The translations under genes were made by a program, and so were the position numbers. The notes below the pieces were generated by a model. That model ran no database searches, was not told where the DNA came from, and was given only the letters and a program-made list of their open reading frames with translations. From Rhodospirillales bacterium (GTDB lineage Bacteria > Pseudomonadota > Alphaproteobacteria > Rhodospirillales > Defluviicoccaceae): a DNA stretch of 64,000 nucleotides. The DNA is taken from assembly GCA_007695045.1 (NCBI GenBank), contig REEP01000067.1, forward strand, positions 1 through 64,000, read 5' to 3'. Positions 1-64,000 of this stretch are shown in pieces. How positions within the stretch are numbered: the stretch's first letter is position 1; each line of letters starts with the position of its first letter.

Positions 1-2
1 AG

Positions 3-1077
<1,075 letters not shown>

Positions 1078-1180
1078 GACCGCTGGTGGAGTCGACGGCG
1101 CGCCGGGCGCTTTCGCGGCCGGCCGCATCACCGCTGAACGAGCGGCGGCATCCGGATCATATCGCCGCCCGGACAGAAAT

Positions 1181-1210
1181 CAACCGCCGGGCCCGCAAGC
1201 CCGGCGGTTG
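1181..1210 (-). terminator. rho-independent-like terminator after sdhB
   Basis: A perfect 12-bp inverted repeat (CAACCGCCGGGC and its complement) with a 6-base loop lies 57 bases beyond the sdhB stop. Read on the minus strand it is followed by ATTTCTGTC, only a weak T-run. Nothing else is seen in 1078-1266. Confidence 0.65.
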
Positions 1211-1266
1211 GTCCCCCCTTCGCGGTGCCCTCGCCCGCGCCCACGTTGGCGCCAAGCCGTCGGCGC

Positions 1267-2043
1267 CTACAGGCGCTGGGCGAGCAGGCCCTTGATCTCG
1301 GCAATGGCCTTGCCGGGATTGAGGTGCTTGGGACAGGTCATGGTGCAGTTCATGATGGTGTGGCAGCGGAACAGCCGGTACGGATCGTTGAGCTGGTCGA
1401 GCCGTTCCCCGGTGGCTTCGTCCCGGCTGTCGGCGATCCAGCGATACGCCTGCAACAACACCGCCGGGCCCAGATACCGGTCGCCGTTCCACCAGTAGCT
1501 GGGACAACTGGTCTGGCAGCAGAAGCAGAGGATGCATTCCCAGAGCCCGTCCAGCTTGGCCCGTTCCTCCGGGCTTTGCAGGCGTTCCCGGGCCGGGGCC
1601 GGGGTGTCCGCCTTCAGCCAGGGCTCGATGGCGCGCAGCTGGGCATAGGGGATGGAGAGATCCGGCACCAAGTCCTTGACCACCGGCATGTGCGGCAGCG
1701 GATAGACCTTGACGTCGCCCTTGATCTCATCGATCGCCTTGGTGCAGGCGAGGGTGTTGATGCCATCGATGTTGAAAGCGCACGAGCCGCACACCCCTTC
1801 CCGACAGGACCGGCGGAAGGTGAGGGTGGCGTCCATCTCATTCTTGATCTTGATCAGCGCGTCCAGCACCATCGGCCCACAGGCGTCCAGGTCGACCTCG
1901 AAGGTGTCCAGCCGGGGATTCTCGCCGCTGTCCGGATCGTATCGGTAGATCCTGAAGCGCTTCACCTTCTTGGCACCGGCCGGGGCCGGAAATGTCTTGC
2001 CCTCCCGTATCCGCGAGTTCGCCGGCAATGTCAGCTCGACCAT
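1267..2043 (-). CDS. sdhB: succinate dehydrogenase iron-sulfur subunit
   Basis: Carries electrons from the flavoprotein SdhA to quinone in complex II on the inner face of the cytoplasmic membrane. The 258-residue length is normal. All three cluster motifs are present: [2Fe-2S] [12 protein letters not shown]...C near residues 65-85, [4Fe-4S] [12 protein letters not shown] near 155, and [3Fe-4S] [17 protein letters not shown] near 215. It is the last gene of sdhCDAB, 33 bases after sdhA and followed by a strong hairpin. The start [11 protein letters not shown] fits the family. Confidence 0.98.
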
Positions 2044-2076
2044 GGGGGATCTCCGTACTTCTATCGTTTTTTGGCG

Positions 2077-3870
2077 TCAGTACACCCGCGTCTGCGGCTT
2101 GATGTACTCCGCTTCGTTGGTCAGGGTGAAGGCATGCACCGGCCGATAGGTCAGGGTGACCGTGCCCTGGCCGTCCATCCAGGCGAGCGAGTGCTTCATC
2201 CAGGTCTCGTCGTCCCGGTCGGGGAAGTCCTCGCGGGCGTGGGCGCCGCGGCTTTCCTTGCGGGCCTCCGCCGAGTACAGCGAGGTCTTGGCGCACGCCA
2301 TCAGGTTCTCCAGCTCCAGCGCCTCCACCAAGTCCGAGTTCCAAATCATGGAGCGATCGCTGAGCCGGATATCGCCGAGGGAGTCCCAAACCTGATCGAT
2401 CTTCGCGCAGCCTTCGGCCAGCACCTCCTGGGTCCGGAACACGGCAGCGTTGACCTGCATGTTGCGCTGCATCTCCAGGCGGATGTCCGCGGTGGGGCGC
2501 CCGCCCTTGGCGTGGCGCAGCCGGTCGATCCGGCTCAACGCCAAGTCGGAAGCGTCCTTCGGCAACGGCGGCAGCGATGCGCCGGGCTTGAGCTTGTCGG
2601 CACAGCGCAGCGCCGCGGCGCGCCCGAACACCACCAAGTCCAGCAACGAGTTGGTGCCGAGCCGGTTGGCGCCGTGCACCGAGGCGGAGCCGCACTCACC
2701 CACCGCCATCAGCCCCGGGCAGATGGCGTCCGGGTCCTTGTCGGACGGGTTGAGCGCTTCGCCGTGATGGTTGGTGGGGATGCCACCCATGTTGTAGTGC
2801 ACCGTGGGCAGGACCGGGATCGGCTCCTTGGTGGCGTCGACGCCGGAGAAGATGCGGGCGGTCTCGGTAATGCCGGGCAGGCGCTGCAACAGCACCTCGG
2901 CGCCGAGGTGCTCCAGGTGGAGCATGATATGGTCGTTCTCGGCACCGACCCCTCTGCCCTCCCGGATTTCGATGGTCATGGAGCGGCTGACCACGTCGCG
3001 GGACGCCAAGTCCTTGGCCGTCGGCGCATAGCGCTCCATGAAGCGCTCGCCCTCGGAGTTGGTGAGGTAGCCACCCTCCCCGCGGGCACCCTCGGTGATC
3101 AGGCAGCCGGAGCCGTAGATCCCGGTGGGATGGAACTGGATGAACTCATGGTCCTGCACCGGCAACCCGGCCCGGAGCACCATGGCGTTGCCGTCGCCGG
3201 TGCAGGTGTGGGCGGAGGTGCAGGAGAAGTAGGCCCGGCCGTAGCCGCCGGTGGCCATCACCGTGGTCTGGGCCTGGAAACGATGGATGGTGCCGTCGTC
3301 CAGGTTCCAGGCGACGACGCCGCGGCATGCACCGGAGTCGTCCATCATCAGGTCGATGGCGAAGTATTCGACGAAAAACTCGGCGTGATTCTTCAGGGCC
3401 TGCTGGTACAGTGTGTGCAGGATGGCATGGCCGGTGCGGTCGGCCGCGGCACAGGCCCGCTGCACCGGCGCTTCGCCGTAGTTGCGCATGTGACCGCCGA
3501 ACGGGCGCTGGTAGATCTTGCCCTCGGGCGTCCGCGAAAAGGGCACGCCGAAGTGTTCCAGTTCCAGCACCGCGGGAACCGCCTGGCGGCACATGTACTC
3601 GATCGCATCCTGGTCGCCGAGCCAGTCGGAGCCCTTGACGGTGTCGTACATGTGCCATTCCCAGCGGTCCTCGGCCATGTTGCCGAGCGCGGCGCCGATA
3701 CCGCCCTGGGCGGCCACGGTGTGGCTCCGGGTGGGAAACACCTTGGTGATGCAGGCGGTCTTCAGGCCCGCAGCGGCCAAGCCCATGGTGGCCCTGAGGC
3801 CGGCACCGCCGGCGCCGACGACGACGACGTCATATGTATGGTCGATGATGGAATAGCCGTTGTTGCTCAT
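2077..3870 (-). CDS. sdhA: succinate dehydrogenase flavoprotein subunit
   Basis: Oxidises succinate to fumarate using covalently bound FAD. The N-terminal Rossmann motif [16 protein letters not shown] (near residue 16), the FAD-linking His in [12 protein letters not shown] and the capping-domain/active-site sequence [21 protein letters not shown] are present. The length of 597 residues is standard. ATG at 3870 was chosen because GGGAG lies just upstream and [11 protein letters not shown] resembles known N-termini; an upstream in-frame TTG at 3882 would overlap the sdhD stop and has no ribosome site. The gap to sdhD is 8 bases. Confidence 0.98.
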
Positions 3871-3878
3871 GGTCTCCC

Positions 3879-4259
3879 TCAAGCCCCGATCGCAAGCCGC
3901 GCCACCGCCAGGATGCAGGCCACCGCCATCACGGCGAGGGCGAACTTGACGATGAGCAGAGAGGTTGTTTTTGCCGCCTCACCGTGGACGTAGTCCTCGA
4001 TGACGACCTGCATGCCGAGCCATGCGTGATAGAACAGCACGGCCACCAGCACGACCATCAGGACGGCATTGAACAGCGATCCGATCCAGGCCTGGAACGC
4101 CGGCAGGTCGGCACCCATCAGGCCGATGGCAGAGACCACGAACCACAGCGACAACGGGACCAGGGCGATCGCGGTCACCCGCTGCCCCCACCAGTGATGG
4201 ACCCCCTCCTTGGCGGAGCCGAGACCGCGGGCGCGGCTCAGGGAAGAGCGCAATTCCAT
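3879..4259 (-). CDS. sdhD: succinate dehydrogenase membrane anchor subunit
   Basis: This 126-residue membrane protein has three predicted transmembrane segments (about 30-52, 60-82, 98-122). With SdhC it anchors complex II and forms the haem b and quinone sites; the His of [17 protein letters not shown] lies in the second helix. ATG 4259 is 2 bases after the sdhC stop. A longer open frame upstream is only read-through across sdhC. Confidence 0.93.
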
Positions 4260-4261
4260 TG

Positions 4262-4654
4262 TCAACCTCCCGCCGCGACATAGGCCGCGATCAGCGTGAT
4301 CACCGTCAGGCCGGCGGCGGCCGCGACCATGGCGATACCGGACAGGCGGACCTGCTCCAGCTCGAAGCCCCAGCCGAAATCCCACAGCAGGTGTCGGATG
4401 CCGTTGCTCAGGTGATAGAACAGAGAGAAGGTGAACGCCCACAACAGGAGATGGCCGAACCACGACCCGAGGAATCCTTGCACGGTGGCAAACGGCCCCG
4501 GGCCGGAAGCGGCGGCCACCAGCCACCACGTGAGCAGCAGGGTGCCCGCGGTCAGTGCGACCCCGGTGACGCGGTGCAGGATCGACAGCACCGAGGTGAT
4601 CTGCGGGCGGTAAATCTGCAGGTGGGGGGAGAGGGGACGTTGGCTCGAGGCCAT
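4262..4654 (-). CDS. sdhC: succinate dehydrogenase cytochrome b556 subunit
   Basis: First gene of sdhCDAB. The protein has 130 residues and starts MASSQRPLSPHLQIYRPQ, the family signature (RPLSPHL.IY). It has three transmembrane helices. The Ser/Arg of SILHRVTG (quinone site) and the haem-ligand region LFYHLSNGIRHLLWD are present. The start is supported by GGGTGAG 6 bases upstream. A longer frame upstream to 5020 has no family-like sequence. Confidence 0.96.
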   Translation of the reverse strand: MASSQRPLSPHLQIYRPQITSVLSILHRVTGVALTAGTLLLTWWLVAAASGPGPFATVQGFLGSWFGHLLLWAFTFSLFYHLSNGIRHLLWDFGWGFELEQVRLSGIAMVAAAAGLTVITLIAAYVAAGG

Positions 4655-4702
4655 GGAACTCACCCTTCTTGTCGTTGCGGTTCCCACATGTGAGGGAGGG
4701 AA

Positions 4703-4731
4703 GCTTAAGACCGGGGCCGGGCGGGTGTCAA
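4703..4731 (-). promoter_or_regulatory. candidate sigma70-type promoter of sdhCDAB
   Basis: On the minus strand a perfect TTGACA (4731-4726) is followed after 17 bases by TTAAGC (4708-4703), about 50 bases before the sdhC start. A near-palindrome around CACATGTG (4682-4697) sits between promoter and start and could bind a regulator. The rest of the 250-base gap (4655-4904) shows nothing else that can be supported. Confidence 0.4.
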
Positions 4732-4904
4732 TCTTCGCAACCGCACAAAACCCGATTCTGCGAAAAATCGCCGAGAGGATTTGTCCCGGCGCCAGGTCGC
4801 ATTCTAAGGTGATATTTGCTCTCAATTGCGGACGGACCTGCCGACCGACCGGCCGCCCGACCCGGCCAGCCCGCACGCATGATTGTGCAGTGCCGTGCCG
4901 TCCG

Positions 4905-5435
4905 TCAGGCGTGCGAGCGGTCCCAGGCGGTCGTTTCCGCCCTGCGCCTGGCGGCGAGGGCACGGTCCTCCGCCCGGATGCGGTGCCGGAGCAGCAAGGC
5001 ATTCGCCACCGAAAAACCAAGGGCGAGTGCCCAGGCCCCGAACGCCAGTGGCAGCAGGGCGATTTCGGCAGCGACGATGGCGTAGTTGGGATGGCGGCAC
5101 CAGCGATAGGGGCCGCTTCGGACCAGCGGTGCGTCCGGAACGGTGATGATCCGGGTGGTCCAGAACCGGCCGAGGCTGACGATCACCCACACCCGGAGCG
5201 CCTGCAGGATGACGAACAGGGCCAGCAGAGACCATGCCACCGGCGCGTCCGCCGGCACCGTGAACCACAGCGCGGCCAGCCAGGTGGAATGGAGCAGGAC
5301 GAACAGAGGATAATGGCCGGCGCCGATCTCGATGCCGCCTGCCCGGCGAAGGATCCGGGTGTTGCGCTCGGCATAGGCAACCTCGGCAACACGCTGCAGC
5401 GCGACCAGCAGCACGATCCACTGGACCAGGCTCAT
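4905..5435 (-). CDS. isoprenylcysteine carboxyl methyltransferase-family membrane protein
   Basis: A 176-residue integral membrane protein with about four transmembrane helices. The C-terminal signature of the ICMT/YpbQ family, SGPYRWCRHPNYAIVAAEIA (SAM-binding RHPxY motif), begins near residue 109. Bacterial members methylate small lipids rather than prenyl proteins. It overlaps the upstream type III polyketide synthase by 4 bases (ATGA), so the two are translated together. The pairing recalls the Bacillus BpsA/BpsB system, where the ICMT-like enzyme methylates PKS-made alkylpyrones. The substrate here is inferred, not shown. Confidence 0.82.
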   Translation of the reverse strand: MSLVQWIVLLVALQRVAEVAYAERNTRILRRAGGIEIGAGHYPLFVLLHSTWLAALWFTVPADAPVAWSLLALFVILQALRVWVIVSLGRFWTTRIITVPDAPLVRSGPYRWCRHPNYAIVAAEIALLPLAFGAWALALGFSVANALLLRHRIRAEDRALAARRRAETTAWDRSHA

Positions 5436-6529
5436 CCGCGGGTCTCCAGCACCACGAAGCCGGCGGTGAAGCCGGGGCCCAGCCCCGTCATCAGGGCACG
5501 CCTGCCGATGCCGTCACTGTTGAGCGCGCGGTCCAGCACGAACAGGACGCTCGCCGCCGACATGTTGCCGTAGTCGCGCAGCACCGACCGGGCATCCGTC
5601 AGTGCCCCCGAGGCAAGGCCGAGCACATCCTCCAGCGCATCCAGCACCTTGGCACCGCCGGGATGACAAAGAAACCGATCGAAATCCGTGGCACTGAGGC
5701 GATGGCGCTCAAGAAAGGCCTGCAGCGCCGGTTGGAACGATTCCCTGATGAGCGTCGGGATATCGCGGGAGAAGATCACCCGAAGGCCATCGTCCTCCAC
5801 CTCCCATCCCATCACGTCCAGGGAGTTCGGCCAAGTATGTTCCCCTGCCGCCCCCACCGTGACCACCGGGCCCGGCGCCTCCCCGGCGGGTCCCAGCAGG
5901 ACCGCGGCGGCGCCATCACCGAACAGAGCGGTGGCGACGACGTTGCTCTTGGATGCGTCCCTGCGGCGAAACGTAAGACCGCAGAGTTCCGTCACCACCA
6001 GGAGAACCCGGCATCCCCGCTCGGCCCGAGACACCTGCGCAGCCCTGGCCAATCCAAGCACGCCGCCGACGCAGCCGAGCCCGAACAGCGGCAGTCGGAT
6101 GACGTTCCGGCGCATGCCGAGGCGCTGCATCAGCAGCGCATCCAGGCTGGGTGTCGCGATGCCGGTGGTCGAGACCGCCACCAGGGCGTCGACCGATCCC
6201 AGGGGCACCGCCGCCTTCTCCAGACACCGTTCCGCCGCTTCCGCCGACAGCGCCAGCGCATGCTCCAGGTACAAGGCATTCCGCTCGCGCCAGCCATGGT
6301 CAGAGGCATACCAGTCCAGGGGAACGGTGGAATAGCGGTTCCGAATCCCGGCGTTGTCATAGACCGGCGCCAAGTGTTCGACCAAAGCGGGTCGCTCTCG
6401 GAAAATCGCCGCCGCCCGACTTCGCACGGCGTCCTGCGACAGCGCCTGCGCCGGCACCGCCGTTGCCGTGCCGAGGACGGCGGGTCCGCCCCCCATGCTC
6501 ACCCGGCACCGCGACTTACGTGCGACCAT
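5432..6529 (-). CDS. type III polyketide synthase (chalcone/alkylpyrone synthase family)
   Basis: Condenses a starter acyl-CoA with malonyl-CoA units on a single active site. The Cys-His-Asn triad is complete: C153 in FGLGCVGG, H289 in LCHPGGAKV and N322 in YGNMSAAS (365-residue numbering). The C-terminus GLGPGFTAGFVVLE is typical. ATG 6529 was chosen: it lies 7 bases after the preceding aminopeptidase stop and has GGCGGG before it. ATG 6496 is an alternative, and an open frame to 6592 would overlap the aminopeptidase. The downstream partner is the ICMT-like methyltransferase, so the product is probably an O-methylated long-chain pyrone or resorcinol. That chemistry is inference. Confidence 0.92.
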   Translation of the reverse strand: MVARKSRCRVSMGGGPAVLGTATAVPAQALSQDAVRSRAAAIFRERPALVEHLAPVYDNAGIRNRYSTVPLDWYASDHGWRERNALYLEHALALSAEAAERCLEKAAVPLGSVDALVAVSTTGIATPSLDALLMQRLGMRRNVIRLPLFGLGCVGGVLGLARAAQVSRAERGCRVLLVVTELCGLTFRRRDASKSNVVATALFGDGAAAVLLGPAGEAPGPVVTVGAAGEHTWPNSLDVMGWEVEDDGLRVIFSRDIPTLIRESFQPALQAFLERHRLSATDFDRFLCHPGGAKVLDALEDVLGLASGALTDARSVLRDYGNMSAASVLFVLDRALNSDGIGRRALMTGLGPGFTAGFVVLETRG

Positions 6530-6536
6530 CCCGCCA

Positions 6537-8609
6537 TCATCGCGGCGCAATCGGGCGAGTGGCGTCGGCGAGCCAACGTGCCGTGTCCGCATCCAGCACC
6601 GGCGTCAGCTCCTCCCGGACCCGGGCATGATAGCTGTCCAGCCAGGCGATCTCCGCCTCGTCCAGCAACGCCGGATCGATCAGGTTGCGGTCGATGGGTG
6701 CCAGTGTGAGCGTCTCGAAGCCGAGCAGGTCCCGCTCCGCGCCGGGGGGCCGCGGCACGGTCTGCACCACCACCAGGTTCTCGGTGCGAATGCCATAGGC
6801 GCCCGGCCGATAGTAGCCGGGTTCGTTGGAGATGATCATGCCCTGCTCCAGCGGAACCTGGTTGGGCAGCTTGGAAATGCGCTGCGGCCCCTCGTGCACG
6901 TTGAGATAGTTGCCGACGCCGTGCCCGGTGCCGTGATCGTAATCAAGCCCGGCCTCCCACAGGGCGGTGCGGGCGAGGGCATCGATCTGCGATCCGGTGG
7001 TGCCCTTGGGAAAGCGTACGGTGGCGATGGCAATGTGCCCTTTCAGCACCCGGGTGAAGTGCGCTCGCATGGCATCCGTCGCCGAACCGATGGCGACCGT
7101 GCGAGTGACGTCGGTGGTCCCGTCCAGGTACTGTGCCCCGGAATCCACCAGATAGAGAGTGCCCGGCAGCAGCCCGGCGTCGCTTTCCGGCGTGACCCGG
7201 TAATGCACGATTGCCCCGTGCGCGCCGGCCGCAGAGATGGTGGGAAAGCTGAGCCCCCGGAATAGCGGCAGGTCCCGCCGCAGCGCCTCCAGCCGGTCGG
7301 CGGCCATCGTCTCGGTCACGTCACCATGACGAGCCGCCCCGTCCAGCCAGGCCAGGAAGCGGGTCAAGGCTGCCCCGTCGCGACGATGGGCGGCGCGGAT
7401 ACCATCCACTTCCTGTGCCGTTTTAAGGGCTTTCTGCAGGGCACATGGACTGTCGCCGCGGACGATAACGGCGCCGGCCCGGCGCAGCCTGTCCGCGATC
7501 CAGAACGCGACCCCGTTGGGATCGAGCCGGACCACGAGGCCGGCTGCGCCCAAACGATCCAGAGACGGGCCCAGCGCCTCCGGCGACCGCAACCGCACCT
7601 CGGAACCCAGATGCGCTTCGAGCCCGGACGTGATCTTGCGTGGGTCCAGAAACAGTTCGACCCGCGCATCGCGGTGAATGATCAGGAACGCCAGCGCCAC
7701 CGGCGTGTACGGCACGTCCCCGCCCCGGATGTTGAGCAGCCACGCGATACAATCCGGCGCCGCCAGGACGCAGGCATCCTCCCGCGACGCGCGCAGCGTT
7801 TCCGCGACCTGGCGCCTCTTGTCACCGGATTGGGCGCCAACGAAGCGTGGATCGTGGGCGATCACCGGCGCGATCGGCGGCGGTGGCCGATCCTGCCACA
7901 CCGCATCCAGCGGGTTATCCCTGACCGCGACCAAGCGGGTTCGCGCCTTGTCGCAGGCTTCCCTCAATTTTTCGACCTGCGCCGGCGTATGCAGCCACGG
8001 ATCGAAGCCGAGCCGTCCCTTCTCCTGAAGATGCGACGCCAGCCATTCGGTCACGGACACCTCGGTGGAGTGATACAGCGACCAGACCCCGGTGTCGGTT
8101 TCGTCCTTGGCCTGCTCCGTATAGCGGCCGTCGACGAATAATGCAGCGGACTCGCGCAACACCACGGCGGTGCCGGCCGAACCGGTGAAGCCGCTGATCC
8201 AGCGCAGCCGCTCCGCACACAAGGGCACGTGCTCGCCCTGGTGTTCATCCGTCCGTGGAATCAGGAAACCGGTCAAACGACGGCGCCTCAACTCACGCCG
8301 CAGAGCCGCCAACCGCTGGACTCTCGCCTTCGCCGCCGTGTCCCGCACGACCGTGCCCCCAGCCTGAAAACGGTGCCGGGCCGCGGCCAGCATCTCCGTC
8401 AGCATGGACTTCAGCGCTGCATCGGGTGACGGGGCCACCAAGGTCATCCATGCGTCGACATCGAAGCTTTGTGGCGCTGCAGCAACACCCGCGACCAGTT
8501 CGCAGATCTCAGCAGCCGAGTAGCGTGAGCCGGCTATTTCCAAAAGGTGCTCCAGAGCCTCCCGGCAATCGGGGCGAACAGGTGAAAAGACAGCGGAATC
8601 CGTGATCAC
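6537..8609 (-). CDS. Xaa-Pro aminopeptidase (M24 family) with N-terminal extension
   Basis: Releases N-terminal residues preceding proline using two metal ions. Residues about 98-690 form a complete aminopeptidase P of the three-domain type: creatinase-like domains (IPRTDEHQGEH..., FTGSAGTAVVL) and a C-terminal pita-bread domain with ligands Asp/Asp (VDSGAQYLDGTTDVTR), His (GTGHGVGNYLNVHEGP), Glu (SNEPGYY) and Glu (RTENL). Homologues usually begin at the first creatinase-like domain. Here about 95 extra residues precede it, including SAAEICELVAGVAAAP and a later DAWMTLV, loosely resembling the UPF0149/YgfB fold. The start is GTG 8609; a later start inside the extension cannot be excluded. Confidence 0.93.
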   Translation of the reverse strand: MITDSAVFSPVRPDCREALEHLLEIAGSRYSAAEICELVAGVAAAPQSFDVDAWMTLVAPSPDAALKSMLTEMLAAARHRFQAGGTVVRDTAAKARVQRLAALRRELRRRRLTGFLIPRTDEHQGEHVPLCAERLRWISGFTGSAGTAVVLRESAALFVDGRYTEQAKDETDTGVWSLYHSTEVSVTEWLASHLQEKGRLGFDPWLHTPAQVEKLREACDKARTRLVAVRDNPLDAVWQDRPPPPIAPVIAHDPRFVGAQSGDKRRQVAETLRASREDACVLAAPDCIAWLLNIRGGDVPYTPVALAFLIIHRDARVELFLDPRKITSGLEAHLGSEVRLRSPEALGPSLDRLGAAGLVVRLDPNGVAFWIADRLRRAGAVIVRGDSPCALQKALKTAQEVDGIRAAHRRDGAALTRFLAWLDGAARHGDVTETMAADRLEALRRDLPLFRGLSFPTISAAGAHGAIVHYRVTPESDAGLLPGTLYLVDSGAQYLDGTTDVTRTVAIGSATDAMRAHFTRVLKGHIAIATVRFPKGTTGSQIDALARTALWEAGLDYDHGTGHGVGNYLNVHEGPQRISKLPNQVPLEQGMIISNEPGYYRPGAYGIRTENLVVVQTVPRPPGAERDLLGFETLTLAPIDRNLIDPALLDEAEIAWLDSYHARVREELTPVLDADTARWLADATRPIAPR

Positions 8610-8768
8610 AGCCTTGCCCGTTCATTCGTGACCCGACCAAACCGAACCTGTCGCATGGCCGACCCGCGTTCTGTGCAATGCTGCATTGCGGCAATGCCAG
8701 CTTAACGCATTCGCAATCGCAACACAGCTATGAACGAGCACGAGGACCATCAAACAGAGGTGACGATC

Positions 8769-9143
8769 ATGTTCGTTAACCATACTCACCGATCCAAGGT
8801 TCCGGATTATCCGTTCCGGTATCCGGATTGGGACAATGCCCATGTCCTGGCGTGGGAGGCCCGGGGGCGGCACCTGCGCAATCGCGAAATCCGCCGGTGG
8901 CTCGCGGCGGGGCTTCAGCGCATCCGCGCCAGTATCGAGGCTCTGGTGATCTCTCCGGTTAAACAGAGCCGGCTGACGGGGTCCGATGCCGCCTTGGCCG
9001 CCTCGCATCGATCCGATCTTTCGGCTGAGACGACGGGCCAGGAGCGCGAACAAGCGTTTTGGTCCGCCTATCGTCCGGCGCGCACAACGGCCATCCGCCA
9101 GAAGAGGCTTCAGCCCAAGGCGTCGGACACCAAGGCTGCTTGA
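8769..9143 (+). CDS. small basic hypothetical protein
   Basis: A protein of 124 residues, unrecognised. It has a Tyr/Trp/Asp-rich N-terminus (DYPFRYPDWDNAH) followed by an amphipathic Arg-rich stretch (RHLRNREIRRWLAAGL) loosely like DUF1127-type proteins, then a basic tail. ATG 8769 is preceded by AGAGGTG at good spacing; an in-frame ATG at 8730 lacks one. It stands alone between a divergent aminopeptidase gene and a convergent lipoprotein gene. The 8610-8768 gap holds an inverted repeat GCAATG-CTG-CATTGC (8675-8689) of unknown role. Confidence 0.6.
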   Translation: MFVNHTHRSKVPDYPFRYPDWDNAHVLAWEARGRHLRNREIRRWLAAGLQRIRASIEALVISPVKQSRLTGSDAALAASHRSDLSAETTGQEREQAFWSAYRPARTTAIRQKRLQPKASDTKAA

Positions 9144-9226
9144 GGCCACTCTGAACGCCCATCGATGCGCCCGGTGATGCATCCTCGAAGTCCCATCATC
9201 AGGCATCCGCGCCATGGCCGTTCGGG

Positions 9227-9577
9227 TCACGACCCGGGCGGGCTTTCGCCAGCCGGCTCCGCGCCAACCGCGGCACCGGCTTGGCGCAAACACCGTTCGT
9301 ACAGGACCTGCCGGCGCTTCTCGGCATCGAAGCGCTGGAAGCTTCGGCTCAAGGGGATGGGTCGGCCGACTCCTGGCGCAACGTCCGGCTCCATCCGCGC
9401 AAATTCCCGTTCGACCTGCGCCGAGGCTCGCCGCCAACAAGCGGCCTGAACCGACTCCGGGTCGGTCTCGGGAGCCGGCGTCAGCCGTCGCGGCGCTTCG
9501 GGAGCCATCTGGCAGGCTGCCAGGCTCATCGCCACCACCATCACCATGGGCCCGGCTATCGTCCCAGATCGGGCCAC
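9227..9577 (-). CDS. small putative lipoprotein
   Basis: A protein of 116 residues with a signal peptide and lipobox: hydrophobic MVMVVAMSLAACQ, where Cys22 would be lipidated. The mature part is a charged helix-rich domain with two Cys (AACWRRASAQ, LYERCLRQAG). GTG 9577 is favoured because AAAGGAGGG precedes it by 5 bases; ATG 9547 is the alternative. No family name is recognised. Location in the periplasm, anchored to a membrane, is inferred from the lipobox. Confidence 0.7.
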   Translation of the reverse strand: MARSGTIAGPMVMVVAMSLAACQMAPEAPRRLTPAPETDPESVQAACWRRASAQVEREFARMEPDVAPGVGRPIPLSRSFQRFDAEKRRQVLYERCLRQAGAAVGAEPAGESPPGS

Positions 9578-9625
9578 CCGGCCCTCCTTTCCATCGCTGT
9601 GGCCCCGCCCTGGCAGGCAACGCCA

Positions 9626-10654
9626 TCAATCACGCAACTGTGCACCGGTTACCGGAGCGACGCAACGTCGCCACAATCGGCCGGCCAGATCCCGCCAGCG
9701 ATCCAGCCGCCATTCGCCGCGATCCTCGATCCGTTCCGCCAGCGGTCGGGGAATCCCATCGAGGCCGACCCTCGCTCCGGCCATCGCCCCGGCCATGGCA
9801 GCCGTGGTGTCCACGTCACCACCGACCGCAACGGCGGTATGCAGGCATTGGCGATACGTGTCCGGTGTTCGAAGAAATGCATACAAGCTCCACAAGACGC
9901 TGGTGGTGACGAACGGCGAGACCCCGCCCGCGGCCTCACCATCGTCGAAATCAGCCGCGACGATGGCCTGGATGGCCGGCAAGGCATCCGCCGGAGACAT
10001 CGCCACGATGCCCGGCAGTTCGGCGATGGCATCGCCGACGCGGCGATCCACCCGGTTGGCCCAGGTTGCGAGCGTGGCGGCCACGGCCGGAACGTCCAGC
10101 GGACCTTCGGTCATGGCCAAAGCCACGGCACCGGCCACGGCAACCGCGCCGGCGGAACACCGCGGATCGGCGTGGGTGATGCGCCCCTGATCGCAGGCAA
10201 GGCCGATCAACCGGTCGGGATCGTTGAAACAGACCAACCCGACCGGTCCGGCTCGCATCGCACTGCCGTTGCCGGCATTGGGCGGCGGCGTACCGGACTC
10301 GTTCCATGGTACACCGCTGGCCAGGCGGGCCGCGGCTTCCGCCGTGGCCCGGCCGCCGCCGACGATCCGGCCGGTGGTGAACAGGTCCCGGATGCGCGCG
10401 CCATAGTCCGCGGGGTCGAACGGTTGGTACGCCATGAGGCTCAGCACCAATTCCCGCGCCAGTTGGGAATCATCGGAGAACTGGCCGAACGGAAAGCCGC
10501 CGCGCCGGGTGCCCGGGATTTCACCCCGCAACAGCACCGCATCTGCATACGGACGGCAAACCGATGCCGCCGCCCCTTCCACCACGAAGCCGACGGCATC
10601 GCCCACACACTGACCGATCAGACAGCCGGCAACCTGATTTTCACTGGGGAACAT
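9626..10654 (-). CDS. ADP-ribosylglycohydrolase (DraG/ARH family)
   Basis: Predicted to remove ADP-ribose from modified proteins or small molecules with a dinuclear Mg centre. The 342 residues carry the family motifs: N-terminal GCLIGQCVGDAVGF, metal-binding FGQFSDDSQL (normally TDDT), NGSAMR, and C-terminal GGDVDTTAAMAGAMAGA (normally GGDxDT). No DraT or other ADP-ribosyltransferase is nearby, so it is not evidently part of nitrogenase control. It overlaps the upstream EEP-family gene by 14 bases, suggesting cotranscription. Confidence 0.9.
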   Translation of the reverse strand: MFPSENQVAGCLIGQCVGDAVGFVVEGAAASVCRPYADAVLLRGEIPGTRRGGFPFGQFSDDSQLARELVLSLMAYQPFDPADYGARIRDLFTTGRIVGGGRATAEAAARLASGVPWNESGTPPPNAGNGSAMRAGPVGLVCFNDPDRLIGLACDQGRITHADPRCSAGAVAVAGAVALAMTEGPLDVPAVAATLATWANRVDRRVGDAIAELPGIVAMSPADALPAIQAIVAADFDDGEAAGGVSPFVTTSVLWSLYAFLRTPDTYRQCLHTAVAVGGDVDTTAAMAGAMAGARVGLDGIPRPLAERIEDRGEWRLDRWRDLAGRLWRRCVAPVTGAQLRD

Positions 10655-11663
10655 CGCTTTCCTCCGGCGGACAGAACTCCGCGACCAACGGTGCGTGGAA
10701 CGATTCCGGCGAACCGGACACCGCTTGCGACGTGATCAACTCATCCCCCAGTGCCTCATTGTGGATTTCGATCTGACGGTACCAGGCGAGCAGGCTGCGG
10801 GACACCAGGACGTGGTCCAGCATCTGTGGCCGCCCGTGATGGATCACGGAGAAGCGACGCGATTCCGAGAGGCTCCGCTCCAGCGGCACCAGGGTCCGCA
10901 GCACCAGGTGCGGGTTGGCCGCATCCTCCTCATCGCCGCGGATGGTGCGCACCGGGGCCTCACTGACGCCGGCGTTGAAGTCTCCGCAAACGGCAATCAG
11001 CGCATCGGCCTCGGTGTCAAAAAGAGCATCGATGAACAGCCGTACTTCCAAAGCCTGCCCGGCCCGCTTGACGGCGGAAAGGAAGAAACCTTCCGCCCAA
11101 CCCGCCATGGTCCGCCACGCCCGCTCCTTAGTCTTGTGTCCGGGCAGGAAGGCGGCCCGCGGCGCGCGCAGGTGGACGTTGATCACATGCAGGGTCTTGT
11201 CCTGGCACAGCGGTATCGCCGCATACAGAAACGGCCGGTCCCAGGCCACGTCGACGCTCTCGTCCTCACCCGGCTCGGCGGTGGCCACGCGATGCCGCGG
11301 TGGCGCCACCAGGTCGTGGAAAACCTGTCGTTGATGTGTGACCGGGAAGCGGGACAGGATCACCAGGTTATGCTTGTCCCGGACCGCTCCGGTGGATCGG
11401 CTGACCGTGGTGGCGCGCTGGTAATTCGCATACGGCGTGCCGGCCACCAGTGCGTCCAGAGCTTCCAGCGCCCGGTCCTGGCCGGCCGCGGGACGCCGGC
11501 TGTCCACTTCCTGAAGGCACAATACATCCGCCCTCAGCCTGAGCAGCTGAGGTCGAAGCAGTTGGGCCCGGTCTTCGAAAGAAGGACCTCGCTCGCTGGC
11601 GGCGCCAAGGTTCTCGACGTTGAACGTCGCGATGCGCAGTGTCGTCGGCGCGATCTCGGACAT
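10641..11663 (-). CDS. endonuclease/exonuclease/phosphatase-family protein
   Basis: A metal-dependent phosphodiesterase of the DNase I-like fold with 340 residues. Family motifs are TFNVENLG near the N-terminus, CLQEVDSRR (catalytic Glu), INVHLRAPRAAF, CGDFNAG (Asp/Asn) and the C-terminal LDHVLVSRSL (Asp/His). Substrate cannot be told from sequence (DNA, nucleotide or lipid phosphodiester). Start ATG 11663 (MSEIAPTTLRIATFN) was chosen since the fold begins immediately after; an upstream in-frame start at 11711 would run into tlpA. The 3' end overlaps the ADP-ribosylglycohydrolase. Confidence 0.88.
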   Translation of the reverse strand: MSEIAPTTLRIATFNVENLGAASERGPSFEDRAQLLRPQLLRLRADVLCLQEVDSRRPAAGQDRALEALDALVAGTPYANYQRATTVSRSTGAVRDKHNLVILSRFPVTHQRQVFHDLVAPPRHRVATAEPGEDESVDVAWDRPFLYAAIPLCQDKTLHVINVHLRAPRAAFLPGHKTKERAWRTMAGWAEGFFLSAVKRAGQALEVRLFIDALFDTEADALIAVCGDFNAGVSEAPVRTIRGDEEDAANPHLVLRTLVPLERSLSESRRFSVIHHGRPQMLDHVLVSRSLLAWYRQIEIHNEALGDELITSQAVSGSPESFHAPLVAEFCPPEESDVPQ

Positions 11664-11689
11664 GCAAGCAGTCAAGCAGTCTGAACGCG

Positions 11690-12280
11690 TCAGGAAGCGG
11701 GCGAGAGGCAACGCCTCAGAAAGTCCGCGACCTCAGGCTCGTCCCATTCCGCCGCACCGACCAGGCGCCCCACCTCGCGGCCTTCTGCGTCCAGCAGAAC
11801 CGTGGTCGGCAGACCCGGGATCTCAAAAGCCATCGAGACGGCTTGGCGCGCCTCGGTCAGGACCGCGAGATTGCGAATACTGTTGACCTCATAGAACTGG
11901 CGCACCGCGTCGGCACCACCGAAATCGGACGACAGCGCCAGCACCTCGACGCCATCGTCAGCCACATCGGCGTGAAGGGCGTCCAGCGCCGGCATCTCCT
12001 TGACGCACGGCGGGCACCAGGTCGCCCAAAAATTCAACACGAGACCGCGGCCGCGATAATCGGCCAGGGTCTGGGGCCGCTCCCCATCTGCAAGGAACGA
12101 CACCTCCGGCGCCGGCGTCACCGATTCCATCAGGTCCAGCGTGGCCAACGCCGCCGGCGGGTTCGCACACCTGTCCTGGCCGGCGTCAGCCGGGGTATTA
12201 ATGACAAAGATCATGGCGGCCACCAGGGCCGGCGCCACCGCGCCGCATCCCGAGACCGACGCTCGCACTGCTGTGTTCAT
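11690..12280 (-). CDS. TlpA/ResA-like thioredoxin-fold protein, exported
   Basis: A periplasmic thiol-disulfide oxidoreductase or cytochrome-maturation helper. The protein has 196 residues with an N-terminal signal sequence (about 1-33, ending PADAG), then a redoxin domain with active site NFWATWCPPCVKEMPAL and the cis-Pro segment GLPTTVLLDAEG. Start ATG 12280 (MNTAVRASV) gives a proper signal peptide; the open frame continuing upstream crosses tandem repeats and a tRNA and is not coding. It ends 26 bases before the EEP-family gene on the same strand. Confidence 0.88.
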   Translation of the reverse strand: MNTAVRASVSGCGAVAPALVAAMIFVINTPADAGQDRCANPPAALATLDLMESVTPAPEVSFLADGERPQTLADYRGRGLVLNFWATWCPPCVKEMPALDALHADVADDGVEVLALSSDFGGADAVRQFYEVNSIRNLAVLTEARQAVSMAFEIPGLPTTVLLDAEGREVGRLVGAAEWDEPEVADFLRRCLSPAS

Positions 12281-12332
12281 GCTTTTCCTGCCATCCCGTC
12301 CTCTCGTCGGCAGACCGCCGCACCCGCCCAGT

Positions 12333-12380
12333 CCGCTGCCACAGCGGTGCGCTGCCAGAGCGGTGCGCTGCCAAAGCGGT
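12333..12380. repeat. 16-bp tandem repeat, three copies
   Basis: Three consecutive 16-base units GCTGCCANAGCGGTGC differ only at one position (C, G, A). They lie about 50 bases upstream of tlpA, in non-coding DNA. Each unit contains a self-complementary GC-rich part. Confidence 0.9.
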
Positions 12381-12454
12381 GCGCCATCCGCCACCCGCCG
12401 ATCATATAGGCGCGCCACTCTCCCGCCAAAACCATCGATGAGCCGCCCCATGGC

Positions 12455-12498
12455 GCCGCGGTCTGGCGAGGCCGCGGTCTGGCGAGGCCGCGGTCTGG
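12455..12498. repeat. second 16-bp tandem repeat, 2.75 copies
   Basis: Unit GCCGCGGTCTGGCGAG is repeated twice exactly, followed by a 12-base partial copy. The sequence is unrelated to the neighbouring repeat but has the same 16-base period. Non-coding. Confidence 0.9.
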
Positions 12499-12599
12499 GG
12501 GCTTGAGCCTGATCACGGCGGCGCCCAGCCACCGACACTCCGGGTGGTGTCAGTTGCGGCGTAAGGTGGTACCGATTAGGTTGTTCCAGGAGTGGTCGT

Positions 12600-12673
12600 T
12601 GGGGCGTGGCCAAGTGGTAAGGCAACGGGTTTTGGTCCCGTGATCCCAGGTTCGAATCCTGGCGCCCCAGCCA
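12600..12673 (+). tRNA. tRNA-Gln (anticodon UUG)
   Basis: Acceptor TGGGGCG pairs with CGCCCCA, followed by discriminator G and an encoded CCA. The anticodon stem ACGGG/CCCGT encloses loop TTTTGGT (anticodon TTG). The T-arm contains GGTTCGAATCC. Confidence 0.97.
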
Positions 12674-12816
12674 AACGGCATGACCTGTGGACAAGTCTCC
12701 GCCAAGATTGTTTTGCGACGCGATCTCGCCGTTGGTTTCTACACGTACATCAAACCGTCGCCGGAAGTTCGCCTCGACCTCTCCCGGGCACCGGACCGAG
12801 TTCGATAGCACCAGCT

Positions 12817-13022
12817 TCAGAAGCCGCTTTTCCCGTGAACTTCCTGTTTGGCGAAACGTTCACGGGCATTCCGGGCCAACTCGAGCAGCCTGATTCCGTG
12901 GTCCATATGGGAATGTTCGGCATCCGTATGCCGCTCGATCTCCCGTAAGAACCTCACCTGATCCGTCTTCCACGCCTTGGCCATGCGAGCGTGGAAGGTT
13001 TGGTCGACCCAAGCCTCGCCGA
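12817..13022 (-). pseudogene. C-terminal remnant of a serine recombinase
   Basis: Translated on the minus strand this stretch reads GEAWVDQTFHARMAKAWKTD, then VRFLREIERHTDAEHSH and IRLLELARNARERFAKQ, before a stop at 12817. That matches the C-terminal helical region of large serine recombinases/resolvases (the LREIERH...LLELA.NA segment). An in-frame TGA precedes the match at about 13023, and no catalytic N-terminal domain exists nearby, so only a fragment remains. It lies just beyond tRNA-Gln. The 143 bases between (12674-12816) hold nothing recognisable. Confidence 0.7.
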
Positions 13023-13142
13023 GTCACTCTCCGCCGCGCTGTTCCCCTCCGACGCGGGTGATCGGGCGCAACTCGCCTGGAATAGGCGGCGAGACCAGTA
13101 GCTCATGAGCGCTACACGCGCGGGCGTTCTGTCTCGTTCCGG

Positions 13143-13199
13143 TTGCAGGGGGTCGGGAAGCGTGATACAGAATCTCGGCATTTGTCAGTTATTGCCGAG
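13143..13199 (+). promoter_or_regulatory. promoter and operator of the AbiE pair
   Basis: A TTGCAG (13143-13148) and TACAGA (13166-13171) with 17-base spacing form a plausible promoter. Directly after it is a perfect 7-bp inverted repeat CTCGGCA (13174-13180) and TGCCGAG (13193-13199) with 12 bases between. It ends 10 bases before the antitoxin start. AbiEi antitoxins repress their own operon by binding inverted repeats, which fits this placement. Confidence 0.5.
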
Positions 13200-13209
13200 C
13201 ATACGAACC

Positions 13210-13824
13210 ATGGCTGTATCGGCTCAAGGAACGCGGAAGGATCGCGCGCTCACCATCGCCAGGGAGCGCGGCATCGCGCGTGCGCGCGATTTCGATGCGG
13301 CGGGCGTTCCGCGCGCCTACCTGCGCCGGCTGCTGGATCAAGGGCTTCTGGTGCGCCTGGAGCGCGGCCTTTATCAGCTTGCCGATGCGGAATGGTCCGA
13401 GTCTCACAGCCTTGCCGAAGCGGCTCGGGCCGTACCCCACGGCGTCATCTGCCTGCTCTCCGCGCTCAGATTCCATGAACTTACCACGCAACTGCCGCAT
13501 CAGGTGTGGATACTGATCGGTCACAAGAAGTGGGCGCCGAAAAACCCAGCCGTCTCGCTCCGCATCATCCGCGCCACCGGCGAAGCCCTGACGGCCGGCG
13601 TCGAACGGCACACGATCGAGCAGGTGGAAGTGCCCATTACCAACCCGGCCAAGACGGTCACCGACTGTTTCAAATACCGTAGCCAAGTCGGTCTCGATGT
13701 CGCCATCGAGGCGCTCAGAGACTGTCTCCGAGGCCGCCGCGCCACGGTTGACGACCTCTGGCGGTTCGCCGCCATCGACCGCGTGCACAATGTGATGCGC
13801 CCCTATATCGAGGCCACGGTATGA
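13210..13824 (+). CDS. abiEi: type IV toxin-antitoxin system AbiEi-family antitoxin
   Basis: A 204-residue transcriptional autorepressor and antitoxin. The N-terminal winged helix (about 1-60: RARDFDAAGVPRAYLRRLLDQG) is followed by the AbiEi C-terminal domain (GVICLLSALRFHELTTQLP, TNPAKTVTDCFKYR). It overlaps the toxin gene by 4 bases (ATGA). In type IV systems the antitoxin counters the toxin without direct binding. A promoter and inverted-repeat operator lie just upstream. The gene looks intact. Confidence 0.9.
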   Translation: MAVSAQGTRKDRALTIARERGIARARDFDAAGVPRAYLRRLLDQGLLVRLERGLYQLADAEWSESHSLAEAARAVPHGVICLLSALRFHELTTQLPHQVWILIGHKKWAPKNPAVSLRIIRATGEALTAGVERHTIEQVEVPITNPAKTVTDCFKYRSQVGLDVAIEALRDCLRGRRATVDDLWRFAAIDRVHNVMRPYIEATV

Positions 13825-14741
13825 CCCCGAAACCGCCCCTCAGGAATGTCGGCGCCTCGGTCCGGGCACGGCTCACCCGGCGCGCCAGCGAACGCAAGGA
13901 AAACGTCCAGCTTGCGCTCACCCGTTTTGCCATCGAGCGGCTCCTCTACCGGCTGAGTCTCTCGCCCCACAGAAACCAATTCGTCCTCAAGGGCGCCATG
14001 CTGTTCAGTCTCTGGACGCCCACGCCCTATCGGGCAACCGGCGATCTCGATCTTATGGGATACGGCGATGCAGTGCCGGAGCGAATCGCCGCCGTCTTTG
14101 AGGAGATCTGCCGTATCGATGTCGAGGATGACGGCGTCGTCTTCAAGCCGGAAACCCTGCGGGCCGAGTCGGCCAGGACTGAAGATGCGTATAACGGCAT
14201 CAGGATCGTCATGACCGCCGAGATAGCGGGCGCGCGCCTGCCCATTCAGGTCGACATCGGATTTGGCGATGCCGTTACCCCGGCCGTGCAGGAAATCGAC
14301 TATCCCTCGCTGCTCGACATGCCGGCGCCCCGGCTGCGTGCCTATCCTCCCGAGACGGTCGTGGCAGAGAAATTCCAGGCACTGGTCGCGCTCGGCATGC
14401 TCAGCAGCCGCATGAAGGATTTCTTCGATCTTTGGGCGATCTCGGAGACGTTTTTCTTCGAGGGGCCAGTGCTCGCGCACGCGATCGCCGCGACCTTCGA
14501 TCGGCGCCGGACGGCCATTCCCGCGGATACGCCCATCGCCCTGACGACGGCCTTTGCCGAAGACGCCGCGAAGCAAGGACAATGGCAGGCGTTCCTGCGC
14601 CGGACCGCAATCGCCATGGCCCCTGGTCCTTTTGCCGAGTTGCAGGCCCGGGTGGCCGCGTTCGTTCTACCGCCCGCCCATGCTCTTGTGGCTGGGAACG
14701 CCTTCAATGAGACATGGAACGCTGGCGGTCCTTGGACGTAG
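13821..14741 (+). CDS. abiEii: AbiEii-family nucleotidyltransferase toxin
   Basis: A 306-residue toxin of the AbiEii/AbiGii (DUF1814) family, a DNA polymerase beta-like nucleotidyltransferase. The active-site elements are present: LKGAMLFSLW, then YRATGDLDLMGYG (the G-S/DxD motif), QVDIGFGDAV, VVAEKFQAL and RMKDFFDLW. Relatives add nucleotides to tRNA acceptor ends and some give phage resistance by abortive infection. Here the effect is inferred from family. Both genes are intact and sit in an accessory patch beside a recombinase remnant. Nothing is seen in 14742-14881. Confidence 0.9.
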   Translation: MTPKPPLRNVGASVRARLTRRASERKENVQLALTRFAIERLLYRLSLSPHRNQFVLKGAMLFSLWTPTPYRATGDLDLMGYGDAVPERIAAVFEEICRIDVEDDGVVFKPETLRAESARTEDAYNGIRIVMTAEIAGARLPIQVDIGFGDAVTPAVQEIDYPSLLDMPAPRLRAYPPETVVAEKFQALVALGMLSSRMKDFFDLWAISETFFFEGPVLAHAIAATFDRRRTAIPADTPIALTTAFAEDAAKQGQWQAFLRRTAIAMAPGPFAELQARVAAFVLPPAHALVAGNAFNETWNAGGPWT

Positions 14742-14881
14742 TGCTCTCCGGTCGGCGTTTCATCACTACGCTCGCGCCTCCTGCAGCACTCCCATGTCCT
14801 CCGTACGCACCCCTGATCTCGGCTGGAGGAGCAAGCCAGAAAGCTCTACAAGCTCCCAGAAAACCCAGCCAGCGTGAGGGG

Positions 14882-16195
14882 TTACAGCGGAAGCCAGACC
14901 CGGGCCCTCAAACCGCCGTGAGGCGAGTCGGTCAGGGTGACATCACCGCCGTGCCCGCGGATGACGTCGCGGGCAATGGTCAGGCCGAGCCCAACCCCGC
15001 CAGTTGACGGGTTGCGCGATCCTTCGATCCGGTAGAAGGGGCGGAACACGTCCTCCCGGGCGTCCGACGGAATGCCGGGGCCGTCGTCATCGATCAGCAC
15101 CTCGACCACATCGCGGCGCCGCTCGGCCAACACCCACACGTGGCTTGCGTAGCGCGTTGCGTTCTCGACCAGATTGGTGATGGCACGCTGGAATGCGATC
15201 GGACGGACCGGCGCCTTGATTGCCGGCGGAACATGGAGTTCCACGCGCGCCCCATTGTGTCGGGCTTTCTCGGCGACATCGTCGAGAATGGCGCTGACAT
15301 CGGCGGGTGCGACGTGCTCCGTGCCTTCGCCCCGCGCAAACGCCAAGTATGCATCGAGCATGCGTTCCATTTCCGTGATGTCGCGCTTGAGGGAGTCGAT
15401 GCCGTCCTCCGCCGACATCATCTCCAGTTGCAGTTTCATCCGTGTCAGCGGCGTGCGCAGGTCGTGGGAAACGCCTGACAACAGGGCGGTGCGTTGTTGG
15501 ACTTGGCGCAGAATGCGGTGGCGCATGGCGATGAACGCCGCTGCCGCCTGGCGCACCTCTGCCGCACCTTGCGGCTTGAAACGGGGCACGTCACGCCCCT
15601 TGCCGAAGGCTTCCGCGGCCTGGGCCAGACGCAGCACCGGACGCACCTGGTTGCGCATGAAGATACTGGCGACACCAAGAAGCAGCATCGATGTTCCGGC
15701 CATCCACAGAACGAAGACATACGTCGTGGAGCTGAACAGCCGCTTGCGACTCGCATCCATGGAAATGACGCCCTCGGGAATCTGAACATCGACCAGAACC
15801 CGCGACGACCTCGGGCCGGTGTCGACCCGGAACGGCTTGCGGATATGGTTTTCCAGGGCCTGGGCGAAGGTTCGCTCCAGGTGGTTTCCCTGTGTCAGCC
15901 CCTGCCGGGGCAGGATCCCGCCTTCGATCAGACTGGCCTGAATCCCCATCCGACCCTGCGCCTGATCCAGGATCCATTGACGCTGTTCCGGATCGTGGAC
16001 ATCCCGGAAGCTGTCGACCACCACCGCCATATCACCGGCGAGATCACGCGCCATGCGCCAGCTGACCGTGTCCCAGTGGTTTTCGTAGAATACGTAGGCG
16101 GAGACGAGCTGCACCAGGATCAGCGGCGTGACGATGATCAGGATCGAGCGGCCGAACAGGCTCCGCGGCAAAAACTGCTTGATCACCGACGTCAA
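14882..16195 (-). CDS. membrane sensor histidine kinase (EnvZ-like)
   Basis: A 437-residue kinase: TM1 about 16-34, a roughly 115-residue periplasmic domain, TM2 about 156-178, a HAMP domain, then dimerisation/phosphoacceptor SGVSHDLRTPLTRMK (His near 243), N-box NLVENATRY, G1 DDDGPGIP and G2 GVGLGLTIA. It overlaps the response regulator by 4 bases with a TTG start at 16195; a GTG at 16186 is an alternative. Envelope stress or osmosensing is suggested only by similarity to EnvZ. Confidence 0.93.
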   Translation of the reverse strand: MTSVIKQFLPRSLFGRSILIIVTPLILVQLVSAYVFYENHWDTVSWRMARDLAGDMAVVVDSFRDVHDPEQRQWILDQAQGRMGIQASLIEGGILPRQGLTQGNHLERTFAQALENHIRKPFRVDTGPRSSRVLVDVQIPEGVISMDASRKRLFSSTTYVFVLWMAGTSMLLLGVASIFMRNQVRPVLRLAQAAEAFGKGRDVPRFKPQGAAEVRQAAAAFIAMRHRILRQVQQRTALLSGVSHDLRTPLTRMKLQLEMMSAEDGIDSLKRDITEMERMLDAYLAFARGEGTEHVAPADVSAILDDVAEKARHNGARVELHVPPAIKAPVRPIAFQRAITNLVENATRYASHVWVLAERRRDVVEVLIDDDGPGIPSDAREDVFRPFYRIEGSRNPSTGGVGLGLTIARDVIRGHGGDVTLTDSPHGGLRARVWLPL

Positions 16196-16878
16196 TCCGG
16201 CTTGAGAACGTAGCCCCTGCCGCGCACCGTCTGCAGATAGCGCGGTTCGCGGGGATCAACCTCGATCTTGCGCCGAAGCCGGGTGACCTGCACGTCGACC
16301 GCCCGATCACCCCCGCTCGCACCGGTTAACGCGATCAGATCCTCGCGGTTGAAGGCGACGCCCGGCTGGCGGGCCAAAGCCTGAAGCAGAGCCGCCTCGA
16401 CCGAGGTCAATCGCACCGGCGCGTCATCGTCGCGGAGTTCGCTCCGCTCCACGTCGAATGTGAGACGACCGAGCCGAACCGTCGGCACGTCTGATGATTG
16501 CGCAGAGCCGCGCTTCAAAAGGTTTTGCATACGCAGCAGCAGTTCGCGCGGATCGAAAGGCTTAACCAGATAATCATCGGCGCCACGCTCGAGGCCGGAG
16601 ATGCGATCCTCCGCCTCGCCCATGGCGGTGAGCATCAGGATCGGCAGATTGCTCTGCTTGCGCACCGACGTCGCAAAGTCCAAGCCATGCTCCCCCGGCA
16701 TCATCAGGTCGAGAATCATGGCGTCGAATGCCAGGGTCGCCAAGCGGGTTCGGGCCTCCGCCGCCGAGGCGGCCGTGGCCACGAGGAACCCGTGGTCGCC
16801 AAGATAACGGGCCAGCAAGCCCCGGAGGCGGTCGTCGTCATCCACGACCAGAACATGGTGGAGGTCATGGCCCATCAT
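16192..16878 (-). CDS. OmpR-family response regulator
   Basis: A 228-residue cytoplasmic DNA-binding regulator partnered with the overlapping kinase gene. The receiver domain (1-120) carries DDDD acidic pocket residues, the phosphorylated Asp in MILDLMMPGEHG, and Lys in LVKPFDPREL. The winged-helix domain (about 130-228) includes RLTSVEAALLQALARQ, DVQVTRLRRKIE and TVRGRGYVLKPD. The start overlaps the marR stop (ATGATG); the second ATG could also be used. Confidence 0.95.
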   Translation of the reverse strand: MMGHDLHHVLVVDDDDRLRGLLARYLGDHGFLVATAASAAEARTRLATLAFDAMILDLMMPGEHGLDFATSVRKQSNLPILMLTAMGEAEDRISGLERGADDYLVKPFDPRELLLRMQNLLKRGSAQSSDVPTVRLGRLTFDVERSELRDDDAPVRLTSVEAALLQALARQPGVAFNREDLIALTGASGGDRAVDVQVTRLRRKIEVDPREPRYLQTVRGRGYVLKPD

Positions 16879-17399
16879 GGCACGCTGAGCGGTCCTTCCG
16901 TTGGCGGTGCGGGAGCGACGCGGTGCCGGTCGTCCGCCGCGACCATCGCCTCCAGCACCCTGGTGAACCCGTCGGCCGCCTCCGGCCCGGCGCAGGCGAA
17001 CGCCGCCGCCAGCCGCGTTGATTGACGTGCGGTCAATTGCCGCTCCAGCGCCTGCGCCTCCTCGGTCAGGTACAGCCGGCGACGGCGGCGATCCACACGA
17101 TCGGGACGCCCGACCACAAACCCGTCCCGCATCAGCTGGCCCAGCACCGGCGACAGACCCTGCTTGGTGATCTTGAGAATGTCGAGGAGACCGCTCACGG
17201 AAATCCCGGGGTGGCGGCCTACGAAGTAGATAACGCGATGGTGGGCGCGTCCGAAGCCATAGCGTTCGAGCAACCGGTCCGCCTCTCCGGTGAAGTCCCG
17301 GTATGCGAAAAACAGCAATTCGATGGCGCGCCGCAGGTCCGGCGCTGCAGCCTCGAGTACGAAGCCCTCGTCAACCGTATCCGGGGCGGGCTCGATCAT
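16875..17399 (-). CDS. MarR-family transcriptional regulator
   Basis: A 174-residue winged-helix regulator. Recognition region: HHRVIYFVGRHPGISVSGLLDILKITKQGLSPVLGQL, with wing DRVDRRRRRLYLTEE. It is first in a three-gene operon with the OmpR/EnvZ pair and divergent from ilvE. The shared promoter region has a palindrome at 17443-17463 that probably is its operator, so it may control both directions. The ligand is unknown. Confidence 0.9.
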   Translation of the reverse strand: MIEPAPDTVDEGFVLEAAAPDLRRAIELLFFAYRDFTGEADRLLERYGFGRAHHRVIYFVGRHPGISVSGLLDILKITKQGLSPVLGQLMRDGFVVGRPDRVDRRRRRLYLTEEAQALERQLTARQSTRLAAAFACAGPEAADGFTRVLEAMVAADDRHRVAPAPPTEGPLSVP

Positions 17400-17442
17400 C
17401 GCTTCCTGATCTCTGGGGCCGCACGCAGCGCCACAACCAATT

Positions 17443-17463
17443 TATGTCAGCAACGTTGACATA
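17443..17463. promoter_or_regulatory. palindromic operator between marR and ilvE
   Basis: Perfect 7-bp arms TATGTCA and TGACATA flank 7 bases, with an internal CAACGTTG palindrome. The size (21 bp) and AT-rich arms are typical of MarR-dimer sites. It lies 44 bases upstream of the marR start and 92 bases upstream of ilvE. Confidence 0.6.
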
Positions 17464-17554
17464 TATGCACCCGGATGATACCAAACGCAACGGCAGAGTG
17501 AGCTTCCGTGGCCTCCTCGTCTCACGAGACCACCGTATGGGAAAGATTGTGCCA

Positions 17555-18457
17555 ATGACAACGCAACCGTTCGATGACCGCGACGGCCTCATCTGGTTCA
17601 ACGGCGACCTGGTGCCCTGGCGGGACGCCAAGGTGCATGTGCTCACCCACGCCTTGCATTACGCATCCGCCGTGTTCGAGGGAGAGCGGGTGTACGGTGG
17701 CCATGTCTTCAAACTCACGGAACATTCCGAAAGACTGGCCGCGTCGGCTCGCACCATGGGCTTCACCCTGCCTTGCTCGGTTGACGCGCTCGACCGCGCC
17801 ACGGAGACGGTTTGCAAGGCCAACGGCATCGTCGACGGTTACGTTCGACCCGTTGCCTGGCGCGGCAGTGAGATGATGGGTGTCTCCGCCCAAACCACCC
17901 GGATCAACCTCGCCATCGCCACCTGGCCGTGGCCTTCGTACTTCTCGCCGGAGGCACGGCTGAAGGGCCTTCGCCTGAAGACCGCGCCCTGGCGGCGGCC
18001 GGCGCCGGACACCGCACCGGTGCACGCCAAGGCCGCCGGTCTTTACATGATCTGCACCCTGTCCAAGCACGCGGTGGAGGCCGACGGGTATGACGATGCC
18101 CTGATGCTGGACTGGCGCGGCCGCATCGCCGAGTCGACCGGGGCCAATATCTTTCTGGTGTTCGGCGACGGCCGGCTGCACACACCGGTGCCCGATTGCT
18201 TCCTCGACGGCATTACCCGCCAGACCGTCATCGCCCTCGCCCGGGCGCGGGGTATCGACGTGGTGGAGCGCGTGATCATGCCGGAGGAATTGGCCCAAGC
18301 CACCGAAGTGTTCCTGACCGGCACCGCCGCCGAGGTCACCCCGGTCGGCAGCATCGATGATTATCACTACACCCCCGGAGATATCACCACGGCCCTGATC
18401 GCGGACTACGCCAAGGCCACCACCCGGACAACCAGGCAGACGGTCTCCGCCGCCTGA
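17555..18457 (+). CDS. ilvE: branched-chain amino acid aminotransferase
   Basis: A PLP-dependent class IV transaminase interconverting Val/Leu/Ile and their keto acids. It has 300 residues. FNGDLVPWRDAKVHVLTHALHY starts the fold. The catalytic Lys is in VHAKAAGLYM, and the cofactor Glu/phosphate loop is in AESTGANIFLV and FLDGITRQTVI. Start ATG 17555 has GGGAAAG upstream; ATG 17537 is possible. The longer open frame upstream covers marR antisense and is not coding. Confidence 0.95.
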   Translation: MTTQPFDDRDGLIWFNGDLVPWRDAKVHVLTHALHYASAVFEGERVYGGHVFKLTEHSERLAASARTMGFTLPCSVDALDRATETVCKANGIVDGYVRPVAWRGSEMMGVSAQTTRINLAIATWPWPSYFSPEARLKGLRLKTAPWRRPAPDTAPVHAKAAGLYMICTLSKHAVEADGYDDALMLDWRGRIAESTGANIFLVFGDGRLHTPVPDCFLDGITRQTVIALARARGIDVVERVIMPEELAQATEVFLTGTAAEVTPVGSIDDYHYTPGDITTALIADYAKATTRTTRQTVSAA

Positions 18458-18520
18458 CTCCCCGCTCCCCTGTCTGCCTTTGGGAAAGGTCGGTGGCCGT
18501 GGCGCGGAGGGTCGCGACCG

Positions 18521-19336
18521 TTACCAGCGGCCACCGGGTTGCGCCAGGGCCTCATGGGTGAGTTCACGAACAATGATATCGAACGCTTCGTCCACTGAAT
18601 CGGTCTTGTGAAACAGTTCCAAATCCTTTCGATCAATGGTGCCGAAACGGACCAGCGCATCCAGATTGAGGACTTGATCCCAGAATTCCGATCCATAGAG
18701 AACAATGGGCAGGCGCTTGCGGATCTTTCCCGTCTGGACCAGCGTGATCACTTCGAAAAACTCATCAAGGGTGCCGAAACCGCCCGGAAACGCGATCAGC
18801 GCCTTGGCCAGATAGACGAACCAGAACTTCCGCATGAAGAAGTAATGGAACTCGAATTCCAGTTGGCGCGTGATGTACGGGTTGCCCCGTTGCTCCTTCG
18901 GCAATGAGATGGTCAGCCCCACATTGAGACCCCGCGCCTCCGAGGCGCCGCGGTTGGCCGCCTCCATGATGCCGGGGCCGCCGCCGGTACAAACCACGAA
19001 CCGCCGTCGCTTTTCCTCGAGCCCTTTGGACCACTCGGTCAGCCGTCGGGCGAGTTCGCGACAGTCCTCGTAGTAGCGCGACATGGCCAACTGCCGTTCG
19101 GCGGTCTCCACATCCCCGCCGTTGGCGCGGGCTTCTTCCAGCGCATCGCTGGCGACGTCGCGGGGCACCAACCGCGCCGACCCCCAGAACACGATGGTGT
19201 CGGAGATGCGCAGCCCCTCGAAACGCGATTCGGGGTACAGGTATTCCGCCAGGATGCGGAGTTGGCGGGCGTCGCGGCTGGCGATGAAGGTTTCGCTGCG
19301 GTACGCCTTGTCGATACGTCTTTCGTCGGTCGCCAT
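18521..19336 (-). CDS. LOG-family protein (putative cytokinin riboside 5'-monophosphate phosphoribohydrolase)
   Basis: A 271-residue protein of the longer LOG/TIGR00730-like group, predicted to hydrolyse nucleoside monophosphates at the N-glycosidic bond. Key motifs are FWGSARL, CTGGGPGIMEAANRGA and FPGGFGTLDEFFEV (catalytic Arg/Glu loop). Start ATG 19336 (MATDERRIDKAYRSE); the frame upstream is not family-like. It converges on ilvE. The 63-base gap has only a weak 5-bp hairpin (CCTTT-GGG-AAAGG). Confidence 0.88.
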   Translation of the reverse strand: MATDERRIDKAYRSETFIASRDARQLRILAEYLYPESRFEGLRISDTIVFWGSARLVPRDVASDALEEARANGGDVETAERQLAMSRYYEDCRELARRLTEWSKGLEEKRRRFVVCTGGGPGIMEAANRGASEARGLNVGLTISLPKEQRGNPYITRQLEFEFHYFFMRKFWFVYLAKALIAFPGGFGTLDEFFEVITLVQTGKIRKRLPIVLYGSEFWDQVLNLDALVRFGTIDRKDLELFHKTDSVDEAFDIIVRELTHEALAQPGGRW

Positions 19337-19398
19337 GGGAAGCCGGCTCCTGCCAACGGCATGACCGCCCGCTGGCGACCGCCGCCGGCCCAAAAGCC

Positions 19399-20055
19399 CT
19401 AAAACATCAGCCGGGTCAAGTCGGGGACCACGCGGGTGCCCTCCGGGAACGGGCTGGGCTCGCCATCCGGAACGCGTCCGACGAACGCAAGCCCGGTGGC
19501 CAGCGCCGCGTCATGGTCTGTCATACTGTCACCAACGAACACGGCCGCATCGGCGCTGAGACCGTGGCGGGACAGCAACGCCCGAATGATCGGCGGCTTC
19601 TCAGGCGGTGATCCCCGCACCTCGGTGAACAGATGGCTCATCCCGCGCCGCGCAATGATCCGGCGCAGTTCCACCTCGGGCGTGCCGGAGACGACGAACA
19701 CCGGCATCCGGCCCTGCAGCGAGGTGACCAACGCCTCGGCACCCGCTACCCAGTCGGTCGCGACCACGGCATCCTCGACCAGATGCGAGAATTGCCCGGC
19801 CAGCCGGTCCAACTCCGCCGCATTCAGGACCTGGCCGAGGAACGTGGCATGGCAGTGGCGGATTTTCTGGCGGCGAGAGATGCCACCGTTGGCCCTGTGA
19901 TGGGCGATCGCGGCCGCGAGAACGTCGGGGCCATAAGGCTTGTACAGTTCGGTGAAAGCCTTGGTCTTGATGTCGGCGGATTCGAGGATCACCCCGTCGA
20001 AATCGAGGAAGACGGCCCGCCAGCCGCCGCCGCCATCCATCGGGATCGGTGCCAT
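19399..20055 (-). CDS. HAD-superfamily phosphatase
   Basis: A haloacid-dehalogenase-type phosphatase of 218 residues. Motif I FLDFDGVILES, motif II VVSGTPE, motif III Lys in SPPEKPPII, and motif IV VGDSMTDHDAA are all present, with a helical cap between I and II. It resembles the phosphoglycolate/beta-phosphoglucomutase branch; the substrate cannot be told. ATG 20055 is 8 bases after the moaE stop; TTG 20067 and GTG 20061 in frame are less likely. Confidence 0.85.
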   Translation of the reverse strand: MAPIPMDGGGGWRAVFLDFDGVILESADIKTKAFTELYKPYGPDVLAAAIAHHRANGGISRRQKIRHCHATFLGQVLNAAELDRLAGQFSHLVEDAVVATDWVAGAEALVTSLQGRMPVFVVSGTPEVELRRIIARRGMSHLFTEVRGSPPEKPPIIRALLSRHGLSADAAVFVGDSMTDHDAALATGLAFVGRVPDGEPSPFPEGTRVVPDLTRLMF

Positions 20056-20063
20056 GGCCACTC

Positions 20064-20573
20064 TCAACCTCGGTCCCGCGCATGTCGAGGGCGCGATGGG
20101 CCCGGATTTCCGGCAGTCGGCGATGATGAAGACCAGCGTGTCGCGGCAACGGCGTCGGTGTCCCGGGCTTCCACCCAGTGACCACCATTCGCCGTTTCCT
20201 CGTGCTTCCAGAACGGCGCCTCCGTCTTAAGCAAGTCGATCAGGAACCGACAAGCCTCGAAAGCGTCATCCCGGTGCGCCGCGGCAGCCGCCACCAGGAC
20301 GATGCGGTCGCCGGGCTCCAGGCGGCCGAAACGATGGATGATCAGCACGTCCTGCAACGGCCAGCGCGCCCGCGCCGCGTCCTCGATCCGCGTCAGTTCG
20401 CGCTCGGTCATGCCGGGATAATGCTCCAGGCTCATGGCCCGCAACACAGGCCCCCGGTTGAGGTCCCGCACCAGGCCGACAAACACGGCGACGCCGCCGA
20501 TCCCGGAATTGCCGGCATACAGACGATCGATCTCCGTGCCGGGGGAGAAGTCCTCGCGCTGCACCCGGATCAT
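20064..20573 (-). CDS. moaE: molybdopterin synthase catalytic subunit
   Basis: Transfers sulfur from MoaD thiocarboxylate to precursor Z to form molybdopterin. Motifs: GAVAVFVG-like GGVAVFVGLVRDLNRG, LEHYPGMTERE, HRFGRLEPGD and the catalytic-Lys region LIDLLKTEAPFWKHE. The 169 residues include a C-terminal low-complexity tail (SSSSPTAGNPGPSRP) beyond the usual end. The start overlaps the moaD stop and uses GGGAGG inside the moaD 3' end as its ribosome site. Confidence 0.95.
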   Translation of the reverse strand: MIRVQREDFSPGTEIDRLYAGNSGIGGVAVFVGLVRDLNRGPVLRAMSLEHYPGMTERELTRIEDAARARWPLQDVLIIHRFGRLEPGDRIVLVAAAAAHRDDAFEACRFLIDLLKTEAPFWKHEETANGGHWVEARDTDAVAATRWSSSSPTAGNPGPSRPRHARDRG

Positions 20574-20839
20574 TGCCGCCTCCCGCCGGTGATCGGCGGA
20601 AAAAAGGCCACCTCATCATCGGGGCCAACCGCGTGGTCGAGGCTCGCATGCGCCTGATTGACGGCAATCCGGATATGACGCAGATCCGCCAGCGCCGCGC
20701 CGGGCCGGCCCCCGCGCGCGCGCAACCAGACCACCAGCGACCGCACGTCCGCTACGTCCGCCGGCGGCATCACCGTCTCCTCCGACAGGCCTGCGTGCTC
20801 CCGCACCGATGCGAAATAGAGAATGCGCACGGAGGTCAC
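20570..20839 (-). CDS. moaD: molybdopterin synthase sulfur-carrier subunit, with C-terminal extension
   Basis: A ubiquitin-like sulfur carrier of 89 residues (VRILYFASVREHAGL...VAFFPPITGG). MoaD normally ends at Gly-Gly, which MoeB adenylates. Here three more residues (RRQ) follow, so the canonical C-terminus is capped unless trimmed. The extra codons overlap the moaE ribosome site and start. The start is GTG 20839. Order pgsA-moaD-moaE suggests one transcript. Confidence 0.9.
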   Translation of the reverse strand: MTSVRILYFASVREHAGLSEETVMPPADVADVRSLVVWLRARGGRPGAALADLRHIRIAVNQAHASLDHAVGPDDEVAFFPPITGGRRQ

Positions 20840-20866
20840 GATCTTGGGTTGTGTCGTGGGAGAGCT

Positions 20867-21565
20867 CTAACCGACATCGCGGGCCGGATCCGCGCGCTCG
20901 AGCCGGGCTGCGGGCTCCGACCGGTCAGGATTCCGGTCCGGATCGCTGTGGCGCTGCGCTGCCGGCTCGTCTCCCATATGGTTAAGCCCGGCCCGCAGAT
21001 AGTCGTACCCGGTAATGAAGGTCAGCAACGCCGCCGCCCACAAGCCGGAAAGTCCGATCATCGGTGTCGTCAGCGGCCCGAATGTGGGACCGTACTCACC
21101 CACCACCAGGAAGCCGATGGCAATCATCTGCAAGGTGGTCTTCCATTTCGCCAGACGCGTCACCGGCAGGCCGACGTTCAGTTGCGCCAGATGTTCACGC
21201 AAACCGGACACCAGGATCTCCCGCCACAGGATCACCGCCGCGGGCACGATATGCACACCCCACAGACGATCGATCCCCACCAAGACCAGAAGGACGGATG
21301 CCACCAGAAGTTTGTCAGCGATCGGGTCGAGAAACCGGCCGAAACTGGATTGCAGAGACCACGCCCGCGCCAAATAGCCGTCGAGGAAATCGGTTATGGC
21401 CGCAGCGACGAAGACCAGCAAGGCGAGCCAGCTGGCCCAGGGTGTCTGCAGCATCAGCAGCACGCAAACGACCGGCGTGGCCAGCACGCGCGACACCGTC
21501 AGCAGATTGGGAAGATTACCCAACATTGCACGTCCCATGGGCGCTGCGGGAAACGTTGCGAACAT
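20867..21565 (-). CDS. pgsA: CDP-diacylglycerol-glycerol-3-phosphate 3-phosphatidyltransferase
   Basis: Makes phosphatidylglycerol phosphate in the inner membrane. The CDP-alcohol phosphotransferase motif is complete (DFLDGYLAR, then FGRFLDPIADK). There are about five transmembrane helices. The 232 residues end in an Arg/Asp/Pro-rich hydrophilic tail (DPDRNPDRSEPAARLERAD) that is longer than usual. ATG 21565 follows the uvrC stop by 1 base, with GGAGG inside the uvrC end; MLGNLPN (ATG 21526) is a plausible alternative start. Confidence 0.93.
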   Translation of the reverse strand: MFATFPAAPMGRAMLGNLPNLLTVSRVLATPVVCVLLMLQTPWASWLALLVFVAAAITDFLDGYLARAWSLQSSFGRFLDPIADKLLVASVLLVLVGIDRLWGVHIVPAAVILWREILVSGLREHLAQLNVGLPVTRLAKWKTTLQMIAIGFLVVGEYGPTFGPLTTPMIGLSGLWAAALLTFITGYDYLRAGLNHMGDEPAAQRHSDPDRNPDRSEPAARLERADPARDVG

Positions 21566-21566
21566 T

Positions 21567-23465
21567 CTAGCCTCCGGAATGGAACCAGTCATAGATCTTA
21601 TTGGCAAGCGACCGACTGATACCCTCAACCGCCTCAAGGTCACCGCGACCTGCCTGGGCGATCCCCCGCACCGACCCGAAGTGATGCAGCAGAGCCCTCT
21701 TGCGCCGGCTGCCGATCCCCGGGATCTCGTCCAGCGGCGAGGCCGTGAGGCGCTTGGAGCGCTTGACGCGATGGCCACCGATGACGAACCGGTGGGCCTC
21801 GTCGCGCAACCGTTGCAGGAAGTAAAGCACCGGGTCGTTGCGATCCAACACCAGCGGCGGGCGCCCTGGCAGGAAGATGCGCTCACGCCCGGCGTTGCGG
21901 TCATGGCCCTTGGCGATGGCGGCGACCGGCAGGTCGTCGATGCCGAGATCGGCGAACACCTGAAGCGCCACGCCCAGTTGCCCCTGGCCGCCGTCGATCA
22001 GGACCAGTTCCGGCCAGCCCTCCCCTCGGCCCGGATTCTCCTTGAGCGCGCGGGAGAAGCGGCGGGTCAGCACCTCCCGCATCATGGCGTAGTCGTCACC
22101 GGGGACGAAGCCGTCCTCGGTGCCGCGGATCGTCCACTTGCGGTAGGCGTTCGGCATCAGACCCTCGGGCCCCGCCACGATCATGGCGCCCAGCGCCTCG
22201 GTCCCCGAAACATGGCTGTTGTCATAAACCTCGATGCGCCGGGGCGGGGCCTCCAGATTCAAGGTGGTCGCCAGCGCGTCCAGCAGCCGGCGCTGGGAGG
22301 CGCTTTCGGCCATCCGCCGGCTCAGGGCTTCGCGGGCATTGCTGAGCGCGTGCGCCACCAGGTTGAGCTTGTCGCCCCGCTGCGGGAAAACGACCTGAAC
22401 GCGGTGTCCGGCCAGCACGGACAACGCCTCGGCGACCAGAGCCAACTGCGGCAGCCGATGGCTGACCAGGATCAACGGCGGCGGCTGACGCTCCGCGTAG
22501 AACTGCCCCAGGAAGGCGGCAAGAACGGCTTCCGGTCCTTCCCCCGCGGGATGATTGGGAAAATACGGGCGGTTTCCGTAGTTCTGTCCGGCGCGGAAGA
22601 AGAAGACCTGGATGCAGGACTGGCCGCCTTCCGTATGAGCGGCCACCACGTCGGCTTCGCCGATGCCGGCGAGATTGATATCCTGATGCGCCTGGACGGT
22701 GGTGAGCGCACGGATGCGGTCGCGGTAGCCGGCGGCTGCTTCGAACGCCAACTCGCGGCTGGCGGCATCCATGCGGGCTGCGAGGTCGCGCTGGATGGCT
22801 TGGCTGCCACCCTTGAGAAACAGCCGTGCCTGGTCGACGAGGGCCCCATACTCAGCCTCGCCGATGCGGCCGACGCAGGGCGCCGAGCATCGCTTGATCT
22901 GATACAGCAAGCACGGCCGGGTTCGAGAGGCGAACACAGCGTCCGAACAACTCCGCAGCAGGAACGCCCGCTGCAGCACGTTGAGCGTGTGGTTGACCGA
23001 CCACGCGGAGGCGAACGGGCCGAAGTACTCGCCGGGACGCGAGCGCGCCCCGCGGTGCTTGAGCACACGCGGAAACGGGTGGTCGCTGGTCACCAGGATC
23101 AGCGGGAACGACTTGTCATCCCGAAGCAGGATATTGTAGCGCGGCTTCAGGCGCTTGATCAGGTTGGCCTCGAGCAGCAGCGCTTCCGCCTCGGTGTGGG
23201 TGGTGACGAACTCCATCGTCGCCGTCTCCGCCACCATGCGCTTGAGCCGCATGCCGAGGCGATGCGCCTGGGTATACGTTGCGACCCGCTTCTTTAGGTT
23301 GCGCGCCTTGCCGACGTACAGCACCTCGCCCTTGCCGTTGGCCATCCGGTACACGCCGGGCAACGCCGGCAACGTCTTGACGTGAGCCGAAACCACCGCC
23401 ACGCCCGTGGCCAGCGGGTTGCTGGCCACGTCCGCCTGAGGGGGATCCGTCGATTGTGCAGCCAT
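21567..23465 (-). CDS. uvrC: excinuclease ABC subunit C
   Basis: Makes both incisions in nucleotide excision repair. The 632 residues contain an N-terminal GIY-YIG nuclease ([25 protein letters not shown]), a Cys-rich and UVR region ([15 protein letters not shown]), the RNase H-like 3' nuclease ([28 protein letters not shown]) and a C-terminal HhH pair ([17 protein letters not shown]). ATG 23465 (MAAQSTDPP) was chosen; more upstream frame is not conserved. It heads the uvrC-pgsA-moaD-moaE-HAD run. Confidence 0.97.
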
Positions 23466-23839
23466 GGATCGGAATGTGGCGCAGGACCGGAAGCCGATCA
23501 ATGCAGGCCGATACCGGCCGCCACCGTCATGACGGCGCTTGTCCCCACCCAAGCAACGCCCTCGGGACAAATCTGTGGATCGTTTTTGCGCCTGCGAAGC
23601 GGCCGTCGCCGCCCTGTCCGGCTAAGGCTGATGGATTCCTTGCTGTAACGGCCGCAATGCAGCGAAAGAACCCGGTCACGTGAACCGCAAGGGGGCGCTC
23701 AACCGCGGTTTTGCCCGCTTTCACAGTAATCCGCCATGCGCTCGCACCGGCCAAAACCGCATGGCACAACCTGTGGACAAGTTTCGCGGCACCGTCGGCG
23801 GAAAGCGAACAGGACGCCGGGACGAACCAACCGACCGGT
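23466..23839. other. gene-free interval between folB and uvrC
   Basis: 374 bases with no convincing gene. Minus-strand open frames here lack ribosome sites and family features. It should hold the uvrC promoter, but no clear -35/-10 pair was found. Confidence 0.5.
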
Positions 23840-24259
23840 TCAGGACGACGATGGAAACCGTTCGATCTCAACCCCCACACTGGCGGCGTCGGGCAGAACG
23901 TCGAGCTTTTCCACCCGCACCCGGACCGACCGCACCCGTTCATCGTCCAGGCACATGCGCGCAATTTGCTCGGCCAGAGTTTCAGCCAGCTTGATGTGGC
24001 CGCGCGACACGATATCCCGCACCCCTTCGGTGATCTGTTCATAGCACACCACGTTGCCCAGATCATCGCGCAAATCGGCCCCTTCGTCCCGAACCGCCAG
24101 ATCAAGATTGATGCGGACGCGCTGTGGCGCGTGCCGTTCATGGCGATGCACGCCGATGGAACAGGTCAGCAGCAAGTCGCGGACGAACACGTGGCGCAGT
24201 CGGTTGCGCGCATCGGCAATCCGCAGCGGGTGAATCACGGGTGCGATCTCAGCGGTCAT
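23840..24259 (-). CDS. folB: dihydroneopterin aldolase-family protein
   Basis: Cleaves (and epimerises) 7,8-dihydroneopterin in folate synthesis. The 139 residues have the T-fold signatures VFVRDLLLTCSIGVHRHER (catalytic Glu region), VVCYEQITEGVRDIV and LAETLAEQIARMCL. The catalytic Lys near the C-terminus fits VRVEKLDVLPDA. ATG 24259 is preferred over TTG 24265. It lies 70 bases downstream of a pteridine-reductase-like SDR gene. Confidence 0.9.
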   Translation of the reverse strand: MTAEIAPVIHPLRIADARNRLRHVFVRDLLLTCSIGVHRHERHAPQRVRINLDLAVRDEGADLRDDLGNVVCYEQITEGVRDIVSRGHIKLAETLAEQIARMCLDDERVRSVRVRVEKLDVLPDAASVGVEIERFPSSS

Positions 24260-24329
24260 CGGCAATCCTAATCGAGCGTCCCGACGGGGTTAATGTCGTC
24301 ATCGGCTTGGCGACTGTCGGTTCGGGCTG

Positions 24330-25112
24330 TCATTCGTCAGCCAACAGACCCGACGGCGCATGCCCCCATCCGAGGTGTTGGCCGCCGTCGACCGCGATCA
24401 TCTGGCCGGTCAGCGACGGCGCGTCAAGCAGGAAGCGCACGGCGGCGGCAACCTCCTCGGGGCTGGCTGGCCGGGCCAACGGCAGCATCGACCATTGTCG
24501 CCGGAACTGCGCCTCGGACTGGCGTGGACTTGGCAGAGTGGGTCCCGGTCCGACGGCATTGACGCGGATGCGCGGCGCCAGTGACAGGGCCATGGTCTGT
24601 GTCAGCGTCCAAAGTGCTGCCTTGCTCACGGTGTAAGACGTGAAATGAGGCGTGAGGTTCCAGACCCGCTGGTCCACGATGTTGATCACGTGGCCGGACC
24701 AGCCGGCGGGAAGGCTGGCGGCGAATGCCTGAGCCAGGACAAATGGGGCCCACAGGTTCACCTGCATGTGCCGATCCCAGCTTTCGCGAGTCGTCGTGGT
24801 CACCTCGTCCCGTTCGAAGACCGAGGCGTTGTTGACGAGGCAGGTAAGCGGGCCGATCGCCGCAGCGGCCCGGTCGACCAGGCCCGCGAGTTCCGCGTCG
24901 GCCGTCAGGTCTCCACGGACCAGCGCGCATTGCCCGCCATCGGCCTCGATCAGTTCAGCAACGGCGCGGGCATCGGCGTCCGACGCGTTATAATGAATGG
25001 CGACCCGCCAGCCGTGCCGGGCCAAGCCAACGGCGATGGCCCGGCCGATGCGCCGGCCGGCGCCGGTGACGAGGGCGGTCCTGTCGCCGAGGCTGGGGCT
25101 GTCGACGGTCAT
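24330..25112 (-). CDS. SDR-family oxidoreductase, pteridine reductase-like (FolM-type)
   Basis: A 260-residue NADPH-dependent short-chain dehydrogenase. The cofactor motif is TGAGRRIG, the TGxxxRxG variant seen in PTR1/FolM pteridine reductases rather than the usual TGxxxGxG. NNAS, catalytic Tyr-Lys in SYTVSKAAL and GPGPTL are present; the position of the catalytic Ser is occupied by Asp in NIVDQRV, as in PTR1-type enzymes. Adjacency to folB supports a role in dihydrofolate or dihydromonapterin reduction. ATG 25112. Confidence 0.8.
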   Translation of the reverse strand: MTVDSPSLGDRTALVTGAGRRIGRAIAVGLARHGWRVAIHYNASDADARAVAELIEADGGQCALVRGDLTADAELAGLVDRAAAAIGPLTCLVNNASVFERDEVTTTTRESWDRHMQVNLWAPFVLAQAFAASLPAGWSGHVINIVDQRVWNLTPHFTSYTVSKAALWTLTQTMALSLAPRIRVNAVGPGPTLPSPRQSEAQFRRQWSMLPLARPASPEEVAAAVRFLLDAPSLTGQMIAVDGGQHLGWGHAPSGLLADE

Positions 25113-25177
25113 GACCTGACCATGGCCCCGACCACGCCGCCGATCAAGTGCCGCGAAGCCGTCATGCCGAGAACCTG

Positions 25178-26164
25178 TCAGGGCATGCCCGCCGGCGCAC
25201 CGGGAATCACGCCGAACCCGCCTGTGTATTGCAGCGCGATGTAGCCGACATAAAGCAGCAGAAAGACCGTCCCGGTCTTGCGCCCCAGCCTGCCGCCCAA
25301 CAGGAACGGCAGAAACACCAGTGTCGCCAGGAGCATGATCCACAGATCAAAGGTGAGAATCTGCCCGGCGACCGGCAGGGGCACCACCACCGCCACCGCA
25401 CCCCCGACCAGCAGCATGTTGAAAAGATTGCTTCCCAGGACGTTGCCGACGGCAACATCGGCATGCCCGCGCAGACCGGCCACCACGGATGCCGCCAGTT
25501 CCGGCAGCGATGTGCCGATGGCGATCAGGGTGAGACCGATCACCGCCTCGGGAATGCCGAGGGTCCGGGCGATCGCGGTGCCGCCTTCGACCAGAAATTC
25601 CGATCCGATCAGCAACCCGGCGAGACCAAGAATGACGGCGCCCCAGGCGAGCCATGATCCTCCCGGCAGAAGGCCGATGTCTTCCGCTTCCTGGCGACGG
25701 CTGTCGGCGGCGACATCGCCCGGCCCGCGGGTTTCCCGCCAGAACGAGATCATCATGAATGCGGCGAAGGCGAACAGCAGCAGCAGGCCGGACTCCATCG
25801 CCACTTCGCCGGTGAGCGCGATGAGCGCGAACAGCAACGTGCCGGCGATGAGAACGCCGGTATCGTACACCATCGGGCTGGGACGCGGCGCAATCGGCCG
25901 GATCAACCCGGTCACGCCCAGGATCAGAAGGACATTGGCAATGTTGCTCCCGACGATGTTGCCGACCGCGATATCCGGGGATTCCTCCAGCGCCGCCTGC
26001 AGGCTCACCACCAGTTCAGGTGCGGAGGTCCCGAATGCGACCACCGTCATACCGATCAGAATGGTCGAAACCCCGAGCCGACGCGCCACGGTGACCGAAC
26101 CACGCACGAGCAGTTCCGCCCCGCCCAGCAGCAACAGAAAGCCGGCGATGACCTGGAGGACCAT
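25178..26164 (-). CDS. calcium/sodium antiporter-family (CaCA) membrane protein
   Basis: A 328-residue integral membrane protein with about ten helices and the two inverted alpha-repeats of the family: GTSAPELVVSLQAA with GNIVGSNIANVL, and GTSLPELAASVVAG with GNVLGSNLFNML. These form the cation-binding site. Exchange of Ca2+ against Na+ or H+ is the family role (YrbG type). ATG 26164 was used; GTG 26170 is possible. Confidence 0.93.
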   Translation of the reverse strand: MVLQVIAGFLLLLGGAELLVRGSVTVARRLGVSTILIGMTVVAFGTSAPELVVSLQAALEESPDIAVGNIVGSNIANVLLILGVTGLIRPIAPRPSPMVYDTGVLIAGTLLFALIALTGEVAMESGLLLLFAFAAFMMISFWRETRGPGDVAADSRRQEAEDIGLLPGGSWLAWGAVILGLAGLLIGSEFLVEGGTAIARTLGIPEAVIGLTLIAIGTSLPELAASVVAGLRGHADVAVGNVLGSNLFNMLLVGGAVAVVVPLPVAGQILTFDLWIMLLATLVFLPFLLGGRLGRKTGTVFLLLYVGYIALQYTGGFGVIPGAPAGMP

Positions 26165-26220
26165 TACCACGGGCGGTCATCCGACGACGAAGTCGATGCC
26201 ATTGTCACCGCCTTCAAGGA

Positions 26221-26721
26221 TCACGGGCGAGGGCGCTGGTACGCGTGCGCGACCGGCGCGAACGTCGCCACCAGGGCCTCATAGAGACCGCGCTTGAACC
26301 ACACCGCCATCTCCGGCAGTTCGGCGAGGTCGGCCCAGCGCCAGGCGTCGAATTCGGGATGGCCACTGGCCGCCAAATCGATGTCCGAATCGGAACCCAG
26401 AAACCTCAGCGCGAACCAGCGCTGTTCCTGCCCGCGATAGCGGCCACCCCAGACCCGCCCGAGCAGATGGTCGGGCAGGTCGTATCGCAGCCAGTCCGGT
26501 GTTTCGGCAATGATCTCGAACCGATCGGTGCCGATTTCCTCCTGCATCTCCCGGCGCACGGCGTCCCGGGGATCTTCGCCCGCGTCGATCCCGCCCTGGG
26601 GAAGCTGCCATGCATCCGGCGTGTCCAGGCGCCGCGCGACGAGAACGCGCCCCCGGCGATCGAACAGCACCGCGCCCACCCCCTTACGATAGGGCAAGTG
26701 CTCCTTATCCACGGCCGTCAT
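26221..26721 (-). CDS. rppH: RNA pyrophosphohydrolase (Nudix)
   Basis: Removes pyrophosphate from mRNA 5' ends, starting decay. The 166 residues contain the Nudix box GGIDAGEDPRDAVRREMQEEIG (split here: GGIDAGEDPRDA, RREMQEEIG) and the RppH features YRKGVGAVLFDRRG and WQLPQGG. ATG 26721 overlaps the yibQ stop by 4 bases. The family-specific C-terminal WFKRGLYE is present. Confidence 0.95.
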   Translation of the reverse strand: MTAVDKEHLPYRKGVGAVLFDRRGRVLVARRLDTPDAWQLPQGGIDAGEDPRDAVRREMQEEIGTDRFEIIAETPDWLRYDLPDHLLGRVWGGRYRGQEQRWFALRFLGSDSDIDLAASGHPEFDAWRWADLAELPEMAVWFKRGLYEALVATFAPVAHAYQRPRP

Positions 26722-28019
26722 CGATGAACCTGAAGACCAACCACGCCGCTTATCGGCACCAGCACCACCCCCCGTTCCTCCAGTCCCTTGGCCCACTCGG
26801 CCACCCTGTCGATGGTCAGCGGCAGAGGACGGCCCATCCCTACCGCGACGCCCCTTTGCCGGGCAATCTCTTCCAGACTTGCCAGAGCTTCACCGATGGA
26901 TTCCGCAGCGGGTGTGGCATCGATCCAGAGATCGGCGGCCGCGACCGGCAGCCTCAGATCCCGCGCCAGCGCAGGCAGTGCCGTCGCCCCGGCCCCCATC
27001 CCACCGATATACGACAGGCCGCGGTCGCCAAGGATCCCGGCGATCGGACGAAGGCTCTCCTCCGTCGCTTCCAGGCGTTGGCCGAACGGATTGAAAACCC
27101 CCACATAGCCGCCGAACTGCGCCATGAGGCGCATCAGGCGGTCGTCATCGCCGCTTGCGGCCGCGCTCGCCTGCAAGGCAGCGGGCCCGGGATCGCGAAA
27201 AGGAAATGCGTACGAGCGAGTGGGCAAGGCCATCAGGATTTCGCGCCCCCCGCCGCGGGCCGCAGCCGCCCACATCGCGGCATCATCCGCATACGGATCG
27301 ATCGCCAGGGTCACGTCGGCCGGGAGACGACGGATCGCCGCTTCCGAGGCCACGGCACTCAGGCCGATATCCGCAACCACGAGCGCGACGCGCGGACGTG
27401 CATCGCCCGCCGGCGTCGGACGGGCGTAGACCGCCAATGGCGTACGCCCGTCGTCGGCGATCCGCGGCAGCGGCCCGTCGCGGCCATCTTCGGTCACCGC
27501 CGGATCCAGTGGTGGTGCCCGGCGCACCAGGGCTGCCAGAGACGGTTCCGTCGCCGCGGTGCTCCGCGCCACCGCCGCGATCGTCACACCGCCGCCCCGG
27601 TCCACCACCACCGGCCCGGGTTCCAGCGCGACCGTAGCGCCAGCCGGAGGTGCGGCCTGGTCGGAAACATCAATGGCCACTGCGGCCACTGCATCAGCCG
27701 TGGCCGATGGTTCCGGCAATTCCAGAACGACCGATGGTGGAACGTCGCCGGCCTGCCAAAGCGGTGGCAGAACCCAGACACCCAGGCCCAGCGTCACCGC
27801 GATGCCGGCCGTAGCGGCCACGAAGAGGGCCCACGATGGCGCGCTCGGGCCGGCCTGGCGAGCGCCGCCGGTGCCGGGCTCAAGGGCCACGTCATCGTTA
27901 CCGCGAAACAGGTCTTCGGCCTCTTGCCACGGATTGCCCGCCTCCTCGCCGCCAGCCGCGGGTACGGAGGCCGGGGCTTCGCCGCGGCCGGATTTCGCTG
28001 ACGATAACGCCGGCGCCAT
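26718..28019 (-). CDS. divergent polysaccharide deacetylase (YibQ family)
   Basis: A 433-residue membrane-anchored protein: cytoplasmic N-terminus, one transmembrane helix (about 64-85, ALFVAATAGIAVTLGLGVWV), a long Ala/Pro-rich linker, and a C-terminal divergent deacetylase domain (RVALVVADIGLS, VTLAIDPYADDA, GYVGVFNPFG, GVAVGMGRPLPLTIDRV). The first motif reads VADIG where relatives have IDDxG, so one metal-binding Asp is lost. Order envC-ctpA-yibQ is widely conserved and points to cell-wall or envelope work. Confidence 0.85.
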   Translation of the reverse strand: MAPALSSAKSGRGEAPASVPAAGGEEAGNPWQEAEDLFRGNDDVALEPGTGGARQAGPSAPSWALFVAATAGIAVTLGLGVWVLPPLWQAGDVPPSVVLELPEPSATADAVAAVAIDVSDQAAPPAGATVALEPGPVVVDRGGGVTIAAVARSTAATEPSLAALVRRAPPLDPAVTEDGRDGPLPRIADDGRTPLAVYARPTPAGDARPRVALVVADIGLSAVASEAAIRRLPADVTLAIDPYADDAAMWAAAARGGGREILMALPTRSYAFPFRDPGPAALQASAAASGDDDRLMRLMAQFGGYVGVFNPFGQRLEATEESLRPIAGILGDRGLSYIGGMGAGATALPALARDLRLPVAAADLWIDATPAAESIGEALASLEEIARQRGVAVGMGRPLPLTIDRVAEWAKGLEERGVVLVPISGVVGLQVHR

Positions 28020-28072
28020 CTTTCATCCCACCGGGTCGGCCTGAGCCGACCGCCTCGACGCCCACTAACACC

Positions 28073-29404
28073 CTATCGCATCGCCGCGACCGACGCCGTC
28101 TTGTCGGAATAGAGGGCGATGCCGCGGATCAGGTCGATGGCCCGAAGCAGCTGATAGTCCTGACGAACGGACGGGGCGCCTGCCTCGCCGTCATCGGATC
28201 GACCCGGCGCCCCACCCTCGAATCCGGCGTCCTGTTCCGGACGGTCGAGCGCGCCGCGAAGGTTCTCTTCCCGGCTGTGCGCTGTTTGCGCCACGGTCTC
28301 GATGCGCGCCGGCTCCACCACGATGTCGGGCTCGATGCCCTTGGCCTGAATGGAGCGACCGCCCGGGGTGTAGTAGCGGGCGGTGGTGAGGCGAATGGCG
28401 CCATACCCGGTCAGCGGAATGACGGTTTGGACCGAAGCCTTGCCGAACGATTTGGTGCCGAGCACCAGAGCGCGGCCATGGTCCTGGAGCGCACCGGCCA
28501 CAATCTCCGATGCCGAAGCCGAGCCCGCATTGATCAGAACCACCATCGGCAGGCCGCTGGCGATCTCGCCGGCACGGGCATTGAACCGCTGGCTCTCCTC
28601 CGGACGGCGGCTCGATCCGGTGGACACGATCTCGCCGCGATCAAGAAAGGCGTCGGCAACCGCCACCGCCTGCGACAGCAAGCCGCCGGGATTATTGCGC
28701 AGATCAAGGACGATCCCGGCGAGGCCGCCGTTGCCGGCCTCCGATTGGAGATCCCGCATGGCACCCTTGAGCGCCTCTTCCGTCTGCTCGTTGAACGAAC
28801 TGATGCGGATGTAGCCGACCTGGCCTTCCAGGCGCGAACGCACCGAGGTGATCCGGATGGTATCGCGCACGATCGCGACATCGAACGGCTCCCGTCCGTC
28901 GCGGCGCACGGTCAGCACGATCTCGCTGCCGACACGGCCGCGCATCTTCTCCACCGCGTCGCCCAGCGTCATCCCCAGAACGGCTTCGCCGTCGAGGTGG
29001 GTTATCAGGTCCCCAGGTTCCAGACCGGCACGGTAAGCGGGTGTGTCGTCGATCGGGGACACCACCTTGACGAGCCCGTTCTCCATGGTCACCTCGATCC
29101 CGAGGCCCCCGAAAGCCCCCCGCGTCTGGACCTGCATCTCCCTGAAGCTATCCGCACTGAGATAGCCCGAGTGCGGATCGAGCGAGGACAACATCCCGCT
29201 GATCGCCGCCTCGATCAGTTCCTTGTCGCTGGTATCGTCGACATATCCGGCGCGCACGCGCTCGAACACGTCGCCAAACAGATTGAGCAGACGATAGGTG
29301 TCGCCGTCCGTTGCGGCATCGGCTGACTGCGCCTGCGCTTGAGGGGTTGCGGTGGCGATCAACAGCGCGGTCACCACCGCTACAAACATGTTGCGAGCCG
29401 TCAT
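28073..29404 (-). CDS. ctpA: carboxy-terminal processing peptidase (S41)
   Basis: An exported 443-residue Ser-Lys protease. Signal peptide 1-27, PDZ domain (about 95-165: FGGLGIEVTMENGLVKVVSP), and protease core with the catalytic Ser in NAGSASASEIVAGAL and Lys in GTKSFGKASVQ. The C-terminal region carries a low-complexity charged segment before LLRAIDLIRGIAL. It overlaps the envC-like gene by 4 bases. Processing of periplasmic or peptidoglycan-linked substrates is the family role. Confidence 0.95.
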   Translation of the reverse strand: MTARNMFVAVVTALLIATATPQAQAQSADAATDGDTYRLLNLFGDVFERVRAGYVDDTSDKELIEAAISGMLSSLDPHSGYLSADSFREMQVQTRGAFGGLGIEVTMENGLVKVVSPIDDTPAYRAGLEPGDLITHLDGEAVLGMTLGDAVEKMRGRVGSEIVLTVRRDGREPFDVAIVRDTIRITSVRSRLEGQVGYIRISSFNEQTEEALKGAMRDLQSEAGNGGLAGIVLDLRNNPGGLLSQAVAVADAFLDRGEIVSTGSSRRPEESQRFNARAGEIASGLPMVVLINAGSASASEIVAGALQDHGRALVLGTKSFGKASVQTVIPLTGYGAIRLTTARYYTPGGRSIQAKGIEPDIVVEPARIETVAQTAHSREENLRGALDRPEQDAGFEGGAPGRSDDGEAGAPSVRQDYQLLRAIDLIRGIALYSDKTASVAAMR

Positions 29405-30711
29405 CCACTTGCCTTTCGCTGTCCTGCCGTGAGCCACGGGAGGGGGTCGACCGGACGCCCCTGCTTCCGGAGTTCAAAGTAGAGAGATGGGGTTCCGCGG
29501 TCCGGATGTCCCATACGGCCTACGGTCTGGCCGGCCGCCACGCGATCTCCGATGGCGGCGTCAATGCTTTCCAGGCCGGCGAGCAAGCTATGATAGCCAT
29601 CGGGGTGCTCCAGGATCAAGAGCAGCCCGTAGCCACGAAAGGGACCGGCAAAAGCAACCAGACCGGCCTCCGGGGCCACGATCCCGGTCCCCGGCGTGGC
29701 TGCAAACGTAACGCCCCGGCTGGTGGTGACCGCGCCATCGCGCTCGCCGAAAGCGACGATCACGCGGCCGTCCGTGGGCAACACCGGGCCGGTGCCGGAC
29801 GGTGGTGCCGAGGCTCGGGCGTGATGTGGCGTGGTTGGCGACGGCGCCGGCCCGGGCGGAGCCGGTCTGGTTGAGGGGGCGCGGAAATAGGTCTTGGCCC
29901 AGGCGACATGCCGGGCGGATGCTTCGACCTCGCGGACCCGATCGGCCAGGGCCGCCGCATCGCTGCCCAGCGTCCGCACTTGGCCGGTGGACGCCGCCAG
30001 CGCTTCGGCGAGATCGGACCGGGCCGCCGCCGCCTCCCGGTTCAGGCGCGCGAGCCGTTCGAGTTCCCGGTCGAGGTCGGCCAGCGCCGCCTCGATAACC
30101 AAGCGGTGCGATCGGAGTGCGGCGCGACTGTCGACCACTTCCTGAAGATCGTCGCGCAAACCGGCCGACTGCTGCGCGATATCCGCCAACAGCGCGTTGG
30201 CCAGTATTCCCGCCCGGATCACGTCCAGCGGCCGGTCCGCCGCCAGTGGCAGGGCGCCCGGCGGCACCCGGGCGACCCGCTGCAAGGTCATCAGCAATCG
30301 GCCGGCGTCGTTGTGTCTGGCCGCCAATGCTGCGCTCAGACGCTCGACCCGGCTTTCGAGTTCATGGGCTTGCCGTTCCAGCGCCGCGACGGCCTCCTCT
30401 TTTGCCGCCACTTGCCGGGCTGCATCTTCCGATCCCGCGCGAAGGGCCTCCACATGGTCCACCAACCCGACCAGCCGGTCCGTCAGCGATCGTTCTTCTT
30501 CCCGCGCCAGATCGAGGGCGCGTTCGGTCGCTTGCAGTCGTGTACGGACCGTCTCGAGGTCCGCACCATCCTCGGCCGAGATCGCCGGCGCAGCCACAAG
30601 CAGGCCCGCCATGATCCCCAAGGCGAGCCCCGCCGCAGACCGAGTGCGCAAACCGCTCACGGCCGATCCCGCTCCGTCACGGCGCGGGAGGCGGGACGGT
30701 CGAGGTCGCAC
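29401..30711 (-). CDS. EnvC-like murein hydrolase activator
   Basis: A 436-residue exported protein: signal sequence (about 18-46), two long coiled coils (about 50-130 and 165-255), a Pro-rich linker and a C-terminal LytM (M23) domain. The catalytic His of the HLHFE motif is missing (reads SLYFELRKQGRPVDP), as in EnvC of E. coli, so it should activate amidases rather than cut peptidoglycan. Start GTG 30711 is the longest; GTG 30657 is an alternative closer to the signal peptide. Confidence 0.88.
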   Translation of the reverse strand: MRPRPSRLPRRDGAGSAVSGLRTRSAAGLALGIMAGLLVAAPAISAEDGADLETVRTRLQATERALDLAREEERSLTDRLVGLVDHVEALRAGSEDAARQVAAKEEAVAALERQAHELESRVERLSAALAARHNDAGRLLMTLQRVARVPPGALPLAADRPLDVIRAGILANALLADIAQQSAGLRDDLQEVVDSRAALRSHRLVIEAALADLDRELERLARLNREAAAARSDLAEALAASTGQVRTLGSDAAALADRVREVEASARHVAWAKTYFRAPSTRPAPPGPAPSPTTPHHARASAPPSGTGPVLPTDGRVIVAFGERDGAVTTSRGVTFAATPGTGIVAPEAGLVAFAGPFRGYGLLLILEHPDGYHSLLAGLESIDAAIGDRVAAGQTVGRMGHPDRGTPSLYFELRKQGRPVDPLPWLTAGQRKASG

Positions 30712-30732
30712 ACCCGTGGCGGGACAGCCGGC

Positions 30733-31479
30733 TCAGGCCTGGCCCTGCGCCGCCACCGCCGCGGCGGCCGCCTTGATGGTCTCCTCGTCGGCAAGGTACC
30801 GGTCACTCAGGATATTGAGGTCGCTGTCCAGTTCGTACACCCGCGGCATGCCGGTCGGAATGTTCAGTCCGACAATGTCGTCGTCCGAAATGCCGTTGAG
30901 GTGCTTGACCAAAGCGCGCAGGCTGTTGCCGTGGGCCGCGATCAGGACGGTTTTGCCCACCCGCAACTCCGGCACGATGATATTGGCCCAGTACGGCATC
31001 ACCCGTTCCAGCGTGATCGACAGCGATTCGGTCGACGGCAGGATCACGGGATCGAGGTGCGCATACCGGCGGTGAAACCGCGGATGGGTCGGATCGTTGA
31101 TGTCCAGCGGCGGCGGCGGCGTGGCGTAGCTGCGGCGCCAGATCTTGACCTGCTCCTCGCCGTACTTGCGCGCCGTCTCGGACTTGTTCAGCCCCTGCAG
31201 CCCGCCGTAATGCCGCTCGTTCAACTGCCAGGCGCGGATCACCGGCACCCACATCTGGTCCATCTCGTCGAGCGCGATCCACAGCGTGCGAATCGCCCGC
31301 TTCAGGACCGAGGTAAAGGCAATATCGACCTGAAACCCTTCCTCGGCCATCTGACGGCCGCCGCGACGGGCTTCCTCGATGCCTTTCTCGGACAGGTCAA
31401 CATCGATCCAGCCGGTGAACCGGTTCGCCAAGTTCCATTCGCTCTCGCCATGGCGGACCAGTATGAGCGTCGATTTCAT
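30733..31479 (-). CDS. gpmA: 2,3-bisphosphoglycerate-dependent phosphoglycerate mutase
   Basis: Interconverts 3- and 2-phosphoglycerate. The 248 residues carry the phosphohistidine motif [12 protein letters not shown] at the N-terminus, [30 protein letters not shown] and the second His in [15 protein letters not shown]. It is first of a run with envC, ctpA, yibQ and rppH; gap to envC is 21 bases. Start ATG 31479. Confidence 0.97.
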
Positions 31480-31744
31480 CAGTCTCTCCCCTAACTGCAC
31501 GCACCTGCGCAGGCCCCGTTGGCAGCACCCCGGCCGGCGCCTCTGCCGACGAAGTCTAGACGCTTCAGGCCGCCCCGGCAAATTCCAAGCGCAGCGGCTG
31601 TCGCTAACGCGGAATCATGACCGGGGTAGGTAACACGCGATCTGTCCGGTTTAGAGCAAAGCCCTGGAGGAGGGCTTCGTGGAGACGGGCGGAGGTGTTG
31701 GAAGGAATGCGGCACGCTGGACATAGGTAGCGGCAGCCGCGACG

Positions 31745-31761
31745 GTAATACAAGGTAGTAC
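31745..31761. promoter_or_regulatory. candidate RHH-antitoxin operator
   Basis: Two copies GTAATAC (31745-31751) and GTAGTAC (31755-31761), each a short palindrome, lie 10 bases apart centre to centre, 23 bases before the antitoxin start. One helical turn between sites is typical of ribbon-helix-helix repressors. Confidence 0.45.
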
Positions 31762-31784
31762 TTTTCCATAACATGGAAAACCCG

Positions 31785-32056
31785 ATGGCGACGTCGGTCA
31801 AACTCGACGCCGACCTGAAGAGCCGGCTCGACCGGCTGGCAGAAACGCGGTGGCGGTCGGCCCACTGGATAATGCATGAGGCGATTCGCCAGTATGTCGA
31901 GCGCGAGGAAGCGCGGGAGAATTTCCGGCAGAAAGCCCTCCGGTCATGGCAGAAGTACCGAGAAACCGGCCTGCACCTGCCCCTGGAGAAACCGCAGCGT
32001 GGCTGAACACCTGGGGCACCGAAGATGAGACCGCAGTGCCCGGTTGCCGTACGTAA
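31785..32056 (+). pseudogene. frameshifted CopG/RHH-family antitoxin
   Basis: MATSVKLDADLKSRLDRLAE and RSAHWIMHEAIRQYVEREEA form an intact ribbon-helix-helix N-terminus like the antitoxins paired with RelE/ParE toxins. After HLPLE the frame breaks. One base further on the normal C-terminus continues as ETAAWLNTWGTEDETA to a stop at 32056, so one G was lost near 31986 and the current frame ends early at 32006. An in-frame ATG at 31773 adds four residues. No toxin gene follows. Confidence 0.8.
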
Positions 32057-32105
32057 TCATCCCAAGGTCTCCGTTGAACCAATAAGGCTTAGATGCCGCG
32101 TCAAA

Positions 32106-32143
32106 GGGGTTCCCTTTTGCGCGGATATGGACGGCTTTCTAAG
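32106..32143 (+). mobile_element. 38-bp Tn3-family-like terminal inverted repeat
   Basis: A 38-base segment that begins GGGGTTCCC and ends CTTTCTAAG, the length and end bases typical of Tn3-family termini (GGGG...TAAG). The GGGG end is on the left, so the element would extend to the right, where a tnpR-like resolvase remnant begins 56 bases on. A matching opposite copy was not found by eye. Confidence 0.6.
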
Positions 32144-32198
32144 GCCTTGATCCGCAGGGCTCTGGAAAGCGGCAAAAGGGGCGGGCAAAATCGCGGGC

Positions 32199-32512
32199 AT
32201 GCAAATCGGCGATGCCCGCGCCTCCACGGATGAACAATCCCTCGACCTGCAACGCGCCGCGCTCGAAGCGGCCGGGTGCACGGTGGTCTATGAGGATCGG
32301 TGGGTTGCGGGGCCGCCGTGGCGCGTCAGGGCCTCTCTGATGCGCTCTCGCGCCTCGGGGCGGGAATGTGTGTGCTGGTCGTGTGGAAGCTCGACCGTCT
32401 GGGGCGCTCCGTGGCCCAGCTGATCCACCTGATCGACGGGATCGGCAGGGCCGGGGTTGCGGCGCTGCTGGGGGTGGATGTGGCAACGCTACGGCGGGCC
32501 TTAAGCCGATAG
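32199..32512 (+). pseudogene. broken Tn3-type resolvase (serine recombinase)
   Basis: The first frame reads MQIGDARASTDEQSLDLQRA to YEDR, the resolvase N-terminus with catalytic Ser in ARAST, although the usual Tyr of GYARVS is Asp. The frame then shifts by one; the other frame gives SDALSRLGAGMCVLVVWKLDRLGRSVAQLI. After HLIDGIGRAG it jumps directly to a helix-turn-helix end, VAALLGVDVATLRRAL, so about 60-70 residues of the core are deleted. It is non-functional. Confidence 0.85.
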
Positions 32513-32664
32513 TATTGGAGATTGACCTTATGTCAATTTGATGCGTAGAACTATGCAGCACCATCAATAACACAGGACTTTAACCCAGATATGGATAATA
32601 TTTATATTTACAGCGTGACAATAGACGCCGCGACAGGGGGCTTATCGGTATAATACGCGTTGCT

Positions 32665-33113
32665 GTGCAAACATATATCGCGGCACACGTCCGTGAAAAA
32701 AGGCTCAGAAAATCAATCGCTTTATCGTTTTATGGAGAAATAAATGCCATTATTAAATTAGTTCGCAAGAGGAGATATATAGAGGTGCCAGAACCGTTAG
32801 TTGAAATCCCGCCTCATTTATTATTTATAGATCACTTTTACTTCAATGAGAGAGAGTATTTCCAGTTTATGGGAAAAATGTCGATAAGGTTGGCGTTCTC
32901 GCGCCACCGCTCCCAGAGCTTAGTATCGAGTTCTATACACTCGCAAATGGTATTTTAGAAGATATGGATAACTTACCACAACCAGAAAATCAGTCGCGCA
33001 TGAAAGGCGGCACAAAATTAGAAGCTTATAGATGTCTGCTTAACTTATTCAAAAATGCCATGGATATCGGCAACAGAATTCTCATAGAAATAGATAGAAA
33101 GTACAGATATTAA
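32665..33113 (+). pseudogene. AT-rich hypothetical gene with a frameshift
   Basis: Strongly AT-rich against its surroundings, so recently acquired. Frame 1 reads REKRLRKSIALSFYGEINAI and HFYFNEREYFQFMGK. A missing A in the A-run near 32875-32879 shifts it, and frame 2 continues NVDKVGVLAPPLPELSIEFY and LLNLFKNAMDIGNRILIEID to a TAA at 33111. It resembles small hypothetical proteins that normally start with a membrane helix; that start is absent or degraded upstream. Nothing is recognised in 32513-32664. Confidence 0.65.
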
Positions 33114-33123
33114 GGAAACTTTA

Positions 33124-33408
33124 TCATAAAAAATCTGGCCATCTCTGTGCAGCATGCCGCACGCGCAATATTTCCACTCGCTCCCTGATACGATAGACAA
33201 CGATGTATGGCGTATCCGAAACCACCAGCTCGCGGGTGTCTTCTACGCTCCCGACACGGCCAATCTGAGGATAGAACGCCAAGCCGGAAACCTGCTCGAC
33301 AATGCGGCGTATGGTTCTCTCTGCTGCGTGCGGATCATCTTGGGCGATGTATTCGCCGATGTCCTCAAGGTTGTGGCGGGCGCGTTGCGTCCAGACGATC
33401 TCATCCAT
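33124..33408 (-). CDS. ParE/RelE-family toxin
   Basis: 94 residues with the ParE fold pattern: WTQRARHNLEDIGEYIAQDDP, FYPQIGRVGSVEDTRELVV, YIVVYRIRERVEILRVRH. ParE relatives poison gyrase, RelE relatives cleave mRNA; the VEILRVRHAAQRWP end fits ParE better. It overlaps the upstream antitoxin by 8 bases. It appears intact, unlike neighbouring toxin-antitoxin remnants. Confidence 0.85.
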   Translation of the reverse strand: MDEIVWTQRARHNLEDIGEYIAQDDPHAAERTIRRIVEQVSGLAFYPQIGRVGSVEDTRELVVSDTPYIVVYRIRERVEILRVRHAAQRWPDFL

Positions 33409-33583
33409 GCTGGACGTATTTGCGGACGGTCTCTTTCAACTCCGCCGGTGTTGCAAAATCTCCGGCGTCGGCCTCTTTGATGGCTTGCCGCGTTTGCTCG
33501 TCGTGCCATGCCTGCACATCGGCACTCGCTGCCATGGCAACGGGCCGGGTCGCCTGCTCAAGCGTGAGTGATCGCTCTTTCAT
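33401..33583 (-). CDS. antitoxin of the ParDE-like pair
   Basis: A 60-residue small acidic-tailed protein directly upstream of and overlapping the toxin. The C-terminus (GDFATPAELKETVRKY) has the toxin-wrapping character of ParD/RelB-type antitoxins; the N-terminus is short. AAGGATGG lies upstream of the ATG. Antitoxin function is inferred mainly from context. Confidence 0.65.
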   Translation of the reverse strand: MKERSLTLEQATRPVAMAASADVQAWHDEQTRQAIKEADAGDFATPAELKETVRKYVQHG

Positions 33584-33931
33584 CGGTGAACCATCCTTCT
33601 TTCTTGAAGCGTAACATAATCCGGGATCAGGGTGTAAAACAATAGCTTGACCCTGTCGGGTGTGAGTCCAGGGTTTCCCTGTTCTGCGTGCTTTCCGGAG
33701 CTATCCCTCGCGCTTCCCGTAGATGGTTGTGGGGGTTCTGGCTGCAAGGCTCGCGTAGCCACCGCCGGAGTCGGCTTGGCCTCGCGGGCAGGTTCTCGGA
33801 AGCCGTCGGGAAGTGAGAGCGAGGGCACGGCCCGGAAGTTGGCGGAACCTGCCAGCCGGCTTTCTGGTGAGTGCCGAGCGGAGCGAGGGGACTGTGCGAG
33901 CGCGGGCGGCGAAACAACAGGCGCGGCACGG
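33584..33931. other. gene-free interval in accessory patch
   Basis: About 350 bases. Open frames on both strands show no coding character. An inverted repeat CAGGGT/ACCCTG (33628-33633, 33650-33655) is present. No transposon end was recognised. Confidence 0.4.
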
Positions 33932-34181
33932 GCTTTGGAACGATGCCGCAGGTTCCTCGCGGATCAAAGCCCCGAGGCGGGCCGGGCAGGCGATCTTGCG
34001 CCAGTTCCGGTTGCTGCAAGACGCCCCGGCGTTGGCCCGCCCTTGGACAGAGGAATCCGAGTTGCGCGCGTTGATCATCGGCTTCGGCGTCGCCGGCTAT
34101 GTGGCGCGTTACCGCCATGCGCCGAATGAAGATGCCGTCTATGTACCGGCGTTCAGGCACCAGAGACAGGCGGGATACTGA
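33932..34181 (+). pseudogene. frameshifted ParE/RelE-type toxin remnant
   Basis: One frame gives ALERCRRFLADQSPEAGRA, matching the N-terminal helix of ParE-like toxins. The neighbouring frame continues GQAILRQFRLLQDAPAL and ELRALIIGFGVAGYVARYRH, then AVYVPAFRHQRQAGY, the canonical C-terminus. One extra base in the G/C-rich run near 33975-33985 separates them. No antitoxin precedes it. Confidence 0.65.
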
Positions 34182-34249
34182 GCGCCGAGCGTGCCCGATT
34201 GTGGATCATGGGCGCAGTGTCATCCCGTGACATTGCGCGCCCTCGCCGG

Positions 34250-35104
34250 TCACCTCTCCGGTGCCAGGAATGGGCGATCGTGCGTGAGGGACGGGATGCG
34301 CCGCCGCGCGTCCGCCACCAACTGCGGATCGATCGCGGCCACGATCAAACCGGGCCCCTCCCCGCCGTCGGCCAGGACGGTGCCCCACGGGTCCACGATC
34401 AGGCTGTGGCCATAGGTCTCCCGGCCCTCCGCATGCACCCCGCACTGCGCCGGCGCCACCACGTAACATCCCGTTTCGATGGCGCGGGCGCGCAGCAGAA
34501 CATGCCAGTGGGCCTGCCCGGTGATGCGGGTGAACGCCGCCGGAACAACCAGGACCTCGGCACCGGCCTTGGCGAGAGACCGGTAAAGCGCGGGAAAGCG
34601 AAGATCGTAACAGACGCTGAGGCCCAGCCGGGCCCACGGCGTGTCGGCAACGACGGCGCGATCGCCGGGCACGACCGTGGCCGATTCCCGGTACACTTGG
34701 TCCGCGTTCAGATCGACATCGAACAGGTGGATCTTGTCGTAACGGGCGACGACATCGCCGCGGTCATCCACGAGCAGGCAGCGGTTGACGATCTTGTCGG
34801 CCACCCCCGCCCCCGCCCCCGCCCCCGTCGGCCGGACGGCGAGGGAGCCGATCAGGATCCAGGCGCCGGTTTCCCGCGCCAGTTCTCGCAGCACCGCCAG
34901 GGCCGGATGCTCGGATTCCGGCCGGGCCTTCTCCCGAACCCGTGCCGGCACCGGCTCCAGCATCGCCGCGTTCTCCGGTAACAAGATCAACGCCGCACCC
35001 GCGGCCCGGGCCGCTCGCACCCGATCGGCCAGCACCGGCAGATTGGTCTCGATGTCCCGTGCCGCCGTCAGTTGGACGCAGGCGACGGTGAACGGGCCGG
35101 CCAT
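34250..35104 (-). CDS. carbon-nitrogen hydrolase (nitrilase superfamily, Nit2/omega-amidase-like)
   Basis: A 284-residue amidase with the Glu-Lys-Cys triad: Glu in ILLPENAAML, Lys in RYDKIHLFDVD, Cys in GLSVCYDLRFPALYR. The sequence around the triad fits the Nit1/Nit2 group, which hydrolyses alpha-ketoglutaramate or deaminated glutathione. A GAGAGAG stretch is encoded by repeated GGGGGC units. The gene lies 9 bases after grxC on the same strand, consistent with a glutathione-related role. Confidence 0.9.
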   Translation of the reverse strand: MAGPFTVACVQLTAARDIETNLPVLADRVRAARAAGAALILLPENAAMLEPVPARVREKARPESEHPALAVLRELARETGAWILIGSLAVRPTGAGAGAGVADKIVNRCLLVDDRGDVVARYDKIHLFDVDLNADQVYRESATVVPGDRAVVADTPWARLGLSVCYDLRFPALYRSLAKAGAEVLVVPAAFTRITGQAHWHVLLRARAIETGCYVVAPAQCGVHAEGRETYGHSLIVDPWGTVLADGGEGPGLIVAAIDPQLVADARRRIPSLTHDRPFLAPER

Positions 35105-35113
35105 CGATCCGGT

Positions 35114-35377
35114 TCACTCTTGCGGACCGAGGAGCGGATCAAGACCTCCGGCGCGGTCAAGAGCGGTAAGATCGTCACAACCACCGATATGGCGGCCGTC
35201 GATGAAGACCTGTGGCACCGTGTTGCGGCCGCCGGCGCGCTCGCGCATCTCCGACCGTTTGGCCGGCTCCATCATCACGTCGATCTCGGTGAAGCTGACG
35301 CCTTTCGACTCCAGCAAGGACTTGGCACGATGGCAAAAGGGGCAAAAGGGCGTGGTATAGACTTCGATGTTGGCCAT
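35114..35377 (-). CDS. grxC: glutaredoxin 3
   Basis: A glutathione-dependent disulfide reductase of 87 residues. Active site TTPFCPFCHRAKSLL (CPFC instead of the usual CPYC), cis-Pro segment TVPQVFIDG and the glutathione-binding HIGGCDDL are present. Cotranscribed with the nitrilase-family gene downstream. Confidence 0.95.
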   Translation of the reverse strand: MANIEVYTTPFCPFCHRAKSLLESKGVSFTEIDVMMEPAKRSEMRERAGGRNTVPQVFIDGRHIGGCDDLTALDRAGGLDPLLGPQE

Positions 35378-35648
35378 CGTGTCGGGTCCTCCAGCACATA
35401 CCGGTGATCATCGATCAGATTGCCCGGCCGCTTGTCTTCGGGCAACCAAAGGTGACGTCCCGTCGCCAAAGCTAGTTGTCCAAGGCGCGGACCGCCACCC
35501 CTCCGCGTGATCGCCGGAGCCGAAGCGGCATCGTGGCGGCGGCCCTGTCACAACCATCGTGCGGCTCAGGAAGACGCTTGCACAACCCTTGACTGCAGCC
35601 CATGGGGTAGGCATATGCTCCTAGGTGGTTTGGGACAGGGATTGCGCG
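35378..35648. other. intergenic region upstream of grxC with hairpin
   Basis: No gene is supported. A 7-bp inverted repeat TTGCCCG (35420-35426) / CGGGCAA (35440-35446) is present. The region is a divergent promoter zone for grxC and the terminase-like gene. Confidence 0.4.
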
Positions 35649-36053
35649 ATGGCCAAGCTCGGCGCACGTCAGGAGCGGTTCTGCCGACAGTTCGTCGAGT
35701 GCGCCAACGCGGCGGCGGCGGCCCGCGCGGCCGGCTATTCGGACCGGTCGTCACGTCTGGCGGGCTATCGTTTGCTGCGCATGCCCCGGGTGGCCGAGCG
35801 TATCGCCCAATTGCAGCAGGAGACGGCCCGCAGCCACTGCCGGGACCTGGATGTCCTGCTCGGCAAGCTGGAGGCCGTGTTTCGCCAGTCGTGTGAGGAC
35901 CACCAGTTTCACGTGGCCATCCGGGCGGTGGAACTGCAAGCCAAGCTGGCCGGAATGGCGCCGCCACGGACCCCGCCGGCCCTCCGCTCCCCCCTTCCCA
36001 GGCCCAGCAACGACAACGACAGCAACCACAATGCCAGCAACCACCAAGATTGA
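35649..36053 (+). CDS. terminase small subunit-like protein, isolated
   Basis: 134 residues. The N-terminal half has the phage TerS helix-turn-helix pattern: KLGARQERFCRQFVECANAA, AARAAGYS, GYRLLRMPRVAERIAQL. The C-terminal tail is Asn/Asp/His-rich low complexity. No large subunit or other phage gene adjoins; the nearest TerL is about 7 kb away on the other strand with its own small-subunit gene. It may be a phage remnant or a reused DNA-binding protein. ATG 35649; ATG 35625 in frame is less likely. Confidence 0.7.
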   Translation: MAKLGARQERFCRQFVECANAAAAARAAGYSDRSSRLAGYRLLRMPRVAERIAQLQQETARSHCRDLDVLLGKLEAVFRQSCEDHQFHVAIRAVELQAKLAGMAPPRTPPALRSPLPRPSNDNDSNHNASNHQD

Positions 36054-36090
36054 TCCCGGATTTCCCGCAAACCGACGGAGGCTCTGCACC

Positions 36091-36342
36091 ATGAAGATCA
36101 CCATCGACCGCAACGACACCGGCGGTTGCCGCCCGGAAGAAGCCGACCTCTATCTGGACCCGGACGGAGACCTCAACATCGTCCTGGCCGCCACCCACTT
36201 GAGCGGTCTCAAGGAGGAGGATCTCGTCGTCTGCTGCCTGGCCGGCGACGCCGCCTGGATTCGCGGGCGCGCCGATGCCGACATGCTGGCCGGCATGACC
36301 CGGCTCGGCACGGGCGACCGCATCACCATCCAGGTGGAATAG
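36091..36342 (+). CDS. small acidic hypothetical protein
   Basis: 83 residues, unrecognised: MKITIDRNDTGGCRPEEADL then LNIVLAATHLSGLKEEDLVV. Ribosome-site GGAG lies 10 bases before ATG 36091. It follows the TerS-like gene by 37 bases on the same strand and may be cotranscribed. No membrane segment or signal is seen. Confidence 0.55.
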   Translation: MKITIDRNDTGGCRPEEADLYLDPDGDLNIVLAATHLSGLKEEDLVVCCLAGDAAWIRGRADADMLAGMTRLGTGDRITIQVE

Positions 36343-36483
36343 CGGCCGCGCCACACCGCGGCCCGGCAAGCCGGCTGTGAACGCGCCGCCGGATGGCGGT
36401 GGTTCCCCAGCACCGGCTTTGCTAATCTCGCTTCCCTCAAGCAAACCGCGGCGCACCGCGACAGGGGAAGGGGATCAGCACGC

Positions 36484-38130
36484 ATGCCGTCCATCCGCAA
36501 CACACCCGCCTGGAGGGCCCTCGAACAGCACCATGCGGCCATCGGCGACCTGCACATGCGCGACCTGTTCGACGGTGACCCGGGGCGGTTCGACGAGCTG
36601 TCACTGCGCTTCGGCGACCTGCTGCTGGACTACTCCAAGAACCGGGTGACGGCGGAAACCATGGACTTGCTGGCCGCCCTGGCGCGGGCGGCCGACGTCG
36701 AAGGCTGGCGCGACCGGATGTTCGCCGGCGAGAAGATCAACGCAACGGAAGGTCGCGCGGTGCTGCATGTGGCACTGCGCAGCCTGCCGGAACGGTCCAT
36801 CACCGTGGATGGCCAAAACGTCATGCCCGAGGTCACCCGGGTCCTCGAGCAGATGCGCACCTTCTCCGATGCGGTGCGCTCGGGGCAGTGGCAGGGCGCC
36901 ACCGGCAAGCGCATCACCGATGTGGTCAACATCGGCATCGGCGGCTCCGACCTGGGGCCGGTGATGGTGACGGAAGCCCTCAGGCCGTTCAAGCACCCGG
37001 ACCTCGACGTACATTTCGTCTCCAACGTGGACGGCACCCACATCGCCGAGACACTCCGCCGGCTCACCCCCGAGACGACCCTGTTCATCGTCGCCTCCAA
37101 GACCTTCACCACCCAGGAAACCCTGGCCAATGCCGAATCCGCCCGCGCCTGGCTGATCGACGCCCTCGGTCCGGATGCGGTGGCCAAGCATTTCGTGGCC
37201 CTCTCCACCAACACCGAAAAGGTGAAGGCGTTCGGCATCGACCCGGCCAACATGTTCGCGTTCTGGGATTGGGTCGGCGGTCGCTTCTCGCTGTGGTCGG
37301 CGATCGGGCTGCCCATCGCCGTGGCCATCGGCATGGACCGGTTTCAGGAACTGCTGGCCGGCGGCCGGGCGATGGACGACCATTTCCGCACCGCGCCGCT
37401 GGACCGGAACCTGCCGGTGATCCTGGCCCTGATCGGCGTCTGGAACACCGACTTCCTCGGCGCCGAGACCTACGCCGTGCTGCCCTATGACCAGTACCTG
37501 CACCGCCTTCCGGCCTACCTGCAGCAGGCGGACATGGAATCCAACGGCAAGTATGTCCGTCGTGACGGCGCCCGCGTGGACTACAAGACCGGCCCGGTTC
37601 TGTTCGGAGAGCCCGGAACCAACGGCCAGCACTCGTTCTACCAGTTGATCCACCAAAGCACGCGGCTGGTCCCATGCGACTTCATTGCCGCGGCCGAAAG
37701 CTTCAATCCCATCGGCGACCACCACCCCATCCTCCTGTCCAACTTCTTCGCCCAGACCGAGGCGCTGCTGCGCGGCAAGACCGAAGCGGAGGCGCGCGCC
37801 GAACTGGAGGATCAAGGGCTGGATGGCCAGGCGCTCAAGGCGTTGCTGCCGCACAAGGTGTTCGACGGCAACCGGCCGACCAACTCGATCCTGGTGCGGC
37901 GGTTCGATCCCGGCACCCTCGGCATGCTGATCGCCCTCTACGAGCACAAAATCTTCGTCCAGGGCGTGATCTGGGGGGTGAACTCGTTCGACCAGTGGGG
38001 TGTGGAGCTTGGCAAGCAGCTGGCCAAGGTGATCCTGCCGGAGCTCAAGACCGACGCGCCGGTCAGCGGCCACGATGCGTCCACCAACGGCCTGATCAAC
38101 GCCTACAAGGAACTGCGCCCCCGGTCATGA
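36484..38130 (+). CDS. pgi: glucose-6-phosphate isomerase
   Basis: Interconverts glucose-6-P and fructose-6-P. The 548-residue length matches the long bacterial form. Signatures: [14 protein letters not shown], the SIS core [35 protein letters not shown] (catalytic His), and [15 protein letters not shown] with the catalytic Lys near the end. GGGGAAGGGG lies upstream of ATG 36484. The stop overlaps the mutL start. Confidence 0.98.
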
Positions 38131-39941
38131 CCGCGATCCGCCGGCTGCCCGAAACCGTCATCAACCGGATCGCCGCCGGCGAGGTGGTGGAACGGCCGGC
38201 GGCGGCGGTCAAGGAACTGGTGGAAAACAGCCTCGATGCCGGCGCCACCCGCATCGACGTCCTGATCCGCGACGGCGGTCGCAGCCTGATCGCGGTGACC
38301 GATGATGGCGCCGGCATGACACCGGTGGAGCTGGATCTGGCGGTGGAGCGCCACGCCACCTCCAAGCTGCCGGTGGACGACCTGTCCGCGATCGGCAGCC
38401 TCGGCTTCCGTGGCGAAGCGCTGCCCTCCATCGGCGCCGTCGCGCGCTTGTCCATCGTCAGCCGCCCCGCCGACGCCGACGAAGCCTGGCGGATCACCGT
38501 GGACGGCGGGCGCAAATCGCCGCCCGAACCGGCAGCCCATCCGCCGGGGACCCGGGTGGAGGTGCGCGATCTGTTCTTTGCCACCCCGGCGCGTCTCAAG
38601 TTCCTCAAGCAGCCGGCCACCGAACTCGGTCATGCGGTGGAGGCGGTGCAGCGGTTGGCGCTGGCAATGCCGCACGTGTCCTTCAGCCTCGGCGACGGCG
38701 CACGCACGGCGCTCGATCTCCCCGCGGCCGGCGGCGACCTGTTCGATGCGCGTCTGTCCCGGCTGGCTGCGGTGATGGGGCGCGCCTTCGCCGACAACGC
38801 CGTCCCGGTGGCGGCCGAACGCGAGGGACTTCGGCTTTCCGGCCTTATCAGCCTGCCGACCCTGAGCCGGGCCAGCCCGGGCATGCAGTTCCTGACCGTG
38901 AACGGCCGGCCGGTGCGCGACCGGCTGCTGCACGGCGCGGTGCGGGCGGCTTACCAGGACGTCCTCGGTCATGGCCGCCATCCCCTGGCCGCCCTGTTCC
39001 TCGACGTGCCGCCCGACTCGGTGGACGTCAACGTGCACCCGGCCAAGGCGGAGGTCCGGTTCCGGGATGCCGGCGTGGTGCGCGGCCTGATTGTCGGCGC
39101 CCTCCGCGCCGCTCTGGCCGGGGCCGGACACCGCGCCGCCTCCACCGTGGCCGAAGACGCCCTGGCCCGCGCCCGACCGGCCTCGGACGAACGCGACGGG
39201 ATCGTGCCGTCGGCCCAACGTTCATTCGCTTGGCATCGGACGGCCAACGCCGCACCGCCGCGCGGCTTGGCCGATGCCGCCGCCGCTTTTCAGTCCCCGT
39301 TCAACAATGTGGCGCCAGAAGCGGCCGCCGAGCCCGCGTGCGAGCCGGATGACGCGCTGGCCCGCCCCTTGGGCTCGGCGCGGGCGCAGCTGCACCGCAC
39401 CTACATCGTGGCGGAGACAGCGGACGGCATCGTCATCGTCGACCAGCATGCGGCCCACGAGCGCCTGACCCAGGAACGGCTGCAAGCCGCCCTCGGCGAT
39501 GGCGGAATCCGTCGGCAAGGCCTGCTGATCCCGGAAGTGGTGGAACTGGATCCGACCCGGGTGCAGGTCCTGGTCGACGCGGCCGACGCCCTGGCCGGCC
39601 TGGGACTGCTGATCGAACCGTTCGGCAGCGGTGCCGTGGTGGTGCGGGAGGTGCCGGCACTGCTTGGCGACGCTGACGTCCGCGGCCTGGTGCAGGACCT
39701 CGCCGACGAGCTGTGCGAGCACGGCGCGGCGCTGTCGTTGAACGATCGGCTTGGCGCGGTCTGCGCCACCATGGCCTGCCACGGCAGCATCCGCGCCGGC
39801 CGGCGCCTCGGCATCGAGGAGATGAACGCCCTGCTCCGGGCCATGGAAGCGACCCCGCGGTCCGGACAGTGCAGCCATGGCCGGCCCACCTACGTGGAAC
39901 TGAAGCGGGCCGATATCGAACGCCTATTCGGCCGGCGCTGA
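38127..39941 (+). CDS. mutL: DNA mismatch repair protein MutL
   Basis: ATPase that couples MutS to downstream repair. GHKL ATPase motifs: [31 protein letters not shown] and [11 protein letters not shown], then a transducer domain with [12 protein letters not shown]. The linker is Ala/Pro-rich and the C-terminal dimer domain includes DQHAAHERL and [12 protein letters not shown]. Like many alphaproteobacterial MutLs it lacks an evident endonuclease DQHA-x2-E-x4-E (reads [12 protein letters not shown]), and whether it cuts cannot be told here. 604 residues; ATGA overlap with pgi. Confidence 0.97.
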
Positions 39942-39953
39942 GCGTCCGGGCTG

Positions 39954-40517
39954 CTAGCCTGGCCTCAGGAATATCACCCGGGCCGCACCATAGACTCGCT
40001 GATCCACGATCCGAGCACCGGGCGGCTCGTGGAACCGCTCGCGCGCGCCCACTTCGAGGACGACGAGCGCGCCCGGTGCCGTCCATCCGCGGGCGAGGAT
40101 GCCTGTCAGGGCCGGCAGCGCCGTGTCGGATCCGTAAGGCGGGTCGAGAAAGGCGAGGTCGGCCGGGACGACCACCGCCGGCGGCGGCTCGGGAAGCCGC
40201 GCGGCATCCATCCGCAGCACGGTCGACCGATGCCCCTCGCCCAGGGTGGCGAGAGCGGCCTTGATGCCGGCCACCGCCGCCGGATGTTGGTCGACAAAGG
40301 TGACATGGCGCGCCCCCCGCGACAGCGCCTCGAGGCCATAGGCGCCGGTGCCGGCGAACAAGTCCAGGACCGCGGCATCGGCAACACCGGCCCAGTCCGG
40401 GCCATGTTTCAGGATGTTGAACACGGCCTCGCGCACCCGGTCGGCAGTGGGCCGCAACGCCACGCCGGAGGGAACGCGAAGGGCTCGGCCGCGATGACGA
40501 CCGCCGACGATGCGCAT
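39954..40517 (-). CDS. rsmD: 16S rRNA (guanine(966)-N(2))-methyltransferase
   Basis: 187 residues. N-terminus MRIVGGRHRGRALRVP, RPTADRVREAVFNIL, SAM motif LDLFAGTGAYGLEALSRG and catalytic FLDPPYGSD are diagnostic of RsmD. It converges on mutL with a 12-base gap, and lies just downstream of the pseudouridine synthase gene on the same strand. Confidence 0.96.
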   Translation of the reverse strand: MRIVGGRHRGRALRVPSGVALRPTADRVREAVFNILKHGPDWAGVADAAVLDLFAGTGAYGLEALSRGARHVTFVDQHPAAVAGIKAALATLGEGHRSTVLRMDAARLPEPPPAVVVPADLAFLDPPYGSDTALPALTGILARGWTAPGALVVLEVGARERFHEPPGARIVDQRVYGAARVIFLRPG

Positions 40518-40529
40518 CCGCCGGCCCTC

Positions 40530-41276
40530 TCAGAAGGTCAGATCTCGGCCCAACTGGTCGCGCAACACCCTGGGCGGCACTTCCTTAATCTCGCCGCGCG
40601 CGAGCCCGCCCAGCTGGAACGGCCCGTAGCCGACCCGGATCAACCGGTTGACGCGGAGGCCGAGGTGCTCCAGCACTCGGCGCACCTCCCGGTTCCTGCC
40701 CTCGCCGAGGCTCACGGTGAGCCAGGCATTGTCGCCGCGCTGGCTGTCCACGCGCGCCTGGATCGGGCCGTAGCGGATTCCCTCGACGCTGACCCCCCGC
40801 GCGAGGGTGGCGAGGCCGGCTTCGTCCACCACGCCGTATACCCGCGCCCGGTAGCGGCGGGTCCAGCCGGTGGACGGCAGTTCCAGGTGCCGGGCCAGCG
40901 CACCGGCGTTGGTCAACAACAACAGACCTTCCGACGTCAGGTCGAGGCGGCCGACCGACATCAGCCGCCCCAACTCCTGGGGCAGCCTCTGGAATACGGT
41001 GGGCCGGCCGGCGGGATCGCCATGGCTGGTGAGCAGCCCGGGCGGCTTGTGATAACGCCACAGCCGGACGCGCGGCGGATCCGGCAGGCGTCGACCATCG
41101 ACCGTGACCACATCGGCATCGCCGACGGTGACGCCCGGCGAGGCCAGCACGCGGCCGTTGACGGCAACCCGACCTTCGGCAATCCAGCGTTCCGCCTCGC
41201 GCCGCGAACACAGACCGGCGCGGGCGATGACCTTGGCGACGCGGGCGCCCTCCGCCGCGGCCGAAACCCCGGTCAT
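40530..41276 (-). CDS. pseudouridine synthase, RsuA/RluB family
   Basis: Isomerises a specific uridine in rRNA. 248 residues: S4 domain (KVIARAGLCSRREAERWI), then the catalytic domain with the nucleophile Asp in GRLDLTSEGLLLLTN and EGRNREVRRVLEHLG. It fits RluB best (23S rRNA U2605-type), but RsuA/RluE cannot be excluded. Start ATG 41276 overlaps the upstream hydrolase stop by 4 bases. Confidence 0.92.
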   Translation of the reverse strand: MTGVSAAAEGARVAKVIARAGLCSRREAERWIAEGRVAVNGRVLASPGVTVGDADVVTVDGRRLPDPPRVRLWRYHKPPGLLTSHGDPAGRPTVFQRLPQELGRLMSVGRLDLTSEGLLLLTNAGALARHLELPSTGWTRRYRARVYGVVDEAGLATLARGVSVEGIRYGPIQARVDSQRGDNAWLTVSLGEGRNREVRRVLEHLGLRVNRLIRVGYGPFQLGGLARGEIKEVPPRVLRDQLGRDLTF

Positions 41277-41989
41277 CGGCTTGCCGCGGCCTGGACGAAT
41301 GCCTGGAACACCCGGTCATCGCCGTCGGAGATGGCAAATTCCGGGTGCCATTGCAGGCCGAGGCAGAACCGCCGCCCCGGCACCTCGATCCCTTCGATGA
41401 CCCCGTCCGGAGCCACGGCATTGACCACCACACCGGCCGGGACATCTTTGGCCGCTTGGTGGTGGGCGCTGTTCACCGGAAGTTCCGCCCGTCCGACGAT
41501 GGCGCGAAGTTGGGTTCCGTCGCGCACCACCACGGTATGGCCGGGTTCGTCCCGCGGGTTGGGCTGCTCATGGGCAAGCGCGTTCGGCACTTCCTCGGGA
41601 ATATGCTGAATGAGCGTGCCCCCCAACACCACGTGCAACAGTTGCTGGCCGCCGCAGATGCCGAAAACCGGCATGTCGACGGACAAGGCGGCCCGGGTCA
41701 GCGCCACCTCGAAGGCCGTCCTGTTCTCCTTGGTACGGACCGACGGATGCCGGCTCGCCGCACCGAACAGGGCGGGATCGAGATCGAAGTCGCCACCGGA
41801 TATGATCAGCCCATCGATCAGTCCGACATAGTCCGGTACCGTATCCAGGACCGGCGGCACCAGAACCGGCAATCCACCCGCGCGCACAACCGCGGTTCCG
41901 TAGTTTTCACGGAGAGCCAGCCACGCAAATCTGGAATAGCCGCCGGCGGGCTCGCTATCCATGGTAATTCCGATCACGGGTCTCGACAT
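41273..41989 (-). CDS. gamma-glutamyl-gamma-aminobutyrate hydrolase-family protein (class I amidotransferase-like, C26)
   Basis: 238 residues with a class I glutamine amidotransferase fold: nucleophile Cys in VFGICGGQQLLHV, His/Glu in LQWHPEF, and LIISGGDFDLDP. Relatives include PuuD in putrescine breakdown; there are no other puu genes here, so substrate is uncertain. It is translationally coupled to the pseudouridine synthase gene. Confidence 0.9.
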   Translation of the reverse strand: MSRPVIGITMDSEPAGGYSRFAWLALRENYGTAVVRAGGLPVLVPPVLDTVPDYVGLIDGLIISGGDFDLDPALFGAASRHPSVRTKENRTAFEVALTRAALSVDMPVFGICGGQQLLHVVLGGTLIQHIPEEVPNALAHEQPNPRDEPGHTVVVRDGTQLRAIVGRAELPVNSAHHQAAKDVPAGVVVNAVAPDGVIEGIEVPGRRFCLGLQWHPEFAISDGDDRVFQAFVQAAASR

Positions 41990-42068
41990 GGCTGGAATTT
42001 AGGCCGACCCTGCCCCCTCGGCAACGTCGCCACGCTGGCCGACCATGTTGCCTCAACAGGTTCGACCC

Positions 42069-42536
42069 ATGCGCCCGTCCCCCTTCGATACCTCCCCGTA
42101 CATGGACTTGGCCCTCGCCGAAGCGGCACGGGCACTGGCACGCGGGGAAGTGCCGGTCGGCTGCGTCATCGTCGATAGTGTGGCGGAGACGGTCATCGCG
42201 GCGGCCGGCAATCGGGTCGAAGAACTGGGCGATCCCACCGCCCACGCCGAAATGCTGGCCATTCGCGAGGCCGCCCGCCGGCTCGGCACACGGCATCTCG
42301 GCACCTGCGACCTTTACGTGACGCTGGAACCATGCACCATGTGCGCGGCCGCCATCTCGTTCGCGCGTGTTCGTCGGGTCTGTTTCGGGGCCTACGATGC
42401 CAAGATGGGCGGGGTTGACCACGGTGCCCGCGTGTTCGCCCGGGAGACCTGCCATCACCGGCCGGAAGTGTTGGGGGGCATCGGCGAACGGGCGGCGGCA
42501 ACGCTCATGCGCCAGTTCTTTGCCACGAAGCGATAG
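42069..42536 (+). CDS. tadA: tRNA-specific adenosine deaminase
   Basis: Converts A34 to inosine in tRNA-Arg. 155 residues. Zinc-binding and catalytic motifs are HAEMLAIREAARR and EPCTMCAAAISFARV, with GAYDAKMGG typical of TadA. Start ATG 42069; ATG 42045 and 42102 are also in frame. It converges on the phage module; the 102-base gap holds GC-rich repeats (GGGCGCC) but no clear terminator. Confidence 0.94.
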   Translation: MRPSPFDTSPYMDLALAEAARALARGEVPVGCVIVDSVAETVIAAAGNRVEELGDPTAHAEMLAIREAARRLGTRHLGTCDLYVTLEPCTMCAAAISFARVRRVCFGAYDAKMGGVDHGARVFARETCHHRPEVLGGIGERAAATLMRQFFATKR

Positions 42537-42638
42537 CCGCCGCCGCGCCGGCTTCACGACCTTGATCGCCGCCATGCCGGGCGCCGATCCGCTCGGGCGC
42601 CGCCCATGTCAGACAGCCCCGGGTCAGACCGTTCCGGG

Positions 42639-44150
42639 TTAGACGGTGAAGTCGGTATCCGCCCGGAATGCCCCCGCCCCCGGTCGCCATTGCCCCGGCC
42701 GTCCGCCGGTGGCGACGGCGCGCATCCGCGGCAGACGCACCGGTTCCGACAGGAGGCATCCCGCCACCGCATCGAGCCCGTCATCCCGGCCTCTGCCACC
42801 AGGGCGCCAGTCCCGCAGTTCCTCGAGAAACGGCGAGTCCAACACGCTCCGGTGCGCGTACAGCCGACCGGCCGCCAGCACCGCATCGAATGCTTCGACG
42901 ATCCGCAAATGCTTGGCGCGAACCGACACATGCTCGACCACGCTTGCATCGAGCCCGGCCCGCAGCAGCTCGCGCCGCAGCAGCGTGGGCAGGAAACGGC
43001 CGATCCCGTTGGTCTCGACGGTTACCGCGGGCAGATGAAACGCTCTCAGAAACTGAGCCACCTGACGACACAGCTGGGTGGCCTCGTCGACGCTATCGAC
43101 AATGTCCGGATCGTGACGCATGTAGCGCAGCGCATGCAACCAGTAGCAGCCGGTCTCGTCCGAGAACACGGCGGCAAGGACGCTGGCGTCGCCTTTTTCC
43201 GGAAGGCCATAGGACGGGTCCCACCAGCATGATGCCGAGGCCAGGCGTCGGCCCTCCAGCATGAGCCGCGCCGAACCGTTGGCTTCCCTGTACTGCAGGT
43301 CGGCGTCGTAGGGGCGAAGCGCTTCGGCATTGAGCCGGCCGTCGACCAGGTTGCGCGGACGCAGCATCATCTGGCTTTCGAACTTGGCCGGACCGCTGCG
43401 CGCGCGAAGGGCTTCCACCGCTTCGGCAGAAAACCGCTCAGGCCAGTTCGACTGACCGAGGGCATTGATCAGGGGCAGTTCCAGCCGCGAGAATCCATCC
43501 AGGAACGGTCGCTCTTCACCGATCGCCGCATAGGGTTGCGTGCTGTAGATCGAGAAATGGTGGTGGGGTGTGCCGACGTACATCTGCGTTCCACCCGGCA
43601 CCAAAATGAAATCGATCTCGCGCAGGCGTTGGCGCAATTCGATCCGCTTTGCGACCGTGTCGCAGGTGTTGGGGACTTCGACATCGTCGCAAATGACCAC
43701 ATCGGCGCGCAGGCCCGTCACGTTGGCGCCGATGCCCTTGGCCAACATCGACGGATCACGCAATTCCGCCGAGCGCCGGACCGTGAACCGGTCGGAAGCC
43801 CATTGGTCCATCCGCTTCGGCTTGAGGCCGACGGTACAGGGATGGCGTTCGATGATGCGCTTGACGTTGCGGACCATCTTCCCTGCCAAGGCGAAATCGG
43901 CAGCGACCACGAGGATGCGCAGGTTCGGATTACGGAAAAGGAGCCACGCCGAAAACAGCCCGACGAGGCTTGACTTTCCCGAATTCCGGAATGCAAGCAG
44001 GAGAAGATTTGATTGATCCTGGCCCCACTTCCTTTCAAGCCATTCACAAATTTTTATATGAATATGAGGCGTAGCCAAGCCCTGGCCACGATTCCATATC
44101 CAGATGAATTCGGACAAGCCGATGTTGCGAATACGGTTTGTTGTATTCAT
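42639..44150 (-). CDS. phage terminase large subunit (T7 gp19-like)
   Basis: DNA-packaging motor. 503 residues: ATPase with Walker A LLAFRNSGKSSLVG and Walker B ADVVICDDVEV, and a C-terminal RNase H-like nuclease with acidic residues in WWDPSYGLPEKGD, TVETNGIGRFL and DDGLDAVAG. Both domains look complete. The start MNTTNRIRNIG at 44150 overlaps the small-subunit stop by 4 bases. It is the last gene of the minus-strand virion module. Confidence 0.92.
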   Translation of the reverse strand: MNTTNRIRNIGLSEFIWIWNRGQGLATPHIHIKICEWLERKWGQDQSNLLLLAFRNSGKSSLVGLFSAWLLFRNPNLRILVVAADFALAGKMVRNVKRIIERHPCTVGLKPKRMDQWASDRFTVRRSAELRDPSMLAKGIGANVTGLRADVVICDDVEVPNTCDTVAKRIELRQRLREIDFILVPGGTQMYVGTPHHHFSIYSTQPYAAIGEERPFLDGFSRLELPLINALGQSNWPERFSAEAVEALRARSGPAKFESQMMLRPRNLVDGRLNAEALRPYDADLQYREANGSARLMLEGRRLASASCWWDPSYGLPEKGDASVLAAVFSDETGCYWLHALRYMRHDPDIVDSVDEATQLCRQVAQFLRAFHLPAVTVETNGIGRFLPTLLRRELLRAGLDASVVEHVSVRAKHLRIVEAFDAVLAAGRLYAHRSVLDSPFLEELRDWRPGGRGRDDGLDAVAGCLLSEPVRLPRMRAVATGGRPGQWRPGAGAFRADTDFTV

Positions 44151-44524
44151 CGATCCTGTGTCGCAGGGCTTTCCCCGATCGCCGCAATCGCTTCCGCAGC
44201 ACTGGAAATCAGGGCTTCGAGCTCTCTGTCCCTGTCTCCGTCGCCCGGCATCCCCTCGAGGGATTGCGCCAGAAGCAACAATGACTTCAGATGATCCAGT
44301 GAGGCCCGGCACGCCGCCTGGTAGGTTGCGACCGCCTTGGGATCGTTCGCTACATCGAGGTGCACGGCGGCATCATAGGCGGCAAGGGCACGGTCGATCA
44401 GCACCGGCAGGCGGCTGACTACGGTCTCCGTCGCCGCCGATACCGTCCCCGATCGCGCCGCTTCGGACGCGGGACTCGGCGATGCCGCGTCCTGAAGCAC
44501 GCCCTGGTTGGGTGATCGTGTCAT
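44147..44524 (-). CDS. probable terminase small subunit of the T7-like module
   Basis: 125 residues, mostly helical, with an Ala-rich core (PVLIDRALAAYDAAVHLDVA, LDHLKSLLLLAQSLEG). No strong motif. Assignment rests on position immediately before and overlapping TerL, as gp18 is in T7, and on its size. Unrelated to the isolated TerS-like gene at 35.6 kb. Confidence 0.55.
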   Translation of the reverse strand: MTRSPNQGVLQDAASPSPASEAARSGTVSAATETVVSRLPVLIDRALAAYDAAVHLDVANDPKAVATYQAACRASLDHLKSLLLLAQSLEGMPGDGDRDRELEALISSAAEAIAAIGESPATQDR

Positions 44525-44557
44525 TGAATGCCCCTTTGCCCTGGATGAATCCGATCG

Positions 44558-44809
44558 TCACGAACTGCGCCAGCGGGACACCGGCGCAGATGGCGGCCCG
44601 GTCGTCTCGATCCGGTTCTCGATGCGGATCAGCCGTTCGTTCAACGGGCGCAAGGCTTCTGCCAGATCGCTCTTTGTGACGCTGTTCATGGCCGAGAAAT
44701 ACTGCCGATCGTCGAGCTTTCTCAGCCAGTATACAATGCCGCCAAAAATAACCCCGATGAGAGGCACCACGACAAGTCCGAAAAACTGCCACAGTTCGGC
44801 TGTGAACAT
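44558..44809 (-). CDS. holin- or spanin-like single-helix membrane protein
   Basis: 83 residues: one N-terminal transmembrane helix (FFGLVVVPLIGVIFGGIVYWL, about 9-29), then a charged coiled-coil-like tail (LAEALRPLNERLIRIENRIE). The position between tail-fibre and TerS genes equals that of the T7 class II holin gene 17.5. A membrane role in particle release is inferred. Confidence 0.55.
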   Translation of the reverse strand: MFTAELWQFFGLVVVPLIGVIFGGIVYWLRKLDDRQYFSAMNSVTKSDLAEALRPLNERLIRIENRIETTGPPSAPVSRWRSS

Positions 44810-44894
44810 CGAGGATCTCCCTGGGCCGGAAGCACGCGTTTCTTGTTGTCAGACGGCCGCCGAGTGCTTCGTCAGCCAGGCTGCAGTGACGACA

Positions 44895-45071
44895 TCAGAA
44901 GCCTTTGTCGTCCCGTGGCCGGATCTGCGGCCAGACATTGTTACGTGAGCCCGTGCTCCAGGTCGGGAGACTCCCGACCCCGGCGCTCCCGCCGCCACCG
45001 ACGGGATCGAACAGCGGCCGCTCCCCTTCGTCAGACCAAGACTCTCGATACTTCGATTCGTTCCGCCACAA
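44895..45071 (-). CDS. short hypothetical ORF in the phage module
   Basis: Up to 58 residues from TTG 45071 (WRNESKYRESWSDEGERPLF, Gly-rich middle, SLPTWSTGSRNNVWPQIRP). It might be a small virion protein or a leftover of the distal tail fibre. No clear ribosome site. It fills the only gap over 300 bases (44810-45147) in the module. Confidence 0.3.
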   Translation of the reverse strand: MWRNESKYRESWSDEGERPLFDPVGGGGSAGVGSLPTWSTGSRNNVWPQIRPRDDKGF

Positions 45072-45147
45072 GCGGGCCCCGGCCCGGCCCTCCAACCGGC
45101 GCGGCGTCCCCCGACCGCACCGCGGGCGGCCCCGGGCCGACCGCCAG

Positions 45148-45654
45148 TCAGGTGCCCGGAGGGGTTCCAACTTCGGACGGCGGCAACACGGCAAGGTTGC
45201 CGTCCACGTCAAAGCCGAGCAGGCAACCGGCCCGGACTGCGCGCGCCGGAAGCTGCAGCAATGCTGCGGCGTCCGTCGGCGACAGGCGGATACTTCGCGC
45301 CAGCCCGGCCGCCAGTTCCTGCATTGCCGCGGTGAGATAATCTAACTCATCGTTGAGTACTCGTGCCGACAGCATTCCCGATTCCTGGAAATCCGATGTC
45401 CGCTGAAGCGACAGCATACGGATGAGCGTGATGATGGTCCCGTTCGCCGGCGCCTGGTCAAACGCGACATGACCACCGGCACTGTTGCCCACCCCATGAA
45501 TCGAATAGCCAGACCACAGACGCTCGCTATCGGCGAACACAGCGAGATCAGAGTCTGTGAATATTGGAAAAGTAAACACGAAAACATTGGTGGTGCCATC
45601 CGCGTGGTATTGGAGACGCGGCAGAATGTCACCGATCTTGATGTGGTTGCTCAC
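45148..45654 (-). CDS. short tail-fibre protein (T7 gp17 N-terminal-like)
   Basis: 168 residues. The region RLQYHADGTTNVFVFTFPIF, then AGGHVAFDQAPANGTIITLIR and LNDELDYLTAAMQELA matches the N-terminal domain that ties podoviral tail fibres to the tail tube. T7 fibres continue for about 400 more residues; here the protein stops soon after this domain. GTG 45654 has GGGAGG upstream. Confidence 0.75.
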   Translation of the reverse strand: MSNHIKIGDILPRLQYHADGTTNVFVFTFPIFTDSDLAVFADSERLWSGYSIHGVGNSAGGHVAFDQAPANGTIITLIRMLSLQRTSDFQESGMLSARVLNDELDYLTAAMQELAAGLARSIRLSPTDAAALLQLPARAVRAGCLLGFDVDGNLAVLPPSEVGTPPGT

Positions 45655-45683
45655 CGGATCCTCCCGAAATATTGAAGGCGTTT

Positions 45684-46133
45684 TCAGAATTCCAGCAGCG
45701 GAATACGGCGGATCCCGCGTTCCGCCAAGGCGAAGGCGCCGCGCCTCAGGCTGCTTGAGGTCTCCAACAGGTTACGCCGCCGCAGCCAGGCAGCGTCGTC
45801 AAGCACGCGACCGGCGCGCAACTGAGCCAGGTCGCGCGCATCGGCGGCCTCCTGTCGGGCTTCGGCGGCAAGACCGGCGAGCACCGATCGCGCCGAACCA
45901 TCGAGCGCCACGCCGGCGGCCGCGAACCGTGCCCGCTGCCGGGCCAGCGCCTGCGCCAGGCGCTGCTGGCGCTCGCGATCGCGGACGCGTTCCGTTTCGC
46001 GGATCAGGGCGACCTCGTGGCGGGCTTGCGCGTCGCGCGCCGCCCCCGACGCCTTGGCAAGCCGCTTGCGCTCGCGCACCTGAAGGCCGAGTTGGGCGGC
46101 GCCAAGCGCCGCGACCGGCAGAAAACCACCCAT
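45684..46133 (-). CDS. internal virion-like protein
   Basis: 149 residues, strongly helical and rich in Ala, Arg and Gln: AALGAAQLGLQVRERKRLAK, RQRARFAAAGVALDGSARSV. This pattern is seen in podoviral internal virion proteins (gp14-like). ATG 46133 (MGGFLPVAALG) was chosen; the upstream frame is not similar. It is small, and no counterparts of T7 gp15 and gp16 follow. Confidence 0.6.
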   Translation of the reverse strand: MGGFLPVAALGAAQLGLQVRERKRLAKASGAARDAQARHEVALIRETERVRDRERQQRLAQALARQRARFAAAGVALDGSARSVLAGLAAEARQEAADARDLAQLRAGRVLDDAAWLRRRNLLETSSSLRRGAFALAERGIRRIPLLEF

Positions 46134-46239
46134 GTTCGTTGCCTCCGTCTCATTGCACTGGATCGATGTTTCCGGGTTCGTCCTGTGGTTCCCATGGCGC
46201 CGGGTCGCAGCCCGGGAAGGCCCCCCGCGACCGGGAGCG

Positions 46240-48150
46240 TCACTCACCGGTGATGCCCTCGGTCGCGACGGACAGAAGCGTAAACCGGCCGGGCGTTGCC
46301 TGCGTGATGGACCAGTGCGGCCGGTCACGACCGCATCCCCAGCCCAGAATGCGGACGGTCATCTCGCCGGAGAACGATGGCGGGGACGGGCCGAACGTGT
46401 CCCGGCCGAAGCGGCGGAACGGCAGCGCCCGAACGCCCGTGCCCACGTCCACGTGCAGCGCCGATGTCTCGTGCAGGCGAAACCGCACGGCGACCGGGCG
46501 GTGGACCCGACAAGACCCACTGGCGCCGTCACCGGGGCCGGCCATCGGCATCGGCGTGATGACATGGGTGTAGGGCAGACCGGCCTGGAGATGGTGGGCG
46601 GGCTCGGCCAGTGTGATGGCGCCGGCGGCCACCCAGGCATCCGGTCGAACCGAACCGTCAGCCACCACCGCCACCGTCCGCCCCTCGAGGTGACCGAGAC
46701 CAGACCAGAGCGCCTGCGCCGTGCCCGCCTCCTGAAAAACGGCCGCGTCCAGCGCCAGGCGGTCATCGAACGCTTCCAGATGCACCTGTCCGGCACGGGC
46801 AACCAGAGCGTAAACCTGATCGCCGACAACGGCCACGGCGAGGAACTGGCCGTCGGTCTGCTGCAGACTCCAGGCGGCAACGGATTCGACACGATAGACC
46901 GTCAGCGTGCCGACCGTGCCGTTGCCCATCACCACATGGAGCAGCCGGCGCTGGTGGTCGTAGTCCATGTCCACCGGCCGATCCACAAGGTGCGCCGAGG
47001 CGAGCGCAAGGTCGGGCGACTGATAAGCTTGCTCCACGTCGGCATAGAGGAATTCCCGGACCTGGCCATCGTGTCGGGGGATGAAAATGGTTGCCCCGTC
47101 CACCATCACCGGCGCCACGGTCCGATCCGCCGGGGAGCCGACGCGTGTCTGGCGATGGACCTGTATCCGCGCCGGCGAGAGCGGGCTGCCCGTCACCATC
47201 CATTCGGCCCCGGTGGTGAAGACCTGAAGATGACGGCCCGACACCACCGCGCGGATGCTGTTGTTCTCATCCGACAACAGCGGGAAGTCGATGGCCTGAT
47301 CGTCCAGACCCTCGCCGAGATCGAAATCGAACGGGGCACCGGTCCGCGACAGCCACAGGCGGTTCGGCAAGGCACGGGAACCGCCGAAGACGAGCCGATC
47401 CTGATGTAGCGTGATGGCAACCGGCCATCCGCGCACTGCCGAAAAGGCCTGCTCCGTCCAGTCGCGGGTCGACGCCGTGTCCACCAGCGCCTCGCGGATC
47501 ATCGCCGTCGCCCCGGTCGGGCTCTGGACCGACAGGATTTCCACCTCGCGGTCGCGAAGGCGCCATCGGGTGCCGACATGCGCCGTCTGGAACACGGCGT
47601 CGGATGCGGTCAAGGTTATCGTGGCACCGGCCGCGGTGCCGCTGGCCGACAGCGTCACCGCCGCATCGGCGAACTTGTGATGCGGCTGCCGGATGCGGCC
47701 CGCTTCGGTGGCACGGAACCGCAGTGGCTGGAGGTGCCAGTCCTCGCCGTCGCCGCAACCGACCTGTTGCGGCGCCACGTCCGGGTGCACGATCAGGACG
47801 GTGTCCGCGGTCTGGGTGTAGTTGATGTGGCGCAGCTGTTCGTCCGTCCACGGTGTCGCCAAGCCGGCAACCGGGGCACCCTGGCGGTAGACGGCCAGAT
47901 GCCGGTCCGTCAGCACCAGCAAACACGCCGGGGTCGTGGTCATCGCCATCGCGATCAGACGCCCGCCGCCGGCGACGGTATCCACGTGACGCAGCCCGGG
48001 ACGCCGGGAGAGCCCCCCGCCCGGATGAATGATGACGTTGCGAAGACGCGCCGCACCCTGCGCGTAGACGCGCAGATCAGTCCGGGCGCCGAGCCTGGGA
48101 TCCAGTTCGCCTCCGGCGAAGCTGGTCTGGGTGGTGCAAAAGCGTGGCAT
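46240..48150 (-). CDS. tail tubular protein B-like (T7 gp12 nozzle)
   Basis: 636 residues. The N-terminus FAGGELDPRLGARTDLRVYA...LRNVIIHPGGGLSRRPGLRHV is the signature of podoviral tail nozzle proteins, followed by beta-rich repeats (RLVFGGSRALPNRLWLS, SDENNSIRAVVSGRHLQVFT). T7 gp12 has about 790 residues, so this is shorter. The start ATG 48150 overlaps the gp11-like stop by 1 base. Confidence 0.87.
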   Translation of the reverse strand: MPRFCTTQTSFAGGELDPRLGARTDLRVYAQGAARLRNVIIHPGGGLSRRPGLRHVDTVAGGGRLIAMAMTTTPACLLVLTDRHLAVYRQGAPVAGLATPWTDEQLRHINYTQTADTVLIVHPDVAPQQVGCGDGEDWHLQPLRFRATEAGRIRQPHHKFADAAVTLSASGTAAGATITLTASDAVFQTAHVGTRWRLRDREVEILSVQSPTGATAMIREALVDTASTRDWTEQAFSAVRGWPVAITLHQDRLVFGGSRALPNRLWLSRTGAPFDFDLGEGLDDQAIDFPLLSDENNSIRAVVSGRHLQVFTTGAEWMVTGSPLSPARIQVHRQTRVGSPADRTVAPVMVDGATIFIPRHDGQVREFLYADVEQAYQSPDLALASAHLVDRPVDMDYDHQRRLLHVVMGNGTVGTLTVYRVESVAAWSLQQTDGQFLAVAVVGDQVYALVARAGQVHLEAFDDRLALDAAVFQEAGTAQALWSGLGHLEGRTVAVVADGSVRPDAWVAAGAITLAEPAHHLQAGLPYTHVITPMPMAGPGDGASGSCRVHRPVAVRFRLHETSALHVDVGTGVRALPFRRFGRDTFGPSPPSFSGEMTVRILGWGCGRDRPHWSITQATPGRFTLLSVATEGITGE

Positions 48151-48719
48151 CAACCGCGCACCTCGATCAGAACGAAGTTCTCGATCCGTGGCGGCGTATC
48201 CTCCTGGGCGTCGGCCAGCCTGGCCCGACGCAACTCCTCCTCGGCAGCCCGGCTGAGGTTGATCCACCGCGCCGTGCTCTCGGTCAACGGAATGCAAAAC
48301 TCTGCCGCCAAGCGCGCGATCAGGGCCAACTGGAAGAAGACGGGGAAACCGGCTTCGTCCACCTTGCACAGATACGTCAGAACAACGGCGTCGGAATTCG
48401 TATAAAGCATCTGTCCTTGAATGCGATAGGTCAGGCCGCGGCCTCGGTCCGGTCGGCCGCTGGAGATGACGCGAAGACAATCCGACGGCAAGGCGAACGC
48501 ATGGGCAAAGTCCGCGACCGGCGGTGACGTCAGTTTCGCCAATCGCTCTTGTTTAATGGCGAAATTCCAGGGGTGTATCGACAGCAGAGCGTCGCGCACC
48601 ACCGGGTACAGGGACGCCGCTACCTGGGCTTCGACGGAGCCTTCGTCAAACGAACTGATCGGGTGGGCCCCGATTTTTACCAGCGCCCGTGCACACAACT
48701 GAAAGGCGGTCACTGCCAC
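48150..48719 (-). CDS. tail tubular protein A-like (T7 gp11 adaptor)
   Basis: 189 residues, the usual size for gp11. Conserved features: CARALVKIGAHPISSFDEGS, YPVVRDALLSIHPWNFA, FALPSDCLRV and YLCKVDEAGFPVFFQLALIA. It connects portal to nozzle. GTG 48719 is the start, with GGAG upstream. Confidence 0.9.
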   Translation of the reverse strand: MAVTAFQLCARALVKIGAHPISSFDEGSVEAQVAASLYPVVRDALLSIHPWNFAIKQERLAKLTSPPVADFAHAFALPSDCLRVISSGRPDRGRGLTYRIQGQMLYTNSDAVVLTYLCKVDEAGFPVFFQLALIARLAAEFCIPLTESTARWINLSRAAEEELRRARLADAQEDTPPRIENFVLIEVRG

Positions 48720-48875
48720 CGCAAATTCTCCATGTCACCACTCGCAAGAGGAGAGGGCAATTCCATCGGTCGAGCCGTGGTCAGATGCGCGCTTGGGCCT
48801 TCCCGGGCGCGGCTCGCCCGGGAAGGCGGCTCGCCATGGCCGGCGCGCCACGACGGCCAAAACGCGCCGGACCGG

Positions 48876-49145
48876 TCAGTCGGTGTCGGTGGCGCCAAGC
48901 GGTGTCAAATCCGATACGTTGACCGCACCCGCGGAATTGGAGCGGACCACGAAGACGCCGGCGTCCGGCGTGGCCGCCGTATTGACGTTGGCGAGGATCA
49001 TGTCGCCGACACGGAACATGTCGGCGGCGGCATTGAAGTAGCCCGTCGTGTCCACGGTCGTGGCCGGATCGGGCGTGCTGTAGTGCCACAGCGTAAAACC
49101 GTTGGCATAAGCGAGCACGCTCAAATTGCGTGAATTATAAGCCAT
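48876..49145 (-). CDS. small virion-module hypothetical protein
   Basis: 89 residues beginning MAYNSRNLSVLAYANGFTLW, with beta-rich DMFRVGDMILANVN. Similar small proteins follow capsid genes in podovirus-like prophages; a decoration or head-completion role is possible but unproven. It is 14 bases after the capsid gene. Confidence 0.7.
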   Translation of the reverse strand: MAYNSRNLSVLAYANGFTLWHYSTPDPATTVDTTGYFNAAADMFRVGDMILANVNTAATPDAGVFVVRSNSAGAVNVSDLTPLGATDTD

Positions 49146-49159
49146 GTAATGGACCCTCC

Positions 49160-49978
49160 TTAATTCTCGAGGCAGACAATCGGGATGATACCGTTCGTAT
49201 CAATCAGACAGGCACCCTGACTCATCATATTATTGATGAAATGCGCGGCTCGGTCCCCATGCCATGTAATATCCGTCTTCACGTCCGACCCGATGGCATG
49301 GCCGATCGCTGTCTTGTGATACCAGAAACACAGACGCGTACCCTCCGTTGTCTTGGGAAGGCCGGAATGGGGGAACCACACCGTACCGAGCCACTGCTTG
49401 GCCTGGGTTCCTTTCCACGGCAGCTGATCATCGCCAATGTAATCAGCATTGGCGAACTCCTGGATCGTGAGCAACTGGCTCCATTGTTTCCAACCGACAA
49501 CGGCGAAACGCTGTCCGTCGTCCGGAACGTCGTTCTCTCCAAGCGTCTCGAATGCCGCCAGGACCTTGTCGCGGGTGATACCTTCGGTACAAGTCGTCGT
49601 CGTCGCAGCCCCGACCAGTTGATCGATGATCAGATCGTCGGTCTTTCGGCCCAACGCGTAGGCACCCGCCTTGGCAACCACCTGCTGCTCATTGATATTG
49701 GTCTTGAGCTCATCCAGACGGTCCACCCAGTCACCGGCATAAAAGTCCTGCAAAACACATTCAACCGAGTCGTGATCGACATTCATCACGGGGACTTTTC
49801 CGTGACGCGCCTTGGTGCCGGCAACCCCTCGGCCGACCTTCTGGAAGGTCGTCGTCGATCCGACGACATTCTGTTTGGTCCGAACGGTATTCCTCAGCTT
49901 TGATCCCATCTGCTGATACTGTATGTGGACTTCAGCCTCGAAATTCTTGATAAAAGACTGCTCAACGTGCGTTGACAT
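49160..49978 (-). CDS. major capsid protein
   Basis: 272 residues: HVEQSFIKNFEAEVHIQYQQ, KARHGKVPVMNVDHDSVECV, YAGDWVDRLDELKTNINEQQ, RFAVVGWKQWSQLL. This is the HK97-fold capsid of podovirus-like prophages. The gene is more AT-rich than its neighbours. ATG 49978. Confidence 0.85.
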   Translation of the reverse strand: MSTHVEQSFIKNFEAEVHIQYQQMGSKLRNTVRTKQNVVGSTTTFQKVGRGVAGTKARHGKVPVMNVDHDSVECVLQDFYAGDWVDRLDELKTNINEQQVVAKAGAYALGRKTDDLIIDQLVGAATTTTCTEGITRDKVLAAFETLGENDVPDDGQRFAVVGWKQWSQLLTIQEFANADYIGDDQLPWKGTQAKQWLGTVWFPHSGLPKTTEGTRLCFWYHKTAIGHAIGSDVKTDITWHGDRAAHFINNMMSQGACLIDTNGIIPIVCLEN

Positions 49979-50221
49979 GCACGGCTCTCCTGTCGTCAAG
50001 GTGTCTGATCTGTGTCTTGATTACTTGTCGGGTCCGGTCGCAACATGACCGCTCGGCTGTCGTTGACGTCTGAAACCCCGGTCCGACCGGCGCCGGCTCA
50101 CTTATTTTTCTCGGCTGCAGACGAACTCTTGCATTCTAATTATTCGATAGCTCAAACTGGTCGAGCAGCAAAGTGCTGGATGATGTACTATTTTCTTATT
50201 GAATATTGACCAGCCTGGAGA
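49979..50221. other. AT-rich gap between scaffold and capsid genes
   Basis: 243 bases without a gene, with markedly AT-rich stretches (near 50100-50210). A capsid-specific promoter is plausible; no clear -35/-10 pair was chosen. Confidence 0.4.
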
Positions 50222-51001
50222 TCACTCAGGATATAACGCCTGGAACCCCTGACGGACTTTTTCGACGATGTCCGGATCCTGATCGCGCCAATAACGAGGG
50301 TCCCGCATCAGGGTTCGCAGGGCGCCTTCGGTCATGGCTCCGGCACTGGTGACGCCGTCCTTCACCAAAGCCGGTTCGTTCTTGACCATCATCTGATGCA
50401 TCGTCGTTACTCCTTCGAAGCTCGTGCCAAGGACGTCGAACACTGGTTTCGGCAGGTTGGACCGGCCCCAAGCGGCAATCTGGCGGGACATCTCGTGCCA
50501 GCGGTCGGCACCGCCGAAGTGACGATGAAGTCGCTCCACCTGGTTCTCGGCATCGGAAACAGCAACCAGGTCAGAGACAAGAGGCGCCAGTCGTTCTTCT
50601 GCCAACTCATAGACAAGCTGCGCCTGCTGATTGGTGAAGCCGGCCTCGTGGAGTCGCGCATTGATCGTCTGAATTTCTGGGTCGTCCCGGAACAAATCGC
50701 TTTTGATTTCTAATTCATAATCGTTTGGAGACTGAGGAACGTCGGCATTGCGGCCGGCAACCACCTGTTGCTCCAATTCCAAATACGATTTCAGGAAATC
50801 CTCTGTGCGAACATGGCCTTTCTCGGCGTCCCAGAACTTCTCGGGCAGCCCATCGGGCCGTGGCGGCCGGACCGCTGTGCGCTGAGACGACTCTCCGGCA
50901 GCGATGTCGCCGACGGCATCGGCATTGCCGTCATCGCTGCACTCGGTCTCGTTCGCGACGACAGCGCCGCGATCTTCCCAATCCTGTGGCTCATCCGGCA
51001 T
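50222..51001 (-). CDS. capsid assembly scaffolding protein
   Basis: 259 residues, acidic, with RPDGLPEKFWDAEKGHVRTE and FLKSYLELEQQV, the signature of T7 gp9-like scaffold proteins. The C-terminal helix ends the protein. ATG 51001 (MPDEPQDWE). It overlaps the Bbp19-like gene by 11 bases. Confidence 0.8.
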   Translation of the reverse strand: MPDEPQDWEDRGAVVANETECSDDGNADAVGDIAAGESSQRTAVRPPRPDGLPEKFWDAEKGHVRTEDFLKSYLELEQQVVAGRNADVPQSPNDYELEIKSDLFRDDPEIQTINARLHEAGFTNQQAQLVYELAEERLAPLVSDLVAVSDAENQVERLHRHFGGADRWHEMSRQIAAWGRSNLPKPVFDVLGTSFEGVTTMHQMMVKNEPALVKDGVTSAGAMTEGALRTLMRDPRYWRDQDPDIVEKVRQGFQALYPE

Positions 51002-51359
51002 TGTCTTCGTCGTCCTCCTGTTCAAAAAAACCGCCGGGCCGTGTCGCCCGGACGCCGTCGACGGGGCGGCCGGCGCCACGGTCCACCAGTCTTGCGATGT
51101 GATGGATCAATTGCCGCTGGCCCTCGAGATACCGAAGAGCCGCATCCGAAACGTCCGGCCCCAGCACCCGGTCCACCGTGAGGCCCCGGAGATGGCGCCA
51201 AACGCGTCGGCCGTCGCGCGACTGGAAGCACCGGGCAAAGGCGAGGGCGAGATCCTGGTCGTGCCGCGTGTCGCTGCGGTCCGTCGCTCCGTTGCCGCGG
51301 GCAGCGGACGCGCGTTCCGGCGCGTCGAGCCAGTCCCATCCGGTATCAGGCCCCGGCAT
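50991..51359 (-). CDS. Bbp19-family phage protein
   Basis: 122 residues. The core ALAFARCFQSRDGRRVWRHL and EGQRQLIHHIARLV matches the small Bbp19-like family found beside portal genes in podoviruses; function unknown. ATG 51359 overlaps the portal stop; the downstream end overlaps the scaffold start. Confidence 0.8.
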   Translation of the reverse strand: MPGPDTGWDWLDAPERASAARGNGATDRSDTRHDQDLALAFARCFQSRDGRRVWRHLRGLTVDRVLGPDVSDAALRYLEGQRQLIHHIARLVDRGAGRPVDGVRATRPGGFFEQEDDEDNAG

Positions 51360-52968
51360 CGATGCTGTCTCCCAGGTACACGGCGACGTCCGCAGGCTCC
51401 GGCGTCCAAGTAAGCCGCCCATCGGTCATCGAGACCGTTCCGTCATCGCCGCTGCGCGGTGCGGCGGCGTCCGAGCCGGCGCCTGTGCCGAGCGCCACGC
51501 CCGTCGCGGGCAACCGCTCGCCGCGCATCAGCACGTCCGGAACCCCCAGGATTTGCCCGAGCCAGCGGGTGGCGGCCGCCTGGTCCACCACGGCCATGGC
51601 CTCCGGTCCCAACTCGCGCGTGAACGTGAGCCAGAGCATGGTGTTCTGAGCCTCCTGTTGCGCCTGGAAGCGGGTCTGCAGGGCCCGACAGCGGACATCG
51701 ACCAGCCGGCCGTCCAGGGGCAGGTCGGCAATCTCGCCACGCCGGACCAGGATGGCGTAGGCGCGAGCCAGCAACGGTCTCAGCAACTCCGTCTGCAGCC
51801 GTGCAAAGGTGGCCCCGAAGATCCGTGCCACTTCTGCGGCGCGTTCGAGCACCTCCGTCGCCGTCATGCGCGGGCCGTGCAACTCGCCCAACTGATCCAC
51901 CAGCAACGCCCGTCGGATGCGCGCGCGCAGCTGCTCCAGCACCAGTTCCGACACGTCGAACCGGCCGGGTGCGGAAAGCGGCGTCAAACCGGAGGAGCCC
52001 ACCGCTTTCGGGATGATGCTGCCCGGTACCAGCTTGACCGTCGCCGGATTGAGCACGCCGTCGTCATCCGCCTGCCAGATCCCGGTTGCCGCGATGGACG
52101 CGTTCTTGAGCACCAGTTCCACGACCTTGTTGGCCGTCTTGATGTCAGGCAGCGCCTTCATCACCGGCGACCGGCCGTAGGTCTCGCCGGGCGCCTTGAG
52201 CCAGCGGAAATTGATGAACGGCGCCGTTTGAAACACGCCTTCGGCAAGGGTCAGCGGCTCGGCCGCTCTCGCCGCCGCCTCGATGAAGGCGACATAGCGA
52301 TACGCAGCGCCCTCCGGGATTACCGCCTCCACCACCGGGATGCGCCCGTCCGTCATGGCATCGGCGCAGCCCTCGAGTGTTTGGCGCGAGGCGGCCCCGG
52401 GGAAGCGTTCGCCGACCTGCCGCGACGACAATGCCGACACCCGAAAGGTCGTGTCGGCGCGACCGCTGCCGCTGTCTTCGATCACCACCTGGGACAGCGG
52501 CACCGCCGCAAAGTGGAACGCCGAAGCACTGCCCGGCGCGGCTTCCTCGAACGCCAGCGAGGCGGTGCCCGCCGTCACCACATCAAGCAGGCATTGATGG
52601 ACCTCGAGAGCAAAGTTGGAACGGTCGAAATGCGTCAGCATGACACGGGATGCGCGATCCAGATGCGCCGCCAGGTCGCGTCGTGCATCCGGATCGACGT
52701 CACAACCGGGCACCAGCGCGAACCACGCCGTCTGCGGCGGCATCAACTGACTGAACAGGCTGGCGGCGAGCTGCTCGATGGCGTCCGGTGCGGTCGCGTC
52801 GAACAGACGGTCACCCCGTGTCTCGGCCCGCGGTTCCGCCCCGGCAACGTTCGCGCGCAACGGCAAGGCGAAGTCATAGCAGTCCTGCCACACACGCTCC
52901 CAGCATGCCCGACCCTCGCGGGCTCGCCGGTATCGCTCTTGGACGCTGCGGGTCGGGCTGGCCGGCAT
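51346..52968 (-). CDS. portal (head-tail connector) protein, T7 gp8-like
   Basis: 540 residues, close to T7 gp8 (536). Landmarks: SVQERYRRAREGRACWERVW, LFDATAPDAIEQLAASLFSQ, FINFRWLKAPGETYGRSP, MTATEVLERAAEVARIFG. ATG 52968 is preceded by GTGAGG. A GTG at 53124 in the same frame lies inside the candidate promoter and is rejected. First gene downstream of that promoter. Confidence 0.9.
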   Translation of the reverse strand: MPASPTRSVQERYRRAREGRACWERVWQDCYDFALPLRANVAGAEPRAETRGDRLFDATAPDAIEQLAASLFSQLMPPQTAWFALVPGCDVDPDARRDLAAHLDRASRVMLTHFDRSNFALEVHQCLLDVVTAGTASLAFEEAAPGSASAFHFAAVPLSQVVIEDSGSGRADTTFRVSALSSRQVGERFPGAASRQTLEGCADAMTDGRIPVVEAVIPEGAAYRYVAFIEAAARAAEPLTLAEGVFQTAPFINFRWLKAPGETYGRSPVMKALPDIKTANKVVELVLKNASIAATGIWQADDDGVLNPATVKLVPGSIIPKAVGSSGLTPLSAPGRFDVSELVLEQLRARIRRALLVDQLGELHGPRMTATEVLERAAEVARIFGATFARLQTELLRPLLARAYAILVRRGEIADLPLDGRLVDVRCRALQTRFQAQQEAQNTMLWLTFTRELGPEAMAVVDQAAATRWLGQILGVPDVLMRGERLPATGVALGTGAGSDAAAPRSGDDGTVSMTDGRLTWTPEPADVAVYLGDSIDAGA

Positions 52969-53106
52969 GGGTACCTCACCTGTTGGCATCGCGCCGGTCC
53001 GGCTGGTGGCGGCCGGCGGGACCGCCGGCCGGCCGAACACGCTCGCATCGGATCCCGGCTCTTCGGTGCGAACCAAGGCGTCTGGCGGCACCGACTGTGT
53101 GTCCCT

Positions 53107-53135
53107 GGTATATAGGATTTTCACCCTAATGTCAA
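53107..53135 (-). promoter_or_regulatory. promoter of the virion module
   Basis: On the minus strand perfect TTGACA (53135-53130), 17 bases, then TATACC (53112-53107), embedded in AT-rich DNA and overlapping the end of the upstream gene. It would give a leader of about 130 bases before the portal start. It is a host sigma70-type pattern, not a T7 RNA polymerase promoter. Confidence 0.6.
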
Positions 53136-53515
53136 CAACAACCCTGGCGCGCGTCGGATAGATGGCGGAACAATTGCCAGGGCGTCAGCACCCAGCGCGC
53201 CTGGACCCCGAGGCACCGTTTCACGACCTCGACACACGTAAACGGCGCCAGCGGAGCGCACCGCGCCGGGGCGCGTCGAACCCGGGTTTCGATCATGTGG
53301 CAGCCTTGCGCGCGATAGCCTCGGAGGATATCAACGGCCCCGACGTCGTGGACAATCATCGTATCGATTTGATGGGAAAGGGGATCGACCAAAATCCACC
53401 CCGATGGCGTTTCCAGAAAAACGAAGCAATGCCGAAATCCTCTCTTCAACAGCCGCAGGCACGGGAGTGTGGTTGTATCGGCAAAACCGACGATGGCCCG
53501 TGTGCTGACAGACAT
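53132..53515 (-). CDS. phage-module protein with possible permuted papain-like fold
   Basis: 127 residues from ATG 53515. A His-containing strand FRHCFVFLETPSGWILVDPLS precedes a helix with Cys, FTCVEVVKRCLGV, the His-before-Cys order seen in permuted NlpC/P60 (YiiX/LRAT-like) hydrolases. The end VLTPWQLFRHLS is typical of proteins beside podoviral portal genes. Enzyme activity is a guess; gene reality is fairly secure. Start ATG 53533 is an alternative. Confidence 0.6.
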   Translation of the reverse strand: MSVSTRAIVGFADTTTLPCLRLLKRGFRHCFVFLETPSGWILVDPLSHQIDTMIVHDVGAVDILRGYRAQGCHMIETRVRRAPARCAPLAPFTCVEVVKRCLGVQARWVLTPWQLFRHLSDARQGCC

Positions 53516-53802
53516 GACCGCCGACCCCGTCATTGAGACGCTTCATCACGAGGACAGTGCCGGCCACCGCGCAAACCTCTCTGCAACGGCCGTGTCCCGC
53601 CCTCGCCAAGCGCGGCGGCACGGACAACGCGCCGCACCTCAACGTGCCTCAACCGCGACCGGGAGGCGTGATCCCCGCTTGGCTGAAGCACTTTGCCCGC
53701 CATGCCTCAACTGCAAGTTGCCTCCCGAGATGGCGCTGTCAAGCCCGCGTCTCTGCCTATTTTCCTAATGCAATCCGCGGCGACATCTAAGACACTGTTC
53801 CC
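53516..53802. other. divergent intergenic region between virion module and repressor
   Basis: 287 bases, no gene supported. It contains CAACT-GCA-AGTTG (53708-53720), a candidate operator, and an AT-rich patch just before the repressor start. Confidence 0.4.
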
Positions 53803-54438
53803 ATGTTTGGACATGCTGACATTTGGCGGGCGATCGATCGGCTGGCGGAGGCGCACGGCCTGTCGGCATCCGGCCTCGCCCGGCGCGCGGGGCTCGACCC
53901 CACCACCTTCAACAAGAGCAAACGCATCACCCGGGAAGGCAAAGCCCGCTGGCCGAGTACCGAAAGCGTCTCCAAGGTTCTGGACGCAACCGGCGCGTCG
54001 ATGGGGGAACTCATTGCCTACATGTCGGACGAGGCGGTGCCGCCTGCGGGCCTGCGGACGTTTCCGGTGATCGGCATGGCGCAGGCGGGTCGCGAAGGCT
54101 TTTTCGACGACGCCGGCTATCCCAGCGGGGCCGGCTGGGACGACATACCCTTCCCGGATGTGGGCGATCCCCACGCCTACGCGCTGGAGATCAGCGGCAG
54201 CAGCATGGAGCCCGTTTACAGGGACGGCGACGTCATTATCGTGTCACCGCAAGCCACCCTGCGGCGGGGAGATCGCGTGGTCCTGAAAACCCGGGATGGC
54301 GAGGTCATGGCCAAGGTCTTGCGTCGCCGGTCGGCACGAAAATACGAACTGCAGTCGGTAAATGTCGAACATGACGACCGCTCGATCCCGATCGACGAGG
54401 TGGAGTGGGCCGCCCGAATCGTTTGGGCAAGCCAGTAA
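53803..54438 (+). CDS. XRE-type repressor with S24 (LexA/CI-like) peptidase domain
   Basis: 211 residues. N-terminal HTH (RAIDRLAEAHGLSASGLARR...TTFNKSKR) and C-terminal S24 domain with Ser in ISGSSMEPVYRDGD and Lys in GEVMAKVLRR; self-cleavage may occur at the Ala-Gly of MAQAGREGFF. Very similar proteins occur as chromosomal genes across Alphaproteobacteria, so it need not be a phage repressor, but it is divergent from the virion module. Confidence 0.9.
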   Translation: MFGHADIWRAIDRLAEAHGLSASGLARRAGLDPTTFNKSKRITREGKARWPSTESVSKVLDATGASMGELIAYMSDEAVPPAGLRTFPVIGMAQAGREGFFDDAGYPSGAGWDDIPFPDVGDPHAYALEISGSSMEPVYRDGDVIIVSPQATLRRGDRVVLKTRDGEVMAKVLRRRSARKYELQSVNVEHDDRSIPIDEVEWAARIVWASQ

Positions 54439-54523
54439 TGGCCTGGTCGTTCGGCGCCCGTGGCGGACGAACCTCAGCCGGTGCCTTGTCACGATCCTGC
54501 TCCCCGCGGAAAGGCGCATTTCG

Positions 54524-55546
54524 GTGACATCGTTCTGGCGGCGGCTGCCGATCCTGTTGCTCGCATCGCTGCTGATGGTATGCGCCTCGGCATCATGGGG
54601 GCAGGAGGTCCGGTTTCTCCGGATCGGCACCGGTGGTACGGGCGGGACCTACTTCCCCATTGGCGGCCTGATCGCCAGCGTCATCAGCAAGCCACCGGGG
54701 TCCCGCGACTGTGAGGTCGGTGGCAGTTGCGGCGTCCCGGGGCTGATCGCCACCGCCGTCTCCACGCAAGGTTCGGTTGAAAACGTGCAGTCCGTCCAAA
54801 AAGGGGAGCTGGAGATGGCCCTCACGCAGGCGGATGTTGCCTATTACGCGTATTCCGGCGAGGGCGTGTTTGCCGATGGCGACCCGTTGTCCTCACTGCG
54901 GGCCATGGCGCGGCTCTATCCGGAAGTGGTGCACATCGTGGTTCGCGCCGGATCGGACATCACCTCGGTGGCGGATCTCGCAGGCAGGCGTGTCAGCGTC
55001 GGCGAGGCGGAATCCGGCACCCTGGTGGCCTCCAGGCTGATCCTCGCCGGCTACGCACTGAGCCTTGACCGGATCGAACCGTCGTTTCACAAATTGGGCC
55101 GCGCCAGCGACCTCCTGATCGCCGAGGAGATCGATGCCTTTTTCATGGTCGGCGGCCATCCGCTCGGAGCCATCGGCCTTGCCGCCGAAAACCATGATCT
55201 CAGGCTGGTTTCGATCTCGGGCGAGGCGGCGGAAGCCATCGTCGCCGCGAACCCCTTTTTCGCGCGGGACACCATCCCGGCCGGGCAGTATCGCAACATC
55301 GGGGAAACGGAGACCTTGAGCGTCAGCGCCCAGTTGATCGCCTCCGAGCAAATGCACCCGGACCTAGCCTATCGCATCCTGAGGGCGCTGTGGCATCCCA
55401 ACAATCGGCCGGTCCTGGACACCGGCCACCCCAACGCTGCCCAGATCCGCCTGGAATCGGCTCTTGACGGGATCGCCATTCCGCTCCACCCCGGTGCGGC
55501 GCGATTCTATGAAGAGGTCGGCCTGACCCGGGCCGGCGTGTACTGA
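54524..55546 (+). CDS. TAXI-family TRAP transporter solute-binding protein
   Basis: 340 residues with a signal peptide cleaved after ASASWGQ. Domain start FLRIGTGGTGGTYFPIGG, then STQGSVENVQSVQKGELEMA and VSVGEAESGTLVASRLIL are diagnostic of TAXI binding proteins, which deliver carboxylates (glutamate-like) to a fused DctQM permease. No permease lies in the window. GTG 54524 gives the best signal peptide. Confidence 0.9.
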   Translation: MTSFWRRLPILLLASLLMVCASASWGQEVRFLRIGTGGTGGTYFPIGGLIASVISKPPGSRDCEVGGSCGVPGLIATAVSTQGSVENVQSVQKGELEMALTQADVAYYAYSGEGVFADGDPLSSLRAMARLYPEVVHIVVRAGSDITSVADLAGRRVSVGEAESGTLVASRLILAGYALSLDRIEPSFHKLGRASDLLIAEEIDAFFMVGGHPLGAIGLAAENHDLRLVSISGEAAEAIVAANPFFARDTIPAGQYRNIGETETLSVSAQLIASEQMHPDLAYRILRALWHPNNRPVLDTGHPNAAQIRLESALDGIAIPLHPGAARFYEEVGLTRAGVY

Positions 55547-55550
55547 AGCC

Positions 55551-56123
55551 ATGCCGCCGCGGATGGCCGCGCCGGCGCCGGATGGCGGGCCGATCACGAC
55601 GCCCGGTCTTCGCATCATGCCCCTGGGAACCATGCCCCTGGGAACCATGCCGCTCGGAACCATGCTGTTGCCCGATCCGGCCGCGACCGAAGCTCTGGCC
55701 GAACGGATCGCGGCCGTGGCCGTCCGGCACGATGTCATCGCCTTGTGGGGTGGCCTCGGCACCGGCAAAACCGTGTTTGCCCGCGCCTTCATCAGGGCCC
55801 GGACCAACCGGAACGAGGAGGTTCCCAGCCCCACGTTTACCCTGGTGCAGACCTATCCGGTCCCGAGCCCGCCGGGCTGCCTGATCTACCATTTCGATCT
55901 CTACCGGGTCGAAGGGCCGGAGGAAGCCTGGGACCTCGGCTTCGACGAAGCGCTGGCCGACGGCGTTTCGCTGATCGAATGGCCGGATCGCTTAGGCTCC
56001 TTGTTGCCGCAGGACCGTCTTGACATCCGGCTTGAACGGGGCGCCACGGCGACGTGCCGCACGGCCACGGTAAGCGGCTCCCCCGGCTGGCAAAGCCGCC
56101 TGCGGGAGGCCGGCCTTGCCTGA
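55551..56123 (+). CDS. tsaE: tRNA threonylcarbamoyladenosine biosynthesis ATPase TsaE
   Basis: P-loop ATPase of the t6A complex with TsaB/TsaD. Walker A WGGLGTGKTVFARAF, SPTFTLVQTY and FDLYRVEG are diagnostic. The N-terminus is extended (about 40 residues) and includes three MPLGT repeats; family members usually begin near LLPDPAATEALAE. Real start may be any of the repeated ATGs (55617, 55632, 55647, 55662). Confidence 0.93.
   Translation: MPPRMAAPAPDGGPITTPGLRIMPLGTMPLGTMPLGTMLLPDPAATEALAERIAAVAVRHDVIALWGGLGTGKTVFARAFIRARTNRNEEVPSPTFTLVQTYPVPSPPGCLIYHFDLYRVEGPEEAWDLGFDEALADGVSLIEWPDRLGSLLPQDRLDIRLERGATATCRTATVSGSPGWQSRLREAGLA
55617..55661 (+). repeat. 15-bp in-frame tandem repeat in tsaE 5' region
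   Basis: Three units of ATGCCCCTGGGAACC, the third with two changes, each encoding Met-Pro-Leu-Gly-Thr and beginning with an ATG. Confidence 0.95.
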
Positions 56124-57129
56124 GCGTGCCAATGAGGTGCGTCAGTTCCTGGAAAGCCACGGCTGGGGCCGGGCTGCATCCACGCCGCTGCCGGGTGATG
56201 CCTCGTTCCGACGCTACGTCCGCCTGGTCGAGGAGGAGCGCCGCGCCCTCCTGATGGATGCACCACCGCCGGAGGATCCCCAGCGCTTCGCCGACATCGC
56301 CCGCCACCTCATCGGCCTCGGCTACAGTGCACCCGCCATCCTGGCCGAAGCGCCCGAACCGGGTCTTCTGATCATCGAGGATCTCGGTGACGAGACCTTC
56401 ACCCGCCTCCTGGATCGCGGCACCGACGCCGCCACCTTGTACGCACTCGCCACCGATGTCCTGATCGATCTGCACCGTCGTCCGCTGTCCGAGACGGCGC
56501 TGTCACGGCTGCCGCCATACGATCACGACAGGTTCATCGAGGAAGCCTGTCTGCTGACCGACTGGTACCTGCCGGCCGTCCTCGGGCAACCACCGGCCCC
56601 TGCCGTCCGCAACGCCTACATCGAAGCTTGGCAGGCCACTCTGCCGCGCACCGACGGTCAACCCGCCACACTGGTGCTGCGCGACTACCATGTCGACAAC
56701 CTGATGTGCGTGCCGGGGCGCCAGGGTCTTGCCGCCTGCGGCCTCCTCGATTTCCAGGATGCGGTAATCGGCCCGGCGGCCTATGACCTGATGTCCCTTC
56801 TTGAAGACGCCAGACGGGAGGTTGCCGCGCCGCTCAGGATGGCTATGCTTCAGCGCTATCGCCACGCCATGCCGCACCTGGATTGGGATGCGTTCATCGT
56901 TGCCTTTACCGTGCTCGCCGCCCAGCGTCATGCCAAGGTCATCGGCATCTTCACCCGGCTGTCGACGCGCGATGCCAAACCGCACTATCTCCGGCATCTG
57001 CCACGGGTCTGGCGCCTTCTGGAACAGGCCCTCCGCCATCCCGCCTTGGGTCCGGTCCGCGCGTGGTTCGAATGCCATGTCCCGGCGCCTCTGCGAGGCA
57101 CGCCCGCATGTCTGATGCGGCCCCAATAG
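56116..57129 (+). CDS. amgK: anomeric sugar kinase (AmgK-like, aminoglycoside phosphotransferase fold)
   Basis: Phosphorylates MurNAc/GlcNAc at C1 in the cell-wall recycling route that bypasses de novo UDP-MurNAc synthesis. 337 residues: PGDASFRRYVRL, catalytic RDYHVDNLM and DFQDAVIGPAAYDL. The next gene encodes a MurU-like nucleotidyltransferase, which supports the assignment. The start is TTG 56116, overlapping the tsaE stop. Confidence 0.85.
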   Translation: MPERANEVRQFLESHGWGRAASTPLPGDASFRRYVRLVEEERRALLMDAPPPEDPQRFADIARHLIGLGYSAPAILAEAPEPGLLIIEDLGDETFTRLLDRGTDAATLYALATDVLIDLHRRPLSETALSRLPPYDHDRFIEEACLLTDWYLPAVLGQPPAPAVRNAYIEAWQATLPRTDGQPATLVLRDYHVDNLMCVPGRQGLAACGLLDFQDAVIGPAAYDLMSLLEDARREVAAPLRMAMLQRYRHAMPHLDWDAFIVAFTVLAAQRHAKVIGIFTRLSTRDAKPHYLRHLPRVWRLLEQALRHPALGPVRAWFECHVPAPLRGTPACLMRPQ

Positions 57130-57878
57130 CGCATCGGCATATGCCGCCGGCACCGGTGCGGCGCGCCATGGTGTTGGCGGCCGGGCTTGGCCTGCGCCTG
57201 CGTCCGATCACCGAGACCCTGCCCAAGCCTCTGGTCCCCGTCGCCGGACGCACCCTGCTCGATCGCGCCCTCGACCGGCTTGAGGAGGCGGGCGTCGATC
57301 ATATTGTGGTCAACGTGCATTACCGCGCCGATCAGATTGAACGGCACATCACGCACCGCCGGGGCCCCCGGATCGCCCTGTCGTCGGAAACGGAGCTTCT
57401 GGAAACCGGAGGTGGCGTCCTCCAGGCCTTGCCGCTTCTGGGCGCGGACCCGTTCTACGTGATCAACAGCGATGTGATCCTGCTCAACGGCCCCCGCGAC
57501 GCCCTGACGGCGTTGGCCGAAGCTTGGGACGAATCGCGCATGGATGCGCTGTTACTCCTGCATCCCACCTTCGAAGCGTTCGGCGCCGACGGCATCGGCG
57601 ACTTCACGATGGATCAATGGGGCCTGCTCAGCCGCCGTTGCCCGCCCCTGTTGGCGCCATATCTGTTTACCGGCGTACAGATCCTGCACCCCAGGCTGTT
57701 CCGGGATCCGCCCGAGCCGCCGTTCTCCCTCAATCATGTCTATAACCGCGCCATGGCATCGGCGCGTCTCTATGGCATCCTGCACGATGGCAAGTGGTTC
57801 CATGTGGGCCGCCCGGAAGACCTCGCTGCCGCCGAAACGTACCTGGCGCGACAGCATTCGGGCGTGCGGCGGACTTGA
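57108..57878 (+). CDS. murU: MurNAc-1-phosphate uridylyltransferase-like nucleotidyltransferase
   Basis: 256 residues. The sugar-nucleotidyltransferase start MVLAAGLGLRLRPITETLPK (signature GxGxRxxPxTxxxPK), then ETGGGVLQALPLL and YVINSDVIL. With AmgK it would make UDP-MurNAc from recycled MurNAc. ATG 57108 overlaps the amgK end by 22 bases. Confidence 0.87.
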   Translation: MSDAAPIAHRHMPPAPVRRAMVLAAGLGLRLRPITETLPKPLVPVAGRTLLDRALDRLEEAGVDHIVVNVHYRADQIERHITHRRGPRIALSSETELLETGGGVLQALPLLGADPFYVINSDVILLNGPRDALTALAEAWDESRMDALLLLHPTFEAFGADGIGDFTMDQWGLLSRRCPPLLAPYLFTGVQILHPRLFRDPPEPPFSLNHVYNRAMASARLYGILHDGKWFHVGRPEDLAAAETYLARQHSGVRRT

Positions 57879-60800
57879 TGGCGCCGGGCCGGCCGACGCT
57901 GAACCCGCCCCCGCGCATTTTCTCGATCGCCGCCGGCGCGCCGTTTGTGGACGCTTTGGCGTCCGGCATCCTGGAACAGGTGGGCGCCGATCCGCTCCGG
58001 CTGCCGGCCGTGCGGGTTCTCCTGCCGACCCGCCGCGGCTGCCGTGCCCTGGCCGAGGCTTTCCTGCGCCTGAGCGACGGCCGGCCCACTCTGCTGCCGC
58101 GCATATCGCCGCTTGGCGACGTCGACGAGGACGACCTGTTCGCCGACACCCTCGACACCGTCGCCGGGATGACGGACGAGTTTGCCATCCCGCCGTCGAT
58201 ACCGCCGTTGCGACGCCAGCTTCTCTTGACGCGGCTGATCCTCGCCTCCGGTCGCTTTGCGTCACGCCCGGATACGGCGGCACGGCTCGCGGCCGAACTG
58301 GCCCGTCTGCTCGAGCAGGTCAATACCGAAGGCCTCAGTTTCGCCCGTCTGAAGGATCTCGTGCCCGACCGCTTTGCCGAGCATTGGCAGCTTACCCTGG
58401 ATTTCCTCACGCTGCTGACGCAGCACTGGCCGCGGATCCTGCATGAGGAGGAGGCGATCGACCCCGCCGAACGCCGCGCCCGTCTGCTCCAGGCACAGGC
58501 ACGGGCATGGCAGTCGGCACCGCCGGCAACACCGGTCATCGCCGCCGGCTCGACCGGATCCATCCCCGCCACCGCCGCCCTTCTGCACGCGGTCAGCCGC
58601 CTGCCCCTGGGTGCGGTGGTGTTGCCCGGACTTGACCGCGACATGGACGAGGCGACCTGGCAGGCCCTGGAACCCTCGCATCCGCAGTATGGCATGGCGC
58701 GACTGCTGGAACAGCTCGGCGTCGCACGTGACACTGTCATGGACTGGCCCGCTGCCGCCGGCCCGGCGCCACAGCACCGGCGCCTTCGTATCATTGCCGA
58801 GGCCCTGCGCCCGGCCACCGCCCCCAACCCTGACCCGGCACCACGGCGCCCGCTCGAAGGCCTCGCGGCGATGACCCGGATCGACGCACCGACGCCGGAG
58901 GAGGAGGCCCGCGCGATCGCCCTGATCATGCGCGCCACCTTGGAACAGCGGGAGAAAACCGCGGCCCTGGTCACGCCCGACCGCACGCTGGCCCGTCGCG
59001 TGGCCGCGGAACTGGAACGCTGGGCGATCGGCGTCGATGACTCGGGGGGCATTCCCCTGTCCCACACCCGCCCCGGCGCTTTCATGCGACTGGTGGCCGA
59101 GATGGTGGCGTACGCCCTGGCGCCGATTCCGCTTCTGGCCACGCTGAAGCATCCGCTCGCCGCCGGCGGCGCCGCGCCTGCGGATTTTCGCGCCCGGGTG
59201 AGGCGCCTGGAACGCTGGCTCCTGCGCGGGCCGCGGCCGCGGCCGGGAACCGAGGGCTTGGCCATCGCCATCCGGGCCGCGCAACGCGCCTTTGTCGACC
59301 GGGAACAACCGGCGCCGTCGACGCTGGCCGAACTCCCGTCTTTCGTCCAGGAGCTGGCGGCCATCATCGCGCCGCTGGCCGACGCCATGGCCGACCCCGG
59401 GCCGTCGCTCCGCACGCTGGTGTCGGCGCACACCCTGGTGGCGGAGGCCCTTGCCGCCACCGATCGCGCGACCGGCGCCGACCGGTTGTGGCAGGGGGAG
59501 GCCGGCGAGGCTCTCGCCCGTTTCATTGCGGAACTGACGGAGACGGCGGACCTGATCCCGGCGCTCGATCCGGCCACTTATCCGGCTTTGCTGGATGCCC
59601 TGCTGTCGGCTCGGGTCGTGCGCCCGAATTACGGCCGGCACCCCCGCCTGTTCATCTGGGGCCCGCTGGAAGCACGCCTCCAGCGGGCCGACGTCATGAT
59701 CCTCGGCAGCCTCAATGAGGGCACCTGGCCCCGCGTCGTCGATACCGGGCCATGGATGAGCCGGCCGATGATGCGGGATTTCGGCCTGCCGCCGCCGGAA
59801 CGGCGTATCGGCCTGTCGGCGCACGATTTCACGCAGGCCTGTGGTGCGCCGGAGGTGTTCCTGACCCGCGCCCGACGCAGTGAAGGGGCGCCCACCGTGC
59901 CGTCGCGATGGCTTGTCCGGATCGAGAATCTGATGGGCGAAACCGCTGCCGCCGCTTGGCGGGAGTCGGGTATGGCGTGGCTCCATTGGCAGGACCGCCT
60001 CGATGCAGCACCCAGCCTTGAACGGAGAGGCGCCCCCGAACCGAGGCCGCCGGTGGCGGCGCGGCCGCGCCAGCTTTCGGTGACCCGGATCGAAACCTGG
60101 ATGCGCGACCCGTACGCAATCTACGCGCGCCACATCCTCGGCTTGAAGCAACTGGACCCTCTGGATGCGGACCCAGGCGCCCCCGAGTATGGGTCGTTCG
60201 TTCACCGCGCCCTCGACATCTTCGTCAAGGAAGGCGTGGATGCGCGTTCGGTTGATGCGCTCGATCGTCTCCTGGCGGCGGGCCGCCGGGTGCTCGGCGA
60301 TGACCTGGACCGTCCGGGCGTCCGGGCGTTCTGGTGGCCGCGTTTCCGGCGCATCGCGGAATGGTTCGTGGCATGCGAACGCGAGCGCCGCCGTGACCTC
60401 GACGCCAGTATCAGCGAAGTCTCGGGCCGCCTGACCTTCGCGGCGCCCGCCGGGCCATTCCGGTTGACCGCAACGGCGGACCGCATCGACCGCCTCCTCG
60501 ACGGCTCCCTGGTGATCCTCGATTACAAGACCGGCGCGCTGCCGACCAGGAAGGAAGTCGATGCCGGGTTCGCGCCGCAGTTGCCGCTCGAAGCGGCGAT
60601 CGCCTTGAACGGCGGCTTCGACGGCGTCACTCCAACCGGCATCGCCGCCCTGGAATACTGGCGGCTGACCGGCGGGGAGCCTCCGGGCATCGCGAAAAAC
60701 CTCAGCGATGCCCCGGACGAGCACGCCAGCGCAGCCTTGGATGGCCTCAAGTCGCTGGTCGCCCGGTTCGACCTGCCGGAGACGCCCTACCATGCCCGCC

Positions 60801-60892
60801 CCCGTCCGTCGCAGGCCCCCCGATTCTCCGAGTACGAGCACCTGGCCCGGGTCAAGGAATGGGCGGATGCCGTCAGCGCGGCGGAGGATTAG
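57878..60892 (+). CDS. addB: double-strand break repair protein AddB
   Basis: 1004 residues; partner of AddA in the helicase-nuclease that processes DNA ends for RecA. The N-terminal inactive helicase part contains LLPTRRGCRALAEAFL, and the C-terminal RecB-like nuclease has YGSFVHRALD, ATADRIDRLLDGSLVILDYKTG and APQLPLEAAI. ATG 57878 overlaps the murU stop by one base. Confidence 0.95.
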   Translation: MAPGRPTLNPPPRIFSIAAGAPFVDALASGILEQVGADPLRLPAVRVLLPTRRGCRALAEAFLRLSDGRPTLLPRISPLGDVDEDDLFADTLDTVAGMTDEFAIPPSIPPLRRQLLLTRLILASGRFASRPDTAARLAAELARLLEQVNTEGLSFARLKDLVPDRFAEHWQLTLDFLTLLTQHWPRILHEEEAIDPAERRARLLQAQARAWQSAPPATPVIAAGSTGSIPATAALLHAVSRLPLGAVVLPGLDRDMDEATWQALEPSHPQYGMARLLEQLGVARDTVMDWPAAAGPAPQHRRLRIIAEALRPATAPNPDPAPRRPLEGLAAMTRIDAPTPEEEARAIALIMRATLEQREKTAALVTPDRTLARRVAAELERWAIGVDDSGGIPLSHTRPGAFMRLVAEMVAYALAPIPLLATLKHPLAAGGAAPADFRARVRRLERWLLRGPRPRPGTEGLAIAIRAAQRAFVDREQPAPSTLAELPSFVQELAAIIAPLADAMADPGPSLRTLVSAHTLVAEALAATDRATGADRLWQGEAGEALARFIAELTETADLIPALDPATYPALLDALLSARVVRPNYGRHPRLFIWGPLEARLQRADVMILGSLNEGTWPRVVDTGPWMSRPMMRDFGLPPPERRIGLSAHDFTQACGAPEVFLTRARRSEGAPTVPSRWLVRIENLMGETAAAAWRESGMAWLHWQDRLDAAPSLERRGAPEPRPPVAARPRQLSVTRIETWMRDPYAIYARHILGLKQLDPLDADPGAPEYGSFVHRALDIFVKEGVDARSVDALDRLLAAGRRVLGDDLDRPGVRAFWWPRFRRIAEWFVACERERRRDLDASISEVSGRLTFAAPAGPFRLTATADRIDRLLDGSLVILDYKTGALPTRKEVDAGFAPQLPLEAAIALNGGFDGVTPTGIAALEYWRLTGGEPPGIAKNLSDAPDEHASAALDGLKSLVARFDLPETPYHARPRPSQAPRFSEYEHLARVKEWADAVSAAED

Positions 60893-60895
60893 GCG

Positions 60896-63800
60896 ATGCC
60901 GGAAGCCGCAGCGCCCTTTCCCGACCCCAGCGAAGCGCAACGCGGCGCGGCGGACCCGGGCGTCTCGGTCTGGGTCTCGGCATCGGCCGGCACCGGCAAG
61001 ACCAAAGTCCTGACCGACCGGGTTCTGGCCCTGATGCTGGCCGGCAGCCGGCCGGAACGCGTTCTCTGCCTCACGTTTACCCGTGCCGCCGCGGCCGAAA
61101 TGACCGAGCGTATCGCCCGTGAACTCGGCGCCTGGCACGCGGCCGACGATGCGGAACTGACCCGGCGGGTGTTCAAGGTCATCGGGCGTTCCCCGGATCC
61201 GGAGGAACGGCAAAGGGCTCGAACGCTGTTCGCCAGGGTTCTGGATGCGCCGGGCGGGCTGCGCATCCAGACCATCCACGCCTTCTGCCAATCCGTGCTC
61301 GGCCGTTTCCCGATCGAGGCGGGCCTGCCACCGCATTTCTCCGTCCTGGACGAACGCGACCAGGGCGAACTGATGCGGGAAAGCTTTGAGCGCGTGCTGC
61401 TGGCCGCCGAAGGCGGCGACCAGGGCTTGGCCGACGCCCTCGCCACCGTGACCAGGCATGTCGGCGAGAGCGCGTTCGGAGGCATGATCAAACAACTGGC
61501 CGGCCACCGCAGCCGCATCCGCGAGATCGTCCGCAGCCATGGTTCGGTGGACCTGGCCGCTGCCGCCCTCTTCCGCCGCCTCGGTGCCGATGATGACGAA
61601 ACGCCGGAGGACGTGATCGCCCGCGCCTCGGCCGACACGGCATTCGACGGCCCGGGTCTCCGCGCCGCGGCCCGGGTCCTCACCACCGGCGGCAAGAACG
61701 ATGCAACCCTCGCCGAAGCCGTCTCGACCTGGCTCGCTGCGGACCCGCAGGAACGGCAGGATCGGTTCGCGCCGTACGCCGCGGCCTTCCTCACCGTGGA
61801 CAAGGACGATGGCCTGCCCCGGCTGAGCAAGAAGCTGGTCTCCAAAGCCATTCGGACCAGCCATCCCGAGGTTGCCACCACCGTCACGGTCGAGGCGGAA
61901 CGGCTTCTGGCCGCCGAGTTGCAGCGTCGGGCCGCGATCACGGCCAGAGCCTCGGCGGCCCTGTTGCGGCTCGGCTCGGCTTTGCTCGACGCCTACCAGA
62001 ACCTGAAGGCGGGCCGGGCCGTCCTGGATTACGAGGACCTGATTAATCACACCGCGGAACTGTTGCGCACCCGCGGCTCGCCCTGGGTTCTCTACAAACT
62101 CGACGGGGGCATCGAGCATCTGCTGATCGACGAAGCCCAGGACACCAGCCCCGAGCAATGGCGGATCGTCCTCGCCCTGACCGAGGAATTTTTCGCCGGC
62201 GAGGGGATCGAACGCGAGAACCGGACCGTGTTTGCCGTCGGCGACGTCAAGCAGTCGATCTTCAGCTTCCAGGGCGCCGATCCGTCCCTGTTCGCCGCCG
62301 TGCGCGACGATTTCGCGAAGCGGGTCCGCGCCGCCGATCAGGTCTGGCGGCCAATGAGCCTGCAGACGTCGTTCCGCTCGACCCGGGCGGTGCTGGCCGC
62401 GGTTGACGCCGTGTTCGCCGGTCCCGGCGCCGCCGATGGCGTCAGCCTCGACGGCGAGCCCATCGTCCACCGGGCCTGGCGCCTGAACGACGGCGGCGCC
62501 GTGGAGCTGTGGCCGCCCGTTCTGCCCCGGACAGAAGATCCGACGCCCCCCTGGAAGCCGCCGGTGGAACGGGTGGCCGGCGATTCCCCCGAGACCCGGC
62601 TTGCCCGGGTGATCGCGGAGCGGGTCAAACGCATGATCGTGGACGGCGAGCTGCTGGAGTCCGAGGGCCGGCCCATCGCCCCCCGTGACATCCTGGTGCT
62701 GGTACGCCGACGCACCGGCTTCGTCGAGGCTTTGGTGCGCCAGTTCAAGCAGCGCGGCGTGGCCGTCGCCGGCATCGACCGCATGGTCCTGACCGACCAG
62801 CTGGCGGTGATGGACCTGATGGCGCTGGCGCGCTTCGTGCTGCTGCCGAGCGACGACCTCTCGCTGGCGACGGTGCTCAAGAGCCCGCTTGTCGGGCTCG
62901 ATGAGGACCAGCTGTTCCGGGTGGCGTACGGGCGCAGCGGCACCCTGTGGTCGGCGCTCCGCGACATCGCCGCGGGCGAAGGGGCGCCCTACGCCGATGC
63001 CCGGAACTGGCTCGGCGAGGTGATGAACCTGGCCGACACGGTGCCGCCGTTCGAGTTTTTCGCCCGGATCCTGGGACCATTGCACGGGCGACGCCGGCTG
63101 CTGGCCGGGCTTGGGCGCGAAGCCGACGATCCGCTAGCGGAGTTCATGGACCAGGCCTTGTCATTCGAACGCACCCACGCAGCCTCGCTGCAGGCCTTCC
63201 TGCAGTGGCTGGAAACCAGCCCGGTGGAGATCAAGCGCGACGTCGAGCGGGCCGAGGCCCACGACGCGGTCCGCATCATGACCGTGCACGGCGCCAAGGG
63301 GTTGCAGGCGCCCATCGTGTTCCTGCCGGATACCATGCAGGTCCCCAAACGGATCGCGCCGCTGCTGTGGCCCCAATCGTCCGATGGCCCGTCCGATGGG
63401 TCGTCCGATCGGTCGTCCGATGGGTCTTCCAATGGCACCGAACACCTCCTGTGGTCACCGCGAAAGGAGTATTTCGATCCCGTGACCCTGGCGGTGCGGG
63501 CTGCGGAGCGTGCCGCCCAGGAGCAGGAATACCGCCGCCTCCTGTACGTCGCCATGACCCGCGCCCGGGATCGCCTGATCGTCTGCGGCTGGCGCGGCCG
63601 CAACGCCGAGAGCGAGAGTTGCTGGTACCGCATGGTCCAGCGGGGGCTGGCCGCCCTGCCGGGCGAACACACCCCGGACTACCTGGAGGAGTGCCTGGAG
63701 GATGCGCTGCTTGCGGACCTCGGCGAGACCGAGACCGCGACGGTGGTCCGGCTGCACTGCCGCCAAGAGATCCCACCCGAACCGACAGAGCCGTCCAGTC

Positions 63801-64000
63801 CGCCCGCGCCGCTGCCGCTGCCGGACTGGGCGACCCGACCGGCCCCGGCGGACCCGACGCCGCCCCGGCCGCTGGCCCCGTCGCGCCCGGAGATGGCCGA
63901 GCCGCCGGCGCAATCGCCCGCATCAGCGGACTCGGCCCACCGGCTCAACCGCGGCCGCCTGATCCACCGCCTGCTGCAGGTCCTGCCCGAGGTCCCACGT
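60896..64000 (+). CDS. addA: double-strand break repair helicase AddA (3' end outside window)
   Basis: UvrD-like helicase-nuclease; 1035 codons visible with no stop. Motifs in order: PSEAQRGAA, Walker A SASAGTGKTKVLTDR, TFTRAAAAEMTERI, IQTIHAFCQSVL, LLIDEAQDTSPEQW, VGDVKQSIFSFQGADP, MTVHGAKGLQAPIVFLPD, LLYVAMTRARDRLIV. The nuclease domain begins near the window end (RLIHRLLQVLPEV). A 12-bp repeat adds a Ser/Asp/Gly loop after motif V. Begins 3 bases after addB. Confidence 0.96.
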   Translation, partial: MPEAAAPFPDPSEAQRGAADPGVSVWVSASAGTGKTKVLTDRVLALMLAGSRPERVLCLTFTRAAAAEMTERIARELGAWHAADDAELTRRVFKVIGRSPDPEERQRARTLFARVLDAPGGLRIQTIHAFCQSVLGRFPIEAGLPPHFSVLDERDQGELMRESFERVLLAAEGGDQGLADALATVTRHVGESAFGGMIKQLAGHRSRIREIVRSHGSVDLAAAALFRRLGADDDETPEDVIARASADTAFDGPGLRAAARVLTTGGKNDATLAEAVSTWLAADPQERQDRFAPYAAAFLTVDKDDGLPRLSKKLVSKAIRTSHPEVATTVTVEAERLLAAELQRRAAITARASAALLRLGSALLDAYQNLKAGRAVLDYEDLINHTAELLRTRGSPWVLYKLDGGIEHLLIDEAQDTSPEQWRIVLALTEEFFAGEGIERENRTVFAVGDVKQSIFSFQGADPSLFAAVRDDFAKRVRAADQVWRPMSLQTSFRSTRAVLAAVDAVFAGPGAADGVSLDGEPIVHRAWRLNDGGAVELWPPVLPRTEDPTPPWKPPVERVAGDSPETRLARVIAERVKRMIVDGELLESEGRPIAPRDILVLVRRRTGFVEALVRQFKQRGVAVAGIDRMVLTDQLAVMDLMALARFVLLPSDDLSLATVLKSPLVGLDEDQLFRVAYGRSGTLWSALRDIAAGEGAPYADARNWLGEVMNLADTVPPFEFFARILGPLHGRRRLLAGLGREADDPLAEFMDQALSFERTHAASLQAFLQWLETSPVEIKRDVERAEAHDAVRIMTVHGAKGLQAPIVFLPDTMQVPKRIAPLLWPQSSDGPSDGSSDRSSDGSSNGTEHLLWSPRKEYFDPVTLAVRAAERAAQEQEYRRLLYVAMTRARDRLIVCGWRGRNAESESCWYRMVQRGLAALPGEHTPDYLEECLEDALLADLGETETATVVRLHCRQEIPPEPTEPSSPPAPLPLPDWATRPAPADPTPPRPLAPSRPEMAEPPAQSPASADSAHRLNRGRLIHRLLQVLPEVPR
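63377..63436 (+). repeat. 12-bp tandem repeat inside addA, five units
   Basis: Five units based on TCGTCCGATGGG, with point changes, encode about 20 residues of Ser-Ser-Asp-Gly type. The repeat keeps frame. Confidence 0.95.

Follow-up and report, generated by a model that had tools for sequence, protein, structure and literature searches.

What is a compact set of T7-like virion and packaging genes, in which a preliminary description saw no replication or integration genes, doing in the chromosome of a Rhodospirillales bacterium? That description, made on the same DNA (the window, that is, the whole stretch of 64 kb analysed here), had proposed a domesticated, GTA-like particle and left a decaying prophage as the alternative. 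Known gene transfer agents (GTAs) occur in few lineages and are almost all siphovirus-like.

Gene content of the module

The virion and packaging genes of T7 run in the order portal, scaffold, capsid, tail A, tail B, internal protein, fibre, holin, TerS and TerL. Thirteen open genes of the window, all on the minus strand between 42639 and 53533, follow this order (127-aa protein, portal, Bbp19, scaffold, capsid, 89-aa protein, tail A, tail B, internal virion protein, fibre, holin, TerS, TerL). The single strand, the near-T7 order and the unbroken reading frames described previously were thus confirmed at the coordinates given here. Most gene extents were also retained, except that the starts of the capsid, portal and TerL genes were corrected.

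Family matches, all on the minus strand, were strong for the portal or head–tail connector protein (51346..52968, start inferred at about 52968; PF12236, E 4e-118), the scaffold of the T7 capsid assembly type (50222..51001; PF05396, 4e-20), the 272-aa major capsid protein (49160..49978, with the corrected start at 49978; PF19821, 3e-83; PDB 9eg4, 1.6e-31), tail tubular protein B (46240..48150, start inferred, with the start codon at the tail A stop; phrog_376, 6e-127) and a T7-type TerL (42639..44150, start at about 44150; phrog_38, 7e-77; T7 maturase B, PDB 4bij, 1e-19). The Bbp19-like protein (50991..51359; PF25181, 4e-14) and tail tubular protein A (48150..48719; phrog_394, 9e-48) were also assigned. 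Only weak matches were found for the 149-aa internal virion protein (45684..46133; phrog_418, 4e-4) and for the 125-aa TerS candidate (44147..44524; phrog_31793, 4e-6, a family of unknown function), which occupies the T7 position and adjoins TerL. The 89-aa conserved protein (48876..49145; phrog_18004, 2e-24) is present in 91 loci and is probably virion-associated. The holin-like small protein of 83 aa (44558..44809) was assigned by position, size and an N-terminal hydrophobic stretch only, and it is 90% identical to its counterpart in G001, a genome of the same genus.

The earlier gene list held for the genes that it named, apart from the fibre discussed below, and a conserved 127-aa protein had to be added to the unit (53132..53515, minus strand; the longest ORF has 133 aa and starts at 53533). 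H35 and C100 (133-aa numbering) are invariant in an alignment of 16 sequences. The AF2 model (hyp133) reached a pLDDT of 88.8 and gave no significant fold match against the PDB. The function is unassigned; given the invariant His and Cys, it is perhaps a cysteine hydrolase.

As described before, 42.6–54.4 kb contains no recognisable gene for a polymerase, primase, integrase or lysozyme, and the module does not qualify as a T7-like phage, since no RNA polymerase or replication gene was found there or among the module genes of relatives. A Terminase_2 small-subunit-like gene at 35625–36053 (plus strand), near a glutaredoxin gene, was excluded as unlinked to the module. Elsewhere in the window, a low-G+C patch at 31773–33583 with a CopG-like antitoxin, a resolvase fragment and a ParE-like toxin (identified by eye) was taken as a small mobile-element scar. 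The Rfam search of the window returned tRNAs only.

Repressor, operators and promoter

A CI/LexA-like repressor of 211 aa, with a helix-turn-helix and an S24 peptidase, is encoded divergently at 53803..54438 (plus strand; PF00717, 3e-22; phrog_4, 4e-26). It had been taken for part of a purely housekeeping flank, a view that cannot be maintained: the gene belongs to the module, which it adjoins divergently in about 50 loci. The A95-G96 cleavage site and the S134/K171 dyad are conserved (A in 40/42 sequences, G in 39/42, S in 38/42 and K in 39/42).

The spacer between the divergent genes contains TAGGAA-N4-TTCCTA, in most cases 35 nt away from the start of the repressor, and a TTGAC-like −35 box comes after it. 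The operator-like site of the window (53749..53770, minus strand; PWM score 19.5) has an intact left half and a degenerate right half. Across homologous intergenic regions, the left half was found in 47 of 49 (shuffle mean 16, maximum 23) and both halves in 35 of 49 loci (shuffle mean 1.2, maximum 5). Shuffling was mononucleotide and the loci are related to one another, so the counts do not represent independent events. A −35-like box lies downstream of the operator in 43/49 loci, mostly 20–25 nt from the operator start; for the window's module promoter it is TTGACA (53737..53742, minus strand), with a poor −10. A second operator-like site, TAGGGTGAAAATCCTA, was located upstream of the portal gene (53110..53131, minus strand; PWM score 20.6). 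The top two matches in a PWM scan of the 64 kb both fall in the module, and the best one, before the portal, was outside the training set.

From the cleavable repressor and its operators, RecA-dependent induction is inferred as the expected trigger. Close S24 homologues also occur in genomes in which no capsid was found, so the repressor may have other targets.

A different element was observed in front of the capsid gene of relatives, a two-helix RNA-like motif, GG-C-[hairpin]-AYAA-CC, 50–90 nt before the capsid start (e.g., L043:10562-10635 and L063:10473-10546). With at least 10 bp, it was present in 19 of 46 anchor-bearing loci (shuffle mean 0.46, maximum 5), always with a linker of one C, and 18 of the 20 strict matches in 2.58 Mb precede a capsid gene. 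In the window copy, the motif is missing and the capsid leader shows no excess folding; therefore, the motif is not claimed for the window.

Recurrence across genomes

The capsid gene was found in 84/150 related genomes (74/116 of high quality), usually as one copy, and the portal in 97/150, some of these being distant phage-type matches. TerL was found in 73/150, and none of its matches contained the internal stop codon that would have spoken for decay. In a class-wide draw of 385 genomes, about 58 carried a capsid at 55% identity or more, below which identity fell sharply to the phage-like copies at 33% or less; in the set of 150 relatives, the corresponding step was from 49% to 39%. Named carriers include Defluviicoccus, Azospirillum, Niveispirillum, Skermanella, Oleisolibacter, Magnetovibrio, Roseospira, Ferrovibrio, Arboricoccus, Pacificispira, Falsiroseomonas and Micavibrio relatives. 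Recurrence in dozens of genomes puts the gene set beyond chance.

The fullest sets read S24 (divergent)-c12-hyp127-c15-portal-Bbp19-scaffold-capsid-g89-tailA-tailB-ivp-fibre-TerS-TerL-holin-SleB-like hydrolase. No replication or integration genes were recognised in complete sets of relatives, and module genes are missing or degraded in some genomes (G066, G068, G080, G028). ComEC was present in 15 of 16 carriers tested. Homologues confined to full-length phages, which would have refuted domestication, were not the rule: the 80 IMG/VR matches retrieved are pieces of 4–37 kb, the longer of which carry the module's gene set. No report of this element was found in the literature (subscription papers and most preprints were outside the search).

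The locus itself is shared as well. A copy at the same position in a related genome had been proposed as a check of domestication, and G001 provides it, with the surroundings TAXI-tsaE-APH-NTPtr-addB in common with the window. The module of G005 lies near tadA-C26-rluB in the opposite orientation, and pyrD and/or DUF952 adjoin the module in Azospirillum, Oleisolibacter, Niveispirillum, Aerophototrophica, Pacificispira and UR115. Several genomes have host-type genes inserted between module blocks, two (L034, L044) show a permuted gene order, and in the complete genomes G139 and G106 the repressor–portal block and the capsid–TerL block are about 1.4 Mb apart. The features of a functional prophage are not met: no integrase was recognised and the loci are common to genera (att sites were not systematically covered).

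A GGDEF/EAL c-di-GMP gene was observed between scaffold and capsid in many loci of Azospirillum (L094:6695-9082 and 13 others), and this insertion is possibly a host link to regulation.

Possible trimming of the window copy

The fibre gene of the window (45148..45654, minus strand; phrog_1640, 2e-24 over residues 12–123) encodes only 168 aa, corresponding to the N-terminal tail-attachment domain (the adaptor), while homologues elsewhere are mostly 390–820 aa long. On another short contig, beside IS21-like genes, lies an ORF of 1287 aa that shares this N-terminal domain (46%; L307:541-4404, G000 contig C4); it is a candidate fibre in trans for the window's module. In the window's family, the fibre is a stub or missing and lysis genes vary. 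The window's cluster contains neither c12 nor the SleB-like hydrolase, and c12 was not found in G000. The single Hydrolase_2 gene of G000 is located elsewhere, is probably housekeeping and was not taken as a module hydrolase. With a fibre stub, no c12 or linked hydrolase and a poor −10, the window copy could be losing delivery. It may be a trimmed, still selected version and not the best model for delivery.

Descent and selection

In the capsid tree, the chromosomal copies form one clade (SH-aLRT 97), outside which fall Hodr, HTVC010P and the phage-like copies of G001 and G112. The tree recovers most host families, with weak deep nodes. The two phage-like copies (L049 in G001:C3 and L050 in G112:C5; capsid 37% and 32%) are distant relatives that stand beside a domesticated copy in the same genomes. 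A 5 kb faecal record labelled "Bacteriophage sp." (L151, MT838907.1) was placed inside the chromosomal clade next to G319 and may therefore be this element from a gut alphaproteobacterium.

Mantel correlations with RpoB distances were 0.54 for the capsid, 0.45 for tail B, 0.68 for TerL and 0.45 for the portal, the last with 45 of 2000 permutations as high; once two divergent genomes were omitted, r was 0.57–0.68 (0/2000 permutations). The median divergence was 0.29 for the capsid vs. 0.22 for RpoB. Values of dN/dS were mostly 0.02–0.4, highest in bbp19 and with one outlying TerL pair at 0.64; dS was saturated in several pairs. For the window's own genes, the dN/dS check suggested earlier gave about 0.03–0.42 where computable. 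The ATPase and nuclease residues of TerL are at least 97% conserved over 75 sequences. On the evidence of these comparisons, the module copies follow the RpoB phylogeny, are under purifying selection and are inherited with the host chromosome.

Retention extends to very small genomes. Nearly the whole set is kept in genomes of 1.1–1.2 Mb (G238, G439, G516) and most of it in genomes of 0.9 Mb. In one 0.9 Mb genus (L285, L286 and L287 in G216, G335 and G505), TerL is encoded as separate ATPase and nuclease genes, which flank the host dnaB and two further genes in antisense orientation. Each half is an open reading frame with its catalytic motifs retained, and both are conserved, at 69–83% identity between species, although synonymous sites are near saturation. 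The ATPase half of L288 (G428) ends at the same place as in these genomes, and a nuclease half was not found in G428.

Explanation and alternatives

As much of the Rhodospirillales side retains the module and inherits it with the chromosome, it is probably a tamed virus with which cells package DNA. We consider it likely that a podovirus was domesticated once, became fixed and has been mostly vertically inherited across much of the Rhodospirillales-side Alphaproteobacteria, where it most likely serves as a GTA. With somewhat less assurance, it is proposed to represent one more GTA lineage of independent origin, and in Proteobacteria the first that is podoviral, with early exaptation, co-diversification down to 0.9 Mb genomes, a dedicated RecA-cleavable repressor and DNA exchange via short-tailed particles in orders lacking RcGTA. 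Under this model, the S24 repressor would silence the module via its TAGGAA-N4-TTCCTA operators until DNA damage activates RecA and the repressor cleaves itself. Procapsids would then be made, host DNA loaded by TerS/TerL and short tails and fibres added; holin and hydrolase would lyse the cell, and recipient cells would take up and recombine the DNA. The gene set, its single origin, co-inheritance and selection, the motor residues, the linked repressor, operator and promoter, and the dispersed loci are read directly from genome data. RecA induction, random packaging of host DNA, lysis and delivery are inferred; experimental evidence for particles, packaged DNA or transfer is lacking.

All the proteins resemble those of phages, regions of this kind are catalogued as viral contigs in IMG/VR, the same hosts contain true phage-like relatives (G001:C3, G112:C5) and some copies are degraded, as would suit an ordinary prophage, one in decay, or related podoviruses that integrated repeatedly and independently. 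This origin is nonetheless very improbable, because the copies form one clade apart from phages, are congruent with RpoB and evolve under purifying selection, share flanks across genera and, in complete sets, have no recognised replication or integration genes. Moreover, their blocks are separated by host genes or by 1.4 Mb, and retention is near complete in genomes of 1.1–1.2 Mb. The decay envisaged in the preliminary description is also disfavoured by the recurrence, the same-locus copy and the lack of TerL stops; its suggestion of a domesticated, GTA-like system is favoured by the recurrence, the shared loci and the low dN/dS, with random packaging of host DNA still an inference.

It is harder to set aside, though still unlikely, that the particle was domesticated for a use other than DNA transfer, for instance as a bacteriocin of podovirus type, for delivering proteins or for programmed lysis. 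The fibre stub in the window's family, the variable lysis genes and the failure to recognise large T7-type internal ejection proteins would agree with such a role, but capsid, scaffold, portal and a TerL with both catalytic centres are conserved, and these head and packaging genes would be unnecessary for a tail-only killer or a lysis device. Least plausible of all is a phage satellite with its own capsids that hijacks a helper phage for mobility. Its small size, own capsid and terminase, and CI-like repressor would fit, whereas neither integrase nor primase was recognised and a single, vertically inherited copy sits at shared loci.

Relation to known gene transfer agents and phages

GTAs have been defined by caudoviricete-derived structural proteins, a fully endogenised genome, often at several loci, vertical inheritance with host co-diversification, no or incomplete packaging of their own genome (head size), mostly random packaging of host DNA, and delivery to cells (PMC9662315). 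Three of these six features are met, namely the structural proteins, full endogenisation and vertical inheritance with co-diversification. Since packaging and delivery need experiments, the module is not filed as a proven GTA. As for head size, blocks 1.4 Mb apart cannot all fit one head, while one-locus genomes might. The closest solved capsid, PDB 9eg4, has 7 chains, from which T=7 is inferred; such a head might hold the whole 11–18 kb unit, so the argument from a small GTA head is unavailable.

RcGTA (Rhodogtaviriformidae, type I) is siphovirus-like. The module resembles it as a domesticated structural cluster of tailed-phage origin, vertically inherited in Alphaproteobacteria at several loci, but it is podoviral: portal, scaffold, tail tubes and terminase are all of the T7 type. 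Membership of the RcGTA-like group is not met, as the window's proteins match T7/podovirus families (without a direct comparison with RcGTA proteins). No RcGTA-like clusters were counted in Azospirillales, Rhodospirillales and Acetobacterales (PMC6821227), so the distributions of RcGTA and the module are complementary. Azospirillum lipoferum-type strains have been reported to release particles with about 10 kb of random host DNA, which that study ascribed to another region, one organised like RcGTA (PMC3899980). Tailed phages were likewise exapted independently for packaging host DNA in BaGTA (Bartogtaviriformidae) and BhGTA/VSH-1 (Brachygtaviriformidae), but in other lineages (PMC9662315) and with a much narrower host range.

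The only podovirus-like GTA report found in the literature is FpGTA of Faecalibacterium prausnitzii (PMC12946183, 2026), claimed as the first of its kind and experimentally supported, with about 10 kb of structural genes, a second locus, and particles containing host DNA fragments of 8.4–8.9 kb. It shares the podovirus-like type with the module and differs in belonging to a Firmicutes genus and in its experimental support; no sequence comparison was made. The novelty previously expected of a podoviral GTA thus stands for Alphaproteobacteria and not in general: the module would be the first podovirus-like GTA in that class, a type with a single earlier report among all bacteria.

Among phages, the Pelagibacter podoviruses EXVC031P Hodr and HTVC010P have a homologous capsid (48% and 28%, respectively), a homologous portal (32% and 30%) and a similar structural gene order, but are complete phages of 34–35 kb outside the chromosomal clade. 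Coliphage T7 shares the gene order and a related TerL; in contrast to T7, neither RNA polymerase and replication genes nor large gp15/gp16-like ejection proteins were recognised in the module.

Implications

If the proposed explanation is true, phage domestication for DNA exchange arose independently with another virion type, and the module would close the gap that RcGTA leaves in Rhodospirillales, Azospirillales and Micavibrio relatives. Many of the proviruses predicted in IMG/VR may then be non-viral. The proposal is testable in culturable genera such as Azospirillum, and the retention of the module in genomes of about 1 Mb bears on why GTAs persist.
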